Positions 1-51,144 of a DNA stretch of 51,144 nucleotides are shown piece by piece. The stretch is from an archaeon (GTDB lineage Archaea > Thermoproteota > Nitrososphaeria > Nitrososphaerales > CADDZS01): NCBI GenBank assembly GCA_902812485.1, contig CADDZS010000003.1:1-51144 (forward strand), given 5' to 3'. Both the position numbers and the translations under genes were made by a program. The notes under the pieces were generated by a model. The model was not told the DNA's origin. It saw only the letters and a program-made list of their open reading frames with translations, and did not search any database. Numbering within the stretch: position 1 is the first letter of the stretch; each line of letters begins with the position of its first letter.

Positions 1-74
1 CTAGATGGCTTGGGTTTGGAAACTCTTCACTCTCTACAGATGTTTGCCTTCCACACACGCCGTCTAACAGGGCT

Positions 75-989
75 TCAAAGTGCTTTGCGATCTTCTCTTA
101 AGGATGCAAGGCAAGCCGTTTCGTTCAAGAGTTTTGCCGCAACTGCTGCTGTTGTGCCGTTGTCGTAGGGGACTGCGAGCTCCACAATGTCGAACACAGG
201 GATCTTAGCTCCACGTAAGGCGTAAATGTAATTCAGCACCTCTTCAGGTGTCAAGCCAAAGGGCTCAGGAGTTCCTACTGCAGGTACAAAGGCCGGATCC
301 ATTCCGTCTAGATCTATGCTTACATAGATTTGCTCGTGCTTTTCTGCGAATTCTCTCAGTTGTTCTGATCCCCTAGCCACATCGTGCGCTTGGTGCGCCG
401 CCAGAATATTGATCCCGAGTTGCTTTGCAAGCTTCCACTCCTCACTGCTGGCTGCTCTTGTTCCTATATGAAATACGTCCAATGCGTTCAATCCTCTCCT
501 CTCAATGAGCTGTCTCAGAAATGTTGCATGACTAAGCTCAAGCCCTGAAAACTCCTTTCTCAAGTCAAGGTGCGCATCAAATATTACGAGCCCAGTTGAA
601 TTCTTGGCACTCTTTGAATCGAGAAAAATTCCAAAAGACCCGTAAGTAATAGAATGCTCGCCTCCGAGGATCGCAATTGGAATCTTATCATTCACGAGCT
701 CACCTGTTACCTTTGCCACGCTTTCGATCATTTGCTCGATGTTGGCGGTTTGTCTAATGTTGCCCAGATCTTCAATTGTAGAGTTTTCCATGTCAACTCC
801 AAGCCTGTGGGAGAAAATCTCAATGTTTTGGAAAGCGGTTCGAATTGAGTTTGGTGCAAATCTGGAGCCTGGCCTGAAACAGGAGGTGTAGTCGAATGGA
901 ACACCAACGATTCTCAACGAGGCCTTCTTTCCCTTCACATTGAAGCTGATATTTGGATCTGAGGAAATGTAGAGTTCGGTATAGCTCAT
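75..989 (-). CDS. speB: Agmatinase/arginase-family ureohydrolase
   Basis: A 304-residue ureohydrolase, full length for the family. The binuclear manganese site is intact: GGEHS near residues 109-113, DAHLD at 138-142 and SIDLD at 224-228, followed by DPAFVPAVGTPEP. The third metal-site segment reads SHATF, as in many archaeal agmatinases. Family members release urea from agmatine, arginine or guanidino acids. In archaea the usual role is agmatine to putrescine in polyamine synthesis, but sequence alone does not fix the substrate. It is transcribed away from the PfkB kinase gene, with 96 bp between the starts. The ATG start follows a plausible TATA element. Confidence 0.9.
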   Translation of the reverse strand: MSYTELYISSDPNISFNVKGKKASLRIVGVPFDYTSCFRPGSRFAPNSIRTAFQNIEIFSHRLGVDMENSTIEDLGNIRQTANIEQMIESVAKVTGELVNDKIPIAILGGEHSITYGSFGIFLDSKSAKNSTGLVIFDAHLDLRKEFSGLELSHATFLRQLIERRGLNALDVFHIGTRAASSEEWKLAKQLGINILAAHQAHDVARGSEQLREFAEKHEQIYVSIDLDGMDPAFVPAVGTPEPFGLTPEEVLNYIYALRGAKIPVFDIVELAVPYDNGTTAAVAAKLLNETACLASLREDRKAL

Positions 990-1033
990 GTTGCTACTAC
1001 TTCTTCTTTCTCTTTGTAAATCGACTTGCTCTT

Positions 1034-1046
1034 ACTTATTTAAGGT
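1034..1046. promoter_or_regulatory. Shared TATA-like element of a divergent gene pair
   Basis: The stretch around CTTATTTAAG is A/T-rich and resembles an archaeal TATA box read on either strand. It lies about 45 bp from the ureohydrolase start and about 45 bp from the PfkB kinase start. Both distances would allow initiation some 25 bp downstream with a short leader. One element may serve both genes, or two may overlap. This is a sequence reading only. Confidence 0.4.
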
Positions 1047-1085
1047 GCTCACTTTGAAATAAGTGGGAAATCTTCGGCGAGAGTT

Positions 1086-2054
1086 ATGAATCAAAGCTTC
1101 TTTGATCGGAGCGATTACACTCCTAACACAGCTATAGTCACCGCGGGCCACGTAGTCATTGATCAGGTGATCGACACAATCGATCAAGAAAAGCCGAGAA
1201 TCTCTCTCGGAGGTCCTTCCTCTTACTCCTCCGTCGTCCTCAAGAGTCTTGGATACCAAAGCTTTGTGATCACGAAGGTCGGGAGCGACTTTCCAAAGAT
1301 ATATTCTGATTTTCTTAAGGAGAGAGGAGGCTTCAACCCGGAAAGAGTCAAGGTAAGTTCCTGCAAAACCACATCTTACAAGATTGACAGGACAACTTCA
1401 CCAAGAAGAATGTGGCTCCTCGCAAAATGCAAGCCCCTGACTTTTCATGATTTTGAGCCTGTGTTAGAGATTCTCGAACATTCCCGAGAGAAGACACTCA
1501 TCCTCAACCCAGTTGCTGGGGAGATTTCACTGTCTCTACTTGATCGGATTTCAAAGGAGTTTGAGTTCGTTCTTGTCGACTCTCAGGGTTTTGTGAGAAG
1601 AATCTCCCCACGAACTTCAGAGGTGACAATCAAACAAGGCCTCGATATTTCTTCTCTTTCGGGCGTGAATGTCCTAAAAGCGGATAGAGAAGAAATTGCA
1701 GGGTGGACGGGAAGCACAGACCTTGAAAAATCAATCATAGAAATCTCGAAATTTGTAGATACTATCCTTCTGACTTCAGGGCCGGGTGAAGTCGATGTTT
1801 ATGTTGGGGGAAAGAGGGTTTACAGAGCCACCCCTCCAGAAGTTGCGTCGAAAGACACAACTGGTGCTGGTGACATCATGCTTGCTTGTTTTGCGGCAAG
1901 ATATTCCGAAACGAAGGATATTGAGAGGGCTCTAAGTTTCGCAGTTTGCGCAGCTAGTCTTGCGGTGAGAAAAGTAGGGATCGAGAAATCATTACTAACT
2001 AAAGCTGAAGTTTTGAAAAGAGCACGAGATACGAAAATTGCGATTTGTCGGTAA
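1086..2054 (+). CDS. PfkB-family (ribokinase-like) carbohydrate or nucleoside kinase
   Basis: A 322-residue protein of the PfkB fold. The C-terminal signature DTTGAGD (about residues 257-263) supplies the catalytic aspartate and anion hole, and an LGGPSSYSSVVLKSLG segment near residue 41 matches the first PfkB signature region. These enzymes phosphorylate a sugar, polyol or nucleoside hydroxyl with ATP. The N-terminal segment recalls inositol-kinase-like members more than ribokinase, but this is an impression. No partner gene indicates the substrate. A second, unrelated-looking PfkB kinase lies at 35724-36803. Confidence 0.85.
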   Translation: MNQSFFDRSDYTPNTAIVTAGHVVIDQVIDTIDQEKPRISLGGPSSYSSVVLKSLGYQSFVITKVGSDFPKIYSDFLKERGGFNPERVKVSSCKTTSYKIDRTTSPRRMWLLAKCKPLTFHDFEPVLEILEHSREKTLILNPVAGEISLSLLDRISKEFEFVLVDSQGFVRRISPRTSEVTIKQGLDISSLSGVNVLKADREEIAGWTGSTDLEKSIIEISKFVDTILLTSGPGEVDVYVGGKRVYRATPPEVASKDTTGAGDIMLACFAARYSETKDIERALSFAVCAASLAVRKVGIEKSLLTKAEVLKRARDTKIAICR

Positions 2055-2225
2055 TGGGTCAAAGTTATAATCGCGCCGAAATATGGACGAGTATGTATGA
2101 AGTCAGTGAAGCTAAGCTGAGAAATCCCCTTTCATCTTCTGCTTCGTCTTCATGTTTGCCCCTGAGCGTTACTGAGAGGGATTCATAAAACGATGGCTCT
2201 TATCTCAAACAAACACTCATTAACA

Positions 2226-2307
2226 AACAAATTGTTTTTTGAGGGCACATTATAGCGATGTGATTTTTTCTTCCATCAAACAATTGCTTTTTCAGGACAT
2301 ATTATAG
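2226..2307 (+). repeat. Two-copy degenerate direct repeat
   Basis: Copy one (2226-2255) and copy two (2279-2307) share the pattern AACAA(A)TTG, a T-run, AGG, CA and ATTATAG. The repeat unit spacing is about 53 bp, and the copies differ by one gap and several substitutions. Each contains an ATTATAG that could act as a TATA box, so they may be duplicated promoters or protein-binding sites upstream of the purine-rich tract. Confidence 0.5.
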
Positions 2308-2699
2308 AGCACTCAATTAGCCGAGTATATAATGGCTATTTAAAGAGCGGATCGAAGCAAAAATTGGAAAAACAGATAGCAAATCTAGAGAGAGGAACTG
2401 AAGAGGAACGAAGGAAGGAAGGAAGGAAGAAGCTAGGGTTGCGCAAGGTATAGGAGAAGAAGAAAAGAAAGAAAGAGAAAGAGACAACAATAAGATCAGA
2501 AGTGAATTATCTGGAGAGTTCTTACTAGCTAGCAACAACAAAAAGAGCATTGAGGGAGAAAAAGGGTTCTTTTTCAGTCTTCAATGAAAAACCATGTGAG
2601 CTTATTATCCGCAAGATTAACCTATCCGAAATAGCCTCCATTTCCGAACAGCCCTGTGTGGGCCTTTCGAATTCCTTTCTTTCTTGCTTCTGTCAGTAA

Positions 2700-2717
2700 C
2701 ATCCCCATGAGGGGATG
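2700..2717. repeat. Perfect 7-bp hairpin
   Basis: CATCCCC, a four-base loop ATGA, then GGGGATG. The arms are perfectly complementary. The hairpin lies about 120 bp beyond the stop codon of rps19, which is read on the other strand, and could protect or end that transcript. No U-run follows on either strand, so an intrinsic terminator is doubtful. Confidence 0.4.
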
Positions 2718-2835
2718 AGGCGATGCTACAAGAACCATCTTCTTTGTTAGAGTCTGAATAAGGCACAACGATTCAAAAGAAGTTGAGTTCGCTCTAATTC
2801 TTTTTTTATTACACTATCTTGATCCGTTGTCCAAT

Positions 2836-3231
2836 TTACTTTAGCGGGACATAAAGGCTCGATCTTGAAGCTCCGATTCCAGGAGTTCCATGCACAACTT
2901 TTTTGTTCGTGATTACAAATTCCCCAAGATACCTTCCCACCATCTCTGGCTTTATTTCTAGAGGAACAAACTCTCTGCCCGAGTGGACTTGGATCGTCAG
3001 CCCTACCATGTACGGAAGTACAACTGTATCCCTGGCGTGAGTCTTTATCGGCCCCTTGATTTTGCCCTCCTTCATAAGCCTCGTTTCTTCTATCAGTTTC
3101 TTCTTCTCGTCGGATATCCCTCTGTTAAGAGAACGCCTCTGGCGGGAGGGAAGCAACTTGAGAAAAGATTCGAATGACATCCCTTGGAGCTGATCGAGAT
3201 TAAATCCTCGGTACTTGAACTCTCTTGGCAT
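2836..3231 (-). CDS. rps19: 30S ribosomal protein uS19
   Basis: 131 residues with the uS19 core. An ETRLMKEG segment is followed by the [15 protein letters not shown] region, then [18 protein letters not shown], and the family-typical end in which [20 protein letters not shown] is readable. The N-terminal extension is archaeal in type. It binds the head of the small subunit with uS13. It is the last gene of the minus-strand block; in most archaea uL22 would follow directly, but here non-coding DNA follows. The start is an ATG 59 bp after the uL2 stop. Confidence 0.95.
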
Positions 3232-3290
3232 CTTATACTTTGTTTCTCCCTTTTTGCTTTAGATTTGTATGAGTATTCCTTTGACAATAA

Positions 3291-4049
3291 TTATTGCTTT
3301 TCTGAGGCACTTGCTATTGGTGCTCTTGCCAGTCTCTTTCTTCCAGTCTTTCTCGGGGCTATGTGTCCGACTTTTCTTCCAGGCGGCGCGTTTCTTGAGG
3401 TGGAAGTCGACTTACCCGGGTGCTGATGCCGTCCACCGCCGAATGGATGATACACAACGGCCATTGCTATCCCCCTCATTCTAGGATAAATTTTCCCTTT
3501 TGCCTTCATGAGGTGATATCTTGGTCCAGCTCTTAAGAATGGTTTCTCCGTTCTTCCAGCTCCACTCACAATTCCTATGGTTGCTCTACAGTCATTTGGC
3601 AGAACCGCTGTTTTTCCTGAAGGAAGCTTGATCACTGAACCTTGTGGATTGTTAGCAAATAATATTGCGGAAGCTCCAGAATTTCGAACGAGTCTACCTC
3701 CATCTCCCGCATGTCGCTCAATGTTGCAGATTGTTGTTCCTTCAGGAATCCTCGAAAGGGGGAGGATGTTTCCGGGACCGACAGGTGCATCGGGTCCTAT
3801 CACAAGGGTCGAGCCAACTTTTGTCCCCAAAGTGGCAGGAAGAAAGTATCTTCTTCTGTTCCCCTCAAATGCAACCTGAGCAAGAGGATATTCCCTTCCT
3901 CTTTCATGTAAAATGTTAACGACTCTTCCGTATAGAGTTTGACCTGGACCAGTAAATGGATAACCAACCCTAGCGAATCTTCCCTTGGAAGGGGCTCTGA
4001 ATTGAATTCCACCCTTCCCTCTTCGCCGCTGTAGAGTCCTCTTTCCCAT
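3291..4049 (-). CDS. rpl2: 50S ribosomal protein uL2
   Basis: About 252 residues from the ATG giving MGKRTLQRRRG, the usual archaeal beginning; an in-frame GTG lies three codons upstream (4058) and is less likely. The conserved C-terminal segment RMRGIAMAVVYHPFGGGRHQH carries the histidine region near the peptidyl-transferase centre. The tail is basic, ending GRKRLARAPIASASEKQ. The ATG lies 5 bp after the uL23 stop, so the two genes are probably translationally coupled. Confidence 0.95.
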   Translation of the reverse strand: MGKRTLQRRRGKGGIQFRAPSKGRFARVGYPFTGPGQTLYGRVVNILHERGREYPLAQVAFEGNRRRYFLPATLGTKVGSTLVIGPDAPVGPGNILPLSRIPEGTTICNIERHAGDGGRLVRNSGASAILFANNPQGSVIKLPSGKTAVLPNDCRATIGIVSGAGRTEKPFLRAGPRYHLMKAKGKIYPRMRGIAMAVVYHPFGGGRHQHPGKSTSTSRNAPPGRKVGHIAPRKTGRKRLARAPIASASEKQ

Positions 4050-4054
4050 GCCTA

Positions 4055-4330
4055 TCACATCAAACCGAGTTTTGAAGCAAGATCGCTAGCCGGATTCTCA
4101 GGCGCAAGCTTCACGTATGCCTTCTTTCCGACTACAGTGATCGCGGTGTTTACAGTCTGCACCTTTACTTCGTAAAGGGTTTCGATTGCTCTCCTTATTC
4201 GCGATTTTGATGCCCTTGCATCGACCAAGAATACAAGCTTATTCTGGCGTTCAATAAGGTCGAATGTCTTCTCAGTCACGTAAGGTCTCAACACGATTTT
4301 GAGAGCATCTTCAGGACGCATATCTTTCAC
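4055..4330 (-). CDS. rpl23: 50S ribosomal protein uL23
   Basis: 91 residues with the uL23 fold: IVLRPYVTEKTFDLIERQNK at the start, the KSRIRRAIETLYEVKV helix, and VNTAITVVGKKAYVKL. It sits at the polypeptide exit tunnel and helps dock SRP and chaperones. The 5' end overlaps the end of rpl4. Two ATG codons (4330 and 4321) are possible starts and both overlap. Confidence 0.93.
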   Translation of the reverse strand: MKDMRPEDALKIVLRPYVTEKTFDLIERQNKLVFLVDARASKSRIRRAIETLYEVKVQTVNTAITVVGKKAYVKLAPENPASDLASKLGLM

Positions 4331-5150
4331 CTATTTCAGAGAGATAGGCAGGAATTTCACCAATTGCTTTCTCAGACCATATTGTAAATCTTCCAAGGCT
4401 CGAACCCGGCGCGAGATCGAGAACAGAGAGATCTGTTGGTTTTCTGACAACAATCCCAGACATAGACTTCAATCGCTCTCGAATGACCGAGTCATCAGAG
4501 ACGACCAGCAATGGTCCTACGGCGTGCTTCATAACTCTAGCAATACTCGAACGATTCTTCTTCCTCTTCCCCTTATACGTGCTTTTCAATCTCCTTAGCT
4601 CGTCGGTTGCTCCGAGCAAGGCTAGCAATTTCCTCAGATCCCTTGCTTTCTCAATCTTCTCGAGATCGCTGGAAACTACAATAGGAAGTGGAAGATCACT
4701 TCCAAACACATGTCCTCTGCGTATAACGAGGCTTCGATCAGCTGTAGCCGCAATGGCAGACGCAAGAGCCAATCTTCTCTCCTTTTTATTCACTCTTTTC
4801 CAGATGTTTCTATCCGAGCGAGGCGGAAAAGGCAATCTTCCGTGGACGACACTTGCGATTCCCCCTGCCATTCCCGATTTTGAATAACGTTCGCCTTTGA
4901 CTCTCGGAACTCTCGAGATACCTCGTCCGGTTGGAGGGTTGTACGTCTCCGCAGATGTCCTTTCACCTGCGAGAAGATCACGCCCCTGCTTCTTTCTCTT
5001 ATGGGAATCTAGCGCTACGAATACCCGATGAACAACATCTTCCCTAACAGGAGTTCGAAAGACAGCTGGAAGAGTGATCTTTCCCTTTTCCTTTCCTTCA
5101 AGATCTAGCACAGGAACTTGTGTTTGAAGGTGACTTTCAATAGAAGACAT
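4311..5150 (-). CDS. rpl4: 50S ribosomal protein uL4
   Basis: 279 residues, the usual length for archaeal uL4. The long extended loop that lines the exit tunnel is recognisable (TYNPPTGRGISRVPRVKGER and the following GGIASVVHGRLPFPP). The globular C-terminal part contains SSIARVMKHAVGPLLVVSDD. It lies between rpl3 and rpl23 in the standard order and overlaps rpl23. The ATG start is 93 bp from the uL3 stop. Confidence 0.94.
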   Translation of the reverse strand: MSSIESHLQTQVPVLDLEGKEKGKITLPAVFRTPVREDVVHRVFVALDSHKRKKQGRDLLAGERTSAETYNPPTGRGISRVPRVKGERYSKSGMAGGIASVVHGRLPFPPRSDRNIWKRVNKKERRLALASAIAATADRSLVIRRGHVFGSDLPLPIVVSSDLEKIEKARDLRKLLALLGATDELRRLKSTYKGKRKKNRSSIARVMKHAVGPLLVVSDDSVIRERLKSMSGIVVRKPTDLSVLDLAPGSSLGRFTIWSEKAIGEIPAYLSEIGERYAS

Positions 5151-5243
5151 CTTGCCAACTCACTTCCTTTTTTTCCTTGAATTCGTTGAATAACCGACAG
5201 AACTATCAGAACGGCCTGGCGCTTGATGACGAAGTGTACATCT

Positions 5244-6353
5244 TCATGTCTTTGCTTTCTGCTCCTGATATATTGGTACAGCTACGAGTTGGCGGATTGC
5301 CTGTCCTGCAATGTTGAGCTCGATAATTCTTGGCTCTTTGATTTTCCCTCTTCTCGGATTTAGAGGTAGGCGGAGATCGACAAATCTCTTCGGAGGCCCT
5401 GGAATTGAGCCTTTGAGCACTGCAAAATCACCTCTAACTTCTCCAAAGTGTTCAAACCCCCCTGGAGGGGTGATTCTTGTCTGTGAAGTGTTGCCGACAA
5501 AAAGTACTCTGTTGTTGAGAGCTATTCTTTGGTGGAAGCCCATTTGCCCAGCCCTTGGAACAGTGTACATTACTGTGGCCGGATGCCAAGGGCTTATGAC
5601 TCCCACCGCTCGCACACTTTTTCTCGACTTGTGTTGCTTTCTCTTCACGCCAAACCTGGTGACGGGGCCTTCGAATCCTTTACCCTTCGTAACTGCAATA
5701 GCGTCCACGAATGAACCAGGTTTCAAAAATTCAGCCGCTCTCACAGTCTTTCCAAGGATTTGTTTTGCGTATTCGTACTGATGCTGAATACCCTTTCCTC
5801 CTACAAGAGAGATCTCCTCTACCTGTGGCCTATCTGTTGAAAGCCCAGCTTCGCTCGGGACTACTCCAATTATCATTGCAAGTCTTGTCGCTTGGGGTAA
5901 CAATTTTTCAAATTTCTCAGTCTTTTTTATTCGATCAGAAGCCTTTGAGGACTTCTCCTTTCCTTTTTCTCCTTTTGAATCAGAGATAGAAGAAGATTGA
6001 GAAATTCTCTTACTGACAGCTTCGTCGAGATCATCCGCAAATAGATCGCACAAGACTCTTTCTGCGCCTTCAATTCGGGTGTAGGCTCTAACTCCATAAA
6101 CATGAATATCTGGTAATGAGACAACAGTCGCCGGGTTGAAAGTCGGCTTTCCAAAGTTTGGAGTCTTTTCTCTGTCATCTACAACTATTGCATGAATCAT
6201 CCCGACCTTGAAAGCTGGAAAACCTGCCAGCATCGGACGATCTCCACCAAGCATGACCCAGTTTCTAACACGAGGAACAAGCAATCCATGCCGTGCCCTG
6301 GGATAGAAAGCAAGAGATCCCCTTCTGGGCGCATTATGTTTGCGATGCCCCAT
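5244..6353 (-). CDS. rpl3: 50S ribosomal protein uL3
   Basis: 369 residues, typical of archaeal/eukaryotic uL3. The beginning MGHRKHNAPRRGSLAFYPRA is characteristic, and the central GKGFEGPVTRFGVKRKQHKS segment matches the tip that reaches the peptidyl-transferase centre. A lysine/serine-rich insertion around residues 115-145 is lineage-specific and probably surface-exposed. It follows the SPOUT methyltransferase gene after about 50 bp, the usual archaeal arrangement. Confidence 0.95.
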   Translation of the reverse strand: MGHRKHNAPRRGSLAFYPRARHGLLVPRVRNWVMLGGDRPMLAGFPAFKVGMIHAIVVDDREKTPNFGKPTFNPATVVSLPDIHVYGVRAYTRIEGAERVLCDLFADDLDEAVSKRISQSSSISDSKGEKGKEKSSKASDRIKKTEKFEKLLPQATRLAMIIGVVPSEAGLSTDRPQVEEISLVGGKGIQHQYEYAKQILGKTVRAAEFLKPGSFVDAIAVTKGKGFEGPVTRFGVKRKQHKSRKSVRAVGVISPWHPATVMYTVPRAGQMGFHQRIALNNRVLFVGNTSQTRITPPGGFEHFGEVRGDFAVLKGSIPGPPKRFVDLRLPLNPRRGKIKEPRIIELNIAGQAIRQLVAVPIYQEQKAKT

Positions 6354-6403
6354 AGCAGAAACGCTTCGTTCTACTTTACGTCGCTTAATCTTCTTTTAAG
6401 CAT

Positions 6404-7228
6404 TTACAGCCTGATCGCTATATTGAGAATTGAAAGCGTTCCGAGGATCGCTTCGTCGAGCCTGACAGTCTCAACCTTCTGGGATGGGAACATGTTTAGA
6501 ACGACTGATTTAGGAAAGTCTTCTGGCTTCCCGCTGAGGTCTTGCCTCAGCAATTCGTGAATCCCCAGCTCGGGTGATCCGAAGCAAATTAGGATTCGAG
6601 ATGCCTTTCCGCATCTGTCGCAGAATTCTTGCCAGATCTGGCTCACATCTTTGCCAAGTCGACTCGTCAAGATGATAAGGTCAAAATCAGCGCTTTTCAA
6701 AAATCTGCTTAAACTAGGGGCGCGTCTCACCTCATAGCCCCAATATTCGTCTTTGGGCTCTTTCGCTTGAATGACCTGAAGCGGTTTCAAAGAGATCACT
6801 TTCACTCTCATTCTTTGCCCCTCATGTCCTGTGCCGCTAAAGTATGCAAGCTCCCGAGAACCGATGTCTGCCTTAAGCTGTCCATTTTGAAAGACAAGCA
6901 CAGCTTCCCGGATTTCTTCAATTTTTGGTTCTTCTCTGACCATGTGAGGCAGCGTTCTGAGGGGAGGCAACAATCCTGCAAATTCTAGATCGGGTCGACG
7001 AGGAAACAAACGTTTTCTGAGATATTGAGGTGTTTCCATGTACTCCAAGATCAAACGGGCAGTTTCGTAGTCCTTCTCAAAATTTCCTGACATGTCTCTG
7101 TATATGTAAATTCGTTCAATTCCGAATATGGAACAAGATCTGGCGATCCAGCCTGTCTTCACAGTCTTCCCTCTGAGAGAGTCGCTGTCTTCTGCGAACA
7201 AAGAATCTGGTATTCCTATGGCAATCAT
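6404..7228 (-). CDS. SPOUT-class RNA methyltransferase upstream of rpl3 (DUF171 family)
   Basis: 274 residues. The N-terminal half has an ARSCSIFGIERIYIYRD segment, an OB-like domain sits in the middle, and the C-terminal knot region contains CFGSPELGIHE and NMFPSQKVETVRLDEAILG. These features match the archaeal SPOUT family that heads the uL3 operon, the relative of eukaryotic SPOUT1/CENP-32. The family is predicted to use S-adenosylmethionine to methylate RNA, probably rRNA. Target and position cannot be read from this sequence. It is the first gene of the inverted ribosomal block. Confidence 0.85.
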   Translation of the reverse strand: MIAIGIPDSLFAEDSDSLRGKTVKTGWIARSCSIFGIERIYIYRDMSGNFEKDYETARLILEYMETPQYLRKRLFPRRPDLEFAGLLPPLRTLPHMVREEPKIEEIREAVLVFQNGQLKADIGSRELAYFSGTGHEGQRMRVKVISLKPLQVIQAKEPKDEYWGYEVRRAPSLSRFLKSADFDLIILTSRLGKDVSQIWQEFCDRCGKASRILICFGSPELGIHELLRQDLSGKPEDFPKSVVLNMFPSQKVETVRLDEAILGTLSILNIAIRL

Positions 7229-7265
7229 CTAAAAAAGATCCAGCGCATTTGTTTTCTGATCGGCT

Positions 7266-7277
7266 GAAAACTTAAAG
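7266..7277 (-). promoter_or_regulatory. TATA-like element of the SPOUT-uL3-uS19 operon
   Basis: On the minus strand the sequence reads ACTTTAAGTTTT, about 40 bp before the SPOUT methyltransferase ATG. Spacing and composition fit an archaeal promoter for the whole minus-strand ribosomal block. Confidence 0.4.
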
Positions 7278-7399
7278 TAACTTGCACAATGAAAAAGGAA
7301 GGGGCTAGCAACCATCACAAAAAGCGAAGTTGACCCGATGTATTGAAGGATTCATAAATTTGGATAACAAAAGAACGAAAGGAGAGTGAGAGCCTTTAG

Positions 7400-7876
7400 A
7401 TGAAGAGCGAGGAATCAGAGCAGGGGGAAAGCTCCAATCCTTCAGAGCCAAGCTCCTCCGCATCCGAAGATATTGATTTGAAGATGTTGAACGCAAAAAG
7501 ACTGATAGAATTGAGAAGAAGAGCTGTAAGGCTCTCTTCCGTAACAAAGGAGAAGACTTCTGGAAAGGAAAGTAGTAAGGAATCTCAATATGCTTCGGCG
7601 GAAGAGGATAGAAAGATAGTGATGCGTGCCCTCATTGAAAGAGGGGACGAGGTTCTCATGGCCGCGGAATCTAGTTACCCGAGAGAAACGGCAGCGCTCG
7701 TTCATGCCATTGCTGATCTCATAAGGAAGGGAAAAGTCTCAACAATAACAGGAGGCGAGCTGCTTCAGTTCTTCAGATCATTGGGAATGAGAGTTAGCGT
7801 CCCGACGTCTATCACGGTCCAGGAGCATGGGAAATTCGTTAGCCTCGCAGACAAGCTCAAAAGAGAAACTGAATGA
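7400..7876 (+). CDS. PDCD5-like (TFAR19-related) DNA-binding protein
   Basis: 158 residues. A serine/glutamate-rich N-terminal tail is followed by a basic helix (DLKMLNAKRLIELRRRAVRL), a variable linker, and a three-helix C-terminal region (about 68-150) spaced like PDCD5: a short turn with a proline, the ALVHAIADLIRKGKVS helix, the ELLQFFRSLGM helix, and a basic end. Archaeal PDCD5 proteins are small nucleic-acid-binding proteins often found near ribosomal genes. Similarity is by pattern and spacing, so the call is moderate. It has its own TATA-like sequence near 7351 and a GGAG motif upstream. It lies in the gap created by the rearrangement of the ribosomal cluster. Confidence 0.6.
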   Translation: MKSEESEQGESSNPSEPSSSASEDIDLKMLNAKRLIELRRRAVRLSSVTKEKTSGKESSKESQYASAEEDRKIVMRALIERGDEVLMAAESSYPRETAALVHAIADLIRKGKVSTITGGELLQFFRSLGMRVSVPTSITVQEHGKFVSLADKLKRETE

Positions 7877-7996
7877 TTGAAAAAAGATGGGAAAAAAGAC
7901 GAAAAAGCAAAGAAATGTTCAGGAGACTTCCGTTCAAGAAGTAACGTTTTCTTCTTCTTCCTCTTTTTCTTCAACGACCGAAACAACTTGGGTTTC

Positions 7997-9556
7997 CTAT
8001 TTGCTGGAATCCATGTCCCGTACATTCTTGAATACCAGATACCCGACAGAGGCGACTGCAAGGACCAAGACGAAAGATACGGCCGCCAAGTCTATTCCCG
8101 TGTTCGAAATAGCGCCTATTCTCTCAAGCGACCACATCCCCACCTTTCCGTCTAAGAGCTTAGGAAGAATGTACGAAGCTAGCTGATAGTCCAAAATTGG
8201 AGGCGGGAATACAACCGGAGGAGTTGAATTGACCATAGCACCCATTCCACATGTGAATGAGCTTCCACAAAACAAAGCATAGAAAATTGCTTGGCTAATT
8301 TTCTTCCTTGAATTTTCTAAAACTACTGTGATTGGGATAACGAGGTAGGGTAGAGATGGAACGATAAACCGGGGCCCATATGAAGCTCCTCCAGACCAAT
8401 CGCTCCATGCAGAGTACGAAATGAAAATCGTAAGGAAAAAGGAAACAAAGAAAAGCCCATCCTGCCTGAACTCCTTTGATCCGAGTATCTTGTACAACCC
8501 GTACAGTCCGAGCACAAGAACAGGAGAAAATATCAAGAGCCCTCGATAGGGGCTGACCAAGTTGTACAACGCCGCATAACCAATATAGCCTAGATGAAAT
8601 CTCATCGCGAGTCCTCCGAGGCTCCTTTCGTTGGGGGAAGCAAATTTGTAAAATTCTTCTGGGAAAATGAAAGGACCTCCGAAATTGTAATAGTTGTATA
8701 GGAAAACAAGACACGGGCCCGACACGAGGAAGATAGATATCAAGAGTGGAAACCCCAACGATACATTGGATTTTTGAGCAGAGCGTCGACCTTTTGACGA
8801 GAAATAGACAAAGAGAGTCATAGGGAAAATTAGCAAAGTTGCCAGATAGTCTGTGAAAGAAGCTGCCCCGAGAAGGAGACCAGCTAGCGCTAGTTTGCTA
8901 ACTCCTCTCACCGATGTCTTCGCCTGTTTTTCCTTCAAGTAGCTTAAAGCAAAGAAGACGCTTGAAAGGGAAAGGAGCATGCTTGTGTCGTGAGGAAAGA
9001 TCACAACAGCAAAAGGCCATACCGAGGTGGCTAGCCCAAGTGTCAAGCCGCAGATCAGAGAAGGCTGACGCCTTGCATAGAAAAGACAAATTCTGTACGT
9101 AATATAGCATGCAATTGAAGCGCTCAACGCCACAAAGAACTCGAGCATTATGATTGCGTTCCCCTGAGGTTTTAGGGCATTCCCATCGAGGATGAACCCA
9201 ATTACAGAGAAAGGGAACCCTAAGAATTCAAGACCTGGAGCATATGTGTCAAAGTATTTGCCGTTGACGACAACAGTGTCGACGTTAGGGATTGTTCCAT
9301 TATAGATCGGATGAGAGATTGTTCCTAGATTGAAAGAATGATAAGACCACATAGAATATTGCGTAGCAAGGACATTGAATCCGTAGGTGTAGTCATAATA
9401 ACGGAGAGAGAAAGTGAAGGTGATTAGAGGAATAATAAATGCTAGGAATCCGTAGATCGAACCTGAATTGAAGAAATGCCTCTTATTCAGATTCTTCATT
9501 TGGTGCGGAAAATAATCGATTCTCGGTTCTTCTTTCGGTTTGGAAGTTGCTTGCAC
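7997..9556 (-). CDS. Polytopic membrane protein, GT-C glycosyltransferase-like
   Basis: 519 residues with roughly ten to twelve hydrophobic segments. After the first membrane segment there is an outward loop (YDYTYGFNVLATQYSMWSYH) with acidic residues, then YAPGLEFLG. Later comes WSDWSGGASYGPRFIVPSLP, a pattern seen in GT-C type mannosyltransferase-like proteins that use polyprenyl-linked sugars. A role in surface glycan or glycolipid synthesis is inference. It is out of place among ribosomal genes, is read against them and lies convergent with the PDCD5-like gene. The first ATG-like start in this frame was kept. Confidence 0.5.
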   Translation of the reverse strand: MQATSKPKEEPRIDYFPHQMKNLNKRHFFNSGSIYGFLAFIIPLITFTFSLRYYDYTYGFNVLATQYSMWSYHSFNLGTISHPIYNGTIPNVDTVVVNGKYFDTYAPGLEFLGFPFSVIGFILDGNALKPQGNAIIMLEFFVALSASIACYITYRICLFYARRQPSLICGLTLGLATSVWPFAVVIFPHDTSMLLSLSSVFFALSYLKEKQAKTSVRGVSKLALAGLLLGAASFTDYLATLLIFPMTLFVYFSSKGRRSAQKSNVSLGFPLLISIFLVSGPCLVFLYNYYNFGGPFIFPEEFYKFASPNERSLGGLAMRFHLGYIGYAALYNLVSPYRGLLIFSPVLVLGLYGLYKILGSKEFRQDGLFFVSFFLTIFISYSAWSDWSGGASYGPRFIVPSLPYLVIPITVVLENSRKKISQAIFYALFCGSSFTCGMGAMVNSTPPVVFPPPILDYQLASYILPKLLDGKVGMWSLERIGAISNTGIDLAAVSFVLVLAVASVGYLVFKNVRDMDSSK

Positions 9557-9796
9557 TAATCCAGACCTGAGCCTGCATAAAATGTAACGATAACTTCGAT
9601 CTTTCTAAGACTGATTTATCACTAAAGTATCAAACATCTAGCCAAATGTTCTTCATTCCTATGAGTTGACCGAAGGAAGAATGAAGGAAACTAGATTGGA
9701 CACATAGACGCAGATTTTTTTGCAAGATGTGAAATTTCTATCGCTTGGCGCACTTCATTGGTTGCCGCTTCGAAAAATCCACCAATTCACTAGTAA

Positions 9797-9822
9797 GGTA
9801 TTTATTGCATCTAGCAAATACC
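9797..9822. promoter_or_regulatory. Inverted repeat upstream of rpl22
   Basis: GGTATTT, twelve bases, AAATACC. The 7-bp arms are perfect. The element ends about 28 bp before the TTG start of uL22, which here must have its own promoter because uS19 is no longer upstream. The A/T-rich arms may include the TATA box, or the repeat may bind a regulator, or it may fold in the leader. Confidence 0.4.
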
Positions 9823-9850
9823 TCTCCTCTACACGTGTGTCAACTTCCCT

Positions 9851-10315
9851 TTGCCGCCTCTCTTTCGGTACAGCTTCCAGAGTTATGACCCTCTTCTGCA
9901 CATCAGAGCTAGCGGAAGAGAATTAGATGTTTCACCAAAGGCAGCCCGGGAAGTGTGTAAGGCAATAAAGGGAATGTTCCTCAAGGATGCAAAGAAGTAT
10001 CTCGAAGATGTTCAGCTGAAGAAGGCGGCAGTTCCTTTCAGAAGGTACAAGAGAAAGGGCGCTCACAGATCTGAGATTAGTGGTTTCCACACAGGAGCCT
10101 ATCCTAAGAAAGCCGCTGAAAAAGTCCTTCTTGTCCTTTCGAATCTTGAAGCAAACGCAGAGTTTAAAGGGCTGGATATAGACAGGTTGAAAATTATTCA
10201 TGCAGCAGCTCAGAGAGGAAGAGTGATCAAAGCCTACACTCCCAGAGCACAAGGTCGTTCTTCACCTTCATTCAATACTCTTGTTCACATCGAACTTGTT
10301 GCTACAGAATCTTAA
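9851..10315 (+). CDS. rpl22: 50S ribosomal protein uL22
   Basis: 154 residues from a TTG codon, giving an archaeal uL22 beginning (PPLFRYSFQ, then IRASGRELDVSPKAAREVCK). The conserved region HRSEISGFHTGAYPKKAA and the C-terminal hairpin AYTPRAQGRSSPSF that lines the exit tunnel are present. It is the first gene of the long plus-strand ribosomal operon. Elsewhere in archaea it follows uS19, so its 5' region here is new. Confidence 0.94.
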   Translation: MPPLFRYSFQSYDPLLHIRASGRELDVSPKAAREVCKAIKGMFLKDAKKYLEDVQLKKAAVPFRRYKRKGAHRSEISGFHTGAYPKKAAEKVLLVLSNLEANAEFKGLDIDRLKIIHAAAQRGRVIKAYTPRAQGRSSPSFNTLVHIELVATES

Positions 10316-10343
10316 ACCCCTAAACGGAGGCCTCGTTTGATTT

Positions 10344-11126
10344 TTGTCTTCGACCACGATTACCACTGTCAAGAAAGTAATGAACAAGTTCTCCAGAAAC
10401 GCTGAACTTGACGAATTCCTCGAACAGCAGCTGAAAGATGCTGGCTACGGAGGAGTAGATATTAGCACATCTCCAGTTGGCACGAGGATCACTTTGTACG
10501 TTCAGAGACCAGGGTTAGTCATAGGACGCCGAGGGATGGGAATCCGAGATCTCACAGAGAAACTTGAAAAGAAATTCATGCTTCCTAATCCTCAAATTTC
10601 CGTAGTTGAAGAACAAGCTCCCGAGCTCAACCCAAGAATCATGTGCTCAAGAATTGCACAGACGGTGGTTAGAGGGACAGCCTTTCGACGAGCTGCGATA
10701 TGGGCACTCAATTCAATGATGAACGCAGGAGCGATGGGAGCTGAAATCATCATTTCTGGTAAACTGAGAAGTGAGAGGGCTCACTTTGAGAAGTACACTG
10801 CTGGAGTGGTTCCCAAAAGTGGCGATACAGCAGAGAGATCTGTGAGGAAAGCCACGACTGACGTTCTTCTTAAAATGGGTCTATATGGTGTCAGAGTCAA
10901 AATTGCCATCAAGGACGCAATACCACCTGAAATAGAATTGAAAGAAGGAGTAACACCTGAATTACCGACCAGCGAAAAAAGTGAGGAATCAAAACAGCCA
11001 AAGGAAACATCAGAAGCAAAGGAAACAGCTGGGAGTGCGATTGAGGGTTTCTCGACATCAACCGCAGAAAAACAATCCGAGAAGATCGGTGTGACGGGAC
11101 AGCCGGAGGAGAAATCAATTCAATGA
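10344..11126 (+). CDS. rps3: 30S ribosomal protein uS3
   Basis: 260 residues from TTG, with GGAGG 14 bp upstream. A type II KH domain spans about residues 20-95, with GLVIGRRGMGIRDLTEKLEK as the GxxG loop region. The C-terminal domain follows (INGAEIIISGKL-like segment, then GVRVKIAIKDAIPPEIE). The last 50 residues are a Glu/Ser/Lys-rich disordered tail. The stop overlaps the uL29 start (ATGA). It forms part of the mRNA entry tunnel. Confidence 0.95.
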   Translation: MSSTTITTVKKVMNKFSRNAELDEFLEQQLKDAGYGGVDISTSPVGTRITLYVQRPGLVIGRRGMGIRDLTEKLEKKFMLPNPQISVVEEQAPELNPRIMCSRIAQTVVRGTAFRRAAIWALNSMMNAGAMGAEIIISGKLRSERAHFEKYTAGVVPKSGDTAERSVRKATTDVLLKMGLYGVRVKIAIKDAIPPEIELKEGVTPELPTSEKSEESKQPKETSEAKETAGSAIEGFSTSTAEKQSEKIGVTGQPEEKSIQ

Positions 11127-11341
11127 AGAAAATCAAGAGTAAGGAATTATCAGAGCTTTCAAGAGAGGATCTGATTAAGAGGCTAAATGATTTACGAACA
11201 GAACTTTCGAAACTTCGTTCTGCTGCTGCTCGAGGAACTTTGAAGAAGGAATTGGGCGAAATAAAATCTGTGAGGAGAAACATTGCACGGGTTTTGACGG
11301 TTATGAATCAGACGAACAAGAGAGAACAGAAAAAGGAGTAA
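11123..11341 (+). CDS. rpl29: 50S ribosomal protein uL29
   Basis: 72 residues. Two helices carry the uL29 pattern SKELSELSREDLIKRLNDLR and the basic KSVRRNIARVLTVMNQ. The ATG overlaps the uS3 stop by four bases, so translation is coupled. In many archaea an eIF1/SUI1 gene follows; here rnp1 comes next after 75 bp. Confidence 0.92.
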   Translation: MKKIKSKELSELSREDLIKRLNDLRTELSKLRSAAARGTLKKELGEIKSVRRNIARVLTVMNQTNKREQKKE

Positions 11342-11416
11342 AATGCTTTCCCTGTCGACTTCTATAAGGTTTGAATGTTTATGCCCCCACACACCCTTTC
11401 ACTTTGATCAGATCTA

Positions 11417-11749
11417 TTGCATTCGGAAGGAAATATCAAGGGCTTGGGTAAAATCAGAATGAGAGTACCGGTGTTTACAGGAATGTTGATCGGTAACTTG
11501 ATAGAAATAGTCGACTCTAAAGACCCCACTCTTCTCGGAAGAAGCGGCCTAGTACTGGGGGAGACAAAACAAACAATTCTTTTGCAGGAAGTCGTGAGAG
11601 GGGTTAGTCGGAATTCTCACGAGGAAAGGCGTTTAACAATTCCAAAGAAAGCTGTCACAATCAGGTTATTGTCAAACAGTTCTCCTCAAACTACCATTTT
11701 ACGGGGTAATGAAATTCTGGGGGCACCGCAAGAAAGAATCAAAGGATAG
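11417..11749 (+). CDS. rnp1: Ribonuclease P protein component 1 (Rpp29/Pop4)
   Basis: 110 residues with the Sm-like barrel of archaeal Rpp29: LIGNLIEIVDSKDPTLLGRS, GLVLGETKQTILLQ, then a basic strand and IRLLSNSS. It partners RNase P RNA (with Rpp21) in tRNA 5' processing. Its place between uL29 and uS17 is the usual archaeal one. The start is a TTG with no strong ribosome-binding site; a later in-frame ATG at about 11459 is an alternative. Confidence 0.85.
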   Translation: MHSEGNIKGLGKIRMRVPVFTGMLIGNLIEIVDSKDPTLLGRSGLVLGETKQTILLQEVVRGVSRNSHEERRLTIPKKAVTIRLLSNSSPQTTILRGNEILGAPQERIKG

Positions 11750-11801
11750 TGTTTAGATTTAACAAATTACGTTTGGAGATGTAAAGGAGGAAAAGGAACA
11801 T

Positions 11802-12164
11802 ATGGCTGAGTCGAGGAATATCGGTCTTGATGTTAGAGCCCCAGACAAAGCATGTGAGGATATCAACTGTCCCTTTCATGGCAAGCTATCACTGAGGGGC
11901 AAACTTTTGACCGGACGGACCGTAAGCGTATCAGCAAAGAACATGGCAGTGATTGAGCGAGAATCGTTTCAATACAATCCGAAATACATGAGATACTTGA
12001 AGAAACGCTCAAAAGTTCACGCCCATCTTCCTCCATGTCTTGATAATATCGGAGTCGGCGACACTGTACTAGTTGCTGAAACTAGACCACTTGCAAAGAC
12101 AGTGTCATTTGTAGTGGTCGCTAAGCAATCAGATTTGAGAAAGACAATACTCACAAATCCGTAA
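11802..12164 (+). CDS. rps17: 30S ribosomal protein uS17
   Basis: 120 residues. The beginning RNIGLDVRAPDKACEDINCP and the following LSLRGKLLTGRTVSVSA-type strand are archaeal uS17 hallmarks. The OB-fold core contains RYLKKRSKVHAHLPPC and GDTVLVAETRPLAKTVSFV. AAAGGAGG lies just upstream of the ATG. It binds the body of the small subunit. Confidence 0.95.
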   Translation: MAESRNIGLDVRAPDKACEDINCPFHGKLSLRGKLLTGRTVSVSAKNMAVIERESFQYNPKYMRYLKKRSKVHAHLPPCLDNIGVGDTVLVAETRPLAKTVSFVVVAKQSDLRKTILTNP

Positions 12165-12236
12165 GAGCATATGAACAGCAAGAGGAAGACCAGTTTTCAA
12201 CGGCTACAAAAAAAAGAGCGGTGATCCAAGCATTTC

Positions 12237-12671
12237 ATGTCGAGCAAATCAAGAGCAGTATCCGCAAAGGGAGTTTCAGAATTCAAGCTCTACATCACGA
12301 GGGCCGTTCCAGTCAACTCCATTATCACATGCGCGGATAATACTGGAGCAAAGACACTAAGGGTTGTGAATGTAACAAGATATCATGGAAGACTCAAACG
12401 AGTTCCAAGCTCATCGGTGGGAGATCATGTGACCGTGGTTGTGAAGAGGGGGCCTCCGGAGCTAAGGAAACAGACATATGGTGCTGTTATTATCAGGCAA
12501 AAGTACCCTGTCAGAAGGCCCAGTGGGCAGCGAGTAGTATTCGAGGATAATGCCGCGGTGATCATAACTCCCGAAGGGGATATGAAGGGAACCGACATTA
12601 AGGGACCGGTTGCATCAGAGGCAGCTGAAAGATGGCCTAGAATTGCAAACTTGGCTACTATGATCGTTTAG
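12237..12671 (+). CDS. rpl14: 50S ribosomal protein uL14
   Basis: 144 residues with the uL14 signature: ITCADNTGAKTLRVVNV, VKRGPPELRKQTYGAVIIRQ and FEDNAAVIITPEGDMKGTDI. It contacts the 3' region of 23S rRNA and the factor-binding side of the subunit. The ATG start gives a short basic extension before the core. Confidence 0.95.
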   Translation: MSSKSRAVSAKGVSEFKLYITRAVPVNSIITCADNTGAKTLRVVNVTRYHGRLKRVPSSSVGDHVTVVVKRGPPELRKQTYGAVIIRQKYPVRRPSGQRVVFEDNAAVIITPEGDMKGTDIKGPVASEAAERWPRIANLATMIV

Positions 12672-12712
12672 TAGTTTTCCGAGCGAAAGAGTGAGAGTAT
12701 TCTGTTTGTAAA

Positions 12713-13111
12713 GTGGCGCGTGAGTTTCGAGAATCCATGAAAATTAGAAATTTCCCTTCATCAAAACCTGGTAAGGTAAGAAAGTATTCCTTCACTGCGC
12801 CTCTGCATATGGTAAATTCTAGAAATGCAAAGGCTGCACTCTCAAGTGACATGAAAGTAAAATACGCTAGAAGCACCGTGAGAGTGAGACCAGGTGACAG
12901 TGTGAAACTCATCAAAGGAGAGTACTCTGGTATAGAAGGAAAGATTCAGAAGGTATACCCAAAGGAAGGAAGGGTGACTATTGAGGGCATCACACGAGAA
13001 AAGATAGCTGGAGGCACTACACCTGTCAAAATTGCTATACCGAACCTTATAGTTACAAATTTGAACTTGGATGACAAATGGAGAAGAGAGAAGCTTGAGG
13101 GAAGGAAATAG
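12713..13111 (+). CDS. rpl24: 50S ribosomal protein uL24
   Basis: 132 residues from GTG; an ATG at 12737 would give a start nearer to the family norm. The KOW motif is clear (VRPGDSVKLIKGEYSGIEGK at about 56-75), preceded by RKYSFTAPLHMVNS, the archaeal N-terminal pattern. It is an early assembly protein near the exit tunnel. Confidence 0.93.
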   Translation: MAREFRESMKIRNFPSSKPGKVRKYSFTAPLHMVNSRNAKAALSSDMKVKYARSTVRVRPGDSVKLIKGEYSGIEGKIQKVYPKEGRVTIEGITREKIAGGTTPVKIAIPNLIVTNLNLDDKWRREKLEGRK

Positions 13112-13161
13112 CTTCGAATTGATGATGAGTCCTCGAAGTTGACTCGAGATGATCAATTACC

Positions 13162-13917
13162 ATGGCTAGAAAATCAGGGAGTTTAAGGACTAAGAGATCA
13201 GCAGCTCCTTCGTTTTGGAAGATTCCTAGAAAGGAGAAGCGATTCGTTCCTCAGACGGAACCAGGCCCGCATCCGAAGGCATTCAGCTACCCGGTTCTGG
13301 TGTTGCTGAGGGATGTCCTCGGGCTGGTGAGAACTAGAAAGGAGGGACTACTCGTTCTTAATGACGGCAAAATAACAGTTGATGGACGACCTGTAAAATC
13401 TGCGGGTTTCCCAGTTGGACTGATGGATATCCTAGAAATTTCAAGCGCCGGAAAGTTGTATCGGATTGTTCCGGACAGGTCAGGACTTACTCCAGTTGAG
13501 GCAAGTTCCTCTGAAAGAAGTTTGAAAATATGTCAGGTCAGATCAAAGAGAGCAATTTCGACGGACAAGTTTGTATATGGATTACATGATGGGCGGAGCA
13601 TCATTTTAGAAAAGAACGGGGGCACGAGCTTGAAGCCTGGAGACTCTTGCATCATAGAGGTTCCGGGGCAGAAACTTCAGTCTTCGTTTCGTCTAGGTCC
13701 GTCCGAACTTGCACTTATCTTGAAAGGCGATCGTTCAGGAGAGATTGTAACAGTCGAAGGGCTAAAGGAAGGTACATTCTCAAGAGCTCCAATTGCAAGC
13801 GTGACCCTGTCGGATGGCAGTTCTTCTGAAATCCCCACTTCAATTCTATTGCCTCTCGGCAAGGAATTACCTCCTCTCACTATTAGTAAAGTGGCAAAGA
13901 GAAGTGTATTGGCTTGA
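13162..13917 (+). CDS. rps4e: 30S ribosomal protein eS4
   Basis: 251 residues. The N-terminus (RTKRSAAPSFWKIPRKEKRF, then PGPHPK) is diagnostic for archaeal eS4. An S4-like RNA-binding domain follows (LVRTRKEGLLVLNDGKITVDG), then a central domain and a KOW-like region near ILKGDRSGEIVTVEG. The ATG lies 50 bp after uL24, and the gene sits in its usual place before uL5. Confidence 0.94.
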   Translation: MARKSGSLRTKRSAAPSFWKIPRKEKRFVPQTEPGPHPKAFSYPVLVLLRDVLGLVRTRKEGLLVLNDGKITVDGRPVKSAGFPVGLMDILEISSAGKLYRIVPDRSGLTPVEASSSERSLKICQVRSKRAISTDKFVYGLHDGRSIILEKNGGTSLKPGDSCIIEVPGQKLQSSFRLGPSELALILKGDRSGEIVTVEGLKEGTFSRAPIASVTLSDGSSSEIPTSILLPLGKELPPLTISKVAKRSVLA

Positions 13918-13988
13918 CATCAAGCCTTAATTGTGCACTGCTCCCATGACTTGTAATCTAGGAATTCTCTCAACAGTGAGTTACACCA

Positions 13989-14546
13989 ATGCAAGCATCA
14001 GCAGTCGTTGCCGTCAACGAGCCCCCAACGACAAGCGCGGAAAATGGCATGAAGGACTGTAGGATCGGTAAGGTTGTGCTAAACATAGGAGTTGGTCGCT
14101 CTGGAGAAGCAATAGAACGCGCAAGACGAGTCTTAGAGGACCTTACAGGGCAAAGGGCGAGTTCAAGAAGTGCGAGGAAGAGCATTAGGGATTTCGGCAT
14201 TCACAAAGGAGAGCCCATAGGGATAGTTGTGACTTTAAGAGGACAGAAGGCGTTTGAGATTCTGAAGCTTTTGCTTAAGGCAAGGGAGAACAGAATTCCT
14301 GAGAGTTCGTTCGATAAATTCGGCAACTGTTCATTCGGCATAAAGGAACATATCGAGATACCGGGTGTAAGATACAGCCCGGAGATTGGAATTTTCGGCA
14401 TGAACGTCTCTACGGTACTTGAGAGACCCGGCTACAGAGTTGCGAGAAGATTGAGAAACCGATCAAAGATAGGCAAGCATCACAGAGTCACAAAGGAAGA
14501 AGCAATTTCTTTTTTCAAAAATAACTTTTCGGTTGAGGTGGTCTAG
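13989..14546 (+). CDS. rpl5: 50S ribosomal protein uL5
   Basis: 185 residues. The core has VVLNIGVGRSGEAIERARRV, the KSIRDFGIHKGEPIGIVVTL loop and FGIKEHIEIPGVRYSPEIGI. It binds 5S rRNA and contacts the P-site tRNA. About 20 residues precede the core from the ATG at 13989. The gene ends six bases before the uS14 start. Confidence 0.95.
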   Translation: MQASAVVAVNEPPTTSAENGMKDCRIGKVVLNIGVGRSGEAIERARRVLEDLTGQRASSRSARKSIRDFGIHKGEPIGIVVTLRGQKAFEILKLLLKARENRIPESSFDKFGNCSFGIKEHIEIPGVRYSPEIGIFGMNVSTVLERPGYRVARRLRNRSKIGKHHRVTKEEAISFFKNNFSVEVV

Positions 14547-14552
14547 GAAAAG

Positions 14553-14717
14553 TTGCCTAAGGAAAGACATGGAAAGCCCCGAAAGTTTGGGAAGGGCTCA
14601 AGATGGTGCCGACGCTGTGGTCAATATGGTGCTTTGATCCAAAAATACAATCTGATGCTTTGTAGGCAATGTTTTAGAGAATTTGCAACCAAGCTTGGCT
14701 TCAAAAAATACGAATAG
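14553..14717 (+). CDS. rps14: 30S ribosomal protein uS14, zinc-binding form
   Basis: 54 residues from [20 protein letters not shown], then cysteines at 19 and 22 (CRRC) and at 37 and 40 (CRQC), which form the zinc site, and an end in [11 protein letters not shown]. This is the short zinc-containing uS14 found in archaea. It follows uL5 by six bases and precedes uS8, the usual order. A T-rich stretch separates it from uS8. Confidence 0.95.
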
Positions 14718-14755
14718 AATCTTTTTTTGTTTTTTCAGCGGGTGATTTCATTCGA

Positions 14756-15148
14756 ATGCCGTCAAACAATGTATTAGCAAATCTGTTTTCGACGATTTAC
14801 AACAATGAAGTGAGGAACAAGAAGGATTGCCTTGTAGTGCCTGCGTCGAAACTTGGTTCGGCTGTTCTTCGTTCCATGCAGAAAAACAAGTACATTGGTG
14901 AGTTTGAGTTCATCGATGATGGCATAGCTGGTAAATTCAAGATCCAGCTCTTGGGAAGGATAAACAGGTGTGGAGTTATCTCCCCGAGATACAGTGTTAA
15001 GAAGAACGAGTTCATCAGGTGGGAAAGACAGTTCCTTCCCGCAGTTGGCGTTGGCATCTTGATCGTTTCTACTCCAGACGGCGTTATGTCGCATATCGAA
15101 GCTCAAGAGAAAGGTGTCGGAGGTAGACTAGTTGGATATGTCTATTGA
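14756..15148 (+). CDS. rps8: 30S ribosomal protein uS8
   Basis: 130 residues from ATG. The N-terminal domain contains NVLANLFSTIYNNEVRNK and the C-terminal domain ends with the family motif region VSTPDGVMSHIEAQEKGVGG. It binds helix 21 of 16S rRNA and may autoregulate this operon, as known for bacterial spc. Its end overlaps the uL6 start. Confidence 0.94.
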   Translation: MPSNNVLANLFSTIYNNEVRNKKDCLVVPASKLGSAVLRSMQKNKYIGEFEFIDDGIAGKFKIQLLGRINRCGVISPRYSVKKNEFIRWERQFLPAVGVGILIVSTPDGVMSHIEAQEKGVGGRLVGYVY

Positions 15149-15707
15149 ACAATCTCAATATGTTTCGAAGAAGCGTCAAACGCTTGTTGAGGAAGTAACT
15201 TTACCGCAAGGCGTGAGCGCCGAGTTGAAAGATGGTATTATGACTATAACTGGTCCTCTTGGAAAAGTTTCAGAGGATTTCTCAAAGATTCCTGTTGAGC
15301 TTAAGGTTGAGGCTGGTAAGGTTCAGATTTCGACTGTGGGGGCGAGAAGAAAGAATCAATCAGTTATCAAGACTGCCGGCTCTATCATCAAAAACGCCAT
15401 TCACGGAGTCACAAAAGGTTACGAGTACAGGTTGAAAGTAATTTTTGCTCATTTTCCTATGGCCGTCAAGGTGCAGGGAAAGCAGGTGCTGATTGAGAAT
15501 TTCTACGGGGAAAGATCTCCAAGGGTTGCAGACATTGTTGGTGACTGCAAAGTGGAGGTTCAAGGGGAAGACATCAAAGTGACTGGCCCATCTATCAAAG
15601 ATGTTGGACAGACAGCTGCCAACATAGAACAAGCAACGACTGTAAAAAGAAAGGATCAGAGAGTTTTCTTGGATGGTGTTTATGTCTATGAGCGAATCCG
15701 TCGCTAG
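15138..15707 (+). CDS. rpl6: 50S ribosomal protein uL6
   Basis: About 189 residues from the ATG giving MSIEQSQYV; a TTG six bases upstream is possible. Two uL6 domains are present ([20 protein letters not shown], and later [20 protein letters not shown]). The gene ends [14 protein letters not shown], as in archaeal uL6. It sits beside the GTPase centre. It overlaps uS8 by 11 bp and eL32 at its 3' end. Confidence 0.94.
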
Positions 15708-16299
15708 AAGAGCTTCCCCGACGCAAGAGGAGTTGGGAAGCGAGGGCCGTCTTTCGAGACTTTGGGCCCTAAAGAATGCGATGAAGTCTAAGAAGCCCAG
15801 ATTCAGGAGGCAAGAATCATGGCGGTATGTGAGGATTCATGAGGCCTGGCGCAAACCGAAGGGAATAGATAGTCACATGAGGCTTTCCGTTAAGGGATGG
15901 CCTCCTCTTGTAAAGGTCGGATACCGCTTGCCAAAAGCAGTTCGTGGACTACATCCTTCAGGTTTAAAGGAGGTGCTTGTTCACAATGTCAAAGAACTTG
16001 AAAAGATTTCGCCCGATAAAGAAGTCGCAAGGATTGCCAGTACTGTAGGAAAGAAAAAGAGAATCGAAATCGCAAGAAGGGCAAAAGAGCTTGGCATAAA
16101 GTTGCTCAATGCGCGGGGTGTGCTGCGTCAGGTTAAGGGCGAATCGGAAGAAGGGATCAAAGCAGAAGCGGAGGAGAAAGAGGAAGAACAGAGCATTCGA
16201 AGTGAGGCAGACGAAAGCTCTGAGCCCGAGAAGGTAGAATCGGGTCTGCAAACGCAAGATGATGAACAATCTCAAAGCGCTACCGAAGGCAAATCTTGA
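15673..16299 (+). CDS. rpl32e: 50S ribosomal protein eL32 with acidic tail
   Basis: Up to 208 residues; three in-frame ATG codons (15673, 15682, 15688) all overlap the end of rpl6 and the last gives MSESVARR. The core is eL32: [32 protein letters not shown] and [20 protein letters not shown]. The last 55 or so residues are a Glu/Ser-rich tail of low complexity that is not part of the family core and is probably disordered. Confidence 0.93.
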
Positions 16300-16330
16300 G
16301 ATTTGAGTGAACTCTAAATCAAGTAAATGA

Positions 16331-16792
16331 GTGAATCAGAAAGCCATGGTTGACTTGAGTAGTAAGCGTAGGATGGCTGCCGAAGTCCTTGGGGTTGGCA
16401 GGTCTAGAATAAGACTTGATCCCGAGGCGACAGAGCAACTTCAAGACGCTATAACAAGAGAAAGCATCCGTGGATGGATATCTGCAGGTCTTATTGGAGC
16501 GAAGCCTGCTCGAGGTAACTCTAGAGGAAGAGTTAGGCAGAGGAGATACAAGGCAAAACTGCGCGGCAAGGGTCAAGGCTCAAAAAAGGGGGCAAGGGGT
16601 GCAAGGGTGGGAAAGAAGAAGCTCTGGGTGGCTCAAGTCAGGATGTTACGTCACAGGCTGAAAGTTGCAAGAGACAGAGGTTTGATTACGAACCAACAGT
16701 TCAAAATTCTTTATCCCAAAGTCAAAGGCGGAGAGATCCGAACAAGAAAGCGTCTAGAAGAAGAGATGTCATCGTTTAGGGGAAGACTGTAG
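16331..16792 (+). CDS. rpl19e: 50S ribosomal protein eL19
   Basis: 153 residues from GTG; the ATG at 16346 gives MVDLSSKRRMAAEVLGVG, the usual family beginning, and is the likelier start. The long basic helix and the RIRQRRY-type segment, KLRGKGQGSKKGARGARVGK and WVAQVRMLRHRLK, are typical of archaeal eL19. It bridges the two subunits at the exit side. Confidence 0.94.
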   Translation: MNQKAMVDLSSKRRMAAEVLGVGRSRIRLDPEATEQLQDAITRESIRGWISAGLIGAKPARGNSRGRVRQRRYKAKLRGKGQGSKKGARGARVGKKKLWVAQVRMLRHRLKVARDRGLITNQQFKILYPKVKGGEIRTRKRLEEEMSSFRGRL

Positions 16793-16862
16793 GCTAGCGA
16801 CAGAAGAAGAAGAAGAAACTGCGAGAAGGATCTAGAACCAAAAAAGGTGTAAGCTAAGAGGA

Positions 16863-17486
16863 GTGTTGCAAATTCCCTTGAACTTTTCGAAAAAGAATTA
16901 CTCTCCAATCTTCAGACGAAGAAGAGAAGGAAAAACGGATTACAGGAAGAGAAAGGGAATCGTTATAGGACGTAGTGATTTCGTGACAGCTGCTATCTCT
17001 GGAAGGTATATTCTAACACAACTTCACAAAGCAAGTCTCAACGGAGATGTAACATTGTGCCAATCTTCATCAAAGGAACTTTCCGCGTTAGCCGGTTGGA
17101 ATGGATCATTCAAAAGTTTGCCCGCGGCCTATCTGACCGGGTACCTTCTTGGAAAACGATCAGTTGCAAAAGGTTATGACAGTGCTTGCTTTTATTCAGG
17201 TGTTGGGAGGTTTGTTCAAGGATCGAGGATAGCTTCTCTCTTGGCTGGCGCAAATGACGCTGGTCTCAAGATAGCAGTCGGTGAAGAAATTTTGCCTGAT
17301 GAGACGAGAATTAAGGGAGAACATATAGAACGGTTTTCAAAGGAGTTGCAAGAAAAAGATCCGAATCTTTTCAGGAAGAGGTTCTCTCAAGTCATCGCAT
17401 CAGGCTTTGATCCAACAAATTATCACAAACATTTCGAAGAAGCAAAGTCCAGAATAGAAAAAATTGATTTCTCTAGTCAATCATAG
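16863..17486 (+). CDS. rpl18: 50S ribosomal protein uL18
   Basis: 207 residues. FRRRREGKTDYRKRKGIVIG near the start and the GSRIASLLAGANDAGLKIAV region are archaeal uL18 features. It binds 5S rRNA with uL5. The start is GTG at 16863 or the adjacent TTG, both just after an AAGAGGAG ribosome-binding site. Confidence 0.94.
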   Translation: MLQIPLNFSKKNYSPIFRRRREGKTDYRKRKGIVIGRSDFVTAAISGRYILTQLHKASLNGDVTLCQSSSKELSALAGWNGSFKSLPAAYLTGYLLGKRSVAKGYDSACFYSGVGRFVQGSRIASLLAGANDAGLKIAVGEEILPDETRIKGEHIERFSKELQEKDPNLFRKRFSQVIASGFDPTNYHKHFEEAKSRIEKIDFSSQS

Positions 17487-17560
17487 AATTTTTTTTGACC
17501 GTAACAAGAGCCGCTGAAAAGATCGAGAAAAAACAGAAAGACAAAGAGAAAGGAAGAAAC

Positions 17561-18262
17561 ATGTCGCAGCCTTTGGTTCCCAGTTCAGAGAGCGGTCAAG
17601 CTCCGGCTACTGAAGTCAGTGCGGGTCGGGGGGAGAGAGGTCAAAGCAGGAGAGAGCGCGAGCAAGTACCCTGGGTTCCCAAGACCCGACTAGGTGTTCT
17701 TGTTTCAACCGGTAAGATAACTTCCATCGAAGAAATATTCGAGACCGGTCAGAAGATCAAGGAACCGGAGATAATGAAGCTGCTAGTCCCCGACATGAAA
17801 ACCAACGTGGTAAGCGTCGGAATAGTCCAAAAGCAAACTGATGCCGGCGAGATCACAAAGTTTGCCTCGGTCGTCGCGGTAGGGAATGAAGCTGGATGGT
17901 TCGGCGTGGGGAGAGGGAAGGCGTCGCAGATGAGGGTTGCCATAGACAAGGCCACAAGTGATGCGTATCTCAACGTGATTCCGGTCAAGCTTGGCTGCGG
18001 AAGCTGGGAATGCAGAGATGGGAGGCCTCACTCAGTTCCGTTCAGGATCACTGGAAAGGGTGGTAGCGTGAGAGTAGAAATAATCCCAGCTCCTCGAGGA
18101 CTAGGACTCGTAGCAGGACAGACTGTGAAGAACCTCCTAGCTCTTGCTGGCGTAAAGGATGCATGGACCAGAACATATGGCTCAACAAGCACAATGTCAT
18201 CGATCGCCTACGCTGTCTACGACGCTCTGAAAAAGATACACGGTATAAGCGTGGTAAAATAG
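17561..18262 (+). CDS. rps5: 30S ribosomal protein uS5
   Basis: 233 residues from the ATG at 17561, which has AAAGGAAG upstream; the frame opens at a TTG at 17495 without such a site and would add a Lys/Glu-rich 22-residue extension. The double-stranded RNA-binding part (VGIVQKQTDAGEITKFASVV) and the C-terminal domain (PAPRGLGLVAGQTVKNLLAL) are intact. It works in decoding fidelity and mRNA unwinding. Confidence 0.94.
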   Translation: MSQPLVPSSESGQAPATEVSAGRGERGQSRREREQVPWVPKTRLGVLVSTGKITSIEEIFETGQKIKEPEIMKLLVPDMKTNVVSVGIVQKQTDAGEITKFASVVAVGNEAGWFGVGRGKASQMRVAIDKATSDAYLNVIPVKLGCGSWECRDGRPHSVPFRITGKGGSVRVEIIPAPRGLGLVAGQTVKNLLALAGVKDAWTRTYGSTSTMSSIAYAVYDALKKIHGISVVK

Positions 18263-18299
18263 CTTCGAGTCTTTTTGAGACATATGGCTACACTTTGAG

Positions 18300-18854
18300 T
18301 TGAGTCTCTACATGACTAATCTTGTTTCAGAGGTCAAAGGAAGGGAGGGAAAGGAGGGGGATGATGGAGCGTCTCGCAAGAGTTCGAGAGGATCTTTGTT
18401 GGTCGTTAACATGAGGGGTCTAGTCAACACACGCAAGCCAGTTAGAAAGACGCTCGAGCAGCTACACCTTCTGAGACGCTTCAATGCCACCATTGTTCCA
18501 GACACACCCGCATATCGAGGGATGCTCAAGAGTGCAAAGGAGCACTTGGCTTGGTGTGAAGCAGATTTCGAAATTGTTGAGAAACTGATTCGTTCGAAAG
18601 CGGAAAGCTCAAACGGGAGGAAGGTACCTGAGGAAGAGCTTCCAAGACGGGCCAACTACTCTTCCTTGGATGAACTTGCAAGAGACGTCGCGAGTGGAAA
18701 ATTGAAACTGGATGGCGCGCAAGGATTTCGTAGCTTCTTTAGGTTGAAACCTCCTCGAGGAGGTTTCAAACGCTCGTCGCGAAGACTATTCACTCAGGGA
18801 GGAATACTGGGGTGGAACAAAGAGCTTCCTCAGATGATCGAGAAGATGATTTGA
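18300..18854 (+). CDS. rpl30: 50S ribosomal protein uL30
   Basis: 184 residues from TTG; an ATG at 18312 is also possible. After a charged N-terminal extension the uL30 core reads LLVVNMRGLVNTRKPVRKTL, LHLLRRFNATIVPDT and RGMLKSAKEHLAW. The archaeal C-terminal domain follows (FFRLKPPRGGFK). It lies between uS5 and uL15, the standard order, but a 378-bp non-coding gap follows. Confidence 0.93.
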   Translation: MSLYMTNLVSEVKGREGKEGDDGASRKSSRGSLLVVNMRGLVNTRKPVRKTLEQLHLLRRFNATIVPDTPAYRGMLKSAKEHLAWCEADFEIVEKLIRSKAESSNGRKVPEEELPRRANYSSLDELARDVASGKLKLDGAQGFRSFFRLKPPRGGFKRSSRRLFTQGGILGWNKELPQMIEKMI

Positions 18855-19232
18855 GATTGAAGCAGATGAATATTGTCGCACTGTGAAATTGGGGAAACTT
18901 GACAGCCTGATTTATCCCTTGGCAATTGCCGTAAAGATAAAGAGAGAGACGCAAGCCTTCCTACTTATATTACTCGACCATAGGGAAATCCCTTCATGCC
19001 CCTTTTTTTGGATATTTCGACTAGCTTGTATTGATGATTGCACACACTTTCACGAAATGGAGGTAAATCACATAAAACCAATGAAATCGAACCATACGGG
19101 AAATCATGAGACAAAAGTATCATCTACGCATCAGCAAGGAATCGGATAGCTACATTTTCAAGTCCTGATAAAGAAAGAGAACATCTCTTTGTGTTTTTAA
19201 AATAGATCGAAGGAGTGGAACGACAAAAGGAA
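18855..19232 (+). promoter_or_regulatory. Gap with hairpin and likely internal promoter before rpl15
   Basis: This gap interrupts an otherwise compact operon. Its end holds a perfect hairpin, AAAGAGA-ACA-TCTCTTT (19174-19190), followed by GTGTTTTTAAAAT (19191-19203). The T-rich part could end transcription from upstream, and the same sequence is a good TATA box for a new start near 19225, just ahead of the uL15 ATG at 19233. An 88-codon open frame at 18883 has no recognisable content and was not called. Confidence 0.45.
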
Positions 19233-19709
19233 ATGGCTACACGTCTAAGGAAGGTTCGTCGTCTGAGAGGGTCAAGGACTCACGGATGGGGGCAGGTCGG
19301 TCAGCACAGAAGAACAGGGGCAAAGGGAGGATCTGGGATGGCTGGACTGCACAAGCACAAATGGAGCTATTTGGTGAAGTACGCTCCTGACCACTTCGGA
19401 AGGAACAGGTTCAGGCCTCCGAACTCTCAGAAGGTAAAACGATGGGCTAATGTCGAAGATCTGGGGTCTTTTCCTAGATCTTCTGAAGGAATCATCGATC
19501 TTGGAAGCATGGGATACCAAAAACTCCTTGGAAATGGAAAGCCTCCAGGTGCTTTCACAGTCCGAGTCCCGATTGCAACTCCAGCGGCTATAGAAAAAAT
19601 AAAGGCCGCCGGTGGTAGCGTTATAATAGGACGTGGCAACAGGTCTTCGAACTCTGTGAAAGAAAAATCAGACAGTGGGCTCGTTACTCAAGAGCTAGCT
19701 CTAAAGTGA
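19233..19709 (+). CDS. rpl15: 50S ribosomal protein uL15
   Basis: 158 residues from ATG 19233 (MATRLRKVRRLRGSRTHGWG), with AAAGGAA upstream; an in-frame GTG at 19215 would lie almost within the promoter. The glycine-rich basic N-terminus, GAKGGSGMAGLHKHKWSYLV and the late GAFTVRVPIATPAAIEKIKA match archaeal uL15. It is followed by secY after 88 bp. Confidence 0.94.
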   Translation: MATRLRKVRRLRGSRTHGWGQVGQHRRTGAKGGSGMAGLHKHKWSYLVKYAPDHFGRNRFRPPNSQKVKRWANVEDLGSFPRSSEGIIDLGSMGYQKLLGNGKPPGAFTVRVPIATPAAIEKIKAAGGSVIIGRGNRSSNSVKEKSDSGLVTQELALK

Positions 19710-19797
19710 GAAGGCGAGACAGAGACACAAAAGAAACTAGTATGAAATCCGCTTTCTTGATATAGTCCGAGAAAATCTGGATATTGGCTGATATTGC

Positions 19798-21255
19798 ATG
19801 GGTGCCCTGACAAATTTCATAAAGGCAGCAGCAACGGTGTTGCCAGAAATTAGGAAACCCACGCGAAAGCCTTCTCTAAATGAAAAGCTGATCTGGACTG
19901 GAATAGCAGTCATAGTTTATATGGTCATGGCTGTAACGCCTCTGACTGGAATTCCTGTAGGTGCTCAAAGTCAATTCTCCTATTCGAGTATCATATTTGC
20001 CTCTCAACAAGGCACATTGATGACTCTTGGCATCGGTCCAATCGTAACCGCGGGACTGATACTGCAGCTTCTTGCTGGTTCAGAGATTATCAAAGTCGAT
20101 TTCCAAAATCCTGATGATAGGGCACTATTCACGTCGGCGACGAAATTCCTCACCATTATAGTAATAGCAGTTGAGGCTTCAGCCTATCTGCTAGGCGGAC
20201 TCTTCGGGCAGATCAACGCGGCAGCTTCAATTGCTATATTCTTCGAACTCTTTGCTGCATCCGTAATCGTAATGCTCTTGGACGAACTCGTGCAAAAGGG
20301 TTGGGGAATCGGTAGCGGAGTGAGCCTTTTCATTCTTGCAGGAGTAGCGCAACGGGTCATGTGGGACATTTTTAGCCCCCTGCAAGTTCCAGTAACCCAG
20401 GGGGTCACATCGATCTACGGTTTTGTCCCATTCTTGGTTAGCGCGATCGCGGCTGGTCATCCAGCTGAAGCGCTTTTCCGTCCAGATGCTCCTCAATTTC
20501 CAAGTGGCTTTGGGCTAATCTTGACACTTGCAGCGATGCTGATTGTGATATATGTCGAAGGAATGAGAATAGAGATTCCAATAACTTCTACAAAATATAG
20601 AGGGTTCGCAGGAGTTTATCCGATAAAGCTTCTCTACGTTTCTAACATACCTGTTATACTGTTCTCGGCGCTAGTCGCAAACATATCCTTCTTTGCAGCC
20701 TATCTCTGGAAACAGTATGATCTCAACAACTCGAACCATATCTTCAACTATTTTGCAAAGTATAATCTGACTTCGGTGACTTCTGCTCAGTCCCCTCTCT
20801 CATACCAGCCTCTCAAGGGTTCGCTTATTTATTACATGACCGGTCCTACGACTCCTGTCTACGCAGCAGGGACCGACTGGATCAGAGCTCTAACTTATGT
20901 TGCATTCGCCGTGGCATTCTCCGTAATGTTTGCAAGGATTTGGGTTGAGATCGGCGGACTATCTCCCAAAGCCGCTGCAAAGAATCTGATTGGCGCTGAT
21001 GTCATGGTACCAGGATTTCGGAGGACAGGGACTTCTGTCGAGGCTATCCTTTCAAAATACATTCCAGTTATCACTATTCTCGGGGGAATATTCATCGGTC
21101 TTTTGGCTTCCCTTGCTCAGCTTTTGGGAGTTTACGGGACTGGGGTTGGTCTCCTCCTAATGATCGACATTATAATACAGTACTATCAGATGCTAGTCAA
21201 GGAGCAGCTCGAGTCTATGATGCCAAGACTCGGAGCCTTGCTTGGACGCAAGTAG
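19798..21255 (+). CDS. secY: Preprotein translocase subunit SecY
   Basis: 485 residues with ten hydrophobic segments. The first (KLIWTGIAVIVYMVMAVTPL), the plug-region GIGPIVTAGLILQLLAGSEI, the GWGIGSGVSLFILAGVAQRV segment and the cytosolic loop ending RIEIPITSTKYRGFAGVYPI are all present. It forms the protein-conducting channel with SecE and Secβ. It follows uL15, the usual archaeal position. The external loop around residues 300-360 is long and rich in Asn, Tyr and Ser. Confidence 0.96.
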   Translation: MGALTNFIKAAATVLPEIRKPTRKPSLNEKLIWTGIAVIVYMVMAVTPLTGIPVGAQSQFSYSSIIFASQQGTLMTLGIGPIVTAGLILQLLAGSEIIKVDFQNPDDRALFTSATKFLTIIVIAVEASAYLLGGLFGQINAAASIAIFFELFAASVIVMLLDELVQKGWGIGSGVSLFILAGVAQRVMWDIFSPLQVPVTQGVTSIYGFVPFLVSAIAAGHPAEALFRPDAPQFPSGFGLILTLAAMLIVIYVEGMRIEIPITSTKYRGFAGVYPIKLLYVSNIPVILFSALVANISFFAAYLWKQYDLNNSNHIFNYFAKYNLTSVTSAQSPLSYQPLKGSLIYYMTGPTTPVYAAGTDWIRALTYVAFAVAFSVMFARIWVEIGGLSPKAAAKNLIGADVMVPGFRRTGTSVEAILSKYIPVITILGGIFIGLLASLAQLLGVYGTGVGLLLMIDIIIQYYQMLVKEQLESMMPRLGALLGRK

Positions 21256-21401
21256 AGAAACTGCTCAGAATACTTGTAATTATTATCATTGTTGCGAATT
21301 CTTCTGCTTTAGAAGGACAAGGTCAGAGGGCTTTAGGTGGGAAGTGTTTTCTTTTTCCCGAGACATAGATCTTCAAGGGAAAAAAGGAAAAAGCTCAACT
21401 C

Positions 21402-21420
21402 AAGAAAGAAAGAAAGAAAG
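21402..21420 (+). repeat. GAAA-type microsatellite in the adkA leader
   Basis: Nineteen bases of AAGA repeats lie in the 213-bp purine-rich spacer between secY and adkA. Slippage here could alter leader length. The open frame that reads through it upstream of adkA gives only Lys/Arg/Ser-rich sequence and is probably not translated. Confidence 0.5.
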
Positions 21421-21468
21421 ACTTCTCAAGTAAACGAAAAAAACACACAACAGGTGCCAAGGGGGGGA

Positions 21469-22071
21469 ATGGAGATCGAAAGCACGGAGCAAACAAAACG
21501 GAGAAGATCCGTTGTGGTCGTAGGCATCCCTGGGGTTGGCAAAAGTACAGTAATTGACAAGATGGTTCAAACTCTTAAGGCAAGGAATATTCCTGCTCAA
21601 GTCGTAAACTATGGAACTGTGATGTTGGAGCGGGCCTCAAAAGAGTACGGCGTAAACTCGAGAGATTCGATACGGAAGCTCCCTGTAGAAGACCAGAGAA
21701 AAATTCAGGTGAAAGCAGCTACTGCAATCTCGATGATGAGAAATGGTTTCATAATCGTCGATACACACTTGTTTATCTCGACTCCTGAAGGGTTTTGGCC
21801 TGGTATGCCTATTGACGTGTTACAAGCGCTGAGACCTACGCATATAGTTCTTGTGACTGCAAGCCCTGAAGAAATAATCGAAAGAAGAAAGAAAGACACT
21901 TCAAGGATAAGGGAAAACGTTCAACGAGAATCAGTTGAGCTAGAGCTTGAAGCGGCCAAATCCCTTCTGTTTGCCTCGAGCCTGATATGTGCTTGCCCAG
22001 TGCTCGTTGTTCACAACAGAGAGAACAAGGTCGAGGAAACTGCCCAAAGCATACTGAATGCAATTGGTTGA
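21469..22071 (+). CDS. adkA: Archaeal adenylate kinase
   Basis: 200 residues from ATG 21469, placed just after a run of seven G and A that can serve as ribosome-binding site; the open frame extends 44 codons upstream through low-complexity DNA. The P-loop GIPGVGKST lies near residue 19. VNYGTVMLERASKEYGV, VDTHLFISTPEGFWPGMP and the EEIIERRKKDTSR lid region match the archaeal AdkA family, which differs from bacterial Adk. It balances ATP, ADP and AMP. It is next to secY as in many archaea. Confidence 0.92.
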   Translation: MEIESTEQTKRRRSVVVVGIPGVGKSTVIDKMVQTLKARNIPAQVVNYGTVMLERASKEYGVNSRDSIRKLPVEDQRKIQVKAATAISMMRNGFIIVDTHLFISTPEGFWPGMPIDVLQALRPTHIVLVTASPEEIIERRKKDTSRIRENVQRESVELELEAAKSLLFASSLICACPVLVVHNRENKVEETAQSILNAIG

Positions 22072-22084
22072 GTAGATTACGACC

Positions 22085-22657
22085 TTGGAATCTTTTCTCC
22101 TTCTTCTCTTCCTTCTTCTTCAGCCACTTCGTCTGCTAGCTGCATCTACTCTTGGCGCAGGGACTCTTAATGCACCATGTGGCCAGCAAAACATTGAACT
22201 CCAGTATACTGCTCTTGTAGTAGTGCTAGCTGTCGGAGTGAATCTTATTTCAGCAGTAGGAAGGCTCAAACTAACGAATATAGAAAAAGTTCGTCGCTAC
22301 ACAGCTGAAATGAAAGCTTTCCAGTCAGAGATGAGGGCAGCAATCAAAGAGGGGAACAAGCAAAAGCAAGAGAAGCTGAAGAAGAAGCAGCAACAAATGC
22401 AGAAAATGCAAGCTGAGATGATGACAGAAAATCTGAAGCCTACACTTTTCTTCGCGCTCCCATTTTTTGGATTATATTTTCTTATGACTCAATTTCTCAA
22501 CGGAGCACATGTTTGTGTTCTTGCGGTCGCGCCCATTTCGATTCCACTGATAGTGACTAGCATACCGATATTGATGCCCTACTTCTGGTGGTATCTCATA
22601 AGTTCCTTTGCTTTCAGTACAATCATAACACGGCTCTTCGGACTCACATTTGATTGA
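22085..22657 (+). CDS. EMC3/TMCO1-type membrane insertase (DUF106, YidC/Oxa1 superfamily)
   Basis: 190 residues from TTG. An N-terminal hydrophobic segment, a second membrane helix (about 42-60), a cytosolic coiled coil rich in Lys, Glu and Gln (about 75-120) and two or three C-terminal membrane helices (FFALPFFGLYFLMTQF; then PYFWWYLISSFAFSTIITRL) give the layout of archaeal DUF106 proteins. These are distant YidC/Get1/EMC3 relatives that help insert membrane proteins. It lies between adkA and cmk near secY, the conserved archaeal order. Confidence 0.85.
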   Translation: MESFLLLLFLLLQPLRLLAASTLGAGTLNAPCGQQNIELQYTALVVVLAVGVNLISAVGRLKLTNIEKVRRYTAEMKAFQSEMRAAIKEGNKQKQEKLKKKQQQMQKMQAEMMTENLKPTLFFALPFFGLYFLMTQFLNGAHVCVLAVAPISIPLIVTSIPILMPYFWWYLISSFAFSTIITRLFGLTFD

Positions 22658-22674
22658 ATTCATTCTTTCAAGAC

Positions 22675-22719
22675 TTTTCGTTTGCTTTTTCTTCTTCTTC
22701 CTCCTCCCTCCTCTTTTGC
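22675..22719 (+). terminator. Pyrimidine-rich terminator-like tract
   Basis: After the EMC3-like gene, the plus strand runs CTTTTCG, GCTTTTTC and then CTTCTTCTTCCTCC into CCTCTTTTGC. Archaeal RNA polymerase stops at T-rich tracts without a hairpin, so this is a reasonable termination zone before cmk, which has its own TATA-like sequence near 22760. Confidence 0.4.
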
Positions 22720-22799
22720 ACAAACCGCATCAATTAGAAAAGAAAAAGACATAGAACTCATTAAGTATGTAATTAGAATTCTCGTCTCTAAAGAATGCC

Positions 22800-23480
22800 G
22801 TGAATATTGCATCCTTGAAAACCGTAGCACCTCTTTTGCCGTCATCAAGTGAGAAAGAAAGGGAGGGAAGGAAAGATCACGATCAGCAGGAGAAGATCTC
22901 TATCATCGTAAGCGGCATGCCTTCAGTCGGCAAAACTACAGTCGCGCGGGCAATTGCGGAAAAATTCGAGCTTCGTCTGGTTGGAGGAGGGGACATGTTG
23001 AAGGAAATGGCACTAGAGAAGGGGTACAAGCCTTCAGGCTCAGACTGGTGGGACACACCTGAGGGAATGAGATTTCTTGCAGAGAGAAATTCAAACAAGG
23101 AATTCGACAAAGAAGTAGACAGAAGACTTATCGAATACGTGAAAAGAGGAAGAGTAGTTATCACAAGCTACACGCTTCCTTGGATTTGTTCTGATGGATT
23201 GAAGATCTGGCTCAAGGCTAGTCTCAAAACAAGAGCAAAGAGGCTTGCTTCAAGGGATTCTATATCGCTTGACGAAGCACTTGAGATTGTAAAGACAAGA
23301 GACGAGGAGAATCGGCTCCTGTACCGTTCTCTTTACGGGATCGACTTTGGCAACGATCTGTCGGTCTTCAACTATGTAATTGACACGGAAAACGAGTCAG
23401 CACACAAAGTATCAAGCGAAGCAATTTCGCTGGTTCGAAATTATATCGAGAAGATAGGTAATAGGCGATCATCTGAATAA
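22800..23480 (+). CDS. cmk: Archaeal cytidylate kinase
   Basis: 226 residues from GTG. The P-loop SGMPSVGKTT lies near residue 40, after a charged extension not usual in the family; a later start cannot be excluded. LVGGGDMLKEMALEKG, DKEVDRRLIEYVKRG and TYSYTLPW-type segments with RAKRLASRDSISLDEAL follow the archaeal Cmk pattern. It phosphorylates CMP and dCMP. In many archaea eL34 lies between cmk and the previous gene and eL14 before cbf5; neither is present. Confidence 0.9.
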   Translation: MNIASLKTVAPLLPSSSEKEREGRKDHDQQEKISIIVSGMPSVGKTTVARAIAEKFELRLVGGGDMLKEMALEKGYKPSGSDWWDTPEGMRFLAERNSNKEFDKEVDRRLIEYVKRGRVVITSYTLPWICSDGLKIWLKASLKTRAKRLASRDSISLDEALEIVKTRDEENRLLYRSLYGIDFGNDLSVFNYVIDTENESAHKVSSEAISLVRNYIEKIGNRRSSE

Positions 23481-23545
23481 ACGAGCTTCCAAGATAGAAA
23501 AATTGGTATAAGGAAGAGCAGAAGAGAGAGGAAGAAATTCGTTAA

Positions 23546-24679
23546 TTGGAAGGTGATGTTGTTCTTTTACCTGAGGAAGAAAGAAGGCCCGTCATCGACC
23601 CGCCGACATTCAAGAAAATGATGTCGCAATCGCAAGATCTTCTTACAATAAGAGAGGAGGAAAGCGACCCAAAATTCGGCTCTGAACCCCACAAACGATC
23701 CCTTTCAGATTACCTTAACTACGGAATCATTATCCTTGACAAACCTCAGGGTCCAACGAGCCATCAGGTGGCAGCATGGGTACGAAAGATGCTGAATCTT
23801 GAGAAAGCGGGTTACAGTGGAACGCTTGATCCTCCGGTCTCGGGCATACTTCCGGTGGGACTTGGGGATGCAACCAAGGCGCTTACAGTTTTGCTCTTTG
23901 GTCCAAAGGAATATGTTGCGGTGGCTAGGATTCACGACTCTGTTCCCGATCAGCTACTCCGTGAAACAATTTCTCAGTTCACGGGGAGCGTTTACCAGAA
24001 GCCTCCCCAGAGATCCTCCGTGAGGAGAGCCACGAGAACTCGTCACATCTACGAATTGGAAATTCTCGAAAAGTTTGGAAATCTTCTGCTCTTGAGAGTC
24101 CTTTGTGAAGCTGGAACATATGTACGAAAGCTGGTCTATGACATCGGCGAAGTCCTCGCCGTAGGCGCTACAATGGCCGAACTTAGACGAACGAGAGTAT
24201 GCCAATTCGGCGAAGATGTTTTGGTGAGACTGCAAGATCTCTTTGAATCTAAGGCGAATTACGAAGAAAAGCGCGATGAAAGTGGTTTGAGAAGAGTGAT
24301 CCGTCCCGTCGAGGAAGCACTTAATTTCCTTCCGAAAATCATAGTGAGAGATTCAGCAGTCGAATCGATCTGTCAGGGCGCTCAGCTTGCTGTTCCAGGG
24401 ATATTGTCTCTTTCGAAGGCACTATCAAAGGGAGATTTTGTTGGCCTTTTCACGTCAAAGGGCGAGATTATCGCTATAGCGGAAGCTCAGATGGCAGCTG
24501 ATGAAATCAGGACTCAAGAGCACGGCATCGCAGCCCTGACACGAAGAGTGATCATGAAGCAAGGGACTTATCCGAGGATGTGGAAGACTAAAGGCGAAGC
24601 AGAAACTCTATCAGAAGAAATGCTAAAGGACTCGATTCTCGGTTCGATAAATACGCTCGGTCAAAGTTCGAAAGAATGA
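23546..24679 (+). CDS. cbf5: H/ACA RNA pseudouridine synthase Cbf5
   Basis: 377 residues from TTG. The TruB-type catalytic domain has GIIILDKPQGPTSHQVAAWV and the active-site aspartate in KAGYSGTLDPPVSGILPVGL. A C-terminal PUA domain spans about 270-350 (VPGILSLSKALSKGDFVGLF, then MKQGTYPRMW). Cbf5 is the catalytic core of archaeal H/ACA RNPs with Nop10, Gar1 and L7Ae and also makes Ψ55 in tRNA. N- and C-terminal charged extensions are lineage-specific. The next gene is a tRNA. Confidence 0.94.
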   Translation: MEGDVVLLPEEERRPVIDPPTFKKMMSQSQDLLTIREEESDPKFGSEPHKRSLSDYLNYGIIILDKPQGPTSHQVAAWVRKMLNLEKAGYSGTLDPPVSGILPVGLGDATKALTVLLFGPKEYVAVARIHDSVPDQLLRETISQFTGSVYQKPPQRSSVRRATRTRHIYELEILEKFGNLLLLRVLCEAGTYVRKLVYDIGEVLAVGATMAELRRTRVCQFGEDVLVRLQDLFESKANYEEKRDESGLRRVIRPVEEALNFLPKIIVRDSAVESICQGAQLAVPGILSLSKALSKGDFVGLFTSKGEIIAIAEAQMAADEIRTQEHGIAALTRRVIMKQGTYPRMWKTKGEAETLSEEMLKDSILGSINTLGQSSKE

Positions 24680-24804
24680 ACTCCTTGAATAGCGATGAAT
24701 TTTTTGAAGAGGTGTAAGATAACCGAAAAAAAAGAGAGTCGCAGAAGAAGTTAGAGATTAGGGAGGAAAAGCAAAGTGGCTCTTCTTTTTGTCTGAAAGG
24801 GAGG

Positions 24805-25037
24805 GCCGGGGTCGCCTAGAGCATACCAATACTTACAAAGATGTGTGGCTTGCAGGTAACCTGGTAGGGCGCAGAAAATTCTCGCACAATCTTGGATTAC
24901 AAGAGAAAGAAAGAGGAGATTCATGCGTTAGCCTGGAGTAGTAAGTGGATTCCGTCAATTGTGATGAAAAGTGAAGCCAAGCTCGCGGCTAGCCTGTGAC
25001 CGTCAAGGTCTCGTGGGTTCAAATCCCACCCCCGGCG
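24805..25037 (+). tRNA. tRNA interrupted by three likely introns, probably tRNA-Val(UAC)
   Basis: A 7-bp acceptor stem is perfect: GCCGGGG (24805-24811) with CCCCGGC (25030-25036) and G73 at 25037. The T arm is GTGGG-TTCAAAT-CCCAC (25013-25029). Removing about 24820-24859 joins AG to CCTGGTA and yields a normal D arm (GCCT/GGGC) with A14, G18G19 and A21. Removing 24872-24890 and 24902-25001 brings CTTGG (24891-24895) opposite TCAAG (25003-25007) around a seven-base loop with U33, anticodon UAC (24898-24900) and A37. The product is exactly 74 nt. TTAC (24897-24900) can pair with GTGA (24996-24999) across the last intron, and TACC (24824-24827) with GGTA (24855-24858) across the first. The presence of a tRNA is sure; isotype and exact splice points are less so. 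Confidence 0.75.
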
Positions 25038-25179
25038 CTGATAGAAGCCTACAATTATTATCCCGTTTGTGGGAAACTCTAGAAACCAAAGCGAAGAAAG
25101 AAAATCCGAAGAAGAACATTACGAAATTTAGCTGTGACATTGTGAAAAAGACTACCAAAAGAAAAGAGGTTAAGAAATC

Positions 25180-25704
25180 ATGACAGTGCTTGGCAAGAGT
25201 GAACTAATCAAGCTTGTAGAGGAGGTAAAATGTATTCATCCGTTTGATTACGACCTCTTTGATGGCGATGGTTACGTTCTAACAGTCAGGCAGGAAACCG
25301 TACTCAATTATTTGGAGCATCGAAATGTCATTTCAAATGAAGTAGTTTTTTCTCCCCCGGACTTGGTAGGCCACTTGACAGCAAAGAGCAAGTTCGGAAG
25401 GCTCGGGCTATCGTTCTTGAATTCTGTAAAGGTTCATAGCGGCTTCGTCGGAAGACTTGCACTAGAGCTCGTCAATCTTAACAACGAGCGCGCTCCAATC
25501 ACGATCAAGAGAGGGGATCCGCTGATACACATAGAATTTTCAAGGAGAGAGGGGCTTCCCTCTCCTTACAACGGACAATACATGTTTCAGTACTTGTCGG
25601 ACGAAGAGGCAGAGATGTACACTAACATATTGTCAAAGAACTATCCAATGTTATTCAACATTGAGGAGCTCCGAAATAAAGCAAAGGAAAGAGTAAAAGT
25701 CTAA
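25180..25704 (+). CDS. dcd: dCTP deaminase
   Basis: 174 residues, the family length. The conserved LTAKSKFGRLGLSFLNS segment and the HSGFVGRLALELVN motif, whose glutamate is the likely general base, match the Dcd/dUTPase fold, and a late GQYMFQYLSDEE segment helps close the site. It turns dCTP into dUTP and may be bifunctional (dUMP) as in some archaea. The ATG is preceded by a purine-rich leader that starts just after the tRNA, and the two may be cotranscribed. Confidence 0.85.
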   Translation: MTVLGKSELIKLVEEVKCIHPFDYDLFDGDGYVLTVRQETVLNYLEHRNVISNEVVFSPPDLVGHLTAKSKFGRLGLSFLNSVKVHSGFVGRLALELVNLNNERAPITIKRGDPLIHIEFSRREGLPSPYNGQYMFQYLSDEEAEMYTNILSKNYPMLFNIEELRNKAKERVKV

Positions 25705-25738
25705 GCCAAGTCGGTAAAATCGGGCAAAACCAGAAGCT

Positions 25739-26680
25739 TTAGATTTTGAGCGCCGATTTCAATCCCTTGTACCTGTTCCTTATTGTAACCTCGGTCACTC
25801 CAGCTGCCTCTGCAACATCCTTCTGAGTCTTGTTCTCGTTTTCCATGACACAGGCTACATAGAGGGCAGCGGCTGCAAGGCCCATGGGATCCTTTCCAGC
25901 AGAAGTTCTAGTTTCCTCAGCTCTTTTGAGGATGTCGAGCGCTCTTCTTTTCGTTTTCTCAGACAATCCAGCCTTGCTTGCGATTCTCGAAATACACTTT
26001 GTCGGGTCTACCACTGGCATTCTCAGATCCATTTCGCGGAGCAGCAACCTGTAGCATCGTGCAATATCCTTTTTCTTGACGTTGCTGACCGCCGAAACGT
26101 CCTTCAGAGTTCTAGGGGTTTCTGTATCTCTACATGCTGCATAAAGTGAAGCTGCAATGAGCGCTGAGATTGATCTCCCGCGAACTAGCCCCCTTTCGAG
26201 AGCCTTTCTGTAAACGTATGCGGCTTTCTCAATCACCGCATCGCTTACGTTGAGCTTGTCTGCTAGTCGATCAAGCTCACTAAAAGCTTGACGGAGATTT
26301 CTATCAACGGGCTCATGGACCTGGCTTCTCCCGTCCCAAGTTCTTAAGCGCTCGATCGTGGCCTTCATCGATGCTGGAAGAGATTTACCTGAAGCGTCTC
26401 TGTCCTCGACGCCGATTACAGTCGCAAGACCCATGTCGTGCATCGCAAGACTCGACGGAACACCAGTCCTGCTCCTATCGTCTTTTTCCTCCTTGGAGAA
26501 AGCCCTCCACTCTGGGCCTATCTCCTCGATTTTTTCCTTGACAACATAACCGCAATTGCTACAAAACAGCTCTCCGCCGGCTGTGTCGACGACCATCGGG
26601 CCCTTTCCACATCTTGGACAGCGATCAATCGAGCGTTGCAGGCGAAAGAGATTAGTGTAGCCCTTGTTGTCAATGCTCAT
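25739..26680 (-). CDS. tfb: Transcription initiation factor TFB
   Basis: 313 residues from ATG 26680 (MSIDNKGYTNLFRLQ). The frame opens 18 codons upstream, but that stretch lies only a few bases past a good TATA box (AATTTATAAATG on the minus strand) and is leader. A zinc ribbon (CPRCGKGP, then CSNCGYVV) is followed by the B-finger region (GPEWRAFSKEEKDDRSRTGV) and two cyclin folds. The helix-turn-helix TQKDVAEAAGVTEVTIRNRY near the end recognises BRE. It recruits RNA polymerase to TBP-bound promoters. Only one TFB is in the window. Confidence 0.95.
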   Translation of the reverse strand: MSIDNKGYTNLFRLQRSIDRCPRCGKGPMVVDTAGGELFCSNCGYVVKEKIEEIGPEWRAFSKEEKDDRSRTGVPSSLAMHDMGLATVIGVEDRDASGKSLPASMKATIERLRTWDGRSQVHEPVDRNLRQAFSELDRLADKLNVSDAVIEKAAYVYRKALERGLVRGRSISALIAASLYAACRDTETPRTLKDVSAVSNVKKKDIARCYRLLLREMDLRMPVVDPTKCISRIASKAGLSEKTKRRALDILKRAEETRTSAGKDPMGLAAAALYVACVMENENKTQKDVAEAAGVTEVTIRNRYKGLKSALKI

Positions 26681-26746
26681 ATAAATCGACCAGAAAAGTT
26701 TTATTAAGAGAACCTTTATTCCTCCATAAGACATTTATAAATTTAC

Positions 26747-26761
26747 TGTTTGTTGCAAACA
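26747..26761. promoter_or_regulatory. Operator-like palindrome in the tfb divergent promoter
   Basis: TGTTTG-TTG-CAAACA, perfect 6-bp arms around a 3-bp centre. It sits between the TATA box of tfb (about 26734-26745) and the start of the small divergent gene at 26793. Position and symmetry fit a dimeric regulator acting on one or both genes. Confidence 0.4.
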
Positions 26762-26792
26762 CTTTTTACGAAATTTCTCGGTAAAAACATCT

Positions 26793-26999
26793 ATGATTTA
26801 CAGATTTTCTGATGATTTAACTGAAAAACAAGTGGCTGAGCTGTCATCCCGTCTCGAAGGTCGCAGGATAATTTCAATGGAGTACGAAAAGCAGGGCAAT
26901 GACAATTATTTCGTGCTTCGCTTCGATGACGAGACTAAACTAACGATTTACTATGAATCAGGAAAGGGAAGCCTCGTGTTAGGAGAGGGCTTTCCATAG
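26793..26999 (+). CDS. Small uncharacterised protein divergent from tfb
   Basis: 68 residues from ATG. An amphipathic helix rich in Glu and Leu (TEKQVAELSSRLEGRRIISM) is followed by alternating strand-like segments (NYFVLRFDDETKLTIYYES) and a short end, LVLGEGFP. It has no cysteines, signal or membrane segment and looks like a small alpha/beta domain. Codon use and compact composition suggest a real gene. I do not recognise the family. It shares an intergenic promoter region with tfb. Confidence 0.6.
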   Translation: MIYRFSDDLTEKQVAELSSRLEGRRIISMEYEKQGNDNYFVLRFDDETKLTIYYESGKGSLVLGEGFP

Positions 27000-27096
27000 G
27001 ATAGAATAGACAAAAAAACATTGGCGTCAAAAGAGCTGCTGCTTTCCATCTCCTGAGCCAAAGACTGAATCGAAATAGCTGAATGGATGTCTTTCC

Positions 27097-27627
27097 TTAT
27101 GCGACTTCAGTGCTTTTGAGCGCGACGGCTGCTAGATCATACTGAGTTATCATGCCAGTCGCCTTTCCTTCCCTCGTCACAAGCAACCTTCTGAATCCTT
27201 TGTCCTGCATAATCTGAATAGCTTTTCTTACTGGAGTATCTTCGCTCACGCTCACGAGAGGTGACGACATTATCTTTCTCAGCAATACGTGGGCGGCGGG
27301 CAGGTCTTCAGCCACAATCTTATAGAGCATGTCTCTTTCAGTGACTATGCCTACAGGTTCGTCATCCTGGGTTACGAAGACACTTCCGACCCCCCTATCT
27401 CTCATCAGTTTCGCGGCGTCCCAAGCGCTCTTGTTTATTCCGATCGTTACTAGCTCTCTTTCCATATACTTGCTTACTGGGTCGTCAAGAGGACTTTTTG
27501 CTTCGGTCCAATCAATCCAAAAGGAGACTTGAGCGTTGCATCTTGTGCAAATGTCAGGTGGGCTTTCTTGGTCGTAGATCTCACCACATCGATAGCATTT
27601 CCACTTCGGCAAATTCTTGCATCCCAT
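27097..27627 (-). CDS. Zinc-ribbon protein with a CBS domain pair
   Basis: 176 residues. The N-terminus is a rubredoxin-like zinc ribbon (WKCYRCGEIYDQ, then DICTRCNAQ). Two CBS motifs follow: about 58-110 (AAKLMRDRGVGSVFVTQDDE, GIVTERDMLYKIV) and about 118-170 (AIQIMQDKGFRRLLVTREGK, GMITQYDLAAVAL). CBS pairs sense adenine nucleotides or similar ligands. The zinc ribbon may contact nucleic acid or protein. The specific function is unknown. It is convergent with the small gene at 26793. Confidence 0.85.
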   Translation of the reverse strand: MGCKNLPKWKCYRCGEIYDQESPPDICTRCNAQVSFWIDWTEAKSPLDDPVSKYMERELVTIGINKSAWDAAKLMRDRGVGSVFVTQDDEPVGIVTERDMLYKIVAEDLPAAHVLLRKIMSSPLVSVSEDTPVRKAIQIMQDKGFRRLLVTREGKATGMITQYDLAAVALKSTEVA

Positions 27628-27693
27628 CTTTAGAGTTGCTCGACATAATTAAACAATTTGTGAAATGCCGAGAATGTGCAGTAAAAGGAGGTG

Positions 27694-28047
27694 TCAGTTC
27701 AAGTCGCTTCTAGGCTCCTGCTGTTTTATCTTTTCAAATTCGACAACCATATCGCCCTGGAGTATCCTTCTTTGCACCTCCGAAAGCAATTCATCGACTT
27801 CCCTTTCTCCGTCAGATTTGCCTTTACCGAGCAAATCCATAATCTTTCTTTTCGAGCTGCGGCTGATTTCGACATTGACATTGTGCCCGCCGTACAACCC
27901 ACCAAAGGCAACACCCTTGAACATGATCTTATGTTCCTCCTTGTCATTTTCGTTAGTTCTGAGGAGAAAGTATCCTTTTAGCTTGTAGGAAGACCCCAGT
28001 CCTGAAAGGGAGGTGAGGTGAATCTCTCTTATGACTTCAGAGTGCAT
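27694..28047 (-). CDS. Uncharacterised protein, about 117 residues
   Basis: The frame is open for 200 codons, but the part before Met84 is Cys/Ser/Phe-rich and unlike protein. From ATG 28047, after a GAGGCGGA ribosome-binding site, the product begins MHSEVIREIHLTSLSGLGSS, continues with a strand-rich part (KLKGYFLLRTNEN, IMFKGVAFGGLYGGHNVNVEI) and ends in a charged helix (REVDELLSEVQRRILQG). No family is recognised. It reads away from the acylphosphatase gene. Confidence 0.55.
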   Translation of the reverse strand: MHSEVIREIHLTSLSGLGSSYKLKGYFLLRTNENDKEEHKIMFKGVAFGGLYGGHNVNVEISRSSKRKIMDLLGKGKSDGEREVDELLSEVQRRILQGDMVVEFEKIKQQEPRSDLN

Positions 28048-28289
28048 GAGAATCAGGATCCGCCTCAAATCGTAAATTGAAAGAATCTCCCAACTCCATT
28101 TATGTATTCTTTGTAAAATAAACAATAGGATGCGACTCTCGGGAAAAAAGTAACAAGAACAAGAAGAGTCTTGGCACCTTCGTAAAGATAAGAAGCGAGA
28201 ATACTCTGAAATACTTTTGAAAGAAACTCTAGTTCTTTCAAGACAAGTGGCTTCTGTCGAAAGATCACAAGGGAAATTGGTGGACGATC

Positions 28290-28568
28290 TTGCCAATCAA
28301 GACTTTCCATGTTTACATCTCTGGAAAGGTGCAAGGGGTTTTCTTCAGATCAAATCTCAAGCGTGTGGCCGACGAAAATTCTGTGGTTGGCTGGGTAAGG
28401 AATCTCGCGGACGGGAGAGTTGAAGCTGTGATTCAGGGAGAAGAAGAACGAGTAAGAAAGGTCATCGAGTGGGCAAGAAGAGGCCCTTCGGGCGCGATAG
28501 TTGATAAACTCGAGCTTAGGGAACTCGAAAGCTCCAATCAGTTTCGAAATTTTTCCATTCTCCCCTAG
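28290..28568 (+). CDS. acyP: Acylphosphatase
   Basis: 92 residues from TTG. The signature GKVQGVFFRSNLKRVA provides the phosphate-binding loop and catalytic arginine, and GWVRNLADGRVEAVIQGEEE supplies the catalytic asparagine. It hydrolyses acyl phosphates such as carbamoyl- or acetyl-phosphate. The length and fold are standard. It stands alone, upstream of a decarboxylating dehydrogenase gene, with 181 bp between them. Confidence 0.93.
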   Translation: MPIKTFHVYISGKVQGVFFRSNLKRVADENSVVGWVRNLADGRVEAVIQGEEERVRKVIEWARRGPSGAIVDKLELRELESSNQFRNFSILP

Positions 28569-28749
28569 GAAGATCCTCAAAAAACGAGTGGAGGCAGAAA
28601 CATTAATCAGCCTTTCTCGAAGCTTGCTGATGCTAGAAGCGATCTTTTCTTGACTGTGCTTGGTTTCCTTTGAGAGCTTCCATCAAACAAACGCCGGATA
28701 AGGGGAGAAAAGAGGGTAAGAAAGCAATAGGGAGTTGTCTTGTGTCTAA

Positions 28750-29811
28750 ATGGGAAAACGAGTAGCGCTGATCAGAGGCGACGGTACGGGGCCAGAACTC
28801 GTCGACGCTATGCTAACAGTCATGAAAGCAACAGGAACAGATACTGAATTTATCCAATGCGAAGCCGGGCTCGAGTGGTGGGAGAGGAACGGAGGTCCGA
28901 GCTTAATCCCTGATGAGACTTGGAGGATCCTCGACGAGACAAATGCATGCTTCAAAGGGCCGACGACAACACCTTGGACTCCAGGTTCTCCAAAATCAGT
29001 TGCTGTGAGCATCCGTCAAAGGTACAATCTGTTCGCAAACGTCCGACCAGTTAAGACCTTTCCGGGACATCATTCTCCTTTGGGGGATGTCGATTTTGTT
29101 TGCGTCAGAGAAGCAACTGAAGGAATGTATAGCGGTCTCGACTTTAGGCTCAGCAAAGACACCGCCATTGGAATACGCAAGATAACGAGGCAAGCGAGCC
29201 AGAAGGTCTCTGAGTTTGCATTCAGGGAAGCCGAAAGGAGAAAATGGAATAAGGTTGTTGTTGTGAACAAAAGCAATATACTGAAGGAAACAGATGGTCT
29301 TTTCGTCGAGGTTGCACATGAGGTCGCAAAGAGTCACCCTGGGATCATTTTGGAAGAAGTATTCATAGACAATTTCGCACAGCAACTCGTTAAAAACCCC
29401 CAACTCTACAACGAGCACGTCATTCTCAGCACTAATTTGTTTATGGATATCATTTCAGAGGAAGCTTCGGGGCTCATCGGTAGCATTGGACTCGTTTATT
29501 CTGCAAACTTTGGAGAAACTTATGCCATGTTTGAACCGGCCCATGGAAGTAGCCCCAAGTACAAGGGGCTAAACAAAGTCAACCCCACTGCTACGATCCT
29601 CTCAGGCGCGTGGATGCTCGAATATATTGGTGAAAAAAGCGCATCGAAGGCTATATTCAAAGCAACAACTGAGGTGATATCGGAGGGAAAGAAGACAACC
29701 TACGATCTTGGAGGTAGCGCTGGGACAAGAGAGATGGCCGAAGAAATCGCCCTAAAGGTTAGGAAGTTCCTAGCGGAGCCTGCGCAACTTCAATCTTCTT
29801 CAGTCCGCTGA
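28750..29811 (+). CDS. Isocitrate/isopropylmalate dehydrogenase family enzyme
   Basis: 353 residues of the beta-decarboxylating dehydrogenase family. IRGDGTGPELVDAML at the start, the substrate loop SVAVSIRQRYNLFANVRPVK, the Tyr/Lys motifs (TEGMYSG; VVVVNKSNILKETDG) and metal-binding aspartates near DNFAQQLV are intact. The loop is more like NAD-type isocitrate dehydrogenase than isopropylmalate dehydrogenase, but homoisocitrate or tartrate-type activity remains possible. The 3' end overlaps the convergent mptE gene by 53 bp. Confidence 0.8.
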   Translation: MGKRVALIRGDGTGPELVDAMLTVMKATGTDTEFIQCEAGLEWWERNGGPSLIPDETWRILDETNACFKGPTTTPWTPGSPKSVAVSIRQRYNLFANVRPVKTFPGHHSPLGDVDFVCVREATEGMYSGLDFRLSKDTAIGIRKITRQASQKVSEFAFREAERRKWNKVVVVNKSNILKETDGLFVEVAHEVAKSHPGIILEEVFIDNFAQQLVKNPQLYNEHVILSTNLFMDIISEEASGLIGSIGLVYSANFGETYAMFEPAHGSSPKYKGLNKVNPTATILSGAWMLEYIGEKSASKAIFKATTEVISEGKKTTYDLGGSAGTREMAEEIALKVRKFLAEPAQLQSSSVR

Positions 29812-30583
29812 TTCCGTAAGCATCTTGGGAGGGTGTAAAGAAATCCACTTTCCCCCTTGTCTTGAGGATCAAGTGTTGCAAGGATTTTTTTGACCACTCC
29901 AATTTTCTTTCCTTCCTACTTGTTGCTCTACTTCTCCTTTCGGTCGTTGTTTTCTTTATGAATTTGGAAGAGAATGGAAAGTACAACCCCAAAATGAGAA
30001 GCTTTTTGAACCCTAACAAGGTCGCGATGTAGCAAGCTCTGTCTCCATCCATGAAACCGCCCACATTGAACACGCGAGACCTGGGGTCGTCCTCCACTTG
30101 AGTTGTGGCGAAAATTTTGGAGCCCATCGTCGGAACTAGAGAGAGTATCTGCCTGATGTTGTCACCATGAGAGTGCACGAATAAGATTCTTGATGAACTT
30201 ACCTCACTGAGCAATGAGAACGAACAGCTATCGAGATCGGAAACGATGGCGTCTGGAACGACTCCAAACTTTCGATGGAACTCATTGGCGGCTCCGTCGG
30301 CGGCAATTGTGTAAGTGTTTCGTAAGAAATCCTTACCAAGTAACTTCAAATCTCTGGCAAGTGTCCTGCCTGCTAGTATTACGGAGGCAAACTCTTTCTC
30401 TGTACTGTTTTCACTTCCAAGCAGATCCATCGGCCTAATTCCCTTCAAAGCTAAAAGACGAGAAAGAATATCCCTTCCCAATCTGTCTTCAAATTCTGAA
30501 AATTGCAATGACTTGCATATCCTCGGATAGAGCACTCGATACCACTCTTCGCCAAGTCCGTATTTCATTCGATCGGAAATCAT
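29759..30583 (-). CDS. mptE: 6-hydroxymethylpterin diphosphokinase, MptE type
   Basis: 274 residues. The DUF115/MptE motifs are clear: FASVILAGRTLARDLK, YTIAADGAANEFHRKFGVVP, DAIVSDLDS, HSHGDNIRQIL and the later FNVGGFMDGDRACYIATLLG. The family transfers pyrophosphate from ATP to 6-hydroxymethyl-dihydropterin, the archaeal counterpart of FolK. The product is the substrate of dihydropteroate synthase, whose gene lies divergently at 30845. A basic insertion sits near residues 212-235. The gene overlaps the preceding dehydrogenase tail to tail. Confidence 0.88.
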   Translation of the reverse strand: MISDRMKYGLGEEWYRVLYPRICKSLQFSEFEDRLGRDILSRLLALKGIRPMDLLGSENSTEKEFASVILAGRTLARDLKLLGKDFLRNTYTIAADGAANEFHRKFGVVPDAIVSDLDSCSFSLLSEVSSSRILFVHSHGDNIRQILSLVPTMGSKIFATTQVEDDPRSRVFNVGGFMDGDRACYIATLLGFKKLLILGLYFPFSSKFIKKTTTERRSRATSRKERKLEWSKKSLQHLILKTRGKVDFFTPSQDAYGISGLKKIEVAQAPLGTS

Positions 30584-30844
30584 CTTCCGCTACGGGGAGA
30601 ATGAAAAGTGCTTCCTCTTCTTCTTGTTGTTGTTCGCTACTCTCAGAGTGCGAAGCTACGCCAGTTTAGAGACGCCTATGCTCTGAAAATGGAGTCAATT
30701 CTCGAAAGATACAAAAAGTTCGTTTTCTGGATTGCAGATATTCGGTAGTTTCAGAATCACATTTGAGTACTTTTGTTTTCAACGACCAAACCGTAAAAGA
30801 AAGAAAAGGTTGACCTTGGGAAAGGAGCGAGAGAGTTACATCAA

Positions 30845-31702
30845 ATGATTGAAAGCACTCTCGGAAAACTGAAAGTGGGAGATGGTCATCCTGTGCGAAT
30901 AATGGGAGTCATCAACCTCACTCCTGATTCCTTCTATTCAGGATCGGTGAAGCGCACTGATGAAGAGGTTATCGACCTTGCGCTTCAAATGGAGAGAGAT
31001 GGCGCAGATATCATAGACTTGGGTGCAAGGTCAACAGCTCCCTACAAGACCCAGGAGATCTCAATTGAAGTGGAGAGACGGCTGCTAGAAAGAGCTGTCC
31101 GGCTTGTGCGTTCGAAGGTGAACATTGAGGTCTCAGCAGACACCACCAGATTTGATCCGGCTCGAGCAGCGATTGCGGCGGGAGCTACAATTATCAATGA
31201 TGTATATGGGTTGAGAGAAAGAGGGGGAGAAGAAGTTGCAAGATTGATATCATGCAAGGACTGCTCTCTGATTTTGACTGCTCATGAAATCAGACCAAGG
31301 AGCTTGAGAGATCCTTTGAGAAGGATTTCGGATGCCCTGTCAGAGTCGTTGAGGAAAGCCCAGTTTGCAGGCATACCGGAAAGGAAAATTGCAATCGATC
31401 CCGGGATAGGTTTCTTTTCTGATGCAAGACTCTCGAATGTGGAATGGAATACGACTGTGATTTCGAAGCTTGATAAGTTGCGAGAAAGTTTCAACTTGCC
31501 AATTTGCATCGGGATTTCAAGGAAGAGATTCATCGGAAAAATTACAGGAGGAAAGCAGCCTGAGGAAAGACTATTTGGATCTCTGGGAGCAACGGCAATT
31601 GCAGTTTTCAAGGGATGCAACGTCATTCGAACCCATGACGTCTTCGCAACATTGGATGTGGTTCGAGTTGCAGAGGCAATTCGAAGGGCTGGAAACATTT
31701 AA
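30845..31702 (+). CDS. folP: Dihydropteroate synthase-like enzyme
   Basis: 285 residues. RIMGVINLTPDSFYSG (about 18-33) is the classic first signature and GADIIDLGARSTAP (about 54-67) the second. The barrel continues with VSADTTRFDPARAAIAAGAT, the IDPGIGF strand and the ISRKRFIGK motif, whose Ser-Arg-Lys binds the pterin. It joins hydroxymethyl-dihydropterin pyrophosphate to an arylamine, leading to folate or a methanopterin analogue. Divergence from mptE supports a shared pterin pathway. Confidence 0.88.
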   Translation: MIESTLGKLKVGDGHPVRIMGVINLTPDSFYSGSVKRTDEEVIDLALQMERDGADIIDLGARSTAPYKTQEISIEVERRLLERAVRLVRSKVNIEVSADTTRFDPARAAIAAGATIINDVYGLRERGGEEVARLISCKDCSLILTAHEIRPRSLRDPLRRISDALSESLRKAQFAGIPERKIAIDPGIGFFSDARLSNVEWNTTVISKLDKLRESFNLPICIGISRKRFIGKITGGKQPEERLFGSLGATAIAVFKGCNVIRTHDVFATLDVVRVAEAIRRAGNI

Positions 31703-31746
31703 GCCATGTCGCCATAGCTAGTGAATCGCTCTCCAGAAGAAACAAA

Positions 31747-32397
31747 ATGGAATCAAAAGACTCCGCTCCTAATGAAGACGAGATAAGAAGGGCGGCTGAA
31801 ACAAAGGAGTGGATCGAAAATCGGATATCGGAGCTAGAATCCGAGCTCGACCATCTTAAAGAATTGGCGAAGATAGTTGACTCTATATTGAGAAAGGCGA
31901 GCTTTGTTCCAGCTGCAAATCTTCGTCAGAGCCTGCCAAGGCCGGAGGTTGAGCCGGTAAAGGGTTCGCAATTTGAGACTGGTTCTCGGAAGGAACTCGG
32001 TGCACAAGAAGTCTCTGCGCTGGAAGCGCGACGCACAGGTGGCGGTGAAAGTTCTAGAGTGCTACGAAGGGCAAAGGATGGGCTTCTGCTGGCCAATGCG
32101 TATATCACCCCAAACAGAATCGACATCGTTCCAGCGAGCGACGTCAAACTCTCCCCGACTACTCCTCCTTTCGAGTCTTTTTTCATTAACAGAATACTGA
32201 AAGGATACGAGAACAAAGATCAGCAGGATGGGCAATTAGGAAAGCTTCCGAAGGATCAGATCTTGAGGTATGAAATAGAGCAAAAGGACGGACTAATTGC
32301 CAAGATAAGCGTATACAACTACAGAGACAATTCCCGACTAAACGAAATAATCAGCACGGCAACTTGGGCATTCACTCGAATGCTCGAAAAAAAGTAA
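31747..32397 (+). CDS. Uncharacterised coiled-coil protein
   Basis: 216 residues from ATG, 44 bp after folP. A charged coiled coil covers about 10-50 (KEWIENRISELESELDHLKE). A disordered Pro/Ser/Glu middle follows, then a compact C-terminal domain from about 100: an RAKDGLLLANAYITPNRIDI segment, a PPFESFFINRILKGY helix and KISVYNYRDNSRLNEIISTA. I do not recognise the family. The layout suggests an adaptor or structural role. It may be cotranscribed with folP. Confidence 0.65.
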   Translation: MESKDSAPNEDEIRRAAETKEWIENRISELESELDHLKELAKIVDSILRKASFVPAANLRQSLPRPEVEPVKGSQFETGSRKELGAQEVSALEARRTGGGESSRVLRRAKDGLLLANAYITPNRIDIVPASDVKLSPTTPPFESFFINRILKGYENKDQQDGQLGKLPKDQILRYEIEQKDGLIAKISVYNYRDNSRLNEIISTATWAFTRMLEKK

Positions 32398-32484
32398 GGG
32401 TCCATGTGTGTGTATATCCTTCTCAAATATACGATGCTCTGCCACACAATTCAGAAAAAAATTGTCGATTTTTTGGTGTAGAGG

Positions 32485-32500
32485 CGTGATATGCATCACG
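32485..32500. promoter_or_regulatory. Operator-like palindrome upstream of guaB
   Basis: CGTGAT-ATGC-ATCACG, perfect 6-bp arms, inside a slightly longer imperfect palindrome (GGC outside on the left, GCC on the right). It lies in the 246-bp gap before guaB, about 80-90 bp upstream of a TATA-like CTTATAG (about 32578). It could bind a purine-responsive or other dimeric regulator. Confidence 0.35.
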
Positions 32501-32606
32501 TTAGCCCAAATGTGTAGATCGTCAAGAATGACCAACATGAAACCGAAAATCCTACAACGCAGAAACAAGTGACAAACGCTTATAGCCAAGCAATCATGAT
32601 ACAATT

Positions 32607-32650
32607 TTGGCAAGTGAAGCTCTAAAAAGGAGAATTAGACCACTTGCCAA
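32607..32650 (+). promoter_or_regulatory. Leader hairpin that pairs the guaB start codon
   Basis: TTGGCAAGTG (32607-32616) and CACTTGCCAA (32641-32650) are perfect 10-bp complements. The 24-base loop holds the ribosome-binding site AAGGAGA (about 32627-32633), and the downstream arm contains the TTG start of guaB (32644). A TATA-like element near 32578 would start transcription about at the upstream arm. Folding would hide the start codon, so translation control is plausible; a DNA operator is the alternative. Confidence 0.45.
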
Positions 32651-34101
32651 TAGATTTCTATTCAAAGCTTGTGAAGGCTAGCGAAGCTTACACCTTCAGA
32701 GATTTTGTGCTACTTCCAGGCAGAAGCGAGGTTGAGCCTGATAAAGTCGATCTTTCTGTCCGACTTACGAAGTCGATAAAGCTGAATCTTCCCTTCATTT
32801 CTTCTCCGATGGATACGGTAACGGAGTCCGAGATGGCTATTGCTCTCGCAAGACAGGGGGGCCTTGGAATAATCCATCGCAACATGTCTATAGAGGAGCA
32901 GGTAGAGAATGCAAAGAAGGTCAAGAGAGCAGAGTCTTTCGTCATTAGAGATGTTTTCACAATTGGACCGCATGACAAGATATCCGACGCCTTAGAGCTC
33001 ATGAACAAGCATTCTATCTCAGGACTTCCAGTGGTGGAGTCTGATCATCTTGTTGGAATCCTCACGAGGCGAGACGTCAATTTTGCTGACCGCACAGAAG
33101 AAGTAAGGGCCGTGATGACAAGCGACGTCGTAGTCGCTCAACCAGATGTCTCGATTGAAGATGCAAAGCGCATTATGCACAAGCACAGAGTAGAGAAGCT
33201 ACCAGTCGTAGGCAATGACAAGAAGCTTCTTGGTTTGATCACGATCAAAGACGTCTATTCAAGAGAGAGATTTCCGTTTGCGGCTCGAGATTCTCAGGGG
33301 AGGCTCTTGGTCGGGGCTGCCGTCTCTCCATTTGACCTTGATAGAGCAAAGACGATAGAAAAATATGTGGACTTACTGGTCTCAGATGTTGCCCATTTTC
33401 ACAATTCAAATGTCCTCGAAGCCGCGAAGAAACTCGTGAAGGAAACCTCGGTAGATTTCGTTGCCGGGAATCTAGGAACTTTGGAAGGAACGAGGGACAC
33501 AATCGAAGCTCTTGATGGACGATTGAGTGCCATCAGGGCAGGAGTTGGTTCGGGTTCAATCTGTGTCACCTCAGAGGTCACCAAAGCAGGTGCCCCCACT
33601 CTGTTTGCGGTCACGCAGATTGCTTTGGGTCTGCAAGAAGCTGGAATGGAAAGTATTCCCATAATAGCAGATGGAGGAATAAGATCTGCTGGGGATGCAG
33701 CACTAGCTCTTGCTGCCGGTGCTTCCGCAGTAATGATGGGAAATGTCTTTGCTGGCTGTACCGAGTCGCCTGGCGGGCTCATCAAGGTGGGAGGTAAATA
33801 CTACAAGCCTTACAGGGGAATGGGTAGCGATGCTTCGCGGCAGAAGCGCTTTGCAATGGATAGGTACAACCAGCCCTCAAAGGGAATCGCTGAAGGAGTG
33901 GAAGGTGTTGTTCCCTATCGTGGAGATGTGCAGGTAGTCGTCGAAGAATTCGCTTCTGGACTGAAAGCATCTTTTGGATACGCAGGCGCCTCATCGATCA
34001 AGGAACTTTGGCTGAAGGCGAGGTTCGGAACTGTGAGCGCTGCGGGAAGCGAAGAGCTGAGGCCTCACAGCATCATACTCCCAGGCGAAGAAAAGATCTA
34101 A
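32644..34101 (+). CDS. guaB: Inosine-5'-monophosphate dehydrogenase
   Basis: 485 residues from TTG, standard for IMPDH. The barrel is interrupted by two CBS motifs (about 100-200). VRAGVGSGSICVTSEV carries the catalytic cysteine, IPIIADGGIRSAGDAALALA the phosphate site, and the flap region with RFAMDRYNQPSKGIAEGVEG follows. It oxidises IMP to XMP, the first committed step to GMP. guaA follows 57 bp downstream, so the two genes probably form a GMP operon. Confidence 0.96.
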   Translation: MPIDFYSKLVKASEAYTFRDFVLLPGRSEVEPDKVDLSVRLTKSIKLNLPFISSPMDTVTESEMAIALARQGGLGIIHRNMSIEEQVENAKKVKRAESFVIRDVFTIGPHDKISDALELMNKHSISGLPVVESDHLVGILTRRDVNFADRTEEVRAVMTSDVVVAQPDVSIEDAKRIMHKHRVEKLPVVGNDKKLLGLITIKDVYSRERFPFAARDSQGRLLVGAAVSPFDLDRAKTIEKYVDLLVSDVAHFHNSNVLEAAKKLVKETSVDFVAGNLGTLEGTRDTIEALDGRLSAIRAGVGSGSICVTSEVTKAGAPTLFAVTQIALGLQEAGMESIPIIADGGIRSAGDAALALAAGASAVMMGNVFAGCTESPGGLIKVGGKYYKPYRGMGSDASRQKRFAMDRYNQPSKGIAEGVEGVVPYRGDVQVVVEEFASGLKASFGYAGASSIKELWLKARFGTVSAAGSEELRPHSIILPGEEKI

Positions 34102-34158
34102 CCTTCTCTCATTAGAGTCAGCTTTCTTACACTCTCTTTCGGATGTGTCCTTGACCAG

Positions 34159-35730
34159 TTGAAGTACAATCACGAAGAGAAAGATCGGCAAAGAATACTT
34201 GTACTCGACTTTGGAGCTCAATACGCCCATCTGATCTGCAGAAGAATAAGGGAGCTTGGAGTCTATTCTGAACTCGTTCCACACAATATCTCTCCAAATG
34301 AAATAACTAGAAAGAATGCATTAGGACTGGTTCTTTCCGGTAGCCCCAAGAGCGTTACTGAACCAACTGCTCCCTTCCCCAACGCGAAGATCTACGAAAT
34401 GGGTATTCCAATTCTTGGAATTTGTTATGGGTTGCAAGTTATGGTGCATCAGATGGGTGGCGAGGTGTTACGTGTTGATCGAAAGGAATACGGAAAGGCT
34501 CTCCTTAGAGTTACATCGAAGAACAAGCTGTTTCAGGGCTTGAAAAGAAGAACTCCATTTGTGTGCTGGATGAGCCATGGCGATGCGGCTAAAATTCTAC
34601 CAGACAATTTCAAATCAATAGCTGCGACTGAAAACTCGCCCTTCGCCGCGATCTCAAATGGACAGCTTTACGCAGTGCAATTTCATCCAGAGGTCACTCA
34701 TACGCAAAATGGAATGAAGATACTTTCGAATTTTGTATTCGAAATCTGTAAAGCGCCAAAGAATTGGTCACCTGAGAAGGTGATCGAGCAAACGATCACA
34801 GACATTCGCTCGATGGTCGGAAATGATGATATTGTGATTTGTGCTCTCAGCGGCGGAGTGGACTCTGCAACGACTGCCTGGATCTTGGAGCGCGCCGTAG
34901 GAGATAGGCTATATTGCGTCTTTGTAGACCATGGTCTCTTGAGAAAGGGGGATAGAGAGAAGATCGAGCTTGGCTTCAGAAAGAAGCTCGGAAGCCGCCT
35001 AGTGATCTTGGACGCTAAGAAGAGATTTTTGGCAAGACTCAGGGGAGTTGCCGACCCTGAAGAAAAGAGGAGGATTGTTGGTCAGGAATTCATTCGTTCT
35101 TTTGAATCAGTGGCTCGGAAGATTGGAGGAGGGAAAACTCTGTGGCTTGCTCAAGGAACCCTCTATCCTGATGTGGTCGAGAGTGCAGCAGGCGCGTCAA
35201 AAATCGAATCAAAGATCAAGTCTCATCACAATGTCGGCGGCCTTCCGTCAAAGATGAGGTTCAAACTGATTGAGCCACTGAGGGCACTTTACAAAGATGA
35301 GGTGCGAAGAATTGCGATCGAGCTTGGACTTCCCAAAGATATTGTTGAAGCACATCCTTTCCCAGGACCTGGTCTTGCAGTTAGAATAATAGGCGAGGTC
35401 ACTCTCGAAAAGCTTGAAATTTGCAGAGAAGCTAGCGCAATAGTCGAGGAAGAACTCGTTGCATCAGGTTACTACGGTAAGGTGTGGCAAGCATTTGCAG
35501 TCGTGGGAGATGATCTTGCGACAGGGGTCAGAGGAGATGAAAGAGCAGTAGGTCACATAGTCATCGTCAGAGTCGTACAGTCCTTTGACGCCATGACTGC
35601 TGACTGGGTCTATCTTCCGCACGAGATTCTTGAGAGGATCAGCCAACGAATCACAAACGAATTGCAGCGGGTCACATGGGTAAGCTACGCGATTTCTAGC
35701 AAGCCACCGGCTACAATCGAGCCTCAGTGA
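34159..35730 (+). CDS. guaA: GMP synthase (glutamine-hydrolysing), fused two-domain form
   Basis: 523 residues from TTG. The glutamine amidotransferase domain (about 10-200) has the nucleophile in ILGICYGLQVM and the histidine in QFHPEVTHT. The ATP-pyrophosphatase domain has the PP-loop CALSGGVDSATTAW (about 234-247), and the dimerisation domain ends the protein (HPFPGPGLAVRIIGE). Many archaea encode the two halves separately; here they are one protein. Its 3' end overlaps the convergent kinase gene by 7 bp. Confidence 0.96.
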   Translation: MKYNHEEKDRQRILVLDFGAQYAHLICRRIRELGVYSELVPHNISPNEITRKNALGLVLSGSPKSVTEPTAPFPNAKIYEMGIPILGICYGLQVMVHQMGGEVLRVDRKEYGKALLRVTSKNKLFQGLKRRTPFVCWMSHGDAAKILPDNFKSIAATENSPFAAISNGQLYAVQFHPEVTHTQNGMKILSNFVFEICKAPKNWSPEKVIEQTITDIRSMVGNDDIVICALSGGVDSATTAWILERAVGDRLYCVFVDHGLLRKGDREKIELGFRKKLGSRLVILDAKKRFLARLRGVADPEEKRRIVGQEFIRSFESVARKIGGGKTLWLAQGTLYPDVVESAAGASKIESKIKSHHNVGGLPSKMRFKLIEPLRALYKDEVRRIAIELGLPKDIVEAHPFPGPGLAVRIIGEVTLEKLEICREASAIVEEELVASGYYGKVWQAFAVVGDDLATGVRGDERAVGHIVIVRVVQSFDAMTADWVYLPHEILERISQRITNELQRVTWVSYAISSKPPATIEPQ

Positions 35731-36803
35731 CTCTTTCTCATTGCAAGAACCTCCAACACACTTTCAAGCTCGGGAGGTTCTGCAGAGGTACTCGAAACAT
35801 AGAGACCAGCAGCCGCGTTTGCAAAGGCGAGCCTAAGTGTTGGAGATATGCCTGCAAGGTATCCGATCAGATCTGCCGCATCCCATACGTCGCCTGCTCC
35901 TGTCACGATTCTCTGCTTTACCCTCGCACATCTCTCGACTACATAATCCATTCCCATGCAAGAAAGGCTAATCTTCCTTGTGTGGATATCAACTCCTGTA
36001 CCACAGCATTCTGAAAGTCTCAATCCTAGCCTGAACAGATCAGTCGTTGTATAGTCGTACGACAGACGGAAACCTACGAATGCCTTTCCCAAAATCCTTG
36101 CTTCGTTTTCATTCAAACTCATGACGTCAACTAGGCCAGTGTCGAAGACTTGCTTCTTTAGAGAAGGAAGCAACTCCAAAGATTCAGAAGGATCTGAAGG
36201 ATCAAAGAAAGTAAGGGCCTTGCCTCGAAGTTCTTTCTTTGCAAAGGAAAAGACTCTTTTGCATAGCTCAGTCCCACTCTTGTTAGCGCCCCAGTTCAGC
36301 ACTGACACGGCTCTACATTCTTTCATAGCCCGCCAGTATTTTTTGGGGATTTCAGTGCCGTCAAAATCTGAGACCGCGCCTGTATCACTTAACATAATGT
36401 TCACGTGTCTACCTTTTTCTATTCCTTCTAGCGCCACAGTGTATCCAGAATCGCCAGGCAAAATTTCAAGCTCCACATTCGGATACGCACTGAATATTGA
36501 TGTAAGAATTAGTTTGGGCAAGGAATTCGAGATGGCGAGAAGTTTGACTTTTGCACCGAATTTGGCAAGCGAATAAGCTACATTAACTGCATTCCCGCCT
36601 TTCACTTCGTCTTGGATGATTCCTCTGATGCTTCCGCCTCCTCCACCTCTCCCCTTTCTCGCTATTGATTTCCAAAGATCTTGAAATGACTCGACCTTGA
36701 TGAACCTATCAATAAAGAAATCAGGCATGACTGCAATAGGACCGATGTTAGAAAGATTTGAAAGCGAAATCCTTGCTTTCTGCAAATCGCTTTCATCTAT
36801 CAA
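35724..36803 (-). CDS. PfkB-family kinase
   Basis: 359 residues. The signature VTGAGDVWDAADLIGYLAG (about 295-313) gives the catalytic aspartate, and KGGNAVNVAYSLAKFGAKVK (about 68-87) is the first PfkB region. A glycine-rich stretch (RGGGGGS near residue 52) precedes it and may be a flexible lid. Likely a sugar or nucleoside kinase; the substrate is unknown. It is read against guaA and overlaps it slightly. Confidence 0.85.
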   Translation of the reverse strand: MIDESDLQKARISLSNLSNIGPIAVMPDFFIDRFIKVESFQDLWKSIARKGRGGGGGSIRGIIQDEVKGGNAVNVAYSLAKFGAKVKLLAISNSLPKLILTSIFSAYPNVELEILPGDSGYTVALEGIEKGRHVNIMLSDTGAVSDFDGTEIPKKYWRAMKECRAVSVLNWGANKSGTELCKRVFSFAKKELRGKALTFFDPSDPSESLELLPSLKKQVFDTGLVDVMSLNENEARILGKAFVGFRLSYDYTTTDLFRLGLRLSECCGTGVDIHTRKISLSCMGMDYVVERCARVKQRIVTGAGDVWDAADLIGYLAGISPTLRLAFANAAAGLYVSSTSAEPPELESVLEVLAMRKSH

Positions 36804-37041
36804 GCAATTCTCTCCCTTTCCTCTTTCATCAAGTCACTACGAAGATTAAGATATCGAGATCATAGTATCTCTTTACATTCATCATTTCGAGAGCATTGGA
36901 TCTGTTCCCCTAAGATTCATTCCTTGAACTCCTTCCCTAGGACTTGGGGTCGCAAGACGAATTTTGACACAGAGTATCAAGGGAGAAGGAAAACTGAAGG
37001 ATGATATTGAAGCGTCTCCTTTCAAACTTTCACTAAAATTA

Positions 37042-37049
37042 TTTTATAG
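37042..37049 (+). promoter_or_regulatory. TATA box of the PRC-barrel gene
   Basis: TTTTATAG in an A/T-rich context, about 54 bp before the ATG at 37096. Initiation near 37070 would exclude the upstream part of the open frame and sets the gene start. Confidence 0.5.
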
Positions 37050-37095
37050 TGTGGATGCTTTATCATCTTGCATTTGGCATGTGTTGAATCGACTA

Positions 37096-37578
37096 ATGGA
37101 CTCTACGAACTCAGCTCAAGCATCAGGGTCTGACTCGGCTTCATCAAAGGGCTCAAGTTTTATCAAAAGAGAGGATTTGATAGGCAAGCCCGTTGTGGGA
37201 ACTGATGCCATAATTGTTGGAACAGTGATGGACTTGGCGGTTTCTCCAGACGGAAGGGTTGCGATTCAGGTGCGAAGAAAGAATGATGTGCAATCTTCAA
37301 ATGAGCAGGAGCTCGATCTCTTCATAGGTTCTGAGGAGATACAAGCGGTAGCTGATGTCATCCTTCTCAAGCACAAGAGTACAAGAGCAGGCCGAGGAAT
37401 GGACACGCAATCACCTGCGATAGGAACGGAACCCCAAGGGTCTTATACGGCGACAGTGCCTTATCCCCCAAGTCCTCCACCGCAAGTAAGCACCTTGAAA
37501 ACATGTTCGAGATGCGGCTATGCAAATTCTCCAACTTCGAGATTTTGTATAAAGTGCGGAAACTCACTCACCAGTTGA
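37096..37578 (+). CDS. PRC-barrel domain protein with C-terminal zinc ribbon
   Basis: 160 residues from ATG 37096; the frame is open upstream, but a TATA box lies inside that part. After a Ser/Ala-rich start, about 26-90 form a PRC-barrel (REDLIGKPVVGTDAIIVGTV, then ELDLFIGSEEIQAVADVILL). A proline-rich linker leads to a zinc ribbon (CSRCGYANSPTSRFCIKCGN). PRC-barrel proteins in archaea act in RNA metabolism and, as CdvA, in cell division; which applies here is unknown. It is convergent with glyA. Confidence 0.75.
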   Translation: MDSTNSAQASGSDSASSKGSSFIKREDLIGKPVVGTDAIIVGTVMDLAVSPDGRVAIQVRRKNDVQSSNEQELDLFIGSEEIQAVADVILLKHKSTRAGRGMDTQSPAIGTEPQGSYTATVPYPPSPPPQVSTLKTCSRCGYANSPTSRFCIKCGNSLTS

Positions 37579-37613
37579 ACTTATTGGTAAATCATTGGGG
37601 CGAAAACTTTCGA

Positions 37614-38816
37614 TCATTCTTCCGCCAAGGAAAATTCAAGCTTTGAAAACTCTCGGGTTAGTCTTTTCACGCTCCCTCTAACAGACTCGCTATTCCTCTT
37701 TCCATTAACGAGATCTGATATGAGCCAAGCAATGCGATGCATCTCCTCTTCCTTCATTCCCCTACGAGTTACCTCGGATGTGCCAAGACGTATTGCAACG
37801 TCTGTGATTATTCCCGCTTTCTCAAAAATGTCAGCAAGTCTTCTAGAAGTATTTGCATCATAGTCTAACAATACCTGATGGGATTTGGTAAACCCCAGAT
37901 GTGGGCATTTGACTTTTATGCCAAGGTCAAATAAAGACCGTGCAAGTTCCTTTGAGTTTCGAATTACTTGTGCGGCGTAGTTTCTTCCGAATTTTAATAG
38001 CTCAATTTCAGCGTACGCAAGCGACGCAACTCGGTTCCAGTGTATGTTATCCACGATTCCGGGATAGATGGACTCTTCCATCCTCTGGAAGATATCTTGA
38101 TTGTTTGAAAGGATGATTCCCCCTTGAGGACCAAACATGCTTTTGTGGGTGGAACCAACAAGAAAGTCACATCCTTCACTGAGTGGTTGCTGGAACGCTC
38201 CGCCTGCTATAAGACCCATTACATGAGAGCCATCGTACCCTACCTCTCCTTCGTAGTGATCAGGCAAGGAACTGTCAATCTTGTACGGAAAAAGAATGTA
38301 ACTTGCACCAAAGACTACAAGTCGCGGTTTCCGAAGATTAACCAATGTTCTGGTTTTCTCTGGGATTATGTTGAATTCTTTGGGATCGAAGGGGAAGTAG
38401 AGATTACGAAGTCGAAAGATCTTCCCAAGGCCTTCTTCGGAGGAGCCAGGATATCCTCCGTAAGCTGGCGGACATGTTACAACTTTGTCTCCAGGCCGAA
38501 GTAGAGAAGCAAAGGCGATCATCGAACAAAGATGCCCAGAGAGAGGTCTCACATCGGCGAATTTCGCCCTGAAAAGTTTCCGAGCAAGTTCTTTTGCAAG
38601 AGTTTCTATCTCGTCGCTGTACTTCGTTCCTCTGTAAAATTGGTCTCGCGAAGAGTATCGATTGGAAAAATCGGTCGAAAGAAGCGAGAGGGTCTCCTCT
38701 GAGGCAGCGTTTTCAGAAGGGATCAAATTCAGAGTTTCTCTTGTTCGCCACTCAGTATGATCTTTAACTATCTTACGCAACTTACGAAAGTAAGCTACTA
38801 TTTCGCTCTCTGACAT
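37614..38816 (-). CDS. glyA: Serine hydroxymethyltransferase
   Basis: 400 residues. ETLNLIPSENAASEETLSLL begins the fold, KYSDEIETLAKELARKLF follows, and DFLVGSTHKSMFGPQGGIIL contains the pyridoxal-phosphate lysine. The C-terminal domain has IRLGTSEVTRRGMKEEEM. It moves a one-carbon unit from serine to a tetrahydropterin and fits with folP and mptE in the same region. It is somewhat shorter than bacterial GlyA, as archaeal forms can be. Confidence 0.93.
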   Translation of the reverse strand: MSESEIVAYFRKLRKIVKDHTEWRTRETLNLIPSENAASEETLSLLSTDFSNRYSSRDQFYRGTKYSDEIETLAKELARKLFRAKFADVRPLSGHLCSMIAFASLLRPGDKVVTCPPAYGGYPGSSEEGLGKIFRLRNLYFPFDPKEFNIIPEKTRTLVNLRKPRLVVFGASYILFPYKIDSSLPDHYEGEVGYDGSHVMGLIAGGAFQQPLSEGCDFLVGSTHKSMFGPQGGIILSNNQDIFQRMEESIYPGIVDNIHWNRVASLAYAEIELLKFGRNYAAQVIRNSKELARSLFDLGIKVKCPHLGFTKSHQVLLDYDANTSRRLADIFEKAGIITDVAIRLGTSEVTRRGMKEEEMHRIAWLISDLVNGKRNSESVRGSVKRLTREFSKLEFSLAEE

Positions 38817-38958
38817 CGCAAGGAACCACCGACTGGTTTCGAAGATCCGAATTTCAGAACAGGAGAATTTTACTTTAGCTATTTGGTTATGATTGATTCG
38901 AGTCTCTAAATTGGTATCTTGAGCTCAAATCTCTGCTTAGTTCGTTCAGAATGACTGT

Positions 38959-39810
38959 TTATGGCCTGTTTTGAACAAATAGAGAAAGCATCTTTCCAGG
39001 TTTGTAGCCTTCTGGATCGAGCTCAACTGAAGAATACCCAAGTGCTCTGAGCCTTGTTTCTATCTTTGCAAATTTGCGCCTTGCTTCCTCGATTGAATCA
39101 GAATTCAACTCAATTACAGCATGTGTCCCAATCGTCCTTACCCTTACTACAGACGCAGAAGTGATCTGTCGAATGAATTCTTCGGAATCCTCAATCATTC
39201 GAAGAGTCTTCGTATCAATTGCTTGCCCATAAGCGATTCTACTCGAAAGACAAGCCTCGCTGGGCTTCTCGGAATTAGAAAGTCCAACAAGTCTTGCTAC
39301 CCTTCTGACATCTTCTTTCCTCATCCCGAGCTCAGCAAGAGGAGAGCGGAATCCTCCCTCTCTCAATGCCTTTATGCCAGGTCTTGGAGATGACATGTCA
39401 TCGAGGTGTGTTCCATCGACGCACACCTGAGGCTTTCTTTCCTTGAGAATTGGTTGTATCGCCCTTACAAGATTGCTACGGCAGAAATAGCATCTGCTGA
39501 CCTGATTCATCACGTAATCTACCGAATTTAGATCGTCTTGTTCCACTTCCACTAGCTCTATCCCTATTTCTTTTGCAATCTTCCTTGCTTCAAGAAGTTC
39601 GCGTCTTGCAAAGCTTGGCGAGATTGATGTCACCGCAAATGCTCTTTGGCCAAGCGCCCTGTATGCCGCCAAAGCCACCAAGCTAGAATCCACTCCAGAA
39701 GAAAATGCGACCAATGCTGACTCAAAGGGTCTGAACCATTCTATGAGTGCCCGAAGAAACTCAACTCCGACCCTTCTCTCTGAATTCGAGTCTTCTTCGT
39801 TTCGCATCAT
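38959..39810 (-). CDS. larE: LarE-type sulfur insertase for the nickel-pincer cofactor
   Basis: 283 residues of the PP-loop LarE family. The ATP-binding SSGVDSSLVALAAYRALG lies at about 37-54. SRCYFCRSNL (cysteines 107 and 110) and EACLSSRIAYG (cysteine 187) give three cysteines, the pattern of LarE proteins thought to hold a [4Fe-4S] cluster rather than the single sacrificial cysteine of the Lactobacillus enzyme. LarE adds sulfur to the LarB product on the way to NPN. It lies 72 bp after the larC-type gene and is probably cotranscribed with it. Confidence 0.88.
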   Translation of the reverse strand: MMRNEEDSNSERRVGVEFLRALIEWFRPFESALVAFSSGVDSSLVALAAYRALGQRAFAVTSISPSFARRELLEARKIAKEIGIELVEVEQDDLNSVDYVMNQVSRCYFCRSNLVRAIQPILKERKPQVCVDGTHLDDMSSPRPGIKALREGGFRSPLAELGMRKEDVRRVARLVGLSNSEKPSEACLSSRIAYGQAIDTKTLRMIEDSEEFIRQITSASVVRVRTIGTHAVIELNSDSIEEARRKFAKIETRLRALGYSSVELDPEGYKPGKMLSLFVQNRP

Positions 39811-39882
39811 ATCAGTCCAGCTATTTACCCCCTCTTTTTTCCTTATTTAGCAATGTCATGAACAAGAGTAAGAATACGACTA

Positions 39883-40446
39883 TTAGGTCTTTGTCTGAGA
39901 AACTGATTCTTTGTTTTCCTGGGTTGATTTTTGGAGGAAATCCTGAGCTGACGTAGAAACCCTAAACAATGCCTCTCTGACAGTAATCTTTTCCTTCTCT
40001 GCAATTTGCTTAACTTCAGAGATTTCAGGTTTTACTCTGAGAATTTTTCCTCCAAATTCTGCAACTTTTACGTTTACGTTTCCATGAAAATTCTCGATTG
40101 ACACAGGGATAGAAATTGTCTTTCTCGGCACAATAAACCTAGTGCACTCCCAGACCTTCACACCAAGAGTTCCCGTCTCCTCAATGAGAATCTGAACAAA
40201 TTTCTCAATGGAGTCGGTCGAGCAGACTATGCGCACCGTATGTCCAACCCTTCCCTTCTTTCCATGGTATGAGTATGTTGAGACATCATACGCCCCTTCT
40301 TCAAAGAGCCTCTCAATTGTTTGACTGAGTATTTCCCCTGTTACGTCATCCACATTAGTCTCGACAACCGCAACAATGTCCCTGTCAAGCTTCAAAGCAC
40401 CTTTGCGGCTTGCTGTACTGGTTTCATTCGATTGGGGAATTGTCAC
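39883..40446 (-). CDS. larC2: Free-standing LarC C-terminal (LarC2) domain protein
   Basis: 187 residues matching only the C-terminal half of LarC: VVETNVDDVTGEILSQTIER (about 27-46), YSYHGKKGRVGHTVRIV and EETGTLGVKVWECTRF. LarC inserts nickel into the pincer ligand using CTP, and the C-terminal half binds CTP and metal. The N-terminal LarC1 half is missing: a TATA box (TTTAAA at 40487-40492) lies about 40 bp upstream and the divergent malate dehydrogenase starts at 40698, so there is no room for it. The last 40 residues are a charged tail. Confidence 0.8.
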   Translation of the reverse strand: MTIPQSNETSTASRKGALKLDRDIVAVVETNVDDVTGEILSQTIERLFEEGAYDVSTYSYHGKKGRVGHTVRIVCSTDSIEKFVQILIEETGTLGVKVWECTRFIVPRKTISIPVSIENFHGNVNVKVAEFGGKILRVKPEISEVKQIAEKEKITVREALFRVSTSAQDFLQKSTQENKESVSQTKT

Positions 40447-40483
40447 CGGCGGCTTGCACGTACAAACTCTCGAATCGGATCAT

Positions 40484-40494
40484 GTGTTTAAAAC
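40484..40494 (-). promoter_or_regulatory. TATA box of larC2-larE
   Basis: On the minus strand the sequence reads AGTTTTAAACAC, about 40 bp before the larC2 ATG-side start. It fixes the 5' end of the operon and shows that the short LarC is not a mis-called fragment of a longer frame. Confidence 0.45.
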
Positions 40495-40634
40495 TTGTGT
40501 TGTGAGATATGATTTGCTTCATAATGACGACAACAACATCGTGCAGGTCCTCTCGATGATCGTTGTTAAAGAGACAATCACACCGAAGACTCAGATCTGT
40601 TTTGGTGCTGCAAGGAAATGAATTCCGCAACATC

Positions 40635-40642
40635 CTTTAAAT
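40635..40642 (+). promoter_or_regulatory. TATA box of the malate dehydrogenase gene
   Basis: CTTTAAAT lies 56 bp before the TTG start at 40698. The two divergent TATA boxes of this gap (40484 and 40635) leave about 140 bp between them for shared regulation. Confidence 0.4.
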
Positions 40643-40697
40643 GAAGATTTGATCTAACGCTTCTTCCGAAGAGTATAGTCTCGGTGTTCTTTCAATC

Positions 40698-41612
40698 TTG
40701 ATCTCGATTGTTGGTTCAGGGAGAGTAGGAAGCACCCTTGCAATGATTTTGGTCCAGAGAAACATTGACGACGTGACTCTTGTGGATATCATTCCCGGGC
40801 TTCCCGAAGGCGAAGCGCTTGATTTGAGCCATATGGCTGCAGAGCTCGGCATCGATCGAAAAATAATCGGATCGAACGATTACAGCGCGCTCAAAGGATC
40901 TGATATCGTCGTCGTTACTGCTGGTCTGGCTCGAAAACCTGGGATGACCAGGATGGATCTTCTCACGAAAAACGCAGGAATCGTGAAGTCCGTTTCGCAG
41001 GAAATCGCAAAATATGCATCAGAGTCCAAAATCATTATGGTTGCAAACCCGATGGATGCGATGACATATGTGGCACTTCGGACAACAGGATTCGGGAAGA
41101 AAAGAGTGTTCGGGATGGGTGGAATGCTAGACCTTTCTCGCTTCAAAGAGCTTTTGGCTAGAAAGCTGAATGTGTCGAGGATGTCGATCAATGCACTTGT
41201 GATCGGCGAACATGGCGAGTCTATGACTCCAATATTCAGCAACTCATCAGTTAATGGGATTCCGCTAAGCAAGTTTGTATCTCAGACTCAGATTGTCGAT
41301 GAAATGGTAGAAGAGACAAGGAAAATCGCGGCCAAAGTGATAGAACTCAAAGGTGCAACATTCTATGCGCCTGCTAATGGCGTAGCCCGCATGATCGAGG
41401 CTGTGATCTATGACAAGAAGGCCGTACTTCCTGTCTCAGCTTATCTGGAAGGCGAGTATGGAATATCGGGAATATGTATTGGTGTTCCGGCCTCGATAGG
41501 GATTGAGGGCGTCGAAAAAATTATCGAAATTGAAATGTCTCAGAAGGAGAGAGAATCTTTTGAACGGGGAGCGAAGACTCTCAAGGAAGCGATATCCTCT
41601 CTCAGCCTTTAA
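40698..41612 (+). CDS. mdh: NAD-type malate dehydrogenase (LDH-like family)
   Basis: 304 residues from TTG, beginning MISIVGSGRVGSTLA, the Rossmann glycine motif. TLVDIIPG places an aspartate for NAD(H). GLARKPGMTRMDLL has arginine at the position where lactate dehydrogenase has glutamine, pointing to malate. LDLSRF and the catalytic histidine in VIGEHGESM are present. It interconverts malate and oxaloacetate. Its divergent neighbours make the NPN cofactor, and the fix operon converges on it. Confidence 0.9.
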   Translation: MISIVGSGRVGSTLAMILVQRNIDDVTLVDIIPGLPEGEALDLSHMAAELGIDRKIIGSNDYSALKGSDIVVVTAGLARKPGMTRMDLLTKNAGIVKSVSQEIAKYASESKIIMVANPMDAMTYVALRTTGFGKKRVFGMGGMLDLSRFKELLARKLNVSRMSINALVIGEHGESMTPIFSNSSVNGIPLSKFVSQTQIVDEMVEETRKIAAKVIELKGATFYAPANGVARMIEAVIYDKKAVLPVSAYLEGEYGISGICIGVPASIGIEGVEKIIEIEMSQKERESFERGAKTLKEAISSLSL

Positions 41613-41662
41613 AAAATTCATATCGAAGCTTCCATGGTTGAAGTCCTTTAATCAAATTTTTA

Positions 41663-42070
41663 CTATCCATACCTTAGAGAAAGCCCTCTTCCCCATCTCG
41701 GGTATTTCCATTCTATGTTCGCATATGGGCAAATGATCCTGCATGCGCCGCATTCTACACAATTGTCGTACGAGACTACGTTTCTCTTCCCATCCTCCCA
41801 TTTGTAGACATCTGCTGGGCACAGAATCATGCATGGCTGAGGAGTTCCATTGATCTGTTCGCATTTCAAACAGATGCTTTGATCGTAGATGACAAGGTGT
41901 GGTCTTTCATCTAGCTTGTACTTTGCAAGGTAGAGTTTCTCCTCTACTGAGATTTTCTGGCTAGACTCGCTTTGCGAATCAGGAGACTGCTGGAAACTAG
42001 CCGATCGGAGAGCTTGTTGCTGCGCCCCTTTTGGTTGTGTCTGGTCACTCAAGACGATCTCAGAGCTCAC
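41663..42070 (-). CDS. fixX: FixX-type ferredoxin of the ETF complex
   Basis: 135 residues from GTG. A disordered Ser/Gln-rich start is followed by the FixX domain: two [4Fe-4S] sites (SICLKCEQINGTPQPCMILCP and DNCVECGACRIICP), with the usual ending IEWKYPRWGRGLSLRYG. It passes electrons between FixC and quinone or acts in bifurcation. It is the last gene of the fixAB-fixC-fixX operon, 34 bp after fixC. Confidence 0.92.
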   Translation of the reverse strand: MSSEIVLSDQTQPKGAQQQALRSASFQQSPDSQSESSQKISVEEKLYLAKYKLDERPHLVIYDQSICLKCEQINGTPQPCMILCPADVYKWEDGKRNVVSYDNCVECGACRIICPYANIEWKYPRWGRGLSLRYG

Positions 42071-42104
42071 GTTGGGTCCCTGGAGTAGTGATCATTTTAT
42101 CCAC

Positions 42105-43388
42105 TCAAGTTGCTCGCCTATAGAGTCCGTAAGCATCTAGCAGGAGTCCAATTCTACCTCTTCTGTTGTAGATTTCCTTCTTCATCTCCCTTATGTGATC
42201 TTCTTTGGGTCTCCCGTCTACCTCGAAGAACTTGTACATTATAGTGTTTATGATCTCGGGATAGAGGGTAAGATATTGCCTGTGAGTAGAGATGTAGTGA
42301 GGAACGTCTTTGAATTTTTTAAGATCCTTCAGAACAAAGCTTTCCTCAAGATACTGCTTGTAGAGAGCAAGCTGTGAAGAGTCGAACCTCCCATTCTTCT
42401 TGGCTTCGATCGCTGTTTGGCCAGCAAACTTTCCCGAGTACATTGCAAAGTTTGTTCCTTCCCAGTTGAGTGCATTAACAAGCATCGCTGCATCTCCAGC
42501 CACAAGTATTCCGTCTCCATAAAGAGGCGGAATCTTATTGAATCCTCCCTCAGGGATCAAATGAGCGCTATATTCTCGGAGCGAAGATCCTTCCAATAGA
42601 GGCTTGATCGACGGGTGAGATTTGATCCACTCGAGGAGGTCTTGAGGCCTTGTTTTATATTTCGCAAGATCGCTCATGATTGCTCCGATTCCAAGCGAAA
42701 TCGTATCCTTGTTTGTATATATGAAGCCCGCAAATTCTTCCTCGCGACCTCCGTAGATCATGATGGCGATACCCTCATCTCCTCTTAAATTGAATCTTTC
42801 ATCGATCTTCTCCTTCGCAAGCGAGTAGGTCTCCTTCACCGCTAGAGCGATGTCCTGCGGTTTCCATTCTTCGTGCATTCCCGCTCCCTTTGCGATGAGA
42901 GAATTCACTCCATCACAAGCTATAACCACATTTGCAAGCACTTCTCCCCGATCTGTCGTCACACCGTTTACAGCTCCCCTGGAATCTTTCAGCACTCCAG
43001 TGACAGTCGTCTTTGTAATGAGCGTGGCTCCAGAAGCTTCTGCTTGCTGTGCGAACCATCTATCAAATCTTGCTCGCAGGGCTGTAAAGCTGTTCAGTTC
43101 CTTCGCAAATTTTTGGTTTCTGTGAGAAATAGAAACATGCGACTCTCCAGAAAGCAACCAATACTGATATTCGATGACCCTTCTTTCAATGGGGGCAGTC
43201 CTCCAAAAATCAGGTACTATTTGCGCCGTAGGTTTTGCAAAGACTATTCCACCAAACATATTCTTTGTTCCAGGAAAGTCACCCCGTTCAATGACGAGCG
43301 TCGACAATCCAGCCTTTGAGGTAGTTATTGCAGCTGAAACACCGGCCGGACCCGCGCCTACAATTACTACGTCGAATTTTTCAGGCAA
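42105..43388 (-). CDS. fixC: FixC-type ETF:quinone oxidoreductase flavoprotein
   Basis: 427 residues from TTG. The FAD-binding start DVVIVGAGPAGVSAAITTSK, the VIERGDFPGTKNMFGGIVFA segment and the second FAD motif GDGILVAGDAAMLVNALNWE are intact. FixC lacks the cluster domain of mitochondrial ETF-QO; FixX supplies it. With fixAB it links ETF to quinone and, in bifurcating systems, pairs quinone reduction with ferredoxin reduction. Confidence 0.93.
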   Translation of the reverse strand: MPEKFDVVIVGAGPAGVSAAITTSKAGLSTLVIERGDFPGTKNMFGGIVFAKPTAQIVPDFWRTAPIERRVIEYQYWLLSGESHVSISHRNQKFAKELNSFTALRARFDRWFAQQAEASGATLITKTTVTGVLKDSRGAVNGVTTDRGEVLANVVIACDGVNSLIAKGAGMHEEWKPQDIALAVKETYSLAKEKIDERFNLRGDEGIAIMIYGGREEEFAGFIYTNKDTISLGIGAIMSDLAKYKTRPQDLLEWIKSHPSIKPLLEGSSLREYSAHLIPEGGFNKIPPLYGDGILVAGDAAMLVNALNWEGTNFAMYSGKFAGQTAIEAKKNGRFDSSQLALYKQYLEESFVLKDLKKFKDVPHYISTHRQYLTLYPEIINTIMYKFFEVDGRPKEDHIREMKKEIYNRRGRIGLLLDAYGLYRRAT

Positions 43389-43417
43389 ATTCTCTCTTCA
43401 ACCCCAAAAGCTTATGC

Positions 43418-45391
43418 CTACTTTGCTAAAGCCACAGCTGCCTTGCGTGATAGGCCTCTCGTCCTGATTTCGTCTATCATTGCCGGCACAATCTTGAACA
43501 AGTCGCCCACTATTCCAAAATGGGTAACGCCAAAGATGGGAGCTTCAGGATCTTTGTTTATTGCGACTATCGTGTCAGAATTCTCCATTCCGACAAGATG
43601 TTGGACTGCTCCCGATATCCCAAGAGCTATGTACAATCTTGGACGAACCGTCACTCCTGTTTGACCGACCTGATGATCCTTTGACACCCAACCGAGATAA
43701 ACCACTGCCCTTGTTGCGGCTACTTGCGCTCCAAGTTCTTCAGCGAGCTGTTCCACAAGGGAGAAATTCTTTGCATTTCCAAGTCCTCTTCCACCCGCGA
43801 CTATGATATCGGCATTTTCAAGCCTTGCACCCGCCTTTTCCACAGGAGTGAATGCAAGTATTTTTTCCTTGACTTCGTTTTCGTCGAGGTCTATCGTTTC
43901 ACGAACAAGATTCCCCTTCCTCCCTTCGATTCTGGGAGGTACCTTCATGACCCTAGGTCTTACTGATGCCATAGTCGGTTTCGTTCTTGGACAGACTATT
44001 GTCGACATTTCCTTTCCACCAAAATCCGGCCGCGTGCCATTGAATCCACCCTTCTCATCAATGTCGAGGGAGGTGCAGTCTGCTATTAGCCCCGTTGAGA
44101 TCAGAGTGGCAAGAACTCCAGCAAGATCCCTTCCGTTGTAAGTTCCTCCCATCAAAATGACTTCAGGTCGATACTTGTTTGATAGATACGCAAAGGCCTT
44201 GCTGTACGGCTCATTCCTGTAATCTCTCAATACAGGATGCTCGATGAGATAAACTGTGTCTGCTCCATACGCGAAGCTTTCGTAAGCAAGTTGCTCAACT
44301 CCGTCGCCGAGAACAACTGCACACAACTTAGTCCCATACATTTGGGCAAGCCGCTTTCCCTCGCCCAAGAGTTCCCACGAGACCCTCGCGGGGACTCCTC
44401 GCCTGTGTTCGACATAAACCCAAACATCACCATGCTCGCCTGGAATTTTCTTTTGAGGTGCAACATTCTGGTCGGCTTGAGGATTGCCAGTCGAGGAAGA
44501 AGAAGGAGAAGTACTAGTAGGATTAGAAAGCAATTCAGCTCCAGGCGGATTTGCGCTTTCTATTGCACCATACCGCTTGATCGCTCCAATCTGAACAAGC
44601 TTGTCGATCAACCATTTTGCAGCTTCCTTTGGGTTTTCTCTGCCATCAATAATCTCTCCCCTCTTCTTGGGTGGAGGTGTCGTAACTTTCTTCACATAGG
44701 TCGGAGACCCAATCAAGCCGATTTGCTTAGGATCTGCCTGAACCGCGTCTTTGTTCCAGTAAACTATCTTGGCTCTTTTGGCTCTTAACAGTCCCTCAAG
44801 AGTAGGTTGCCTCGGTTCGTTTGCCTCCTCTGTGACGGTTATTGCGCAAGGGATTGGAACTCTTACTGTTTCGATCCCATCATCAACTCTCCTCTCTGCC
44901 TCAAGGTACCTTTTGTCTAAATCCACGTGAAGAATCGAAGAGCAATAAGTGATCACAGGAAAGTGCAAGCGAGCAGCAAGCCCCGGGCCCACCTGTCCGG
45001 TTTCACCGTCGATAGCAACCTTCCCGAAGAAGACAAGATCCACGGGGCCGTCCTGCTCTTGAAGCTTCAGCATCCCCCTCCAGAGAGCGTAAGTAGTAGC
45101 TAGCGTGTCAGCTCCACCAAAAGGCCTATCGGTGAGCAGATATGCAGCATCGGCGCCCATCGCAATCGCTTCGCGAAGACTTTGTTCAGCCTGGGGAGGT
45201 CCCATTGACAACACGCTCACCTTCGCACCATATCGATCCTTGAACCTTAGAGCCTCTTCGAGGGCGTTGAGATCGGTTGGGTTGACAACTGATGGCACTC
45301 CTTCGCGAATGAGATTGTTGGTTTTTGGATCAATTCTCATGTCATTTGTATCTGGGACCTGCTTGATGCAAACCACGATATTGAGCGGCAA
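43418..45391 (-). CDS. fixAB: Fused electron-transfer flavoprotein FixA-FixB
   Basis: About 657 residues from TTG 45391 (LPLNIVVCIKQVPDTNDMRI). An upstream TTG at 45448 sits on the TATA box and is unlikely. The ETF-beta half spans about 1-250 (AIAMGADAAYLLTDRP; GKVAIDGETGQVGP). A Pro/Ser-rich linker with TSTSPSSSSTGNP joins the ETF-alpha half, which ends with the FAD motif ALGISGAVQHLVGMENSDTI and INKDPEAPIF. A fused EtfAB within EtfABCX is known in Pyrobaculum aerophilum, where the complex bifurcates electrons; the same role is inferred here. Confidence 0.92.
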   Translation of the reverse strand: MPLNIVVCIKQVPDTNDMRIDPKTNNLIREGVPSVVNPTDLNALEEALRFKDRYGAKVSVLSMGPPQAEQSLREAIAMGADAAYLLTDRPFGGADTLATTYALWRGMLKLQEQDGPVDLVFFGKVAIDGETGQVGPGLAARLHFPVITYCSSILHVDLDKRYLEAERRVDDGIETVRVPIPCAITVTEEANEPRQPTLEGLLRAKRAKIVYWNKDAVQADPKQIGLIGSPTYVKKVTTPPPKKRGEIIDGRENPKEAAKWLIDKLVQIGAIKRYGAIESANPPGAELLSNPTSTSPSSSSTGNPQADQNVAPQKKIPGEHGDVWVYVEHRRGVPARVSWELLGEGKRLAQMYGTKLCAVVLGDGVEQLAYESFAYGADTVYLIEHPVLRDYRNEPYSKAFAYLSNKYRPEVILMGGTYNGRDLAGVLATLISTGLIADCTSLDIDEKGGFNGTRPDFGGKEMSTIVCPRTKPTMASVRPRVMKVPPRIEGRKGNLVRETIDLDENEVKEKILAFTPVEKAGARLENADIIVAGGRGLGNAKNFSLVEQLAEELGAQVAATRAVVYLGWVSKDHQVGQTGVTVRPRLYIALGISGAVQHLVGMENSDTIVAINKDPEAPIFGVTHFGIVGDLFKIVPAMIDEIRTRGLSRKAAVALAK

Positions 45392-45447
45392 TTTTGAAAG
45401 AACCGATCCTCTCTTCAGTGCTACGGTTTCCCTTCTTGAATGGGTCA

Positions 45448-45456
45448 ATATTAAAA
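45448..45456 (-). promoter_or_regulatory. TATA box of the fix operon
   Basis: The minus strand reads TTTTAATAT, about 57 bp upstream of the chosen fixAB start. It lies in the 148 bp between fixAB and the divergent larB, so both genes could respond to one regulator bound here. Confidence 0.4.
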
Positions 45457-45539
45457 TGGTTCCGTGTCGAATTGAATTTTCTGTACTCTATGCCTTTCAC
45501 GTCTTTGAACTGATTTAGGAGGCGCTTCAAAAATTCGGA

Positions 45540-46499
45540 ATGATTTCAACTCGAGCGATTCTCAAAGCAGTGAAAGATGGAAAAATTAGTGTCGATGAAG
45601 CTCAGAAGATGTTGAAACTCGATGCGATTGCAATAGTTGACGACATTGCGAGACTCGATCCAAGCAGGTACTACAGGCGCGGGGTTCCAGAAATCATCTA
45701 CGGCAAGAGCAAGAGTCCAGAGCAGATAGCGGCTATACTTTCAAGACTCATCAAGTACCGTCTTGATCACGATCGATTTTCACCAATCATAGTAAGCAGG
45801 ATATCACGATCTACATTTGAGTTTGTTCGGAGCAATCTAAGGGAGAAAAAGGAAAAGCCCATGCTAATAATGAGGGTGAAAAACAGAAAGGGGAAGAACG
45901 GTAGAGAAATGAATGGCGGATTCAGACTCAACTATTACCCGGATGCTTTGATGGCGACTGTTTCGTTTGCAAGAAGGAAGGAAACCGGCGGTGACGTAGT
46001 TGAAAAGGACCGAGGAAGGGTCTGCCTTCTGTCAGCAGGGACGTCGGACATTTTCGCCATCAAGGAAGCTCAGATCATCCTTTCGCTCATGGGTTGTAAA
46101 GTCAAGATTTTCAACGATGTCGGAGTAGCTGGCCTTCATCGCATAGCAGGTCCTATCAAGGAGATTCAGGCTTTCGATCCCGATGCCGTTGTGGTGGCTG
46201 CAGGTATGGAAGGCGCTCTTCCCTCTGTTGTGGCTGGCCTCTTGAGCGTACCAGTTATTGGGATTCCGGTGTCGTCAGGTTACGGATACGGAGGAGATGG
46301 AGAAGCTGCTCTTATGAGCATGTTACAAGCTTGCTCCTTGGGAATTTCTGTTGTGAACATAGACTCTGGTACCTCGGCAGGTCTAATTGCAGCTTTGATA
46401 GCGAATAGATGTGCCGAATATAGAAGTAAGGTTCGAGACGCTCCTTTTTCTTCTTCTTCTTCTTCCTCCTCATATTCAAATCCTTTGAAACGAAACTGA
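45540..46499 (+). CDS. larB: LarB-type nickel-pincer cofactor carboxylase/hydrolase
   Basis: 319 residues from ATG, longer than the roughly 250 usual for LarB. The N-terminal helix ISVDEAQKMLKLDA is family-like. The PurE-like core has LLSAGTSDIFAIKEAQIILS, NDVGVAGLHRI, AAGMEGALPSVVAGLLSVPV and IPVSSGYGYGGDGE. Cysteine 265 (LQACSLGISVVNIDSG) matches the residue that attacks the nicotinamide ring. Extra parts are a basic insertion (about 108-155) and a run of nine consecutive serines near the C-terminus. It carboxylates nicotinic acid adenine dinucleotide and frees AMP, the first NPN step. Confidence 0.88.
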   Translation: MISTRAILKAVKDGKISVDEAQKMLKLDAIAIVDDIARLDPSRYYRRGVPEIIYGKSKSPEQIAAILSRLIKYRLDHDRFSPIIVSRISRSTFEFVRSNLREKKEKPMLIMRVKNRKGKNGREMNGGFRLNYYPDALMATVSFARRKETGGDVVEKDRGRVCLLSAGTSDIFAIKEAQIILSLMGCKVKIFNDVGVAGLHRIAGPIKEIQAFDPDAVVVAAGMEGALPSVVAGLLSVPVIGIPVSSGYGYGGDGEAALMSMLQACSLGISVVNIDSGTSAGLIAALIANRCAEYRSKVRDAPFSSSSSSSSYSNPLKRN

Positions 46500-46525
46500 G
46501 AGCCTCTGAAAGTGAGCAAAAGTGT

Positions 46526-47212
46526 CTATCTGATCTTGGCTGCGCGCTTTAGGATCCTCTTTCCTCTTGTGGATGCCTTGATCCTCGCCTTCTGAAGGCT
46601 CTTCTCATCCTTCACCTCTAGGAATGAGTCGAGCTCGGGGTCAAGTTCTTTGAGTTCATTTTCGACTGAGACATATTTGACTGCAAAGAGTCTGTCTGCT
46701 ATTGCTCCTATCTGGTCATTGATAGTTGCTCGTGGTGAGAGCTTGAGCGATGTAGCCAAACGAATAAACGGATTCTTTCTGTAAACAGCAAGGAAGGGCT
46801 CGATCCTACCATCTCTCCACTTGGGAATCGCAAGGTCGTGACCCAATGCATTTTCAAATAGCGCGAGAACGACATTCGGCTTGAGTAGCGGAGCTCTTTC
46901 CGTTGCGAGAAGACAATGATCGGCCTTTGCTGATTTGAATGCATCACAGATAGTTTGGAGCGCTGTTTCAGGCTTCGACGTAGTAAGCACCTTTACTCCA
47001 AAGGGAGAAATTGCCTCAATCGTCGAAAGCTTAGGCTCGTGATCAAAGACGACTATCAATTCATCTGCGACTGTCCAGACAGAATCCAAAACATACTCGA
47101 TCAGAGTTCCTTTCTCTTGGGGGGCAAAGTGACGTGAAATCGTTTCATTTTCCATCCCTGTCGCAAATATTATTGCACCACGAGAATTGTTCTCAATCAT
47201 TGGAACGATCAC
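46526..47212 (-). CDS. MobA-like nucleotidyltransferase fold protein
   Basis: 228 residues. A Rossmann-like start (GAIIFATGMENETISRHF) replaces the usual LAGGxSxRxG loop. EKGTLIEYVLDSVWTVADEL, ADHCLLATERAPLLKPNVV and WRDGRIEPFLAVYRKNPFIR follow the MobA/GlmU-type pattern. MobA enzymes add GMP or CMP to molybdopterin. Because the first loop is altered, activity and substrate are uncertain. It ends 26 bp from larB, tail to tail. Confidence 0.7.
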   Translation of the reverse strand: MIVPMIENNSRGAIIFATGMENETISRHFAPQEKGTLIEYVLDSVWTVADELIVVFDHEPKLSTIEAISPFGVKVLTTSKPETALQTICDAFKSAKADHCLLATERAPLLKPNVVLALFENALGHDLAIPKWRDGRIEPFLAVYRKNPFIRLATSLKLSPRATINDQIGAIADRLFAVKYVSVENELKELDPELDSFLEVKDEKSLQKARIKASTRGKRILKRAAKIR

Positions 47213-47340
47213 ATTGTTCCTTTTCCATTGCCTGTATGCTTGAAAAGCAAGTACGTCTTTCTTGCTCAGAGTCTAGAAGATTGAGCAGACTGTCTATTAA
47301 ATTATTAACTTTGATTTGATCTTGGTGTAGACCCGCTACT

Positions 47341-47348
47341 ATTATAAA
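47341..47348 (+). promoter_or_regulatory. TATA box of the sdhA-sdhB operon
   Basis: ATTATAAA lies about 50 bp before the GTG start of sdhA. A CGAGG motif near 47383 is the likely ribosome-binding site. Confidence 0.45.
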
Positions 47349-47393
47349 CAAAAAGTTCACTGAGCTGTTTTTGTAACTTACCCGAGGCAGTGT

Positions 47394-49217
47394 GTGGAGT
47401 TGTGGTCAGCGGGGACTCTCGAATCTTCGCCAATCTCCTCAGACGACGAGAGTTACGAAACAATCAGCACTGATGTTTTGATCGTCGGTGCTGGAGGAGC
47501 CGGTCTCAGAGCTGCGATCGAAGCTTTTGACAAAGGAGCAAAGGTACTGATAGCGTGCAAATCCCTTCTTGGCAAGGCTCACACCGTCATGGCAGAGGGC
47601 GGAATAGCAGCATCTCTTGGTAATGTTGACCCTTCTGACAATTGGAAGGTGCACTTTTCCGACACAATAGTCGAAGGCCAGTTCCTTTCCAACTGGAAAA
47701 TGGTGGAGATATTTGCAAAGGAGGCTCCTGAGCGTGTTCTAGAACTCGAATACTATGGTGCTCTATTTGACCGAACGAAAGACGGCAAAATAATGCAAAG
47801 ACCCTTTGGGGCTCATAGCTACCGAAGGCTCTGTTACATTGGAGATAGAACAGGACTAGAGCTAATCCGAACGCTTCAGGATCAAGTGATCAAAAGGGGG
47901 ATAGACTACATAGACGAAGTAGTGGTTACTTCAATTTTCAAAGACCCTGCCACTGGTAGGGTGGCGGGAGCCATGGCGATCCAGCTCAGAAGCGGGAAAT
48001 TGCTTTTGATCAAGTGCAAAGCCATTATTTTAGCGACGGGAGGATGTGGAAAGGTGTACGCTGTGACATCGAATTCTTGGGAAAGCACTGGTGATGGAAT
48101 TTCTCTAGCTTACAGGGCAGGGGCCGAGCTCATGGACATGGAAATGATTCAGTTCCATCCAACAGGTATGATATTTCCAGCTGGAGTTCGCGGAATGCTC
48201 GTTACCGAAGCAGTAAGAGGAGAAGGAGGGATACTCACAAACGTGAAAGGAGAGAGATTCATGGAGAAGTACGATCCAAAGAGAAAGGAGCTTTCCGCAA
48301 GGGATGTAGTGGCAAGATCGATTTACACTGAAATAATGGAGGGAAGAGGCACTCCAAACGGTGGAGTATATCTTGACATAAGACATAGAGGAGCTGAGTA
48401 CATCAAGAAAAGACTTCCAAGCATGTACGCACAATTCCTCGAATTTGCGGGAATAGATATCACAAAACAGAAGATGGAAGTAGCTCCGACTGTGCACTAT
48501 CACATGGGCGGAGTAAGAGTAGATCCTGAAACTACTGAGACGACTTTGAAGGGACTCTTTGCGGCGGGGGAGGTTGCCTGCGGTCTGCACGGTGCAAATC
48601 GCTTGGGAGGTAACTCTCTTTCCGATCTTCTTGTTTTCGGTCGGAGGGCTGGCCTGTACGCAGCTGAGCATGCTAGATCAGCGAAAATTGGTTCGATTTC
48701 AGAGGAGGATATTGATAAGGAAATTTCCCGAATTCTCGCTCCTTTCAAGGTGACCAATGGCTCGAACCCATTTGAGCTCAAAGAAAGAGTAGCGGAGACA
48801 ATGTGGAAGTATGTAGGAATAGTAAGAAATGAGCAGGATTTGAGGAAGGGGCTTGAGGAGATTGGACGGATAAGACTTGAGGCAAAGCACGTTCAAGCAA
48901 GAGGACCTAGGGCGTACAATCAATCGTGGGAGGCCTGCCTCTCACTTTGGAACATGCTGATTGATTGCGAAGCTATAATCAGGTCAGCAATAGAGAGAAA
49001 GGAAAGTCGAGGTGCTCACACCAGATCTGATTACCCTAAGAAAGACAATGCAAACTGGCTTGTGAATATTGTGATAAAACAAAAGGATGGCCAGATGATC
49101 CATGAGCTCGTACCCGTTCCAAAGATTCCCCCAGATATGGAGAAACTAATTAACACCGACGAAATACTCGTCTGGCAGCAGCAAGAGAAAAGAGAGCAAC
49201 TTTTGGTAAGGAAGTAA
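47394..49217 (+). CDS. sdhA: Succinate dehydrogenase/fumarate reductase flavoprotein subunit
   Basis: 607 residues from GTG. The FAD motif DVLIVGAGGAGLRAAIEAFD starts near residue 27. KAHTVMAEGGIAASLG places histidine 63 for covalent FAD. The active-site region has FHPTGMIFPAGVRGMLVTEA and RGEGG; HGANRLGGNSLSDLLVFGRR is the second FAD motif. It oxidises succinate and passes electrons to SdhB. Direction cannot be read from sequence. sdhB follows after 17 bp. Confidence 0.95.
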   Translation: MELWSAGTLESSPISSDDESYETISTDVLIVGAGGAGLRAAIEAFDKGAKVLIACKSLLGKAHTVMAEGGIAASLGNVDPSDNWKVHFSDTIVEGQFLSNWKMVEIFAKEAPERVLELEYYGALFDRTKDGKIMQRPFGAHSYRRLCYIGDRTGLELIRTLQDQVIKRGIDYIDEVVVTSIFKDPATGRVAGAMAIQLRSGKLLLIKCKAIILATGGCGKVYAVTSNSWESTGDGISLAYRAGAELMDMEMIQFHPTGMIFPAGVRGMLVTEAVRGEGGILTNVKGERFMEKYDPKRKELSARDVVARSIYTEIMEGRGTPNGGVYLDIRHRGAEYIKKRLPSMYAQFLEFAGIDITKQKMEVAPTVHYHMGGVRVDPETTETTLKGLFAAGEVACGLHGANRLGGNSLSDLLVFGRRAGLYAAEHARSAKIGSISEEDIDKEISRILAPFKVTNGSNPFELKERVAETMWKYVGIVRNEQDLRKGLEEIGRIRLEAKHVQARGPRAYNQSWEACLSLWNMLIDCEAIIRSAIERKESRGAHTRSDYPKKDNANWLVNIVIKQKDGQMIHELVPVPKIPPDMEKLINTDEILVWQQQEKREQLLVRK

Positions 49218-49234
49218 CTTCGGGAGGCTTTGAC

Positions 49235-50014
49235 TTGTCTCTGAGAAAAGAAGAACGAAGAGAAGTTGTTCTGAGAATTTTCCGGGGAACGGGTTCCGAT
49301 CGCTCGAAGGATAGGTATGAAACTTTCACCGTTCCCTACCAGAAGGACATGGTTGTGTTAAACGCTATTCATTACATTCAGAGCCATCTTGACTCTTCGC
49401 TCTCTGCTAGGTGGAATTGCAAGGCAGGAAGATGCGGATCTTGCTCTGCTGAAATCAATGGAGTTCCTCGTCTTATGTGTAAGACTCCTGTTGACAGATA
49501 CGATGGTGAAATTACGGTCGAGCCCATGAAGGCCTTTCCTTTGATTCGTGACTTGGTTACTGATGTCTCAGACAATTATCGTGTAGCCAAGATGATTCCG
49601 CCGTTTACTCCTTCTGTTGCAACAGATCACGTTTGGAGGATGTATCAAGAAGATGTCGAAAAGTCCCAAGAATTCAGAAAGTGCATTGAATGCTTTCTCT
49701 GTCAGGATGTGTGTCACGTAATTCGCGAGCACAAGGCGGAATATATCGGCCCTAGATTCGTTGTGAAAGCTGCATCTCTTGATATGCATCCGCTCGACGC
49801 TTTGAACCGCTCGGCCTTTATGAAAGACAATGCTGGTCTTGGATATTGTAATATTACGAAATGCTGTCAAGAAATCTGTCCGGAACATATCACTATAACC
49901 GACAATGCGATCATCCCCGAGAAGGAGAGGGTGGTCGACAGGCACTATGATCCACTTGTCTGGCTTTACAGAAAGATCACTTACCGCAGCGTAAAGCAGA
50001 ATGCAAAACAGTGA
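49235..50014 (+). CDS. sdhB: Succinate dehydrogenase/fumarate reductase iron-sulfur subunit
   Basis: 259 residues from TTG. The [2Fe-2S] site is WNCKAGRCGSCSAEINGVPR with a later LMCKTP. The C-terminal half has CIECFLCQDVC for [4Fe-4S] and CNITKCCQEICP, whose cysteines at +6 and +10 match the [3Fe-4S] site; an extra cysteine sits at +5. No SdhC or SdhD membrane anchor follows; the next gene is proline dehydrogenase. Confidence 0.94.
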   Translation: MSLRKEERREVVLRIFRGTGSDRSKDRYETFTVPYQKDMVVLNAIHYIQSHLDSSLSARWNCKAGRCGSCSAEINGVPRLMCKTPVDRYDGEITVEPMKAFPLIRDLVTDVSDNYRVAKMIPPFTPSVATDHVWRMYQEDVEKSQEFRKCIECFLCQDVCHVIREHKAEYIGPRFVVKAASLDMHPLDALNRSAFMKDNAGLGYCNITKCCQEICPEHITITDNAIIPEKERVVDRHYDPLVWLYRKITYRSVKQNAKQ

Positions 50015-50220
50015 GATCATTGAAAACTGTTCCCTGAGCAGAGAATTGTTGGATATGAGCAAAAGAAATAGGCGCTCTTCCAACTAGTAAGTTTCAAATC
50101 TGCTATTTACTGCCCAAAGAGAAAACACTTCACTCCCCCGCAGCATATTTGTGCCGTTAATTCTGAGAAGAAGAGCAACCAAGAGGAAAAAATTCGGCAA
50201 TTGAAGTGTTTCTTTACTAA

Positions 50221-51078
50221 TTGACCAGCCTACTTCTGCGCCTTGCAAAACAATGGATTGCGGGGGAGAGGGCAGAAGATGGAATCAATAGAGTAAGAGA
50301 GGCTAATTCGAGGGGCATCCTTGGGCTTCTAAACCTACTTGGAGAACATATTGAGAACAGGGAACAGATCCAATCAACAGTACAAGAGTACATTCGCCTT
50401 CTTGAATTGATTGATGAGAACCACGTGAGCGCTCAAATTTCAGTCAAACCAAGTCAAATGGGAGTTGCCCTAGATTCCGACTACTGCTTTGAGAACTTTC
50501 TCAAAATCGCAGAAGCCTGCAAGAGTCATTCAAATAACTACTTGTGGCTTGACATGGAAGACTCCAAACTTACTCAGAAAACGTTGGATCTGTATGTCAG
50601 TTTGCTCAAACGATATGAAAACACGGGGCTTGCGATTCAAGCCTACTTGAAGAGAAGCGAAACTGATCTGAAATATCTGATGAACTTTGACTGCAAGATA
50701 AGGCTGGTCAAAGGAGCATACAACGAACCCGCTTCAATAGCTTTCAAGGGCAAGGAAGAGATAAGGAAGAGCTATGAGAGGCTGATGAGCGAGCTCTTCA
50801 CTAACGGCAGAAGTGGGATGTTTATCGCAGTCGCAACTCATGATTCACGACTAGTTGATTTTGCGAAATCGTTATCCAAAGAATGCCCGAGCGTTCCTTA
50901 CGAGTACGAAATGCTTTTGGGCGTTCGAGACAATTTGAAACTCCGACTCGTGCGGGAAGGATACCAAGTTCGCGAGTACGTTCCTTACGGCCCACAGTGG
51001 CTACCCTACTCGATTCGTAGGCTTCGAGAGAAAAAGAGCAATATCTTCCTTCTTCTTCGCTCATTGGTTACAGGTTGA
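50221..51078 (+). CDS. putA: Proline dehydrogenase, monofunctional
   Basis: 285 residues from TTG, the size of single-domain PRODH. The barrel motifs are SAQISVKPSQMGVALD, NNYLWLDMEDSKLT, IRLVKGAYNEP, FIAVATHDSRLV and YEYEMLLGVR, and the ending VREYVPYGPQWLPYSIRRLR supplies the arginines that bind proline carboxylate. It oxidises proline to pyrroline-5-carboxylate with FAD, sending electrons to quinone. No P5C dehydrogenase gene lies in the remaining 66 bp. Confidence 0.92.
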   Translation: MTSLLLRLAKQWIAGERAEDGINRVREANSRGILGLLNLLGEHIENREQIQSTVQEYIRLLELIDENHVSAQISVKPSQMGVALDSDYCFENFLKIAEACKSHSNNYLWLDMEDSKLTQKTLDLYVSLLKRYENTGLAIQAYLKRSETDLKYLMNFDCKIRLVKGAYNEPASIAFKGKEEIRKSYERLMSELFTNGRSGMFIAVATHDSRLVDFAKSLSKECPSVPYEYEMLLGVRDNLKLRLVREGYQVREYVPYGPQWLPYSIRRLREKKSNIFLLLRSLVTG

Positions 51079-51144
51079 GCGGGTGTGTGGTTGTTGTTTG
51101 TATCTTCCTGTGAGATCTGTTTTCTCTAATCACTATCAGTAATG

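Follow-up and report, generated by a model that had tools for sequence, protein, structure and literature searches.

Most of the literature on tRNA introns rests on hyperthermophiles. Archaeal tRNA genes are known to carry up to three introns each (PMC8450103; PMC4390854), and the densest genome surveyed, as these two papers cite it, is that of Pyrobaculum calidifontis, with 71 introns in 46 genes (Sugahara 2008, cited in PMC4390854 and PMC8450103). As described in those sources, members of the Thermoproteales (P. calidifontis and P. islandicum) have up to three bulge-helix-bulge (BHB) introns per gene, at canonical and noncanonical positions, and a genome-wide intron load. Noncanonical BHB introns also are known in Thaumarchaeota, for which a dedicated search model exists (tRNAscan-SE 2.0 survey, PMC8450103). 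In three Asgard genomes from wetland soil, 92 to 95% of the tRNA genes are interrupted, and in Atabeyarchaeia/Freyarchaeia more than half of them carry several introns, often at noncanonical positions (PMC11291895).

The gene described here comes from the draft genome of a Nitrososphaerales archaeon (G000; 2.36 Mb in 211 contigs, 94.5% complete). It lies on contig C3, the 51,144-nt stretch of DNA that was analyzed as a whole and is referred to as the window. The SecY gene of the window (19798-21255) has 77 to 80% identity to MAGs named Nitrososphaerales or Thaumarchaeota archaeon, and a plasmid collection searched with the window gave no match. Neither ARAGORN at default settings nor Rfam at curated cut-offs called the tRNA in the window. 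The 233 bp at 24805-25037 (plus strand) form a single interrupted tRNA gene with exact outer coordinates. It is a class II tRNA-Ser(GGA) gene divided into four pieces by three introns, as follows.

23546-24679, plus strand: open reading frame just upstream of the tRNA gene and the syntenic anchor in relatives, presumably a truB-like pseudouridine synthase gene (named by sequence recognition, without a database match)
24805-24819, plus strand: exon 1 (positions 1-15), GCCGGGG TC GCCT AG, pairing with the 3' acceptor strand and identical in relatives
24820-24859, plus strand: D-loop intron at 15/16, 40 nt, core 4/4, at the same position in G002, G004, and G006
24860-24874, plus strand: exon 2 (positions 16-29), CCTGGTA GGGC G CAG, from the parse and orthologue comparison
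24875-24930, plus strand: intron at 29/30, 56 nt, core 4/4, position and core shared with interrupted orthologues
24931-24938, plus strand: exon 3 (positions 30-37), GC CT GGA G, which reads GCCTGGAA in relatives
24939-24990, plus strand: canonical intron at 37/38, 52 nt, core 3/4, outer helix 5/5
24991-25037, plus strand: exon 4 (positions 38-73), with A38, GCCTG, the variable arm, T arm, acceptor, and G73, from the parse and orthologues

Three introns is the known archaeal maximum, and the structure of the gene is of a known kind and unusually dense for its group. The original prediction had pointed out that multi-intron tRNAs are best known from Thermoproteales; up to three introns are indeed known there, but the present organism belongs to the Nitrososphaerales. 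Once spliced, the mature body is 85 nt long, with G73 present and no CCA encoded at the 3' end of exon 4. All stems are intact, the acceptor being GCCGGGG/CCCCGGC. The 7-nt anticodon loop (CTGGAGA) is closed by a 5-bp stem (CAGGC/GCCTG) and places the anticodon GGA at 24935-24937; GGA also is called in the intact syntenic orthologues. The variable region of 16 nt forms a long arm in exon 4 (TGACCGTCAAGGTCTC) with its own stem (GACC/GGTC). ARAGORN called the spliced form, supplied from 24806 and so one base short of the full 85-nt body, as Ser(gga) with a variable-arm stem. The acceptor, D, and T arms are as originally described, as are T8, A14, G18G19, A21, G15-C48, and G73, and the D-loop intron, estimated then at about 40 nt, is exactly that length.

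The splice sites were compared with the BHB core, in which the exon end forms four base pairs with the intron end, flanked by 3-nt bulges. At 15/16, GCCT (24814-24817) pairs fully with AGGT (24854-24857), with an inner helix (GCA/TGC) and no outer helix. At 29/30, GCGC (24869-24872) pairs fully with GCGT (24925-24928), and in the orthologues the intron-side core is GCGT or GCGC and is paired in every case. At 37/38, three of the four pairs form between CTGG (24933-24936) and GCGG (24985-24988), with one G-G mismatch, and the outer helix is the anticodon stem. Judged by this pairing, all three are predicted to be archaeal BHB tRNA introns with the characteristic 4-bp core and 3-nt bulges, and the cores are kept in the orthologues. 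The BHB kind of intron had been anticipated, and it holds at the revised sites. The noncanonical sites listed in the literature include 29/30, and 15/16 is absent from the list as quoted in PMC4090602; because the quoted list ends in "etc.," we do not claim 15/16 as a new intron site.

The gene also was parsed with a structural search that used no template, synteny, or isotype and judged combinations of exons and introns against cloverleaf rules and core pairing. This search recovered the same three introns and the anticodon GGA in the window, with a score of 50.7. When the interior was shuffled with the acceptor and T arm held fixed (n = 60), the mean score was 42.1 (SD, 2.0; maximum, 46.5), and none of the 60 shuffles reached 50.7. 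Runner-up parses of the third intron fell 0.6 to 4 below the best score, varying with the search settings. Ser(GGA) also was returned for L013, L014, and L016, the D-loop junction of L013 being set two bases before the orthologue-based one. A Ser(GCT) parse of the window, obtained by spliced alignment on nucleotide templates of the tRNAs of genome G016, was overturned by the structural parser and the orthologues. The interrupted tRNA gene at 24805-25037 is not a product of chance: the same exons occur at the same place in related genomes, and the structural score agrees. The originally proposed tRNA gene with three introns, one of them in the D loop, is borne out by both.

In relatives, a tRNA-Ser(GGA) gene, intact or interrupted, occupies the same place behind the truB-like gene; it is found at a similar distance behind secY at loci L011, L013, L014, L016, and L018-L020. 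It is intact behind the same gene cluster at L011, L017, L019, and L020; at L013, L014, L016, and L018 it is interrupted, with 5' and 3' ends nearly identical to those of the window gene. Compared with the window, the exons of the orthologues are 94 to 95% identical and the introns 20 to 57%, a contrast expected if the exons are under selection and the introns are free to drift or to be replaced. The 5' half is identical, letter for letter, through position 27 to the tRNA-Ser(GGA) of G016, which belongs to another family of the same order. Within the family, a pattern for exon 4 found the gene in eight of nine genomes, and every complete copy carries the 29/30 and 37/38 introns (the copy in G008 is cut by the contig end). 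G000, G002, G004, and G006 have their third intron at 15/16, and G001 and G005 lack a third one. In G007 (L179), the D-arm intron is 30 nt long and lies instead at 21/22, with a CTGG/CTAG core, position and core being read from the sequence by eye.

The gene had been assigned to tRNA-Val(UAC), its introns being taken as 40, 19, and 100 nt long, and ARAGORN does accept the 74-nt body spliced in that manner as Val(tac). We regard this assignment as scarcely credible, as the locus is Ser(GGA) by its orthologues, structural parse, and splice cores. The 19-nt intron placed after position 26 would have a core of only 2/4, and the 100-nt intron placed at 37/38 only 1/4, where the revised introns measure 56 nt (at 29/30) and 52 nt. 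The UAC sits inside the 29/30 intron, without valid splice motifs; so does the TTAC of the proposed TTAC/GTGA complementarity, which is not a splice-site core. The 74-nt cloverleaf is a chance fold that takes no account of the long variable arm, and to obtain it the GCCTGGA exon, conserved in all relatives, would have to be thrown out as intron. A valine isotype accounts for neither G73 nor the conserved variable arm. G73 and position 46 had been flagged as odd for that isotype; both are there, and both are normal for serine, in which G73 is usual and "position 46" is the class II variable arm. All orthologues are Ser(GGA), and synteny had already refuted valine. A separate tRNA-Val(UAC) gene, itself with three introns, is located elsewhere in the genome (G000, contig C101, L088, 548-710), and the present locus fits another isotype better.

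The contrast between exons and introns also bears on whether the locus is a tRNA-Ser pseudogene in decay, with introns that have ceased to be spliced out. Conserved exons beside divergent introns, together with stems that are all intact, argue against decay, as does the lack of any other Ser(GGA) gene in own-genome searches, the anticodon being needed for UCC/UCU codons. The G-G mismatch in the 37/38 core would suit a pseudogene, but the same 3/4 core is found at 37/38 in L016 and L174. With the change to G37, where relatives have A37, and the presence of other tRNA debris in the draft (L094) also on its side, decay remains very improbable, slightly less so than valine. The locus is almost certainly a functional tRNA-Ser(GGA) gene, with a predicted precursor of at least 233 nt and introns at 15/16, 29/30, and 37/38.

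For this tRNA-Ser(GGA), we infer that transcription would yield a precursor at least that long, on which the archaeal tRNA splicing endonuclease would make six cuts at partly relaxed BHB sites. The enzyme would be of the alpha2beta2 type, as expected for the Nitrososphaerales group; alpha2beta2 endonucleases are expected in Thaumarchaeota (PMC4090602) and cut relaxed motifs (PMC6379350). Ligation of the exons would yield the 85-nt class II tRNA, with CCA added afterwards. The pairing suggests that the D stem would form only once the 15/16 and 29/30 introns had been removed, because both cores draw on that stem: its 5' strand (positions 10-13) is taken up by the core at 15/16, and G24-C25 of its 3' strand by the core at 29/30.

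Every tRNA gene examined in G000 needs a splicing endonuclease, yet no gene for one (PF01974) was found in the draft with the Pfam model and a relative's protein as queries. PF01974 genes are present in 30 of 30 relatives, most of which have two, and because of this we read the missing gene as most likely due to incompleteness of the draft.

The Rfam tRNA model reported nine genes over its cut-off in G000, each exceeding the length of an uninterrupted tRNA, and 5 to 23 in the eight other family members, versus 12 to 42 in other families of the order. With only nine genes recovered from a 94.5%-complete genome, the standard tRNA model makes genomes of this family wrongly look tRNA poor. By T-arm patterns, the structural parser, and reading by eye, about 28 tRNA genes were examined in G000, each with at least one intron; the survey by T-arm patterns is incomplete, and the genome-wide intron count is approximate. 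There were about 1.8 introns per gene among confidently parsed genes and about 2 by a hand count over all genes. Parser outputs passing a score of 43 contained 52 introns, some misparsed, a count that is approximate because end-preserving shuffles reach 46.5; the parser is weak on intron number at L004, L005, L006, L022 (minus strand), L027, L028, L030, and L032. Introns at 15/16 recur in the Gly(GCC), Gly(TCC), Asp, Val(UAC), and Ser(GGA) genes. No match was found at E 0.05 among the 52 parsed introns, and intron transposition within G000, as similar introns in different tRNA genes, was not detected.

This load resembles that of the Thermoproteales as quoted above, but the lineage is a different one. 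Intron transposition is described there, whereas no intron similarity was detected in G000, and, unlike in the multi-intron genomes of that order as far as the quoted sources describe them, every gene examined in G000 is interrupted. The Asgard genomes are alike in intron load, the point on which we liken them, and belong to an unrelated lineage. Other Thaumarchaeota are of the same group, and 107 noncanonical introns were counted over all their surveyed genomes together (PMC8450103), against several dozen introns in G000 alone. The gene class itself is ordinary, and what draws interest is the intron load across the lineage and the polymorphism of the D-arm introns. Among related genomes, orthologues at the tRNA-Ser(GGA) locus have zero, two, or three introns, and a D-arm intron is inserted at either of two points; therefore, intron gain versus loss is directly testable in an archaeal group outside hyperthermophiles. 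We are evenly poised on the broader proposal that few known lineages are as dense in tRNA introns as this Nitrososphaerales family, with nearly all tRNA genes interrupted, about two introns per gene, and D-arm introns (recurrent at 15/16, at 21/22 in G007) that different genera have gained or lost independently at a single orthologous tRNA-Ser locus. If this is true, the family would offer a tractable natural series in which to study how tRNA introns are gained.

Some individual tRNA genes of G000 had further features. Parsed in the simplest way, L027 (Gly TCC) and L005 (Arg TCT) both have C33 in place of U33 ahead of an anticodon that starts with U34, which may reflect a misplaced junction. 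On contig C143, the minus strand of L094 (about 440-640 of the reverse complement) holds a tRNA-Leu-like sequence with an intact 5' part and variable arm, in which the T stem and acceptor no longer pair (GTGGGTTCGAATCCTGTAGTCAAAT); it could be a gene that has been cut short, a scar left by integration, or a join made in assembly. The 15/16 introns of Gly(GCC) (L022, plus strand) and Gly(TCC) (L027) share the start ACAC and the end GTGGGAAA and possibly represent a single old intron already present before the two genes were duplicated.
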